A DNA stretch of 36,733 nt from Candidatus Pelagibacterales bacterium (GCA_004213215.1 SHAO01000004.1:1-36733), one strand, 5' to 3'; positions 1 to 36,733 are shown, counted from the stretch's first letter. The notes: generated by a model from the sequence alone, not told the origin. Program-made: numbers and translations.

Positions 1-351
1 TCTATTGCAGAAGTTTCTGGAATTAGTGGAGTAAAAAAAACTAGTGAACTCATCCCACTTTGCCATCCATTACCTTTAGACCACATATCACTACATACAG
101 AAATTAATGAAAAAAAAAATTCTATCGTTGTTTATTGTTTAGTGTCAGCAAATTCTAAAACAGGAGTAGAGATGGAAGCGCTTTCTGGAGTTAGCTCTGC
201 ACTGCTAGCTATCTACGATCTTTCAAAAATTGTAGAACCAAATTTAAAAATATCTAACACTAAACTTCTTGTAAAATCAGGGGGGAAAAAGGGCCTATGG
301 ATAAATCCAGATGGTATACCTGATAAAATAAAAAATATTTTAAAAATCTAA
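1..351 (+). CDS. moaC: Cyclic pyranopterin monophosphate synthase MoaC (5' truncated by window edge)
   Basis: Frame 1 is open from base 1 (SIAEVSGISGVKKTSELIPLCHPLPLDHISL...) and in frame with ORF 142..351; LIPLCHPLPL is a MoaC hallmark; moa gene neighbours. Confidence 0.93.
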   Translation, partial: SIAEVSGISGVKKTSELIPLCHPLPLDHISLHTEINEKKNSIVVYCLVSANSKTGVEMEALSGVSSALLAIYDLSKIVEPNLKISNTKLLVKSGGKKGLWINPDGIPDKIKNILKI

Positions 352-352
352 G

Positions 353-1600
353 ATGATTAGTTACTCTAAAGCTTTAAGTTTAATTGAAAAAAATCCTATC
401 AAATTAAAAAATGAAAAGATTTCTATAATTAACTCAATAAATAGAGTTTCTGCTGAAAATATTTTTTCTCCAAATAATAATCCTTTATCAAATAATGCTG
501 CATTTGACGGTTTTGCTATTCTATCTAGAGAAACTAAAAATTTAAGTAAAAAAAAAGTTAAAAAATTTAAAATATTAAAGACAATTGCAGCTGGAGATAA
601 TCCTAAAATAAAGAACTATAAAAAAAATTCAGTTGTTGAAGTCATGACAGGTGGTTTAATACCAAAATACTATGATTCTATATTACCTGTTGAAAAAGCA
701 AAATATTATCCATCTAATAATAATCCAACCCACTTAATTGTAAGTGAAAGAATTAAAAAGTTTTCTCATGTAAGATTCGCTGGAGAAGATTATAAAAAAA
801 AAGATATTGTACTTAAAAAAGGTGAGTTAATTCAACCAAAGCATTTAATGGCATTTACAGTATTAGGTATTAAAGAAGTTAAAGTTAAAAAAAAACCTAA
901 AATAATTTTTTATGGAACTGGTAATGAAATTGTAGATTATAATAAAAAAAAAGTATTAAGCTGGCAAGTTCGTAATTCAAATAATCATTATTTCACATCA
1001 TTTGGAAAAACTTTGCATTATCAAATAATTGACGGAGGACTTATAAAAGACAGAGAGAAAAAGAAGCTAAAAGAAAAACTTAAAAAAACATTTAAATCAG
1101 ATATTGATATATTTGTAACCTCAGGCGCAATATCTGCTGGTAAATTTGACTTTATACCAAAGATTATAAGTGAACTAGATTTTAAAATGTATTTTAAAGG
1201 AGTTTACATAAAGCCTGGGCGACCCATTATGCTGTCTAAATTTAAGAGAAAAGAAAAATTATTTTTTGGTCTACCTGGAAATCCCATTTCGTGTGCAGCA
1301 GGATTTCGTTTTTTTATTTATCCACTAATACGAAATAGTCTAGGAATGTTAAAAGAAAAAAAGTTTAAAGCTAAATTAGTTAACAAATATTCAAAAAGAA
1401 AAAACTTTACTCATTTTGCAAGATGTTTAATAAATATAAATAGTAAAGGAACTGGGGAATTGCAAATTTTACAGAAACAGCAATCTCACAGAATCGAATC
1501 ATTTGTAAAGGCAAACTGCTGGGGCATTTTTCCAAGTGGAAAAAAGCAATTTAAACCAGGGGATATTATTGAATGGGTACCTTTAATTCCTAGTAGCTAA
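353..1600 (+). CDS. moeA: Molybdopterin molybdenumtransferase MoeA
   Basis: 415 aa; AAFDGFAI, VMTGGLIP, TSGAISAGKFDF and FFGLPGNPIS motifs; moa operon context. Confidence 0.93.
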   Translation: MISYSKALSLIEKNPIKLKNEKISIINSINRVSAENIFSPNNNPLSNNAAFDGFAILSRETKNLSKKKVKKFKILKTIAAGDNPKIKNYKKNSVVEVMTGGLIPKYYDSILPVEKAKYYPSNNNPTHLIVSERIKKFSHVRFAGEDYKKKDIVLKKGELIQPKHLMAFTVLGIKEVKVKKKPKIIFYGTGNEIVDYNKKKVLSWQVRNSNNHYFTSFGKTLHYQIIDGGLIKDREKKKLKEKLKKTFKSDIDIFVTSGAISAGKFDFIPKIISELDFKMYFKGVYIKPGRPIMLSKFKRKEKLFFGLPGNPISCAAGFRFFIYPLIRNSLGMLKEKKFKAKLVNKYSKRKNFTHFARCLININSKGTGELQILQKQQSHRIESFVKANCWGIFPSGKKQFKPGDIIEWVPLIPSS

Positions 1601-1628
1601 TATATAATTTTTATGATTTAATTTATTC

Positions 1629-2618
1629 ATGTTAATAGATCCATTTCAAAGAAAAATATCATATGTAAGACTTTCAGTTACAGACCGTTGTGATTTCAGA
1701 TGTACTTATTGCATGTCTGAAGATATGGACTTTTTACCTAAAAAGGATGTTTTGTCGTTAGAAGAGATGAGCAGGCTTTGTAATACTTTTATAGATCTTG
1801 GTGTAAGAAAACTTAGAATAACAGGCGGTGAACCACTAGTACGAAAAAATATTATGCAATTATTCAACAGCCTTGGAAAACAGTTGGGTCAAGGATTAGA
1901 AGAATTAACACTTACTACAAATGGCTCCCAATTAGGTCGTTATGCACAGAATTTGTATGATAGTGGAGTTAGAAGAATTAATGTTTCTTTAGATTCGTTA
2001 GAAAAAAATAAATTTAAAAAAATTACTCGAATTGGTGACCTAGATAAAGTTCTCGAAGGATTAATGATTGCCAAAAAAGTTGGATTAAAAATAAAAATTA
2101 ATACTGTAGCTTTAAAAGGAATAAATGATGATGAAATTTTAAATTTGGTAAATTGGTGTGGAGAAAATAAATTTTCTATAACATTTATTGAAGTTATGCC
2201 CATGGGCGAAATCGGTGAAAAAAGATCAAATCAATATATGCCGTTAAATGAAGTTAAAAGTTTAATTCAAAAAAAATATAGTATAACTGAAGATCCTTTA
2301 AGAACAGGAGGTCCAGCAAGATATGTGCATTGTCATGAAACAGATCAAAAAATTGGCTTTATTACTCCACATACCCATAATTTTTGTGAACTTTGCAATC
2401 GAGTAAGAATTACTTGTACTGGAGAAATGTACATGTGTTTAGGGCAAGAGGATAAAGCTGATTTAAAAACACCCTTAAGAAAAAGTGAAAATGATCAACT
2501 TTTAAAAAACACAATATACAAAGCTATATTAAGAAAACCAAAAGGACATGATTTTGTTATTGAAAGAAGAAAAAATGAAAAATTTATTCCTAGACATATG
2601 AATGTAACGGGTGGTTAA
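1629..2618 (+). CDS. moaA: GTP 3',8-cyclase MoaA (radical SAM)
   Basis: CDFRCTYC radical SAM CxxxCxxC motif, [10 protein letters not shown]-terminal Cys cluster and terminal GG. Confidence 0.95.
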
Positions 2619-2886
2619 GATGAAAATTAAGCTAAGACTTTACGGATCATCAAAAATATTAAGTGATAAAGATATTTTAAATATTCAATTACCAAATAAT
2701 TCAAATATAGAAAGTGTTAGAGATATTTTAAGTAAAATAATTTCTGAAAAAAAATTAAAAGACAGTTTAGATAATTTACCTAAGACTGCAGCATTTTTTA
2801 GTGAAAAAGATGAAATTGTAAATGATAATTACAAATTAAAAGATAAGGAATTTATTTCAATCATTCCTCCAATTGGCGGGGGTTAA
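2611..2886 (+). CDS. moaD: Molybdopterin synthase small subunit MoaD
   Basis: 91 aa ubiquitin-like protein ending PPIGGG; overlaps moaA and moaE ends. Confidence 0.88.
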
Positions 2887-3344
2887 TGAGTCTTCATACT
2901 GCACTTGTCAAAATAGGAGAAAAAAAAATTTCTTCAGAAAAAGCAAAAAATTTTATTTTTGCGGAAAAAAATGGAGCTGAAACTATATTTGTTGGAAGAG
3001 TAAGAAGTAATAATAGTGGAAAAAAAGTAAACGCTGTTACCTATGATGCTCATGATAAGGCTGTTATAAAATCATTTCAATCAATATGTATTAATGCAAA
3101 AAATACATTTGATAAAAATGCAAACATTTTTTTAGAGCATGCTAAAGGCTATGTTCCCGTGGGTGAAATTAGTATTTTAATAGCAGTTGGATCAGGCCAT
3201 CGAGATGAGGCTTTTAAAATTTGCAGATATATATTAGAAGAGATTAAGCATCAATCACCTATATGGAAAAAAGAGCATTATGCTGAAGGAAAAGAAGAGT
3301 GGCTTCCAGGGCATTCATTAAGACCAAAAGAAGATATTAAATAG
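2886..3344 (+). CDS. moaE: Molybdopterin synthase catalytic subunit MoaE
   Basis: GRVRSNNSGKKVNAVTYDAHD, HAKGYVPVGE, CRYILEEIKHQSPIWKKEHY; TAATG overlap with moaD. Confidence 0.93.
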   Translation: MSLHTALVKIGEKKISSEKAKNFIFAEKNGAETIFVGRVRSNNSGKKVNAVTYDAHDKAVIKSFQSICINAKNTFDKNANIFLEHAKGYVPVGEISILIAVGSGHRDEAFKICRYILEEIKHQSPIWKKEHYAEGKEEWLPGHSLRPKEDIK

Positions 3345-3345
3345 T

Positions 3346-4248
3346 ATGAAAAAAGATAATGTTGATTCAGCAATTTTAATTGTTTTAGTAGCAGGAATTT
3401 TTTGGTCTTTTGGCGCCCTAGTAGTTCGTTTTATCGAAGATGCACGCTCAGTTCCTTGGCAATATCTTTTTTTTAGAGGCTCTACAATTTTTATACTAAT
3501 AAATATTTATCTATTTGTAAAAGAAGGAAAATCATTTACAAAAAATTATAAAAAAATTGGAACTTCAGGAATTGTTGGTGGCATAAGTTTAGGAATCGCT
3601 ATGATGTGTTTTATTTGGTCCATAACTCATACTACTGCAGCAGTTACACTTTTAATGTTAGCTGCCATGCCGTTTATGACAGCTATACTAGGGTATATTT
3701 TTCTTAAAGAAAAAGTTTCAACTACTACAATGATAGCTATTTTTATAGCAGCTGTGGGTATAATTTTTATGGCGTTTACTAGCAGACAAATTGGAACTCT
3801 ATTTGGTCTAATAATTGGTCTTCTTTCATCATTTGGTTTTTCAATTTTTTCTGTTTCTTTAAGATGGAAAAAAAATACCCCAACCTTTACAACTGTAGCA
3901 GTAGCTGGGCTATTTTGTGCAACATTTTCTTTTATAGTTTTAATTTTTAATGATACCAGTTTTTTTACTACATTTAGAAATTCATCCTTATCTGCTTTAC
4001 ATGGAACTTTAGTTTGTTCAGGAATGATACTTTATTCTATAGGATCAAAACATTTGCCTGCTGCAGATCTTACTTTGCTGTCTTTAACAGAAGTTTTGGG
4101 AGGTATTTTTTGGGTTTGGTTACCTCTTTTTGGAATTAATGAGATTCCATCTGCCAATACTATAATCGGAGGCAGTATTATTACTTTTGCTCTTTTGTAC
4201 TACAGCCTAAATACCAGAAGAAATAGACGTTTTATTGGGCTCAACTAA
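3346..4248 (+). CDS. EamA/DMT-family transporter
   Basis: 300 aa, about 10 hydrophobic segments, two EamA-like repeats. Confidence 0.85.
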   Translation: MKKDNVDSAILIVLVAGIFWSFGALVVRFIEDARSVPWQYLFFRGSTIFILINIYLFVKEGKSFTKNYKKIGTSGIVGGISLGIAMMCFIWSITHTTAAVTLLMLAAMPFMTAILGYIFLKEKVSTTTMIAIFIAAVGIIFMAFTSRQIGTLFGLIIGLLSSFGFSIFSVSLRWKKNTPTFTTVAVAGLFCATFSFIVLIFNDTSFFTTFRNSSLSALHGTLVCSGMILYSIGSKHLPAADLTLLSLTEVLGGIFWVWLPLFGINEIPSANTIIGGSIITFALLYYSLNTRRNRRFIGLN

Positions 4249-4312
4249 TGTCGCAGTGACAATCTTAGAACTTAATTTTTTTTCAAAAATTACCTAGATT
4301 ACAAGCATATTT

Positions 4313-4741
4313 ATGAAAAAATTAACTTTTACGCTTTTAATATTTTTTATTTCACAATCAGTATTTGCTGCCGATCAAACTATAGAAATGCTTAATAAGC
4401 TGGGTAAAGAACATATGGTTTATTCAAAAAAAATTGTAAATGTTAATGTTGGAGACACTGTTTTTTGGAAATCAACGACCCCAGGACACAACGTTGAATT
4501 TATCAAGGGTGGTGGAGTTCCCGAAGGTGTAGAAAAATTTAGATCTTCAGTTAGTAAAGATGCAGAATATAGATTTGAAATTCCAGGGATTTATGCTTAT
4601 TGGTGTACGCCGCACAAAGGCATGGGAATGATAGGCTTTGTTGTAGTAGGTGGTAATAAATCTAACTTAGAGTCTATAAAAAAAATAAAATATCTTGGTA
4701 AATCAAAAAAAATTGCTGCAGAATTAATAAGCTCATTATAA
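4313..4741 (+). CDS. Pseudoazurin-like periplasmic blue-copper protein
   Basis: Signal peptide; cupredoxin ligands in TPGHNVEF and YWCTPHKGMGMIG. Confidence 0.88.
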   Translation: MKKLTFTLLIFFISQSVFAADQTIEMLNKLGKEHMVYSKKIVNVNVGDTVFWKSTTPGHNVEFIKGGGVPEGVEKFRSSVSKDAEYRFEIPGIYAYWCTPHKGMGMIGFVVVGGNKSNLESIKKIKYLGKSKKIAAELISSL

Positions 4742-4761
4742 AAATTTAATTTTTTCAAAAT

Positions 4762-4971
4762 TTAATATAATTTCATTAATTTTCTATGTTTTGTTATTCT
4801 TCCTCGTACGCGTTTACGCCACAATATATAACTATTTTTTTTTAAGGTTCTTCTCATAATATTAATTACATCTTTTTCAGAAAAGCCAGTTTTTTTTTTA
4901 ATTTCATCAAAAGAAATTTTATCAGCCCATGCCATTCCAATAATGTCCATTTCTTTTGAATTTTTTTTCAT
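4762..4971 (-). CDS. DUF2805 / TIGR03643-like small protein
   Basis: 69 aa; DIIGMAWADKISFDEIKKKTGFSEKDVINIMRR...LWRKRVRGRITKH resembles the family pattern. Confidence 0.75.
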   Translation of the reverse strand: MKKNSKEMDIIGMAWADKISFDEIKKKTGFSEKDVINIMRRTLKKNSYILWRKRVRGRITKHRKLMKLY

Positions 4972-4996
4972 TTAATAAAAAGAAAACTATTTAATT

Positions 4997-6826
4997 TTAA
5001 GTGTTTGGGGAATTATTTTTAGACATTCTTTTTCTTTCATGATGGTCTAAGTATTTTTTACGAAGTCTTAAATGTTTTGGTGTTACTTCTAAGACCTCAT
5101 CATCATTTATATACGCCATTTTTTCTTCAAGACTCATTTGTCGAGGTGGTGTTAAAACAACATTTTCGTCTGTTCCTTGAGTTCTCATATTAGTCAATTT
5201 TTTTCCTTTAAGAAAATTAACTTCTAAATCATTATCTCTATTATGTTCACCGCAGATCATTCCTTTATAAACTTCAGTATTATGACCGATAAATATTTCA
5301 CCTCTTTCTTGCAGATTAAATATTGCAAAAGCTACAGCAGATCCAGTTTCCATGGAAATTAAAGCTCCATTTATTCTTCCGGTAATTCCTGATTTAAAAG
5401 ATCCATATGAATGAAAAGTTCTGTTCATAACACCAGTGCCACGTGTTTGTGTCATAAATCTTGATTGATAACCTATTAACCCACGTGTAGGTGCGTGAAA
5501 AATTAATCGAGTTTTTCCTGCACCCGCATCAATCATATTAATCATTTCAGCTTTACGTCTATTCATGTTATCTATAATTTTTGATGAAAACTCAGCATCT
5601 AAATCTATTGTCACTTCCTCTATTGGTTCAGTTTTATTTCCACTTGCATCTGTTTTAAAAATAACACGAGGACGAGATACCGTAAGTTCAAAACCTTCTC
5701 TTCTCATTGTTTCTACTAAAACTCCCAATTGTAATTCTCCCCGTCCACTAATTTGAAAAGAATCTTTATTTTTATTTTCAGAAAAATTTATTCCAACATT
5801 GTTTTCAGCTTCTGAAAGCAAACGCTCTCGTATTTGAGTAGATGTTAATTTCGTTCCATCTTTACCAGCAAGTGGTGAAGAGTTTACACTTATACTGATA
5901 GACATAGTTGGAGGATCAATAGGTGTGCTTGCTAAAGGATTTTCAACTGCTAAATCACAAATTGTATCAGCTACAGTAGCTTTAGTTAATCCAGCAATAA
6001 TTACAATATCACCTGCAACAACTTCTTCTACTGGGACTTTTTTTGTTCCTTCAAATCTTAAAAGTTTTGTTAATCTTCCTGCATCAACTTTTTCGCCAGC
6101 CAAGTTAATTGCTTTTACATTTTGATTTATGCGAGCAGTTCCTTGACCAACTCGCCCCACTAAACATCTGCCTAAAAAACTATCTGCATATAAAAGAGTA
6201 GAAAGCATTGCAAACGGTTTATCCATTTCAACATTTGGTGCAGGAACATGTTCTAACATTAAATCTAATAAAGAATGTAAATTTACTTTTGGTTGAGACA
6301 ATTCTTTTACTGACCAACCATCTCTTCCTGAAGCATAAAGAATTGGAAAATCTAACTGCTCATCTGTTGCACCTAATGCAACAAATAAATCAAAAACTTC
6401 ATCGATAACTTCTTTTGGTCGAGCATCTTTTCTATCAATTTTATTAATTATTACTATTGGCTTAAGTCCTTGAGCTAAAGCTTTTTTCATAACAAAACTT
6501 GTGCCTGGAAGACAACCTTCGGCCGCATCTGTAAGAAGTATAACTCCATCAGCCATATCAAGAACTCTTTCTACTTCACTAGAAAAATCTGAGTGTCCAG
6601 GAGTATCAATAATATTAACTCTAGTTTCTTTCCATTTTATGGAGGCTGGCTTTGCAAGAATAGTTATTCCTCTTTCTTTTTCAAGATCACCACTATCCAT
6701 AACTCTTTCTTCAATTTTTTGATTATCACGCCATAAACCGCTTTGTTTCATAATAGAATCTATTAATGTAGTTTTTCCATGATCCACGTGAGCAACTATA
6801 GCTATATTTCTAATATTATTTTTCAT
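4997..6826 (-). CDS. typA: Translational GTPase TypA/BipA
   Basis: AHVDHGKTTL, DTPGHSDF, NKIDR; TypA C-terminus TPPRQMSLEEKMAYINDDEVLEVTPKHLRLRKKYL. Confidence 0.97.
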   Translation of the reverse strand: MKNNIRNIAIVAHVDHGKTTLIDSIMKQSGLWRDNQKIEERVMDSGDLEKERGITILAKPASIKWKETRVNIIDTPGHSDFSSEVERVLDMADGVILLTDAAEGCLPGTSFVMKKALAQGLKPIVIINKIDRKDARPKEVIDEVFDLFVALGATDEQLDFPILYASGRDGWSVKELSQPKVNLHSLLDLMLEHVPAPNVEMDKPFAMLSTLLYADSFLGRCLVGRVGQGTARINQNVKAINLAGEKVDAGRLTKLLRFEGTKKVPVEEVVAGDIVIIAGLTKATVADTICDLAVENPLASTPIDPPTMSISISVNSSPLAGKDGTKLTSTQIRERLLSEAENNVGINFSENKNKDSFQISGRGELQLGVLVETMRREGFELTVSRPRVIFKTDASGNKTEPIEEVTIDLDAEFSSKIIDNMNRRKAEMINMIDAGAGKTRLIFHAPTRGLIGYQSRFMTQTRGTGVMNRTFHSYGSFKSGITGRINGALISMETGSAVAFAIFNLQERGEIFIGHNTEVYKGMICGEHNRDNDLEVNFLKGKKLTNMRTQGTDENVVLTPPRQMSLEEKMAYINDDEVLEVTPKHLRLRKKYLDHHERKRMSKNNSPNT

Positions 6827-6868
6827 TATTTACAGATCTTATAGTCTAATTTTAAAAATAAGAAATAG

Positions 6869-7096
6869 TTAACTAGGATTTGTTTTTAGAAATTCAATAT
6901 AATCAATAACTTCTTGAAATTTTTCATCTTCAATATCTTTATAACTTTTTTGGAATTTTGATTTAATACATATTGCGACGTGAGCATAAGGGTTTCTACC
7001 TTTAGGATGATTTGGATGATCAGGTAACTGTCCTTTTAAATAATCACCAGCTTCCTGTATGATTTTCCAGAGTTTACTTGCATTTTCTTTGTTCAT
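6869..7096 (-). CDS. Small conserved-looking protein of unknown function
   Basis: 75 aa, intergenic placement between typA and the helicase, LPDHPNHPKGRNPYAHVAICIK segment. Confidence 0.6.
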   Translation of the reverse strand: MNKENASKLWKIIQEAGDYLKGQLPDHPNHPKGRNPYAHVAICIKSKFQKSYKDIEDEKFQEVIDYIEFLKTNPS

Positions 7097-7109
7097 AAAC
7101 TTAATTTAA

Positions 7110-8393
7110 TTAAAAGGCTCTATTTTTACCTCTTCGGCTATGCTTTTTAAACCTAAATTTTTTTTTCCTTCTATGTTTATTTTTATTAGAGCGATCAAAG
7201 TAGCTTTTTTTAAATGGTTTGTTTTCATTATTTCCACGTTGCTTAAATCTTGAAAATTTTTTTCTTTTTTTATAGTTAAATTTTTTAAAATTATTAAACT
7301 CTTGGTGCGTGCCAGGATTAATTAATTTTTGTATTTCATTCCACATTTGTCCATCACTAGGAGTAATAAAGGTGAGAGCGCAACCTTCTGCCCCAGCTCT
7401 TGCCGTTCTTCCTATTCTATGAATAAAATCTTCTGGAACTTGGGGAAGATGATAATTAATTACATGCTGAATAGACGGGACATCTAAACCTCTTGCAGCC
7501 AATTCTGTGCTAACAAGGATACGAATTTTCTCTGATCGAAATGCGATTAATGTCCTTTGTCTTTTAGATTGTCTTAAGTTTCCATGCATACAATCACAAG
7601 AGTGACCATCTTTTCGAAGTCTATCTACCATTTTATCAGCGTTACGTTTTGTTTTAACAAATAGTAAAATTGAACCTTTTCTTTCATATAACTGATTTAG
7701 TAATTGATTATACTTATCCCCCTCGTTTACCCGGATAACTTCTTGTTTGATCTTTTGAATTGGAGTAGTTGTTGAGCCAACTCTTATTCTAACTGGTTCA
7801 ACTAAATATCTTTCAGCAATTTTTATTATGTTTTGTGGCAAAGTTGCCGAAAATAATAAAGTTTGATGTCTTCTAGGAATATATTTTAATATTTGTTCTA
7901 TTTGAGGAGTGAACCCCATGTCTAACATTCTATCAGTTTCATCAAGCACTAAAAAATAAGTTTGATTTAATCTGAGACTCTTTCTTTGTAGATGGTCATT
8001 TAGTCTACCAGGCGTTCCAATAATTAATCTTGGCCTTTTTCTAAGCTGTCTTAATTGCTTTTCTATAGATTCTCCACCTATAAGCGTGGCTGATTTAATA
8101 AACATTTTATGTTCTATTAAGCCCACAAGAACCTCACCAATTTGAACAGCTAATTCGCGTGTTGGACAAATAATTAAAGCATTACTACCTTTGTCGCTTA
8201 ACAGTTTATTTAAGCAAGCAATACCATAACATAGAGTTTTTCCAGTCCCGGTTTGGGCAGTCCCCAAAATATCTTTTCCAATTAGGGCATGCGGAATTGC
8301 TTGTGCTTGAATCGGAGTAGGAATTTTAAACTGCATTCTTGTTATTGATTGCATCAGGAGTGGATTTAATTTTAATTCTGCAAAGGTTTCCAT
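7110..8393 (-). CDS. DEAD-box ATP-dependent RNA helicase (RhlE/DbpA-like)
   Basis: AQTGTGKT, PTRELAVQ, GTPGRL, LDETDRML (D-E-T-D instead of D-E-A-D), SAT, HRIGRTARAG; basic C-tail. Confidence 0.94.
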   Translation of the reverse strand: METFAELKLNPLLMQSITRMQFKIPTPIQAQAIPHALIGKDILGTAQTGTGKTLCYGIACLNKLLSDKGSNALIICPTRELAVQIGEVLVGLIEHKMFIKSATLIGGESIEKQLRQLRKRPRLIIGTPGRLNDHLQRKSLRLNQTYFLVLDETDRMLDMGFTPQIEQILKYIPRRHQTLLFSATLPQNIIKIAERYLVEPVRIRVGSTTTPIQKIKQEVIRVNEGDKYNQLLNQLYERKGSILLFVKTKRNADKMVDRLRKDGHSCDCMHGNLRQSKRQRTLIAFRSEKIRILVSTELAARGLDVPSIQHVINYHLPQVPEDFIHRIGRTARAGAEGCALTFITPSDGQMWNEIQKLINPGTHQEFNNFKKFNYKKRKKFSRFKQRGNNENKPFKKSYFDRSNKNKHRRKKKFRFKKHSRRGKNRAF

Positions 8394-8497
8394 ATTTTTT
8401 TTAAAATAGTTAATGTGAACTATTGTGTATCACTTACTTAATAGATGTTTGTCAGCTTTCTTTATAATTTTTCGAAGTTTGCCTATCTTTTCCTTGT

Positions 8498-9787
8498 TCA
8501 CTTCTTGTCAGTTGATGATATATCTGCTCCAGTTGCAGGATCAAGCTCGATCCCTAAAGATGTAATATTTCTTGGCAGTGGTGTAAAAGTAGATTCAGGG
8601 TTATCTTCGTAATTTCTTTTAGTTATTCTGTATAATCCAAATAGACCAATAACTAAATGAAAAGTTAACAGATGAATAAAAAAGCCATTAGTTCCAAATT
8701 TATTCATCACGAGTGAGCAGAGAAGAGGGCCGAACATCGCCCCCATTCCAAATATAATTTGCATTCCTCCACCCGCAGCAACAAATTTTTCTTTTGGAAT
8801 GTAGTCATTTACATATGCAAGATTTAGAGTAAATAGTGGAATCGCCATTCCCGCATATAAAGCCACATATATAAAAAACATTATTTTATCCATTCCTATA
8901 CTTGCTGCTAAATACATATTTTCTAATGAAGCACCAGAAGAAAAAATTGCTAAAGAACAAAAAAGTGCAGCAAAAAGAGTACAAAAAATTATTATTATTC
9001 TTCGATCGCTTCTGTCAGAATAATAACCTATAGGCCACTGAAATATACCTCCAGAAACTGTAACCACAAATAGCAACAAAGATATTTCAAAAATAGTAAA
9101 ATTCATGGCTGCTGCATAAACAGCTCCTAATGAAAATAAAGCTGAGTGTATCATTCCGGTACAAAACATACTTACGGTACCTAATGGGGAAGTTTTGTAT
9201 AAACCTTTTATATCAATATATCCTAATTTTTTAAATTTAGGAGCTTTACGCTTTGTAAGCAAAATAGGAATCAGTGCAGAAGACAATAATAAAGAAATTA
9301 ATATAAAGGGCTCATATTTTTCGGGACTGCTAAAATTTAATAAAAGAGTTCCTAATGAAAGCCCTATTAAAGTAACAAACATATAAATTGATAAAAGTTG
9401 ACCGCGTGTTCTATTGGTTGCTCGATCATTTAACCAGCTTTCCATTACAATAAATATTCCTACTAAACTAAATCCAGTAATAAATCTTCCAAATGTCCAA
9501 ATTAGTGGGTTCACAAACACAGCGTGAATTAAAATACTTAATGAGGCCATTGACGCAAAGGCTGCAAAAACTCTTATATGCCCAACTTTTCCTACAAGTT
9601 TAGGGATTATGTTTGCTCCAGAAAAATATCCTATAAAATAACCAGACATCATTGCGCCTATTGCAATGAAATTAAACTCCTCAATTACGGATCTAACTCC
9701 CAGAAGGTTGCCTTGAAAACCATGAGCAATCATAAGTACAAAATAGCCAGAAAAAAGAGCCCAGGAATTTTTTAATATATTTCCCAT
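8498..9787 (-). CDS. Major facilitator superfamily transporter
   Basis: 429 aa, about 12 TM segments, GRFITGFSLVGIFIVMESWLNDRA. Confidence 0.85.
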   Translation of the reverse strand: MGNILKNSWALFSGYFVLMIAHGFQGNLLGVRSVIEEFNFIAIGAMMSGYFIGYFSGANIIPKLVGKVGHIRVFAAFASMASLSILIHAVFVNPLIWTFGRFITGFSLVGIFIVMESWLNDRATNRTRGQLLSIYMFVTLIGLSLGTLLLNFSSPEKYEPFILISLLLSSALIPILLTKRKAPKFKKLGYIDIKGLYKTSPLGTVSMFCTGMIHSALFSLGAVYAAAMNFTIFEISLLLFVVTVSGGIFQWPIGYYSDRSDRRIIIIFCTLFAALFCSLAIFSSGASLENMYLAASIGMDKIMFFIYVALYAGMAIPLFTLNLAYVNDYIPKEKFVAAGGGMQIIFGMGAMFGPLLCSLVMNKFGTNGFFIHLLTFHLVIGLFGLYRITKRNYEDNPESTFTPLPRNITSLGIELDPATGADISSTDKK

Positions 9788-9842
9788 AAAGAAAACTAGT
9801 TATTCCCTCATACTAAAAATAGCAATGAATAATTTTAAAAAA

Positions 9843-10700
9843 TTAGATTTTTTTTAAACTTAAAGCAGAATGGATAGCAATTGTAGTAATAATTACAATT
9901 CCACCAAGAATCGTTTCGATACTAGGCTGTTCTTTTATTACTAACCAGACCCATATTGGACCCAATATAGTTTCAAGAAGAAAGAAAAGATTAACCTCCG
10001 CAGCAGTAATATATCTTGGTGCTATAGTAACAAGAACAAATGGTATAGCTACACACATTACACACATTAAAGGTATAAAAATTATATCATTTCCAATTAA
10101 TTCAAAACTATCAACAAAGGAAAAGGCAAATATAGCTACACACAATTTTCCTATTACCGCTGATGGAACAAGGTCTCTGTCTTTCGCATATCTGGCTAAA
10201 GTGGCATTACAGGCTAGTCCAAAAGCTGTGAGCAGACCAAAAAAATCACCAAGGAAGTTACCTAGGTTTATAGAGTCATAAAAAATATAAACGCAGGCAG
10301 CAAATGTTACAAGTATTGCTATCAACGTTTTTCTATCTGGTGATTCTTTAAGAAATATAGCTCCCAATATAGCAGAAAGCATTGGAGCCAACGCTATCAT
10401 CACTAAAGTATTTGCAACATTAGTATTTTGAATAGATATAATAAAAGTAATATTGCATGCAGAAAAACTGAAAACGTAAAATATTCCCGGATAACCTATT
10501 CCTAGTAATTTTTTAATAAAATTTCTATTATAAAAAAGTAAAGTACCAGTTAGAACAACAAGAAAAGGTATTGCCCCTCTATAAAATAACATTCCCCATG
10601 TCTCTATATTGGATAATCTAATTAACAATGAATCTGGAGTTATAAGAAATACCGCAATAAATGCTAGAAGAGAACCTTTTTTTTGATCATTATATTGCAT
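9843..10700 (-). CDS. EamA/DMT-family transporter
   Basis: 285 aa, ten-TM pattern, FLLETILGPIWVWL. Confidence 0.85.
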   Translation of the reverse strand: MQYNDQKKGSLLAFIAVFLITPDSLLIRLSNIETWGMLFYRGAIPFLVVLTGTLLFYNRNFIKKLLGIGYPGIFYVFSFSACNITFIISIQNTNVANTLVMIALAPMLSAILGAIFLKESPDRKTLIAILVTFAACVYIFYDSINLGNFLGDFFGLLTAFGLACNATLARYAKDRDLVPSAVIGKLCVAIFAFSFVDSFELIGNDIIFIPLMCVMCVAIPFVLVTIAPRYITAAEVNLFFLLETILGPIWVWLVIKEQPSIETILGGIVIITTIAIHSALSLKKI

Positions 10701-12636
10701 AATTTTTTACTACAGTTTTTAGATCTTCCAAAGTTTTAATTTTATTTGAACATGTTTGGTTTTTACAAACTACTAAATAATTTTCACTCAGATCACTCTT
10801 ATAAATTAAAGTTGAAGATTTTAAATAATTTTTTTTAACATACTGATGTAAATTATTATTTTTATTAATATCTCCAAAGAAAGTAAAAGTTATACTTTCT
10901 TCACACATATCTAAATTTTTAATATAACTAACCATTTGTGTTGATTGCAAATTAAGATAGGAATGAAAACTTTGTATTAATTCGTTTGTCATATTTTTCC
11001 ATTTATTTTCAGTGGTAATGATTTCGAGTTTTTTACAATTTAATAAAAATATACTATTTCCATTTGGGATATTGCTATCATTAACATCAGAAGGTGTAAC
11101 AAAAAGATCATTTTCTTGAGTAAGATTTTTTTGTAAAATTTTATTATTTTTGTCATAAAATAAATTCCAAGTTTTTTCAGCCATAGCTTTCGCATCATTT
11201 AAGTATTTAATTTCACCAGTAGATTCATATAAATTGATCATCAGTTGTGTTAGATAAGTATAATCATCTAAGAAAACTTTGACCCCTTCTTTTTCTTTAT
11301 AACAATGATAAACTCCATCTGCTGTAAGATTTCTTATTGTCTTATAATTTGTTAGGGCTAATTTTTTCCATTCTTGGTTATCAAAAATTTCTGCAACAAA
11401 AATTAAAGTACTTATCCAAAAAGCATTTAGATCAATTTGGGTTTTGTCGTCAAAGAATGGCTTGGGTCTTTTTTCTCTTATATTTAAGAGTTTTTTTTTT
11501 ATTTTTTTTAATTTTTCGTTCTCTTCATTTGTTGGTTTAATACTTTTTTCAATTAGAATATTTTTTCCTTCCCAATTTCCATTTTCAGAAATATCATAGT
11601 ATTTTGCAAAAAGATCATAATCATTTTCAAGTACACTTCTTAACTCTTTATCATCCCAAACATAATATTTACCTTCTACACCTTCGCTGTCAGCATCATA
11701 AGCGGACCCTAAAAGGTTTTCTTTGTTTTTGAATGAGTTGTTAATAAATTCAACAGTTTGTATAATTTTATCTTTATAATACTCATTTGGTTCTTGAATA
11801 TAAAATTGACCTAATAAATTTATAAATAAAATGTTGTCATAAAGCATTTTTTCAAAATGGGGTGCAATCCATCTATCATCTGTTGAATAGCGCGCTATTC
11901 CTCCAAGCAGGTGATCATATAGACCTCTTGAACAAACATTATTGAATAAAACTTTTACTGCTTCATAATATTTTTTATTTTTATTTTTTTTATAAAAGTG
12001 TAAAAAGCTTTCAAATACATAAAACTGGGGAAATTTTGGACTTCCTAGAAAACCTCCCCACTCAAAGTCAACATAATGAAGCATAGCTTCAAGATGAGGG
12101 TTTAAATTTTGACTAATAACAGAAGATTTTTTTTGATCCTGCTTAAAAACATTTTTTAATTGAAGAGCTTGTTGGATAATTTTATCTTTATTTTTTTCAT
12201 AAAAATCTGAAACTTGTTTAAGAGTATTTACAAAAGAGGGTCTTCCGTACATTTCTTTAGGAGGAAAATATGTTCCACCTGAGAAAGGAACTCCATTTTC
12301 ATCTAAAAACATTGAAAGTGGCCAACCGCCTGGTGTGCCTGTTAAAATTGCTAAGCTTTTTTGAAAGACATTATCTAGATCAGGTCTTTCTTCACGATCT
12401 ACTTTAATGTTAATAAACTTTTCATTCATTATAGCTGCAGTACTTGTGTCTTCAAAACTTTCATGAGCCATAACATGACACCAATGACAACTTGCATAAC
12501 CAACACTTAAAAAAATTGGTTTTTTTAATTTTTTTGCTTTATCTAAAGATTCTCTATTCCATGGATGCCAATTAACAGGGTTTTTTTCATGCTGTTTAAG
12601 ATAAGGGCTTTTTTCGTTTTTTAGTAAATTACTCAA
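10690..12636 (-). CDS. Thioredoxin domain-containing DUF255 protein (YyaL/SPATA20-like)
   Basis: NEKSPYLKQHEKNPVNWHPW, SVGYASCHWCHVMAHESFED, GGWPLSMFL. Confidence 0.93.
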   Translation of the reverse strand: MSNLLKNEKSPYLKQHEKNPVNWHPWNRESLDKAKKLKKPIFLSVGYASCHWCHVMAHESFEDTSTAAIMNEKFINIKVDREERPDLDNVFQKSLAILTGTPGGWPLSMFLDENGVPFSGGTYFPPKEMYGRPSFVNTLKQVSDFYEKNKDKIIQQALQLKNVFKQDQKKSSVISQNLNPHLEAMLHYVDFEWGGFLGSPKFPQFYVFESFLHFYKKNKNKKYYEAVKVLFNNVCSRGLYDHLLGGIARYSTDDRWIAPHFEKMLYDNILFINLLGQFYIQEPNEYYKDKIIQTVEFINNSFKNKENLLGSAYDADSEGVEGKYYVWDDKELRSVLENDYDLFAKYYDISENGNWEGKNILIEKSIKPTNEENEKLKKIKKKLLNIREKRPKPFFDDKTQIDLNAFWISTLIFVAEIFDNQEWKKLALTNYKTIRNLTADGVYHCYKEKEGVKVFLDDYTYLTQLMINLYESTGEIKYLNDAKAMAEKTWNLFYDKNNKILQKNLTQENDLFVTPSDVNDSNIPNGNSIFLLNCKKLEIITTENKWKNMTNELIQSFHSYLNLQSTQMVSYIKNLDMCEESITFTFFGDINKNNNLHQYVKKNYLKSSTLIYKSDLSENYLVVCKNQTCSNKIKTLEDLKTVVKNYAI

Positions 12637-12703
12637 TTTGTGACCTTTAAAAAAATTAGATTGTTATTGACAATATTACATTAGAGTGTTTAAATTAAGT
12701 CTT

Positions 12704-12756
12704 AGCGCTGAGTTGTATCAGATTGCGGGCGCTTTATAAATCCTGCTAAAGCGACA
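12704..12756 (+). ncRNA. SAM-II-like riboswitch aptamer
   Basis: P1 agcgc(12704-12708)/gcgct(12729-12733); loop ending gattgc; tataaat linker; GCTAAA pseudoknot strand; upstream of a methionine-synthesis gene. P2 (12712-12716 with 12751-12755) is tentative. Confidence 0.78.
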
Positions 12757-12763
12757 CTTTTAG

Positions 12764-12792
12764 ACCACCGCTTTAGACGGTGGTTTTTTTTT
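12764..12792 (+). terminator. Intrinsic terminator controlled by the SAM-II-like aptamer
   Basis: accaccg(12764-12770)/cggtggt(12778-12784), 7-nt loop, uninterrupted T run to 12792. Confidence 0.88.
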
Positions 12793-12815
12793 GAAAATTA
12801 ATTTTCATTAAAAAC

Positions 12816-12870
12816 TGGGTATTTAACCGAATTGTGCACCCAATATTTATTAAAGCACTAAAAACGGAGG
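12816..12870 (+). ncRNA. SAM-V-like riboswitch aptamer overlapping the ribosome binding site
   Basis: P1 tgggt(12816-12820)/accca(12838-12842); atttaaccgaattg loop; aatatttattaaagcactaaaaacgg; ccg(12827-12829) can pair cgg(12865-12867) inside the SD ggagg. Confidence 0.78.
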
Positions 12871-12875
12871 ATAAA

Positions 12876-13940
12876 ATGAGTAATAAAAAAAGAAATTTAA
12901 TCGAAAGATTAAATTCCGGACCTGTGATTTGCGCAGAAGGTTTTCTGTTCGAAATAGAAAAAAGAGGATACATGTCATCAGGTGAATTTGTTCCTATGGT
13001 TTCTTTGGAACATCCTGAGGCTTTAGAAAATCTTCACAGGGATTTTCAACATGCTGGTTCCGATATTGTTCAAGCATTTACCTACAATGGCCATCGTGAA
13101 AAAATGAAGGTTATTAGTAAAGAAGAGCTATTAGAACCTCTTAATCGAGCAGCACTAAAAATAGCAAAAAAAGTTGCAAGCAGTCCCCTTGGAAAAGAAC
13201 CAAATCTAATGGCAGGAAATATTTCAAATTCAAATATTTGGAATACAAAAGATCCTAAAACATATTTAGAAGTTGAAAAAATGTTTTCAGAAATGATCGG
13301 TTGGGCTGTTGATGAAGGAGCAGACATTTTGATCGGTGAAACTTTTTACTATGCTGAAGAAGCTTATACAGCTTTAAAAGTTATGAAACAGACGGGTCTT
13401 CCAAGTGTTATTACAATTGCACCTATGGCAGAAAATATTATGAGAGATGGTGTTTCAATCGTTGATACTTGTAAAAAGTTAGAACAGCTAGGTGGAGATG
13501 TAGTTGGAATGAATTGTTTTAGAGGTCCAGCAACTATGATGCCATATATTAAAGAAGTTAGAAAATCTTTAAAATGTCATGTCGCGGCCTTGCCAATTAA
13601 TTTTAGAACAACAGAAGCGCATCCTACTTTTTTTAACTTGCCTGATAATAATGGATGTACTCACGCGACACCTCACAAGACGCCATTTCCTACAGCATTA
13701 GATCCAATGCAATGTAATAGGTATGAAATTGGAAAGTTTGCAAAAGATGCTTTTGATCTTGGAGTGAATTATTTGGGTGTTTGTTGTGGAGCGAATCCAA
13801 TGTTAATTAGACAGGTGGCCGAAGCTGTTGGATTAAAGGTACCTGCAAGCAAATATAAGGAAGATATGTCTACTCACATGCTATTTGGAACAAATAAAAG
13901 GATTCCAAAGCATCAAAGAGACTATCAAGATAAAGCTTAA
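12876..13940 (+). CDS. bhmT: Betaine-homocysteine S-methyltransferase (homocysteine S-methyltransferase family)
   Basis: RLNSGPVICAEGFLFEIEKRGY, GADILIGETFYY, C-terminal GVCCGANP Zn-binding CC; SAM riboswitch upstream; start moved from the track's 12834 to ATG 12876 preceded by ggagg. Confidence 0.85.
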   Translation: MSNKKRNLIERLNSGPVICAEGFLFEIEKRGYMSSGEFVPMVSLEHPEALENLHRDFQHAGSDIVQAFTYNGHREKMKVISKEELLEPLNRAALKIAKKVASSPLGKEPNLMAGNISNSNIWNTKDPKTYLEVEKMFSEMIGWAVDEGADILIGETFYYAEEAYTALKVMKQTGLPSVITIAPMAENIMRDGVSIVDTCKKLEQLGGDVVGMNCFRGPATMMPYIKEVRKSLKCHVAALPINFRTTEAHPTFFNLPDNNGCTHATPHKTPFPTALDPMQCNRYEIGKFAKDAFDLGVNYLGVCCGANPMLIRQVAEAVGLKVPASKYKEDMSTHMLFGTNKRIPKHQRDYQDKA

Positions 13941-13976
13941 ATATGTTATAATTTATTGATTCATTTTCAGTAAATT

Positions 13977-14354
13977 ATGATTAAACAGTTAGAATGCAAA
14001 GAAGTAGAAGATTATATTAAAAATAATCCTAAATCAGTCTTACTTGATGTAAGAACCGAAGAGGAATGGGGTGCTGATGGAAAACCAGATGGTGAAAAAA
14101 TGGGTTTAAAAACTCATTTTTTAACTATTCAGTTTGCTGATAAAACTTTTAATGAAAATTTTACTGAAGAATTTAAAAAACTAAATATTCAAAAAGACAC
14201 CGAAATACTAACTATGTGCATGGGTGGTGTAAGATCTCAAGCGGCAGCAGAACTTTTAACAAAAGAAAATTATAAATGTATTAATATTTCAGATGGTTTT
14301 TTAGGTAATCCAGTAAGTGTGGGCTGGAAAAACTCTGGTTTGCCTTACAAATAA
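13977..14354 (+). CDS. Rhodanese-like domain protein
   Basis: LLDVRTEEEWGADGKPDG and MCMGGVRSQAAAELL with the active-site-loop Cys. Confidence 0.9.
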   Translation: MIKQLECKEVEDYIKNNPKSVLLDVRTEEEWGADGKPDGEKMGLKTHFLTIQFADKTFNENFTEEFKKLNIQKDTEILTMCMGGVRSQAAAELLTKENYKCINISDGFLGNPVSVGWKNSGLPYK

Positions 14355-14366
14355 AACTGTATAAGT

Positions 14367-14921
14367 TTATTGTGAGTAAGGAATTCTGCTAAATATCTTT
14401 TTAACATAAGGCTCAAAATCCCTTAGACTGAGTGATTTAAAGTTGGGATCAAAAGATTTTTGATCCCATTTTTCGCAAAAATTAATTGTATCTTTGTAGT
14501 ATTCATGTCCCTTAAACTTTTCTCTTTCATTTTTATTTTCTCCTAAATGGTGTGCATAATAATACATTTGAAAAATTCCATGTTTTTCTATTATCCAGCG
14601 CGTTTTTTCACTTACATAAGGTTTTAAAATAGCTGCAGCACACTCTGAATGATTTAAAGGAGCTAGTTCATCACCGATATCATGTAATAGTGCAGCTACA
14701 ATCATTTCATCATCCGCTTTATCATTTAAAGCTCTTGTTGCTGTTTGTAACGAATGTTCTAGTCTAGTTATTTGATAGCCTTCTAGTGTTGTATGCAGAC
14801 TACCCATAAATTTCAATAATCTATCAGCGGTACCTTCAACATACTTTTTTTCATATTTATTTAATAAAAGATATTCTTCTTTGGTGCCATCTTTCATTTG
14901 ATGAAACTTTACTTTTTCCAT
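14367..14921 (-). CDS. HD-domain protein, candidate non-heme diiron oxygenase partner (TmpB-like by context)
   Basis: LEHSLQTA, ALLHDIGDELAPLNHSE, IIEKHGIFQMYY, WDQKSFDP; start overlaps the end of the adjacent 2OG oxygenase gene. Confidence 0.65.
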   Translation of the reverse strand: MEKVKFHQMKDGTKEEYLLLNKYEKKYVEGTADRLLKFMGSLHTTLEGYQITRLEHSLQTATRALNDKADDEMIVAALLHDIGDELAPLNHSECAAAILKPYVSEKTRWIIEKHGIFQMYYYAHHLGENKNEREKFKGHEYYKDTINFCEKWDQKSFDPNFKSLSLRDFEPYVKKIFSRIPYSQ

Positions 14922-16018
14922 TTTAATCCAAACTTTCTTTCTAAGTGTCTTAATTTTCCTTCAGTAGAATCATGATCAATATAGCATCCTTTTAAGTACC
15001 TTTTTCCTTCACTAACATCATAAGATGTTCTTCCATGTAGCAGTCGATGGTTATCCATCATTAATAAATCTCCTTTCTCTAATTTAAATTTTATTTCAAA
15101 TTTTGAAGAAGCGTACAAATCTGCAATTAATTTTCTAGCTTCATAGAATAGTTTTAAATCATTTTTTTCTAATGCTGGCACATAATCTAATCTTGTACTG
15201 TATCTAACTTGTTTAACTTTGTTATTTTCATCTAACTCTATTAATTCTCCCCAATTTTCAAGAATTATAGTTTTATCCACAAAACGAAATCTAACTTTAG
15301 TTTTTGTTAGTATTTTAAATATATCTTTATAATTTTTTCTTAAGTGTTCAGCCACAGCAAAACCATCTACTAAAGTTGAAAAACCTCCCTTAACTTCATT
15401 TTCAATGCAATGCAGAAGCTGTATGCATGGAATTGGTTTTCTATATGGGTTATCAGTGTGAGGTGTAAGCGCTATAGATGTATAAGCTAAATCATTGGGT
15501 TTTGGTACAGATTTTACACTAAAAGACTCTCCAAAATTTGTTGGTCTTATTGTGCCTACAGAATTTGCAAATTCAACAATATAATTATCTTCAGTTGGGA
15601 CATTTTTAAAAATTACGAATCCATATTTATAAAAATTTTGTAACAAATCATACATAGCCTTTGTTTCAAAAATATCTTTTTTATAAATCGCTGTAGGTTT
15701 TTTATTAAGTTTTGAGTCCCAAAAAATTATTTTATCAAGGGGCTCTTTTCTGTCTATCTCATAAAGTAGACTATCAACTTCATATTCAAATTTTATTCCA
15801 TCAGTAAACTCTATATTTAGATGACCATTACTCATAGATGCTTTTTTTATTTTAAGATTTTGATCAAGTTGAGAAGGATCATACAACCTTTGATCATTAT
15901 GCTTATCGACCAGGTTATCTGTTTTAGCTCTTTCTCTTAGCCAAAGAGGGTGTATTTCAAAATTTTTATTTGAAGGGTTTACTAAAACTACGTTATTTTT
16001 AACTATTTCTATTTTCAC
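14909..16018 (-). CDS. Fe(II)/2-oxoglutarate oxygenase, gamma-butyrobetaine hydroxylase / trimethyllysine dioxygenase / TmpA-like
   Basis: DUF971-like N-terminus (HPLWLRERA...QRLYDPSQL), HTDNPYRKPIP...QLLHC, LLMMDNHRLLHGRTSY. Confidence 0.85.
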   Translation of the reverse strand: MKIEIVKNNVVLVNPSNKNFEIHPLWLRERAKTDNLVDKHNDQRLYDPSQLDQNLKIKKASMSNGHLNIEFTDGIKFEYEVDSLLYEIDRKEPLDKIIFWDSKLNKKPTAIYKKDIFETKAMYDLLQNFYKYGFVIFKNVPTEDNYIVEFANSVGTIRPTNFGESFSVKSVPKPNDLAYTSIALTPHTDNPYRKPIPCIQLLHCIENEVKGGFSTLVDGFAVAEHLRKNYKDIFKILTKTKVRFRFVDKTIILENWGELIELDENNKVKQVRYSTRLDYVPALEKNDLKLFYEARKLIADLYASSKFEIKFKLEKGDLLMMDNHRLLHGRTSYDVSEGKRYLKGCYIDHDSTEGKLRHLERKFGLKWKK

Positions 16019-16087
16019 TTTGTTCTCTCTTATAATTCTTTATCTTAGTAATATACAATGTGGTAAGTAAATTAAAAAGCAAGAAAA

Positions 16088-16945
16088 ATGAAATCTAGAG
16101 ATATTCTATTAGCACTATGTGCACCGCTTCTTTTAGGCTTCGGCTTCGCTATTGCCAAACCTGCTATGCAACAATTTCCCCCATTTTTATTAATGGGATT
16201 GAGATTTACTATTGCGGCTCTTGTTTTAATTTGGTGGTTTCCTGTACCAAAAAAATTTCTAAAAGATTTATTTATAGTATCGCTTATTGGAGGAACATTA
16301 ACTTATGGTTTAGTATATATGGGTTTGGATAGAGTAGATGCTTCCTCATCAATACTTCTTGTTCACACCGAGGTACCATTTGGTATAATTATTGCTTACC
16401 TTTTGTTCAAAGAAAAACCTACTTTGAAAAGTATATTTGGTATGATTGTTGCCTTTATTGGACTTTTCATTCTGTTAGGAGCACCTAATCTTGAAGGCAA
16501 ATTTACTGGTGTTGTTTTGCTTCTTATAGGAGCATTTGCTTGGTCTTTGGGAATGGTGATGGCAAAACCAATTAGTAAAAAAATAGGCGGATTTGCCGTT
16601 ACAGCTTGGGTTTGTTTATTTGCGGGACCTTTACTACTATTCGGATCATTTATTTTTGATGGTAATACAATTAATTATTTTTTATCTGCAAATTTAAAAG
16701 GGTGGTCAATTGTAGCTTTTTTAGGTTTAGTCATGCAACCTATCGCTTACGGGACCTGGTACCATGTTATGGGACGTAATCCGGTGCATAAAGTTATGCC
16801 AGTAATGCTTCTACTTCCTCTTACGGGACTGTCGACAGCTATTTTTTTACTTGGTGAAGAGCCAACCAAACAAGTATTTATTGGAGGCGTAGTCATATTA
16901 ATTGGAATAGGTATGATACTTTTTTCTAAACCATCAAAAAAATAA
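16088..16945 (+). CDS. EamA/DMT-family transporter
   Basis: 285 aa, ten-TM EamA pattern. Confidence 0.87.
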   Translation: MKSRDILLALCAPLLLGFGFAIAKPAMQQFPPFLLMGLRFTIAALVLIWWFPVPKKFLKDLFIVSLIGGTLTYGLVYMGLDRVDASSSILLVHTEVPFGIIIAYLLFKEKPTLKSIFGMIVAFIGLFILLGAPNLEGKFTGVVLLLIGAFAWSLGMVMAKPISKKIGGFAVTAWVCLFAGPLLLFGSFIFDGNTINYFLSANLKGWSIVAFLGLVMQPIAYGTWYHVMGRNPVHKVMPVMLLLPLTGLSTAIFLLGEEPTKQVFIGGVVILIGIGMILFSKPSKK

Positions 16946-17024
16946 TTTTTCAAAATTTAACTGCGACAAAATATTAATTTTTTTTTACTTTTTTTGACAA
17001 GTTTTTAACACAATCACACACTAT

Positions 17025-17186
17025 ATGAAGATTAATGAAAGTTTTGTTTTATACATCTTGGATGATTACTTTAGGTTTGCTATCTACAGCTATTTTGTTG
17101 GTTTAAAAATGAAAGTTATTTGTTTTTATGTTTTTATCTTACTCTACTGGTCTATAATGATCGCTGGACCTTTAAATTTATTATAA
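17025..17186 (+). CDS. Possible 53-aa membrane microprotein
   Basis: Manual translation MKINESFVLYILDDYFRFAIYSYFVGLKMKVICFYVFILLYWSIMIAGPLNLL; lies in an unusually long intergenic gap; no clear SD. Confidence 0.2.
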   Translation: MKINESFVLYILDDYFRFAIYSYFVGLKMKVICFYVFILLYWSIMIAGPLNLL

Positions 17187-17290
17187 ATCATTAGTAAAGA
17201 AGCAATTTAATCCCATTAATAGTCAATTATTTTAATTTTAATATTAGATATTTTTACGTAATGTTAAAGAAAAAATAATTGGAGGCTTAA

Positions 17291-18232
17291 ATGAAGATTG
17301 GTTTTATTGGTTTGGGAAATGTAGGTGGAAAACTAGCGGGAAGCTTATTACGCAATAAATTTGAGATAATTGTAAGGGATCTAGACAGCAAATTAACAAA
17401 TTTTTTTTTTGAAAAAGGTGCCCAAGTTGCAACTAGCCCAAAAGATTTAGCAGAAAAATCGGACCTTATTATAACTTGTTTACCTTCACCAGAAGTTTGT
17501 TCTGAAGTTATGGAAGCTGATGATGGTGTTATCAAAGGTTTAACCAAAGGTAAAATTTGGTTAGAAATGAGCACTACAGACAGTAAAGAGGTAAAAAGAA
17601 TTGGAACTTTAGTCAAATCAACTGGAGCAATTCCTTTAGATTGTCCAGTAAGTGGAGGATGTCATCGTGCAGCTACAGGAAATATTGCGATTTTAGTTGG
17701 TGGAGAAAAAAACTCTTTTAATAAAATTTTACCAGCTTTATCCGCTATGGGTAGAAAAATTTTATATACTGGTGAACTTGGTAGTGCTTCAATTTTAAAA
17801 GTTATTACTAATTATTTAGCATCAGCAAACCTTGTTTCAGTTGGAGAAGCTTTAATGGTTGCTAAAAAATCTGGTATGGACTTAAAAAAAACATATGAGG
17901 CTATTAAAATATCTTCAGGAAATTCTTTTGTTCACGAAACAGAAAGCCAAGTTATTTTAAATGGATCATATAATATAAGTTTTACAATGGATTTAGTTTT
18001 AAAAGATATGGGTTTATTTAATGACTTGTCAATAAAGAATAATATACCATTAGAATTATCGCCTTTAGTATTAAATATTTTTAAAGATGGACAAAAAAAA
18101 TATGGACCAAGAGCATGGTCTTCAATGATAGTAAAAAGATTGGAAGATGTCTGCAATACTAGTTTAAGAGCAGAGGGTTTTCCTGCAGAATTAACGGATT
18201 CTGAACCAGAGGAAAAAGGTCATCAAATATAA
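17291..18232 (+). CDS. NAD(P)-dependent beta-hydroxyacid dehydrogenase (HIBADH family)
   Basis: GFIGLGNVGGKLA Rossmann motif, DCPVSGG, catalytic K in GSASILKVITNYL; ggagg upstream. Confidence 0.9.
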   Translation: MKIGFIGLGNVGGKLAGSLLRNKFEIIVRDLDSKLTNFFFEKGAQVATSPKDLAEKSDLIITCLPSPEVCSEVMEADDGVIKGLTKGKIWLEMSTTDSKEVKRIGTLVKSTGAIPLDCPVSGGCHRAATGNIAILVGGEKNSFNKILPALSAMGRKILYTGELGSASILKVITNYLASANLVSVGEALMVAKKSGMDLKKTYEAIKISSGNSFVHETESQVILNGSYNISFTMDLVLKDMGLFNDLSIKNNIPLELSPLVLNIFKDGQKKYGPRAWSSMIVKRLEDVCNTSLRAEGFPAELTDSEPEEKGHQI

Positions 18233-18256
18233 TTTTTATGATAATAATTGAAAATA

Positions 18257-19684
18257 ATGGATAAAAGAAATTTTTATATAAATGGAAAATGGGTTTCTCC
18301 TTCAAAAGCAAATGATTTTAAGGTTATAAATCCATCAAATGAAGAAATTTTTGCTACAATATCTTTAGGGCACAAAGAGGATATAGACATAGCAGTAAAA
18401 GCAGCTAAAAATGCATTTGTTAAATGGAAAGAAACTTCAAAAGAAGAGAGAATAATTCTTTTAGAAAAATTACTTAAAATTTATAAAAAAAGATTTAATG
18501 AAATGACTGAGGCCATCACAATAGAAATGGGTTCACCAATTGATTATTCATCCTCAACCCATACAATTTCTGGTCAATCTCATTTAGAAGATTTTATATT
18601 AAGATTAAAAGAATTTAATTTTGAAGAACATTTTGATTCAAAATCAAATAATCATATACGTTATGAGCCGATAGGAGTCTGCGGTCTAATCACTCCGTGG
18701 AACTGGCCAATTAACCAGATAGCATTAAAAGTAGTTCCCGCATTAGCAACTGGATGCACAATGATACTCAAACCATCAGAGATAGCACCTATTTCAGCAA
18801 TGCTCTTTGCAGAAATGATAGATGAAGCGGGTTTTCCGTCTGGAGTTTTTAATTTAGTTAATGGAGATGGAGCTGGAATTGGAACGCATATATCTGGCCA
18901 TCCTGATATTGATATGGTTTCTTTCACAGGATCAACAAGAGCAGGAAAATTAATTTCAAAAAATGCTGCAAATACTATTAAAAGAGTTTGCTTAGAACTA
19001 GGAGGCAAAGGAGGAAATATCGTTTTTGCAGACTCATATCCTAACGCTGTAAGAGATGGAATTAGAAACGTAATGAGTAATTCTGGTCAATCTTGTGATG
19101 CACCAACAAGAATGTTGGTTGAAAAACCAATCTACGAAAGAGCAATTAAAGAAGCTGCAGATGAAGCAAAACTGATTAAAGTAGATATGGCCTCTAAGAA
19201 AGGAGATCATATAGGTCCTGTAGTTTCAAAAACTCAATATGATAAAATTATTAGTTTAATTAAAAGTGGAATTGATGAAGGCGCTACATTAGCAGCTGGA
19301 GGTCCCGATCTTCCAAATAATTTAAATAAAGGTTATTTTATAAAACCCACAATTTTTACAAATGTTACAAATGATATGGAAATAGCAAAAAAAGAAATTT
19401 TTGGACCAGTTCTCTCTATAATTCCATTTGAAACAGAAGAAGAAGCAATTAAGATTACCAACGAAACAGAATATGGTCTTGGTAACTATTTACAAACTGA
19501 AGATAAAGAAAAAGCAAAAAGAGTTGCAAAAAAATTAAGATCAGGAATTGTTTATATCAATGGAAATGCTGCTGATGCCGGTACACCTTTTGGTGGTTAT
19601 AGACAATCTGGAAATGGTCGCGAAGGCGGCACTTGGGGATTAGAAGAGTATCTCGAAGTAAAAACCATAACTGGTTGGAAGTAA
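18257..19684 (+). CDS. NAD(P)-dependent aldehyde dehydrogenase
   Basis: PWNWPINQ, FTGSTRAGK, LELGGKGGNIVF, GQSCDAPTR, KEIFGPVLS; ATG 18257 preferred over TTG 18248. Confidence 0.93.
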   Translation: MDKRNFYINGKWVSPSKANDFKVINPSNEEIFATISLGHKEDIDIAVKAAKNAFVKWKETSKEERIILLEKLLKIYKKRFNEMTEAITIEMGSPIDYSSSTHTISGQSHLEDFILRLKEFNFEEHFDSKSNNHIRYEPIGVCGLITPWNWPINQIALKVVPALATGCTMILKPSEIAPISAMLFAEMIDEAGFPSGVFNLVNGDGAGIGTHISGHPDIDMVSFTGSTRAGKLISKNAANTIKRVCLELGGKGGNIVFADSYPNAVRDGIRNVMSNSGQSCDAPTRMLVEKPIYERAIKEAADEAKLIKVDMASKKGDHIGPVVSKTQYDKIISLIKSGIDEGATLAAGGPDLPNNLNKGYFIKPTIFTNVTNDMEIAKKEIFGPVLSIIPFETEEEAIKITNETEYGLGNYLQTEDKEKAKRVAKKLRSGIVYINGNAADAGTPFGGYRQSGNGREGGTWGLEEYLEVKTITGWK

Positions 19685-19700
19685 TTTATTAATAAATAAA

Positions 19701-20498
19701 ATGAACAAAAAAAATAAGTTAAAATATTATAAGTTTTTAAATTCACTTCCAAAAAAACTAAATAAGCTCTATTTTTCTAAATTAAAAGGAAAATTTAAAT
19801 TAAAAAATAAATCAAAAAATAAAAGTGGGTTTGATCCAGTAACTAATATAGATAGAGCTTTTGAGTTCTTTTTAAGAAGTGAGATTTTAAAATTTTTTCC
19901 AAATGATGGAATTGTTGGCGAGGAGTTTGGAGAAAGAAAAACAAAAAATGGTTTTTCTTGGATACTTGATCCAATAGATGGGACTAGATCTTTTATTATT
20001 AACAGCCCCACATGGAGCAATCTAATAAGTGTCAATTACAAAAATGAGCCAATTTTAGGATTGGTAAATTTCCCTATGCTAAAAAAGTACTATATAACAG
20101 GCGCAGATCAATCATCGTACCTAGTTGAAAATAATAAATTTAAAAAACTTCGTGTTGCAAAACCGACATCATTTAATAATACAAAAATGGCTGGAAGCTT
20201 TTTTGGTTGGCTGCCGTTAAAAAAACAAATAAAGATAAACAAGTTAGTTGATCTTATGAGGTTTCCATGTTCAGACGCTTTGAGTTATTGCCAACTTTGC
20301 GAAGGAAAATTAGATGCTGTAATTCAATGCTCAAACCGAATATGGGATATACATTGCATGATACCATTAATTAAAAATGCAGGAGGCCAAATTAATACAT
20401 GGAAAAATAAAGATCCCAGATTAGCTGGCAATATCGTAGCTAGTTCTAATATAAAGACACATAAGCAATTGTTAAAAATGCTTAAACCAGTGGCTTAA
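19701..20498 (+). CDS. Inositol monophosphatase / histidinol-phosphatase-like protein
   Basis: DGIVGEEFGE, WILDPIDGTRSFI, IWDIHCMIPLIKNAGG. Confidence 0.9.
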   Translation: MNKKNKLKYYKFLNSLPKKLNKLYFSKLKGKFKLKNKSKNKSGFDPVTNIDRAFEFFLRSEILKFFPNDGIVGEEFGERKTKNGFSWILDPIDGTRSFIINSPTWSNLISVNYKNEPILGLVNFPMLKKYYITGADQSSYLVENNKFKKLRVAKPTSFNNTKMAGSFFGWLPLKKQIKINKLVDLMRFPCSDALSYCQLCEGKLDAVIQCSNRIWDIHCMIPLIKNAGGQINTWKNKDPRLAGNIVASSNIKTHKQLLKMLKPVA

Positions 20499-20502
20499 GT
20501 AA

Positions 20503-21153
20503 ATGTCGCACCTATTAATACATAGGGGATTAGCAAAAAGAAATTTCACCGAGAATACTATTTCATCTTTTAGATATTGTTTTAAAAAAAAGTATGGAAT
20601 TGAAACTGATATACATTGCACTAAAGATGGTAAGATAGTTTGCTTTCATGATTTTAACCTCAAAAGTAAATTTAAGATTAATAAGTCTTTAAAGAATCTT
20701 AAATATCAAGATTTATTAAAAATTAGTAAGGCTAAAAAAAAACCTATTCCATTATTAAATGATTTAATTAAATTATCTAAAAATAAAAGATTTTTGATGT
20801 TGGAAATAAAGCCTTTGTTTAGTAAAGAAAATCTTAAAGTTTTATTAAAAGAAATAAAGAAATTAAAAAACTATTCTCTTACATCTTTCAAAGAAAAAAA
20901 TATAATCAATTTATATAAATTGAAAAAAGATTTAAATTTAGGCTTACTAATCCCATCGACATTTACATTTAAAAAGATTATTAAAAAAAGTAAAAAAAAA
21001 TATGTGAAATTTTTAGTTTTAGAAAAGAAGTTTTTAAAAGAAAAAAAACTCAATGTAATTAGAAAAAAAATTTATTTTTATACTATTAAGGATAAAAAAT
21101 TATTTAATCAATTTAGTAATAAAAATCTTATATTTGAAAATCTATATTTGTAA
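20503..21153 (+). CDS. Glycerophosphodiester phosphodiesterase-family protein
   Basis: LLIHRGLAKRNFTENTISSF, GIETDIHCTKDGKIVCFHDFNL, LMLEIKP. Confidence 0.87.
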   Translation: MSHLLIHRGLAKRNFTENTISSFRYCFKKKYGIETDIHCTKDGKIVCFHDFNLKSKFKINKSLKNLKYQDLLKISKAKKKPIPLLNDLIKLSKNKRFLMLEIKPLFSKENLKVLLKEIKKLKNYSLTSFKEKNIINLYKLKKDLNLGLLIPSTFTFKKIIKKSKKKYVKFLVLEKKFLKEKKLNVIRKKIYFYTIKDKKLFNQFSNKNLIFENLYL

Positions 21154-21158
21154 CTTAA

Positions 21159-22286
21159 TTATTTTTTTAAGTAGTTTAATCTTCCAAGAATTTCATCTCT
21201 GTCAATATAATATCCTTGCAAATGTCTATGACCTGAATTTGGATCAAAAGCAGTTCTTCCATGTAAAACTCTTCTATTATTGAATGAAAATATGTCACCG
21301 GGGTTTAATCTAAATTTAATTTGAAATCTATCGTCATGAAGCAGGTTTCCAAATCTATGATGTGCTTTATAAACCTTATCCATAATATCAGGGTGACAAT
21401 CTAATATATCCATTGTGGCAACACTAAATCTTATATCATTGTAATCTTTATCTTTAGTTAGAGAAACTGCTGGAGCATGAAAACCTCTAATTGATTCTTG
21501 AGTATAATCTTTGTCTCTAAATTTAAGAGGTACGCTTACTAAAGTTTCAAATATTTCTATTTCATTATGTTTCAAATAATCTACAACTGAAAATCCATCT
21601 ACTGCTGACGAATCTCCTCCCTCTGCAGAATTTATTAAGCAATGTAGAAATTGATACCCAGGAGGTGTTTCGAACCAGGGTAAGTCCATATGATTATTTA
21701 GAGCGTGTGCTGAATAAGCTGAATTATTTGGCTTAGGGATATTAATAACTTCAAATGGTGTTTTAAAAAAAGTTTCTCTTGTATGACTTATTCTATTTAG
21801 TACAGAAAAAGCAGATTCTTTCTCAATGGGCGTATTTTTGACAATTGCAATTCCTTTGCGGTGCAGAATCTCTAGCCATTTTATTAAACCTTTATCTGAT
21901 GAAATTATTTCATCATGCTCAACACTTATCGAGTCTAGATTATTCTGAAGCGAATTATTCCAAAGTTTATAGGGTGAAATATATTTTTGTTTACTTTTTA
22001 AAGTATAACAATTTTTTCTAAGCCATTTTGGATCATAGTAGCTAGTGTGATCACCTTCGCTCCATTTAATTTCTAACTTACCATCATGATTAATTTTAAA
22101 ATCTTTTGCTTTTATATTAGTCGAAACTTTAAGAATATTGAACATTCTGTGTCTCGAGTCCTTATCGTGGGCTGTTGGACAATTATCTCTTAACCAAAGA
22201 TAATTAAAATTACTTTTTTCTCCGTCGCTCCATTCAACATCTAGACCTGAGCCATTCTGAGAAATTTTTAAAATATTTATTTCCAT
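21159..22286 (-). CDS. Gamma-butyrobetaine hydroxylase-like Fe(II)/2OG dioxygenase
   Basis: N-terminal LWLRDNCPTAHDKDSRHR, NHMDLPWFETPPGYQFLHC, GGDSSAVDGFSV, RRVLHGRTAF; carnitine-type gene neighbourhood. Confidence 0.87.
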   Translation of the reverse strand: MEINILKISQNGSGLDVEWSDGEKSNFNYLWLRDNCPTAHDKDSRHRMFNILKVSTNIKAKDFKINHDGKLEIKWSEGDHTSYYDPKWLRKNCYTLKSKQKYISPYKLWNNSLQNNLDSISVEHDEIISSDKGLIKWLEILHRKGIAIVKNTPIEKESAFSVLNRISHTRETFFKTPFEVINIPKPNNSAYSAHALNNHMDLPWFETPPGYQFLHCLINSAEGGDSSAVDGFSVVDYLKHNEIEIFETLVSVPLKFRDKDYTQESIRGFHAPAVSLTKDKDYNDIRFSVATMDILDCHPDIMDKVYKAHHRFGNLLHDDRFQIKFRLNPGDIFSFNNRRVLHGRTAFDPNSGHRHLQGYYIDRDEILGRLNYLKK

Positions 22287-22319
22287 TAAAATATCATTAT
22301 TTTATTTTATTAAATTTTC

Positions 22320-22340
22320 AATTCAATTAATAATTGAATT
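22320..22340. promoter_or_regulatory. Operator-like perfect palindrome between divergent genes
   Basis: aattcaatta-a-taattgaatt, 10-nt perfect arms in the GBBH/proX divergent intergenic region. Confidence 0.4.
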
Positions 22341-22463
22341 CTTATTTTTATTTTACAAAAAATGCTCATATCAATAGACTATTTCTAACCACTAAAGGGT
22401 TGTTTTTTACAAGATTTCACGTTGTAATACCCAAGTTTAAACTAATAACAGGAGGGAAATTTA

Positions 22464-23489
22464 ATGAAATTTCTAAAAAACCTATTACTTTCATTTGTAT
22501 TTGCTGGAGTAATGGCTCTAGGAACAACTAGTGCTAATGCTGCATGTAAAGTACATTTGGGAGATTTCGACTGGGATAGTGCTAACGTACACACTGCGAT
22601 AGTCGGTTTTATAATTAAAAATGGTTATGGGTGTGAAGTTGAGGTTACTAAAGGAAGTACAAGCCCAATAATGGCTGCTCATTACGACCAGCAACTAGAT
22701 ATTATTACTGAGGTTTGGAGAGATAATATTGTTCAAATGCATGAGGAAGCAGTTGCAAAAGGACAAATTGTTGAACTTGGAGTTAACACTCCTTCATCTA
22801 CTCAAGGTTTCTATGTAGATAAAGCAACTTCAGATAAATATGGCTTAAAAAGTGTTGAAGACATGAAAAAACCTGAGATCGCAAAACTATTTGCTGATCC
22901 CGAGGCGCCTGGAAAAGGTAGAATGACAAGCTGTATTTCAGGATGGACTTGCTACACGATTAATTTAGTAAAACACAAAGTTTATGGTTTAGATGAATTC
23001 TATACTAACTTTGACCCAGGCTCTGGTGGAGCTTTAGATGCAGCAATTGCCGGTGCATTTAAAAAAGGTAAACCAGTATTTTCTTACTACTGGACACCAA
23101 CAGGTTTAATGGGAAAAGTTGATCTTGTTCAACTTAAAGAACCAGCATACGAAAATGCTTGTTGGACAAAAATGATGGCAGTAGTTGAAAAAATTAAAGC
23201 TGATGGTCCTGATGCATACACAGAAACATGTGCTAGTGCTTATGTGGATATGGCTTTAACAAAATCCGCTACAACTAAGTTTGCAAACGACCCAGCAAAC
23301 AAACCAATCATTGACTTTGTTAAACAGTACTCATTACCAACAGCTGAAGTTAACAAATCACTTGCTTTCTATATTGATGAATCCGGTGGAGATATGGAAG
23401 CAACTGCTAAGAATTACTTAAAGTCCGATGATGCATGGACTAAATGGGTTCCAGCAGATGTTGCAAGTAAAGTTAAAGCTGCGCTTTAA
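22464..23489 (+). CDS. proX: Glycine betaine/carnitine-type ABC transporter substrate-binding protein (ProX/OpuAC-like)
   Basis: Signal peptide; VHLGDFDWDSANVHTAIVGFII, ITEVWRDNI, GWTCYTINLVKHKVYGLDEFY; gaggg SD. Confidence 0.88.
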   Translation: MKFLKNLLLSFVFAGVMALGTTSANAACKVHLGDFDWDSANVHTAIVGFIIKNGYGCEVEVTKGSTSPIMAAHYDQQLDIITEVWRDNIVQMHEEAVAKGQIVELGVNTPSSTQGFYVDKATSDKYGLKSVEDMKKPEIAKLFADPEAPGKGRMTSCISGWTCYTINLVKHKVYGLDEFYTNFDPGSGGALDAAIAGAFKKGKPVFSYYWTPTGLMGKVDLVQLKEPAYENACWTKMMAVVEKIKADGPDAYTETCASAYVDMALTKSATTKFANDPANKPIIDFVKQYSLPTAEVNKSLAFYIDESGGDMEATAKNYLKSDDAWTKWVPADVASKVKAAL

Positions 23490-23507
23490 TTTTTAAAAAA
23501 TATTATA

Positions 23508-23538
23508 CTAAGAGCCCTAACGGGCTCTTAGTTTTTTT
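23508..23538 (+). terminator. Intrinsic terminator between proX and proW
   Basis: ctaagagccc(23508-23517)/gggctcttag(23522-23531), 4-nt loop, followed by 7 T. Confidence 0.92.
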
Positions 23539-23550
23539 GTAGGTATATAG

Positions 23551-24573
23551 ATGGAAAAGTATAAAAAATATATTAATTTAATTTATTTAGCTATTTTTGT
23601 AGGAATGGTTGTTATGGCTTACACAACCTCGAAATATAGACCTGAAAGCGTTTTTGTTTTATTTACAGATCTTTCTTGGCTGGGTGACTGGCCTAAATGG
23701 TTAGACTTTCCATTAATGCCATTTTTAAATAAATGGTTTGATATTCTGATTGTCAAATACGGAATTATGTTTGAAGGAATTAATTTTTTCTTACTAGGTA
23801 TATATGGCCAAATGAAAAATTTCTTAGTAGGTCTTCCTTGGCCAATAGTTATGATTTCAGTCATATTGCTTGCTTACTTTGCAAGTGGAAAACAAATGGG
23901 AACAACAATAATGGTTGGTTTCTGTGTTTTTTTTCTTGGATTTCTTAGTCCTAGATATTGGGACAAGTGTATAATGACAACAACGATAGTCGTTATTGGA
24001 ATGTTGCTTTGTTTAGTAATTGGTATTCCTATTGGAATAGCTATGGCGCGAAATAAAAAAGTAAGAAATGCATTATTACCGATCCTTGATTTGATGCAGA
24101 CCATACCAAGTTTTTGTTATTTAATTCCAGGAATTTTATTATTTGGATTAGGGGCGGTTCCGGCAATAGTTGCAATTTTTGTATATGCTGTTCCTCCACT
24201 TATAAGATTAACCGATTTAGGAATAAGATTGGTTGATAAAGAAGTTATCGAAGCAGCGGAGGCTTTTGGAGCAAATAAAAAACAAAAGTTATGGGGGGTG
24301 CAACTTCCTTTAGCTTTACCCAATATAATGCAAGGAATTAACCAATGTACGATGATGTCCTTAGCAATGGTTGTTATAGCTTCGATGATAGGAACAAGAG
24401 GAATAGGGGATGAAGTATTACTTGGTTTACAGCAGCTTAATGTCGGCATGGCTACAGAAGCAGGAATAGCTATTGTTCTTTTAGCTATAATTTTTGATAG
24501 AATAACACAATCTTATGGTGAAAGAATGCAAGAAAGAGTTCACCATACGAAGGAAAAGGTAAAATTAAAATAA
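23551..24573 (+). CDS. proW: Betaine/proline-type ABC transporter permease (ProW-like)
   Basis: GIPIGIAMARNKKVRNALLPILDLMQTIPSFCYLIP and EAAEAFGANKKQKLWGVQLPLALPNIMQGINQ EAA loop. Confidence 0.93.
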   Translation: MEKYKKYINLIYLAIFVGMVVMAYTTSKYRPESVFVLFTDLSWLGDWPKWLDFPLMPFLNKWFDILIVKYGIMFEGINFFLLGIYGQMKNFLVGLPWPIVMISVILLAYFASGKQMGTTIMVGFCVFFLGFLSPRYWDKCIMTTTIVVIGMLLCLVIGIPIGIAMARNKKVRNALLPILDLMQTIPSFCYLIPGILLFGLGAVPAIVAIFVYAVPPLIRLTDLGIRLVDKEVIEAAEAFGANKKQKLWGVQLPLALPNIMQGINQCTMMSLAMVVIASMIGTRGIGDEVLLGLQQLNVGMATEAGIAIVLLAIIFDRITQSYGERMQERVHHTKEKVKLK

Positions 24574-25625
24574 TGTCTACTAAAATAGAAATAAAAAACG
24601 TTTATAAAATTTTTGGAGAAAATCCAGCTAAAGTTCTTCCAATGGTTCAAGAGGGAGCTACAAAAGAAGAGGTTTTAGAACAAACAGGTCATACAGTTGG
24701 TCTTGATAATGTTTCTATAAATGTACAAGAAGGCGAAACTTTTGTGTGCATGGGATTATCTGGTTCAGGAAAATCAACGCTTATTCGTCATATTAACAGG
24801 TTAATAGACCCAACTGCGGGAGAGGTTTCTGTAGAGGGAACAAATGTGATGCAGCTTGATCAAAAAAGTTTAATTGAATTTAGAAGACATAAAATGAGCA
24901 TGGTCTTTCAAAGATTTGGATTATTTCCACACAAAACTGTAATTCAAAATGTTGGTTACGGTCTAGAAGTTCAGGGCAAAGAGAAAAATGAAATAGAAAA
25001 AGTTGCTATGGAAAAAATAGATGCCGTAGGTTTAATTGGTTTTGAACATATGTATCCAAACCAATTATCTGGAGGTATGCAACAACGTGTAGGTTTAGCA
25101 CGTGCGCTTGCGACAAACACAGATATTATGCTAATGGATGAAGCTTTTAGTGCACTAGATCCACTTATTAGAAGTGATATGCAAAAACAGCTTATTGATT
25201 TGCAAGCAGAATTAAAAAAAACAATTGTTTTTATTACTCACGACTTGGATGAATCATTGAGACTAGGCGATCATATAGGAATTTTAAATGGAGGAAGATT
25301 AGTTCAAGTTGGAACACCAATAGAAATTATAATGAAACCTGCAGATGATTATGTAGCTGCATTTGTAAAAGATGTAAATCGTGCAAAAGTTATTAAAGCT
25401 AAAATAATTATGGTGTCACCACAAAAATTTAAAGGTACTAAAAATTCAAACACCATTAAGGTAAATGAAGATGCTTTTCTAGATGAATTTTTACCTAAGG
25501 TTTGCTTAACTCCAGCAACAATTGAAGTGGTTGATAAAAGTGGAAACTTAAAAGGATATATTACTGATAAAGAATTATCCAAGGCTTTAACCAAGACCCA
25601 CTCAAATGGCGTTGTTAAATCTTAA
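24573..25625 (+). CDS. proV: Betaine/proline-type ABC transporter ATP-binding protein (ProV-like)
   Basis: GLSGSGKSTLIRHINRL, LSGGMQQRVGLARAL, LMDEAFSALDPLIR; start overlaps proW stop. Confidence 0.94.
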   Translation: MSTKIEIKNVYKIFGENPAKVLPMVQEGATKEEVLEQTGHTVGLDNVSINVQEGETFVCMGLSGSGKSTLIRHINRLIDPTAGEVSVEGTNVMQLDQKSLIEFRRHKMSMVFQRFGLFPHKTVIQNVGYGLEVQGKEKNEIEKVAMEKIDAVGLIGFEHMYPNQLSGGMQQRVGLARALATNTDIMLMDEAFSALDPLIRSDMQKQLIDLQAELKKTIVFITHDLDESLRLGDHIGILNGGRLVQVGTPIEIIMKPADDYVAAFVKDVNRAKVIKAKIIMVSPQKFKGTKNSNTIKVNEDAFLDEFLPKVCLTPATIEVVDKSGNLKGYITDKELSKALTKTHSNGVVKS

Positions 25626-26394
25626 AAATAAAAAAATAGTCATTTCAGCTGGAGCTTCAGGAATAGGTTGGGCAATAACGAAAGCTTGTATTTCAAAAGG
25701 AGCCTCAGTCTATTTATGTGATATAGACCGGAAAGCATTAAATAAAATTAAAAAACACCCTTTGCATAATAAACGTATTTTTATTTCTGAAATTGATGCT
25801 TCAAATGAAATAGAGGTAATAGATTTTTTTGAAATAATTAAAAAGAAATTTAAAAAACTAGATGCTTTAATTAATAATATTGGAATTGCTGGACCAACAG
25901 GCACTATTGAGAAATTAGAATCTAATGATTGGGAAAAAACAATGCATGTTAATGTAAATAGCCATTTTTATTTTAATAAACAAGCTATACCACTTTTAAA
26001 AAAAACAAGAAGCGCTTCAATAATTAATATTTCATCTGGAGCAGGAATTATGGGTTTTCCTCTGCGCTCACCTTATGCAGCTAGCAAATGGGCAGTGGTT
26101 GGAATGACAAAGACTTTAGCGATGGAACTTGGAAAATATAGAATTAGAGTAAACGCAATATGTCCAGGCACAATTAAAGGCGATAGAATGAAAAGAGTTA
26201 TAAGAGATAAGGCAAAATTTACAAAAATTTCATCAAAAAAAATTGAAAATGAATTTGTTTCTATGGCTTCAATGAACTGTTGGATTTATGAAGATGATAT
26301 AGGAAAGATGTGTTCTTTTTTAATCTCAGATGAAGCAGAAAGAATTTCTGGCCAAATTATTGGAGTTGATGGAAACGCTTTAAGATTAGATTGA
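25606..26394 (+). CDS. Short-chain dehydrogenase/reductase (candidate carnitine dehydrogenase by context)
   Basis: ISAGASGIGWAI, NNIGIAG, YAASKWAVVGMTK; overlaps proV end. Confidence 0.9.
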   Translation: MALLNLKNKKIVISAGASGIGWAITKACISKGASVYLCDIDRKALNKIKKHPLHNKRIFISEIDASNEIEVIDFFEIIKKKFKKLDALINNIGIAGPTGTIEKLESNDWEKTMHVNVNSHFYFNKQAIPLLKKTRSASIINISSGAGIMGFPLRSPYAASKWAVVGMTKTLAMELGKYRIRVNAICPGTIKGDRMKRVIRDKAKFTKISSKKIENEFVSMASMNCWIYEDDIGKMCSFLISDEAERISGQIIGVDGNALRLD

Positions 26395-27282
26395 TTATTT
26401 ATAATTTTTTAACTTTAGTTTTTCCCTAGTTTCAGCGGGAGTCATAGTTGATACACCAAGATCATTTACAATCCTTATTGCTTTTTCAACTAATTGAGCG
26501 TTTGTTGCTAATTTCCCTTTAGATAAATATAAATTATCTTCAAGTCCTACTCTTGGGTTTCCTCCCATAACTACAGTCTGGGCAACAAAAGGCATTTCAT
26601 TTTTTGAAATTGCAAAACCTGACCAAATACCTTCCTTTGGCATAATATCTTTCATTGCTTGCATAGCTGAAGTTGTTGCTGGCGCACCCCACGGTATACC
26701 AAGACACATTTGAAACATTGGTGGATCATTTAATAATCCTTCTTTATATAATTGAGCACCAAACCACATATTTCCTAAATCAAAAGCCTCTATTTCAGGT
26801 TTAACATTTATTTCTTGTAATCTTTTTGCAGCTTTTCTTAAATCATTAGGGGTGTTTACCGTAATTACAGAACTGTCTCCAAAGTTTAAGGTTCCACAAT
26901 CTAATGTACATATTTCTGGCAAAAATTGTTCGGCGTTAGCAATTCTTTCCATAACATTTGCCATATCTGTTAAAGGACCAAACTCCAAAGGGTTTTTTCC
27001 TTGTCCAATATCTAAATCACCTCCCATACCCGTTGTTAAATTTAAAATAACATCTGTGTCACTTGAGCGAATTCTATCAACAACCTCTTTATATAATTCT
27101 AATCTTCTACTTGGTGTTCCATCTTCTTCTCTAACATGGATATGTGCAATGGCTGCTCCAGCTTTTGCAGCTTCAATTGCTGCTTTAGCTATTTGTTCAG
27201 GTGTTTTTGGTAAATCAGGATGTTTTTTTGCAGTATCGCCTGATCCAGTTACCGCACAAGATACAAAGACATTTTTATTCAT
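26395..27282 (-). CDS. BKACE/DUF849 beta-keto acid cleavage enzyme (candidate 3-dehydrocarnitine cleavage)
   Basis: IHVREEDGTPSRRLELYKEVV, NLTTGMGG, EIEAFDLGNMWF. Confidence 0.92.
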   Translation of the reverse strand: MNKNVFVSCAVTGSGDTAKKHPDLPKTPEQIAKAAIEAAKAGAAIAHIHVREEDGTPSRRLELYKEVVDRIRSSDTDVILNLTTGMGGDLDIGQGKNPLEFGPLTDMANVMERIANAEQFLPEICTLDCGTLNFGDSSVITVNTPNDLRKAAKRLQEINVKPEIEAFDLGNMWFGAQLYKEGLLNDPPMFQMCLGIPWGAPATTSAMQAMKDIMPKEGIWSGFAISKNEMPFVAQTVVMGGNPRVGLEDNLYLSKGKLATNAQLVEKAIRIVNDLGVSTMTPAETREKLKLKNYK

Positions 27283-27950
27283 GCTACTATTTTCTTTCTA
27301 AAATTACATAATCCACAGTAAGGGTTTGATCTAGGAGTTTCATCAGAATTTAAAACATCTAATATTCTTGAAATATAATTTATTAAATTTTGATCATTTT
27401 TTTTAATTTCGAACCACATTGTGTTCATATATATATTACAATCTTTTTCACTAGCTGAAGATATACTGCTTGGATCAAAACAAAATATTCCAAGTTTTTT
27501 AATAGGATCTAATTTTAAACTACCACTTCTTGGTTTTTGCATCATTAAAGCATAACTTTGTAACTGGGTGGCATAAGTATCTATTTTTTTTTCACTGATA
27601 GCTGTTGTTTTAAAATCGATAATAGTAAAAGAATTTTTGTGCTCAATATATCCATCAATCTTACCACTCATCGTAAAGGGTCTTTTTTTATTATCATACA
27701 AAATCTCTGAATAAAGCATTTTGTTATAATTTGCTATTATCTTCCCTTCTTCTAGATCTTGAGAAATTAATTTACTAGATTTCTCATGATAATAATTCTT
27801 TTGAAGACTATCAAGTTTAGAAAATATTGAGGGAAAAGGAACTTTAATTTCTATTCCATGGACTTTTTTATCATAATAACATTTCTGACAATTTTCAAAA
27901 CCAAACGCAAATTCACTGGGAGAAAAATTGAAAATTTTATTTGTAGTCAT
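27279..27950 (-). CDS. PD-(D/E)XK nuclease-superfamily protein with Cas4/AddB-like cysteines
   Basis: GKIDGYIEHKNSFTIIDFKTT core and Q...Y motif in TQLQSYALMM; N-terminal CQKC and C-terminal CGLC. Confidence 0.8.
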   Translation of the reverse strand: MTTNKIFNFSPSEFAFGFENCQKCYYDKKVHGIEIKVPFPSIFSKLDSLQKNYYHEKSSKLISQDLEEGKIIANYNKMLYSEILYDNKKRPFTMSGKIDGYIEHKNSFTIIDFKTTAISEKKIDTYATQLQSYALMMQKPRSGSLKLDPIKKLGIFCFDPSSISSASEKDCNIYMNTMWFEIKKNDQNLINYISRILDVLNSDETPRSNPYCGLCNFRKKIVA

Positions 27951-28003
27951 GTATTTTACTAATTGCTCTACTTTCTAATGAATTTATACTATATTAAAAG
28001 AAT

Positions 28004-28465
28004 ATGATTTTAAAAACAGAAAAAGTAATAAAAGAATATACAGATTATAATAATCATCTAAATGTGGCCTTCTATGTGCGTATCTTTGATATAGCGGCTG
28101 ACATTATGTTGGATAATTTTAAAATGGGAGGAGAGTCAGCAAAAAAAGATAAAAAAACTACTTTTGTAGCAGAAATGCATACAATCTATAATCAGGAAGT
28201 TAGATTAGGAGAAGAGGTTGAAACTCATGTAACTTATGTTGACCATGACAAAAAAAGAATTCACTATAAACTTTCAATGTTTCATAAGGAAAAAAAGTAC
28301 CTTGCTGCCACAAATGAGGTTATATCTTTATACGTAGATCTTAGTAAAAGAAAAGTTGTTGAATTTGATGCTGATAGACTAAAAGCTATGGATGATTTTA
28401 TAAAAGATAATTCTTCAAAATTTAATGCAGATAAATTAATTTTTTCAGGAAAATTAAAGAAATAG
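28004..28465 (+). CDS. Hotdog-fold acyl-CoA thioesterase (candidate betainyl-CoA thioesterase)
   Basis: DYNNHLNVAFYVRIFDIAAD 4HBT-type motif; next to the BKACE gene. Confidence 0.83.
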   Translation: MILKTEKVIKEYTDYNNHLNVAFYVRIFDIAADIMLDNFKMGGESAKKDKKTTFVAEMHTIYNQEVRLGEEVETHVTYVDHDKKRIHYKLSMFHKEKKYLAATNEVISLYVDLSKRKVVEFDADRLKAMDDFIKDNSSKFNADKLIFSGKLKK

Positions 28466-29461
28466 TTACCTTAGTGGCTTTTCAGTTACGATAGATTGAT
28501 CCTGAGCTTTTTCACGTATAAAAATATAGATACCCCCTGACACAATTAAAAGTATTCCTATGATTGTTTTTAAATCTGGGATTTCATTAAAGAAATACCA
28601 TCCGCTAAGAGATGACCATATAAGTATTGAATATTCAAAAGGTGACACTACTGCGGGAGACGCTATTCGATAAGCTGTAAATAAAAAGAAAAAAGCTAAA
28701 GAGGCTGTAAAACCTGTAGCAATCATTAATAACAGTGAAACTTCTAAGTTGGTAAACCATGCACGAAAAATATATTGGGAAGCCGGATGTTCTATTGTGT
28801 TGTACTGACCATCACCAGCAACAAAATAAAAAATTATACTAAAAATTATTGCTCCAAAATAAAATGTGAATGTTTGGGTATAGACAGCATCTTTTTCTGA
28901 AGTTAGTTTTATGATTATCATGGATAATGAATAGCACAGAGCACATAAAATTGGAGTTAAAGTCATGTAATCAAAATTACTAAAGTCTGGATTTAATATT
29001 ACATACACTCCCACAAACCCAATTATTACGGCAGACCACCTTCTGGGTCCTATTTGTTCTTTTAAAAAAAATTTTGCAAAAATTGTAATTAAAAAAGGGG
29101 TAACAAAGAATAAGGCAGTGGCAGTTATTAATGGCAACACTGTTAAAGAAACATAAAAAAAACTGAAACCAAAAAAGAAAAGTATTACTCTACAAAACGT
29201 TAAAAGGGGATATTGTGTCTTAAACACAACAGGCTTTTTTGCAATTTTTAAAAATAATAAAATAAGTATAAAACTTACTAAAGTTCTAATTAAATAAATT
29301 TCATACAATGAAGCAAAATTAAAAATATACTTCATAATTGTATCTTGTGCTGAAAAAACCAGCATACCCAACAAGATATAAATAATGCCTTTAGGATTAT
29401 TATTTTTCATGATCCCAAGATCTATCTCATTTTTTTTACTTCTTAAACATTTTTTATTCAT
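28466..29461 (-). CDS. EamA/DMT-family transporter
   Basis: About 310-331 aa, ten-TM EamA pattern; an internal ATG (29410) is an alternative start. Confidence 0.86.
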   Translation of the reverse strand: MNKKCLRSKKNEIDLGIMKNNNPKGIIYILLGMLVFSAQDTIMKYIFNFASLYEIYLIRTLVSFILILLFLKIAKKPVVFKTQYPLLTFCRVILFFFGFSFFYVSLTVLPLITATALFFVTPFLITIFAKFFLKEQIGPRRWSAVIIGFVGVYVILNPDFSNFDYMTLTPILCALCYSLSMIIIKLTSEKDAVYTQTFTFYFGAIIFSIIFYFVAGDGQYNTIEHPASQYIFRAWFTNLEVSLLLMIATGFTASLAFFFLFTAYRIASPAVVSPFEYSILIWSSLSGWYFFNEIPDLKTIIGILLIVSGGIYIFIREKAQDQSIVTEKPLR

Positions 29462-29475
29462 GTAAGATAAAATTT

Positions 29476-30465
29476 ATGATTTCAAAAGAGGATCAAATAA
29501 TGATGGAAACTTTGTATTGGTGGGGTATACCAACATTATTTAGATGCAAAAATGATCCTAACCCAAAGAATTGTGATATTGCTTTAGTGGGAGTTCCTCA
29601 TAGCACAGGTAATGGCACAACAGAACGTGATCAACATTTAGGACCAAGAGCAGTAAGAAATATTTCTGCGATGTTGAGAAGATCCCATCTTGAATATGGT
29701 ATTGATCCTTGGGCACAAAATAAAATTCATGATCTTGGAGACGTTCCTTTTCCAGAAGCAAACGATAATGAAAAATGTATTGAAAGAATTTCAAGTTTTT
29801 ATGATCATATAGAGAAAGCAGAAAAACCGGTAGTATCAATTGGTGGAGATCATTCAGTGACAGGAGGAATAGTACAAAGCTTAGCAAAAAAAAATTCTAA
29901 GTTAACTAAAGGAAAAAAAATAACTCTTGTACATTTTGATGCTCACACAGATTGTTATGAAAAATTAGACCACTTTTTAGGTGCTAAAAAATCAGCAGCT
30001 CACTGGGCTTCATATTTAGTTAAACAAGGAAATGTTGACCCAAGCACAAGCACTCAAATAGGTATTAGAGGCAATCCAAGAACTTTAGATTGGCTGCAAG
30101 CAAGTTATGATATTGGATATCAAGTTATAACTATGGATGAGTATAAAGATTTGGGACATGAAAAATGTGCCAAGATGATTTTAGATAGATTAGGAGATAA
30201 TCCAATTTATGTTACTTTTGACTTAGATTGTCTTGATACAACAGTTGCGCCGGGCACAGCAAATCTTGAACCAGCTTTTAGAGGTTTTAATATGGATGAA
30301 GCAAGAAAGCTTATTCAAAGTCTTAAAGGAAAAAATGTAATTGGTGGAGATGTTGCCTGCCTAATGCCGACAAAAGATAATCCAAACAATATTACTTCTA
30401 TGGTTGCAGCATCAATAATGTTTGAAATTATTTGTCTTATATCGATTAATTTGAATAAAAAATGA
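29476..30465 (+). CDS. Ureohydrolase (agmatinase/arginase/guanidino-acid hydrolase family)
   Basis: SIGGDHSV, HFDAHTDCY, TFDLDCLDT metal-binding motifs. Confidence 0.92.
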   Translation: MISKEDQIMMETLYWWGIPTLFRCKNDPNPKNCDIALVGVPHSTGNGTTERDQHLGPRAVRNISAMLRRSHLEYGIDPWAQNKIHDLGDVPFPEANDNEKCIERISSFYDHIEKAEKPVVSIGGDHSVTGGIVQSLAKKNSKLTKGKKITLVHFDAHTDCYEKLDHFLGAKKSAAHWASYLVKQGNVDPSTSTQIGIRGNPRTLDWLQASYDIGYQVITMDEYKDLGHEKCAKMILDRLGDNPIYVTFDLDCLDTTVAPGTANLEPAFRGFNMDEARKLIQSLKGKNVIGGDVACLMPTKDNPNNITSMVAASIMFEIICLISINLNKK

Positions 30466-31022
30466 AAAAACTTTTAGGAATCTTGGCTCTTGGTTTTTTT
30501 TTAAGTATTAATGTCACAATGGCAACAGAAGAAGTAAAATTTGATATTGTTCATAAAAATGAAATATATGAAATCAGAAAGTACTCTGAACGTTTAGTGG
30601 CCCAAGCTATTAATGATAAGGATAGTGGCACTTTTAGAAAGCTTTTTAATTATATTTCAGGAGACAATAATTCTTCCAAAAAGATAGAAATGACAACTCC
30701 AGTTACGCAGATGAAAAAAAATAATGTATCCTTCATGCAGTTTTATCTGCCGTCAGAATTCAATAAAAAAACGACACCTATCCCAACCAATTCAGATGTT
30801 GAAATTACACTAATGAAGGGGGGATACTTTGCAGCAATAAGATACTCTGGTAGATCATCAGATAAAAATTTTATAAAATATAGTAAAATTCTTCGTAAAA
30901 AACTTCTCGAAGATAAAATTTTAATAAATGGTTTTGCAATTAAAGCAACATATAATCCTCCTTGGACACTTCCTCTATTTCGTCGTAATGAGGTAATGTT
31001 TAATATTAAATGGGATAGTTAA
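30462..31022 (+). CDS. SOUL-family heme-binding-like protein
   Basis: Signal peptide; YEIRKYSERLVAQA, KKIEMTTPVTQ, YNPPWTLPLFRRNEVMF. Confidence 0.9.
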   Translation: MKKLLGILALGFFLSINVTMATEEVKFDIVHKNEIYEIRKYSERLVAQAINDKDSGTFRKLFNYISGDNNSSKKIEMTTPVTQMKKNNVSFMQFYLPSEFNKKTTPIPTNSDVEITLMKGGYFAAIRYSGRSSDKNFIKYSKILRKKLLEDKILINGFAIKATYNPPWTLPLFRRNEVMFNIKWDS

Positions 31023-31054
31023 TAGTAAATATTGAATAAAATTGTTAAGCTTGC

Positions 31055-32635
31055 CTAACTTAAAATAAGATCAGAGGCTTTTTCAGCAATCATAAGAGTG
31101 GGGGCATTTAAATTTGCACTAGGAATTTCAGGCATCACTGAAGCATCCACAACCCTTAAATTTTGAATTCCTTTTACTTTTAAATTTTCATCAACAACTG
31201 CCATTTCATCCACTCCCATTTTACAAGTTCCGCACGGATGATAAGCGGTTTCAGCATTAGATCTGATGTATTCGTTTAGTTGTTCATCACTTTGTTTATC
31301 AGACCCTGGACCAATTTCTTTACCATTATGTTTTTTTAAGGATGGTTGTGATAAAATTTTTCTGGCAACATGAATACATTCTCTTGTTTGTCTTAAGTCA
31401 TCTTCATCTTCTAAATAATTAAATAATATTTTAGGGTAATCATATGCATTTGAGGAATTTAATGTAATAGATCCTCTACTTTTCGGATGATTTGGACTTG
31501 CGTGCAATTGATATCCATGTGATTTTGGATTTACTAAACCATGGTTAATAACAAAGGATGGAAAAAAATGAAACTGAATATTGGGGATTTTCCTTTCCGG
31601 CGAAGATTTTGCAAATCCGCCAGCTTCTAAATATGATTGAGAACAAGGTCCTGATTTAGATAAAAACCATTGAATACCAGCAAACACTTTTGGAATTAAC
31701 TTAGTATATGTATAAAGTGTATCTGGTGTTTTACATTCTTGCTGAATATATGTCTCTAAATGGTCTTGAAGATTTTTACCAACGCCTCTTAAATTGTTGA
31801 TTACTTTTATTCCTTTTTCTTTTAAATGATTAGCGTCACCAATTCCAGATAGCATTAATAATTGAGGAGAATTGATTGAGCCACCACTTAATATAACTTC
31901 CTTTTCTGCATAAAAATTCTCAATTTTATTTTTAATTTTTACTTTAATTCCTATTGCTTTTTTTCCTTCAAAAATAATTTTTTCAACGAAAGCATTAGAA
32001 AAAATATTTAAATTTTTTCTTTTTTTCGCGGGATTCAAATAGTATCTAGAAACACTTGCTCTTTCGCCTTTATGTATCGTGGTATCAAACATTCCCATTC
32101 CTTCTTGGGACTCACCATTCATATCAGAGTTAATTACGTGTCCTGCCTCCGAAGATGCATTTAAAAAAGCACCAAATAAAGGATTGTTATTTTTTGATTG
32201 ATTTACAGGAAGCAATCCTAAGGATCCTCTATATTGATTTTCACCACCTGACCATTTTTCAATTTTTTTAAAATAAGGTAAAATACTTTCATATGACCAA
32301 GATTTTAATCCAAAACCCTCCCATCTTTCATAATCATTTCTATTACCTCTAACAAAAACCATTCCATTATGAGCTGAGCATCCTCCAATCATTTTACCTC
32401 TAGGACAAAATAATCTTCTATTATTTAAATGAGGCTCTGGTTCAGAATAGTATTTCCAATTATATTTTGGGTCATGCATTGTGTACAATAAAGCTAGTGG
32501 CATTTTAACTTTCCATATATCACTTGAATTACCAGCTTCAAAAATTCCAACGTTGTAATTTTTATTGTTAGATAATCTGTTTGCTAGAACACATCCGGCT
32601 GATCCAGCACCAACAATTATATAATCAAATTTCAT
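31055..32635 (-). CDS. GMC-family FAD oxidoreductase (choline dehydrogenase-like)
   Basis: DYIIVGAGSAGCVLANRLS, GKMIGGCSAHNGMVFVRG, YHPCGTCKMG, NLRVVDASVMPEIPSANLNAPTLMIAEKA. Confidence 0.93.
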   Translation of the reverse strand: MKFDYIIVGAGSAGCVLANRLSNNKNYNVGIFEAGNSSDIWKVKMPLALLYTMHDPKYNWKYYSEPEPHLNNRRLFCPRGKMIGGCSAHNGMVFVRGNRNDYERWEGFGLKSWSYESILPYFKKIEKWSGGENQYRGSLGLLPVNQSKNNNPLFGAFLNASSEAGHVINSDMNGESQEGMGMFDTTIHKGERASVSRYYLNPAKKRKNLNIFSNAFVEKIIFEGKKAIGIKVKIKNKIENFYAEKEVILSGGSINSPQLLMLSGIGDANHLKEKGIKVINNLRGVGKNLQDHLETYIQQECKTPDTLYTYTKLIPKVFAGIQWFLSKSGPCSQSYLEAGGFAKSSPERKIPNIQFHFFPSFVINHGLVNPKSHGYQLHASPNHPKSRGSITLNSSNAYDYPKILFNYLEDEDDLRQTRECIHVARKILSQPSLKKHNGKEIGPGSDKQSDEQLNEYIRSNAETAYHPCGTCKMGVDEMAVVDENLKVKGIQNLRVVDASVMPEIPSANLNAPTLMIAEKASDLILS

Positions 32636-33168
32636 ATAAGCTTAGATTCCAAAAGACTTTTATACTCATTTATAGATTTAATTTTCAGTCCAGCTATTTT
32701 TGCTACTTCGTCAAATTTTCTTAATTTAATAGAATTTTTAAAAAATTCATCTTTTTCAAAAATAATTGCTTCTTCATTGTTCATAATTCCACCTTGCAGC
32801 TTTAAACTTATTTTTGATGCCTTTGAGAGTAATTCGTAATATTTACTCCCTCTTGCTAAATATCTTTTTGCTTTAACATGATTTTTAATTGGGCCCAAGA
32901 CATCTTTTTTAAAATATTTTTTTAAAAATTCATACCCTATATCTTCATGTTTTCCATCTTTATTTTTTTTAATTAAATTATCAGGATTTTCTAAAATAAA
33001 ATGTCCATAGTCATGCAGTAAACTAGAACAAACAAGATCAGTTGTGCTATTAGTTTTCTCAGCAAGCATTGCTGTTTGTATCATGTGTTCACTCATAGTA
33101 ACTTTTTCACCAATATAAAGTGATTTATTATTTAAATAATTAGATATGATCTGATCAATAATATTCAT
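32632..33168 (-). CDS. PhnZ-like HD-domain non-heme diiron oxygenase
   Basis: YIGEKVTMSEH (Y-x2-E-x6-H as in PhnZ), SSLLHDYGH, KHEDIGYEFL, IKNHVKAKRYL, LRKFDEVAK; ATGA overlap with the GMC gene. Confidence 0.85.
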   Translation of the reverse strand: MNIIDQIISNYLNNKSLYIGEKVTMSEHMIQTAMLAEKTNSTTDLVCSSLLHDYGHFILENPDNLIKKNKDGKHEDIGYEFLKKYFKKDVLGPIKNHVKAKRYLARGSKYYELLSKASKISLKLQGGIMNNEEAIIFEKDEFFKNSIKLRKFDEVAKIAGLKIKSINEYKSLLESKLI

Positions 33169-33177
33169 CTTTAAAAG

Positions 33178-34005
33178 CTAATGAGGTTGATCACCTTCAA
33201 TAGCTATTCTATCCATAATTCTTTCGTAACCTAAACCTCTACCAGGAAAAAAATCTGCAATAGCATAATGTAACACACTTCTATTATCCCAAATTGCAAC
33301 AGCATTTTCTGTCCATTGGAATCTACAAGTTAAATCTAGCCGTGCTTGATGTTCAAAAATTTCTTTGAGAATTTTATCACTTTCTAATTTATCCAATCCT
33401 ATTATTTGTTTTGTATAGGTCCAGTTCACGTATAGTATTTTTTTTCCAGTTTCTGGGTGAGTTCTTACAACTGGGTGTATATTAGAGTATTCATCAGTGT
33501 TACCGTTTCCTTCCATAGCTTTATAATCTTTTACAAAAAAAGCAGCACCTAATGAACTATGAATTGCTTTTTTATTTTTAACTTTTTCTTTCAAATCCTT
33601 ATCAAGTGTTTCCCATGCAAGTTCCATGTTTGAAAAAACTGTATCTCCTCCTACAGGAGGTATTTTTATTGATTTTAAAATAACAGCTTTGGTAGGCTTA
33701 ATATTATAACTGACATCAGAATGCCAATTTTCGCCCCATTGATTTTTTTCATCTGGATCTTTAATGATTCGTACAATTTCTGGATATTTCTCACGTCCCT
33801 TTACATAAGCGTGTTTTTCCAATGGACCAAAATGTTTAGCTAAAGTCAATTGCTCTTCTGGTGTAATTTTTTGGTTTCTAAAAAAAATAACCTTGTGTTC
33901 TAAAAGTAAATTATTAATAGTTTTAAAATTTTTTTCAGAAGAGTCTTTAAGATCTACTCCATTTACTTCAGCTCCTAACGCGCCTGACAATAGCTTCACA
34001 TTCAT
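33178..34005 (-). CDS. TauD/TfdA-family Fe(II)/2-oxoglutarate dioxygenase
   Basis: GAEVNGVDL, FFRNQ, ENWHSDVSY (HxD), GGDTVFSN, WDNRSVLHYA. Confidence 0.92.
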   Translation of the reverse strand: MNVKLLSGALGAEVNGVDLKDSSEKNFKTINNLLLEHKVIFFRNQKITPEEQLTLAKHFGPLEKHAYVKGREKYPEIVRIIKDPDEKNQWGENWHSDVSYNIKPTKAVILKSIKIPPVGGDTVFSNMELAWETLDKDLKEKVKNKKAIHSSLGAAFFVKDYKAMEGNGNTDEYSNIHPVVRTHPETGKKILYVNWTYTKQIIGLDKLESDKILKEIFEHQARLDLTCRFQWTENAVAIWDNRSVLHYAIADFFPGRGLGYERIMDRIAIEGDQPH

Positions 34006-34079
34006 AGATTTAGCTTAATCGATTTATTTTTCGATGTAAATCTTTGGGTATACTTAACGTTAGGTGAATTAACGATTAA

Positions 34080-34316
34080 TTATTTTAATAATCTTCGATA
34101 AGTGATCATTAAAGCAAGTATAACAATCAATGCAGCAATACCAGAATCTCCAAGGGTATTAAGTAATGCAACTAGATTTGTAGTAACTTGTGAGCCAAAA
34201 AAAGCAACATCAGGCCCAAATAATATTTCAGCAAAAACAGAAACTCCTATTAAAAGCACCCCTAATTCAATAAATTGTCTCAAATAGTATCTAATTGTTC
34301 CAATCCAAGCTTTCAT
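34080..34316 (-). CDS. Small membrane protein, twin of 34430..34645
   Basis: 78 aa, two hydrophobic segments, aaggag SD; shared NLVALLNTLGDSGIAALIVILAL block. Confidence 0.72.
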   Translation of the reverse strand: MKAWIGTIRYYLRQFIELGVLLIGVSVFAEILFGPDVAFFGSQVTTNLVALLNTLGDSGIAALIVILALMITYRRLLK

Positions 34317-34342
34317 ACAACTCCTTATAATTGTTTTAAACT

Positions 34343-34374
34343 CTATCCTAGCCCAAAAATTAGGGCTAGGATAG
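34343..34374 (-). terminator. Strong hairpin between the twin small genes (terminator or mRNA-stabilising element)
   Basis: ctatcctagccc(34343-34354)/gggctaggatag(34363-34374), 12-bp perfect stem, 8-nt loop; no strong T tract on either strand. Confidence 0.6.
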
Positions 34375-34429
34375 CTAGGTTTTAATCGTTAGTTAATTTT
34401 AAGAGGGAAAAACTAACGAAATATAATAC

Positions 34430-34645
34430 CTATTTGTAGAATCCTAATATTATAATAGCAGCTATTAAGCCCACTATTCCTGCATCACCTAGTGACTGAA
34501 CTAAACTAACAATATTGTCAGCTATGCCACTTACAAATGGAACATTTCCACCTAGAAGCGATACAACGATACCTAATCCAAGTAGTGATATCACTACATG
34601 TGTCAGGCTGTTTACCGTGCTTGAAAATCCTGATAGCATTTTCAT
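34430..34645 (-). CDS. Small membrane protein, twin of 34080..34316
   Basis: MKMLSGFSSTVNSLTHVVISLLGLGIVVSLLGGNVPFVSGIADNIVSLVQSLGDAGIVGLIAAIIILGFYK; ATG 34645 preceded by GGGAGG, preferred over GTG 34654. Confidence 0.72.
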   Translation of the reverse strand: MKMLSGFSSTVNSLTHVVISLLGLGIVVSLLGGNVPFVSGIADNIVSLVQSLGDAGIVGLIAAIIILGFYK

Positions 34646-34859
34646 ACTTAACACCTCCCTTTATACCTTGTTTAAACAAGTGCCACCGAATCAACTATCG
34701 ATAGCGTATGGGCTTTAGTACCATACTATATGTAGATAGCTAGCCAATTTTAATGCAAAAAAGTCAGTAAAATAGACGTTTTTGAGTTTTCCACACTAAT
34801 TTTTAGTGAAAAAAAGAGAGGTTAGGCATTGTACTCTTTATATATATATTCCAAATTCG

Positions 34860-35207
34860 ATGAAAATGAATCTTACATACGCATATATATTCTTAATTTT
34901 TGCAATTGGTTTTGAAGTATTGGCCACTAGCTTTTTAAAAGACACCAATGGCTTCACTAAACTCTATCCCTCGATAATAGTAATAGTAGCTTTGTGTGTT
35001 TGTCTTTTCCTTATGTCACATTCAATGCAATTTATTCCTGTAGGAATAGTCTACGCCACATGGGCGGGCCTTGGCATTGTAGCCATAGCAGTCATTGCAG
35101 TCATAAAATATAATCAAATTCCTAATATACCAACTATTATTGGGCTTGCTCTTATAGTAGTTGGCGTTGCTGTTGTTCATTTAATGAATGATATTGACGT
35201 TAAATAA
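34860..35207 (+). CDS. Small multidrug resistance (SMR/EmrE-like) transporter
   Basis: Four TM segments, GFEVLATSFLK with conserved Glu, IPVGIVYATWAGLGIV; start ATG 34860 preferred over 34806. Confidence 0.9.
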   Translation: MKMNLTYAYIFLIFAIGFEVLATSFLKDTNGFTKLYPSIIVIVALCVCLFLMSHSMQFIPVGIVYATWAGLGIVAIAVIAVIKYNQIPNIPTIIGLALIVVGVAVVHLMNDIDVK

Positions 35208-35626
35208 TGAAGCAATTATTTCATGAAATTAAAATAAATACTAACGGTCAAGGCTTATATGATTTTACAGATCAAACCATTTCCTGGCTTAACAAAAAAC
35301 AAATTAACAATGGGTTTTTAAATATTAATATATTACATACTAGCGCTTCATTGACAATTCAAGAAAATGCCGACCCTGATGTTTTACATGATTTAGAGAA
35401 CTTTTTTAATAAATTAGTTCCAATGGACAATAAACTTTATAAACATACTACAGAAGGTAAAGATGATATGCCAGCACATATTAAATCTGCACTTACAAAT
35501 AATCAGCTTACTTTAAGTATAAAAAATAAAAAGCTAATGCTAGGAACTTGGCAAGGGCTATATTTATTTGAACATAGAATAGAAAAACATACCAGAATAC
35601 TATCACATCATATTATTGGAGATTAA
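35207..35626 (+). CDS. YjbQ/UPF0047-family protein
   Basis: LHTSASLTIQENADPDVLHDLE, HIKSALTNNQLTL, GTWQGLYLFEHR. Confidence 0.93.
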   Translation: MKQLFHEIKINTNGQGLYDFTDQTISWLNKKQINNGFLNINILHTSASLTIQENADPDVLHDLENFFNKLVPMDNKLYKHTTEGKDDMPAHIKSALTNNQLTLSIKNKKLMLGTWQGLYLFEHRIEKHTRILSHHIIGD

Positions 35627-35649
35627 TTTGCTTATTTTTAAAAAGTTTA

Positions 35650-36733
35650 ATGAAAAAAATTGATAATACTGAAATAAAAAAGTTAGAGAATTTATATAAA
35701 TTAAATAAATTATTTGAGCTTGAGAAAGAAATAAAAAATCTTTTAAAAAAAGAAAATAAAAATACTACATTGCTTAATATACTAGGTGTAGTTTATTTAA
35801 AAAGAAAAGTTTTTAAAGAGGCAGAAATAATTTTTAAAAAAATTTTAAATCAAAATTCTAAAGATAAAAATGCATTAAAAAATTTAGGCGAAACATATAG
35901 AAAAATAAATAAATTTAGTTTTGCAATTAAATATTATGAACTTTATTTAATAGAAAATCCTGAAGATAATAATATAATAAATAGTCTGGCATCATGTTAT
36001 CTTAAAAATAAAAACTATAAAGTTGCTATAAGTTACTATAAAAATTTAGTAAAAAAAAATCCAAAAGACCAAGAATATTTGACAAATCTTGCTCTTGCAT
36101 TAATAGAGTCATTAAATTTTAATGAAGGTACAAAAATATTAGAGCTTCAGTTAGATGCAAAAGTATTTAACCCAAGAACTTTAAGCAGTTATGTATTTAA
36201 TCAAAATTATAATGCTCAAATAGATTTAAATAAAATTAATAATTATATAAATCAGTTCTATCAATCATATAAAAAAAATAACTTAAATATTGTAGATTAC
36301 TCTTTCAAAGAAAATCCAGAAAAAATAAATATAGGATTTGTTTCTCCAGATTTTAGATCACATCCCGTAGGCTATGCGATGATAAACGTGATTAAAAATT
36401 TAAGAAAATATAATTTTAATTTATTTGCATATTATAGTTTTACTTTTGAAGATTCCTTAACTAGTAAATTTAAAGAAGACTTTCACCAGTTTACTAATGT
36501 TGCTAATCTTAATGATGAAAAAATTATTAATCAAATTCGTTCTGATAGTATTCATATTTTAATTGATTTAGCAGGATATACTTCTAATAACAGATTGCCT
36601 GTTTTTTTTCATAATCCCGCGCCAGTTCAAATATCAATGTTAGGATATTTGCCTTCTGTTAATGTAAAAAATATAAAATATAAAATAGGTGACCCTTATA
36701 TTTACCCAAAAGATACTGAAAAAAATTTTAGTG
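35650..36733 (+). CDS. TPR-repeat protein with SPINDLY/OGT-like glycosyltransferase (GT41) domain, truncated by window edge
   Basis: Manual translation: TPR units then INIGFVSPDFRSHPVGYAMINVIKNL...DSIHILIDLAGYTSNNRLPVFFHNPAPVQISMLGY. Confidence 0.87.
   Translation, partial: MKKIDNTEIKKLENLYKLNKLFELEKEIKNLLKKENKNTTLLNILGVVYLKRKVFKEAEIIFKKILNQNSKDKNALKNLGETYRKINKFSFAIKYYELYLIENPEDNNIINSLASCYLKNKNYKVAISYYKNLVKKNPKDQEYLTNLALALIESLNFNEGTKILELQLDAKVFNPRTLSSYVFNQNYNAQIDLNKINNYINQFYQSYKKNNLNIVDYSFKENPEKINIGFVSPDFRSHPVGYAMINVIKNLRKYNFNLFAYYSFTFEDSLTSKFKEDFHQFTNVANLNDEKIINQIRSDSIHILIDLAGYTSNNRLPVFFHNPAPVQISMLGYLPSVNVKNIKYKIGDPYIYPKDTEKNFS

Follow-up and report, generated by a model that had tools for sequence, protein, structure and literature searches.

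A predicted PhnZ/TmpB-type HD oxygenase joined to a choline dehydrogenase-like gene, and a separable TauD-family dioxygenase, in a SAR11 betaine island

The window, that is, the whole stretch of 36,733 nucleotides analyzed here (GCA_004213215.1, SHAO01000004.1:1-36733), is a contig of SAR11 (Pelagibacteraceae) from a 0.98-Mb genome that is approximately 78% complete; the assignment follows from its relatives among GTDB contigs, every one of which carries the name Pelagibacteraceae or Pelagibacterales. Three consecutive genes are found on its minus strand, namely a TauD-family dioxygenase (TauD; positions 33178–34005, 275 amino acids; PF02668, 200 bits), an HD-domain protein (the focal HD; 32632–33168, 178 amino acids; Pfam HD, 35 bits), and a GMC oxidoreductase (GMC; 31055–32635, 526 amino acids; Pfam GMC_oxred_N/C, 186/144 bits). 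TauD is separated from HD by a 9-nt gap, and HD overlaps GMC by 4 nt in the form ATGA. A preliminary description of this DNA had reported the trio with this layout and had quoted the HD motifs YIGEKVTMSEH, HVKAKRYL and LRKFDEVAK, all of which are present, as is LLHDYGH. The approximately 800 bases upstream of TauD (34006–34805) contain no long open reading frame and gave no match to Rfam.

A group of genes related to betaine metabolism precedes the trio in coordinates. It comprises a HIBADH-type dehydrogenase and a betaine-aldehyde-dehydrogenase-like aldehyde dehydrogenase (17291–19684, plus strand), a gamma-butyrobetaine dioxygenase-like gene (GBBH; 21159–22286, minus strand; TIGR02409, 316 bits, and 270 bits with the TmpA model), a betaine/choline ABC importer of the ProX-ProW-ProV type (22464–25625, plus strand), an SDR dehydrogenase conserved in the island that is a candidate carnitine/alcohol dehydrogenase (25606–26394, plus strand), a candidate dehydrocarnitine cleavage enzyme (26395–27282, minus strand; PF05853, 309 bits) that is a conserved neighbor with 88–98% identity in relatives, and a 4HBT thioesterase (28004–28465, plus strand; PF13279). 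The last is a candidate betainyl-CoA thioesterase, resembles the thioesterase portion of carnitine 3-dehydrogenase, and is located directly upstream of TauD/HD in most relatives, in which the order 4HBT-TauD-HD-GMC lies near BKACE, SDR, ProXWV and GBBH-like dioxygenase genes. Judged by their families, these genes form the set expected for the conversion of gamma-butyrobetaine or carnitine to glycine betaine and of choline to betaine. A glycine-betaine genomic island of Arctic SAR11 has already been described (PMC12421898), and the HIBADH-type and aldehyde dehydrogenase genes of the window correspond to its HADH and ALDH. The betaine context of HD rests on these island genes and on the published island, and since the trio lies in an island of this kind, glycine betaine is the simplest reading of the product.

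Regulatory signals were also sought. The only riboswitch matched by Rfam in the window is a SAM-V element near 12.8 kb, and none was found that would control the trio operon. The SAM-V element (12807–12872, plus strand; 49.7 bits) is placed at the start of a betaine-homocysteine methyltransferase-like gene, whose GTG codon at 12834 falls inside the riboswitch; the true start is probably downstream. Control by PhoB was considered and rejected, as the search around the operon returned a lone match with three mismatches, not upstream of the operon, where two are expected by chance.

The arrangement of the trio was compared in 120 SAR11 operons, a set in which some genomes are counted twice. The order TauD-HD-GMC with an intact TauD occurs in 89 operons, preceded by the 4HBT gene in 63 and without it in 26. 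Gene order differs among genomes, and TauD-GMC and HD-GMC versions also occur: 19 operons contain TauD-GMC without HD, three contain 4HBT-HD-GMC without TauD, five have HD-GMC with TauD beyond the contig end or unrecognised, and in four TauD is present as two overlapping or adjacent pieces. Wherever HD and GMC are neighbors the overlap is exactly 4 nt (101 of 101 operons), unlike the spacings of TauD-HD and TauD-GMC, which are variable; in most operons TauD is immediately 5' of HD with gaps of 0–9 nt. The invariant overlap and the 89 operons with the full order indicate that the arrangement is not due to chance, and HD is predicted to be translationally coupled to the choline dehydrogenase-like GMC. 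Pieces of TauD next to intact HD and GMC were observed in L058/L091 (genome G237), L155 and L098, and reflect either decay or sequencing error.

HD and TauD were further followed in 248 Pelagibacterales genomes (G000–G247), with counts tallied by hand and TauD orthologues accepted at E<=1e-45. The focal HD is found in 24 of these genomes. TauD is present in 19 of the 24. The pairing is not obligate, because five HD genomes lack a TauD orthologue (G022, G052, G135, G163 and G217), HD is absent from 26 of the 45 family-f1 genomes that have TauD, and a second family, f2, contributes 26 further TauD orthologues (65–77% identity), none with the focal HD; those f2 orthologues that were examined have neither HD nor GMC nearby. 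On a FastTree phylogeny of GMC, the TauD-only and HD-only labels need at least three changes each, and they cluster no more than in shuffles. GMC is thus the constant element, to which TauD and HD attach as separable modules, and a TauD → HD → GMC pathway cannot be obligate. The single dedicated pathway of the preliminary description is not supported, in view of the occurrence of HD without TauD, of TauD without HD, which is much commoner, and of TauD with neither partner.

These distributions bear on a dedicated two-step pathway in which TauD, as a new type of hydroxylase, would hydroxylate a phosphonate and HD would cleave the product, with GMC taking a related alcohol or aldehyde. The short gaps by which TauD directly precedes HD in most operons, its presence in the majority of HD-positive genomes, and the retention of two residues with which E. 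coli TauD binds the oxyanion are consistent with it; we nevertheless consider it unlikely in view of the many TauD genes that lack HD in both families, the five HD genomes that lack TauD, and the split or frameshifted TauD genes beside intact HD-GMC in G237, L155 and L098. It is also opposed by the two subtypes of TauD, VNWTYTK..HYAIADF and VNSMYTK..HQGLTDF (A2 alignment; L050, L054 and L063 compared with the window), each of which is found with and without HD. The NWTYTK or NSMYTK motif was consequently discarded as a marker of partnership with HD; by sequence, the subtypes may differ in substrate. The surroundings of solitary TauD genes, which contain an EamA transporter and housekeeping genes, were likewise discarded as a clue to the substrate.

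With the choline dehydrogenase model NF002550, the GMC protein scores above the cutoff (734.6 bits, cutoff 605), whereas it misses the stricter betA equivalog TIGR01810 (663 bits, cutoff 732); its best PDB match is the choline dehydrogenase 9lq0. It is encoded by the sole GMC gene found in the window's genome, and we infer that it oxidizes choline. The earlier assignment of GMC as choline dehydrogenase-like is upheld, and the choline-like substrate suggested along with it is plausible.

TauD shares 33% identity with its E. coli namesake and scores 219 bits with the taurine dioxygenase model PRK09553, below the cutoff of 313. In the E. coli enzyme, His70 and Arg270 hold the taurine sulfonate, and both have equivalents in the window (His65 and Arg266). 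Tyr73 and Asn95, the residues that bind the taurine amine, are replaced by Val68 and Gly91, and Asp94 by Trp90; one replaced amine-binding position is an invariant Trp. This pattern weakly suggests an oxyanion-bearing substrate with no primary amine, for example a quaternary ammonium compound; the argument is weak because generic TauD relatives from other alphaproteobacteria likewise retain His70 and Arg270. The predicted structure of TauD was too poor for use (pLDDT 60).

The same residues enter an alternative in which TauD would desulfonate or desulfate trimethyltaurine or choline-O-sulfate to betaine aldehyde, GMC would convert the latter to betaine, and HD would act on a separate phosphonate. 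In its favor, TauD-GMC pairs without HD are common, the sulfonate-binding pair is retained while the amine-binding residues are replaced, and BetA-type enzymes oxidize both choline and betaine aldehyde. Retention of the pair in generic relatives, however, is no proof of a sulfonate, and the f2 orthologues of TauD that were examined have no adjoining GMC. We regard this alternative as rather unlikely.

A search of models and structures places the focal HD close to the phosphonate-cleaving HD oxygenases. It misses every equivalog cutoff, the nearest NCBIfam models being TIGR03276 (162 bits, cutoff 214.6), TmpB (NF049941; 150.9 bits, cutoff 300) and PhnZ1 (130 bits, cutoff 300), and its only PDB relatives are TmpB (4e-28) and PhnZ (3e-24). 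An AF2 model built with SAR11 orthologues (pLDDT 89.4) retrieved PhnZ or TmpB structures as all of the top ten Foldseek hits (TMq 0.85–0.88), with TMq values of 0.87 for PhnZ (4n6w), 0.86–0.88 for TmpB (6npa), and 0.52 for mouse MIOX. The diiron ligand set H...HD...H...H...D and a substrate-gated YxxE loop are motifs of the family (PMC8177086). In the focal HD, the ligands His28, His52, Asp53, His74, His97 and Asp153 and the gate residues Tyr18 and Glu21 (Tyr24 and Glu27 in PhnZ) are invariant in 20 orthologues, which keep all equivalents of PhnZ Tyr24, Glu27, His34, His58, Asp59, His62, His80, His104 and Asp161. Lys101, Ser118 and Arg150, also invariant in the 20 orthologues, align with PhnZ Lys108, Ser126 and Arg158, which are presumably the phosphonate-binding residues. 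The focal HD is thus predicted, from sequence, ligands and modeled fold, to be a mixed-valent diiron oxygenase of the PhnZ/TmpB type, in agreement with the PhnZ-type enzyme proposed initially.

Two methionines, Met25 and Met29, flank the metal ligand His28 and are diagnostic residues shared with the TmpB clade only; the equivalent positions are Gln31 and Ser35 in PhnZ and mostly Gln and Ala in other Phn-HD proteins. Both methionines may line the ammonium end of the HD pocket.

In the phylogeny, the focal HD proteins form a single SAR11 clade (support 100/99) on a long stem. Its placement among the PhnZ and TmpB groups, a point the preliminary description had raised, is without support: the free tree does not support joining it with the TmpB clade or any other. 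Constraining it with TmpB gives a lnL 2.4 better than that of the free tree (p-AU 0.58), and constraining it with the phn-linked SAR11 group 2 a lnL 11.5 worse (p 0.18); the test rejects neither placement. The focal HD is most likely TmpB-like in its working while belonging to a separate SAR11 clade. The long stem, the strict coupling with the choline dehydrogenase and the lack of phosphonate genes nearby would also suit the recruitment of HD to a non-phosphonate choline or carnitine substrate, with C-C or C-S cleavage as in MIOX, a proposal that we find very improbable given the full conservation of the Lys/Ser/Arg phosphonate site in the 20 orthologues.

The relation of the focal HD to phosphonate uptake was analyzed in 66 sampled SAR11 genomes that have an HD oxygenase, about half of which (32) carry the focal type. 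No phosphonate importer lies in the window, as had been noted before, and no match to PhnD was found at E<=1e-30 in its approximately 78% complete genome; among the 32 focal-HD genomes, four have a PhnD match. The other SAR11 HD proteins are 44–47% and 37–40% identical to the focal HD and mostly adjoin phnCDE, accompanied by either phnF or a gene of PhnX type. One of these groups, group 2 (L034–L041, L052 and L053), lies beside phnCDE, phnF and genes for an ArsK-like MFS protein, an ArsC-like protein and an aquaporin, lacks an adjoining 2OG hydroxylase, and could possibly represent an orphan PhnZ acting on imported hydroxyphosphonates.

The occurrence of such paralogues beside phnCDE without a neighboring hydroxylase, together with the identity of the phosphonate-site residues, is in line with a role of the focal HD in phosphorus acquisition from (R)-HAEP or hydroxymethylphosphonate, with the hydroxylase encoded elsewhere or the hydroxyphosphonate imported. 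This role is quite improbable: the focal group is unlinked to phnCDE, as the scarcity of PhnD also shows, it resides in a betaine island, and the Gln of PhnZ and the others is replaced by Met.

In other alphaproteobacteria, relatives of HD often adjoin TmpA-like enzymes. No window-type TauD was detected by BLAST beside them in the alphaproteobacterial regions read, with gene calls that were rough where the DNA is GC-rich. One such genome, G496, has at L208 a pair of TmpA-like and TmpB-clade genes next to BKACE, thioesterase and GBBH-like genes, an arrangement that provides a precedent for the placing of phosphonate-to-betaine genes within a carnitine cluster. The focal HD has no adjoining TmpA, its neighbor being TauD or none.

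A TmpA-like dioxygenase gene (14909–16018, minus strand; TmpA model 345, cutoff 400) is nevertheless present in the window 16 kb from the focal HD. Such a gene is found in 181 of the 248 Pelagibacterales genomes, including three of the five that have HD and lack TauD (G022, G052 and G163; not detected in G135 and G217). In the two loci with HD and without TauD that were read, L070 and L072, a GBBH-like gene is located in the same island. The TmpA-like gene of the window overlaps that of a divergent HD protein, HD2 (14367–14921, minus strand), which keeps the H, HD, H, H and D residues; it would represent an uncharacterised HD family, since neither the YxxE gate nor the Lys/Ser/Arg residues of PhnZ are kept. 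Relatives of HD2 (34–59% identity) occur in 36 other genomes of 146 alphaproteobacterial-class genomes, and one again adjoins a TmpA-like gene in L336. The pair was rejected as a standard SAR11 TmpAB: in 11 loci examined, the TmpA-like gene adjoins IMPase and HD2 was not found.

The explanation of the whole that we consider best, and advance tentatively, combines a TmpB-like HD module, a choline-dehydrogenase GMC and a separable TauD within the betaine island; family, fold, conserved residues, context and the separability of TauD from HD are shown, and the substrates, products and order of the steps are inferred. The trio would constitute an accessory end of the SAR11 glycine-betaine island, its genes apparently acting as modules that contribute to betaine production and not as a fixed route of three steps. 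HD would catalyze the oxidative C-P cleavage of an (R)-alpha-hydroxyphosphonate to glycine betaine and phosphate, the likeliest substrate being 1-hydroxy-2-(trimethylammonio)ethylphosphonate or a closely related N-methylated compound, and GMC would convert choline to betaine. TauD, a 2-oxoglutarate dioxygenase separable from HD, would act on a betaine-like compound that bears a tetrahedral oxyanion, whether phosphonate, sulfonate or sulfate, and where both occur it may also supply the hydroxy-substrate of HD. In the absence of TauD, HD would have to be supplied by a GBBH/TmpA-like enzyme or by uptake of the hydroxyphosphonate. This explanation is favored by the family, fold and residues of HD, the two methionines, the constrained tree with TmpB, the betaine context, the cluster in G496, the separability of TauD and HD, and the residues kept and replaced in TauD. 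Counting against it are the missed equivalog cutoffs, the lack of support for the branching of HD, the absence of both a phosphonate importer and a PhoB box from the island, and the two TauD-negative HD genomes in which a TmpA-like gene was not detected.

A more specific proposal, that a TfdA/TauD-type hydroxylase and the SAR11-specific HD together convert an N-methylated phosphonate to glycine betaine and phosphate, with a betaine importer in place of a phosphonate importer, is distinctly unlikely. If it were true, betaine supply rather than phosphate hunger would drive phosphonate breakdown, and the ocean's most abundant heterotroph would possess an additional type of oxidative C-P cleavage.

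The chemistry of PhnZ and TmpB, choline dehydrogenase and the betaine island are already known; the HD variant of the SAR11 island appears to be undescribed. In the literature searched, no description was found of a SAR11-specific HD clade inside the betaine island, nor of strict HD-choline dehydrogenase coupling or of independence from TauD and phosphonate importers. SAR11 dominates the surface ocean. A global survey, in which phnZ was treated as 2-aminoethylphosphonate (2-AEP) catabolism, attributed 45% of marine phnZ sequences to Pelagibacterales (PMC9381506). For sequences of the focal type the 2-AEP assignment is doubtful; they probably act on a choline-like phosphonate, and in any case their substrate is not assignable to 2-AEP. 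Confirmation would change the estimated shares of organisms in the breakdown of each phosphonate and would tie betaine nutrition to phosphorus release.

A comparison with known systems begins with the Arctic SAR11 island (PMC12421898), which shares HADH, ALDH, GPDP, BBOX(1), ABC, BKACE, ACOT, SMR, BBOX(2), CHDH and DMT. Its CHDH corresponds to GMC and its BBOX(2) occupies the position of TauD, where the dioxygenase is named gamma-butyrobetaine dioxygenase; an HD oxygenase is absent from its gene list. TauD shares with E. coli TauD the 2OG dioxygenase family, the HxD..H triad and the equivalents of His70 and Arg270, and differs in overall identity, in the PRK09553 score and in the replacement of Tyr73, Asn95 and Asp94. 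The focal HD has the fold, diiron ligands, gate and phosphonate-site residues of PhnZ (4MLM/4MLN, 4N6W and 4N71), from which it is distinguished by a mean identity of 34%, by Met at the positions of Gln31 and Ser35, and by the lack of a nearby PhnY. It belongs to the same family as the TIGR03276 Phn-HD proteins, including the phn-linked SAR11 groups (34–48% identity), but falls below the cutoff of their model and, unlike those SAR11 groups, is not found beside phnCDE. TmpB of Leisingera caerulea (PDB 6NPA) is an (R)-1-hydroxy-2-trimethylaminoethylphosphonate oxygenase that yields glycine betaine and phosphate. The focal HD departs from it in a mean identity between clades of 39%, in a score of 151 against the cutoff of 300, in forming its own SAR11 clade without an adjacent TmpA, and in its predicted coupling to choline dehydrogenase; by contrast, the two have in common the fold, the diiron ligands, the YxxE gate, the Lys/Ser/Arg residues, Met25 and Met29, and a betaine-producing context.
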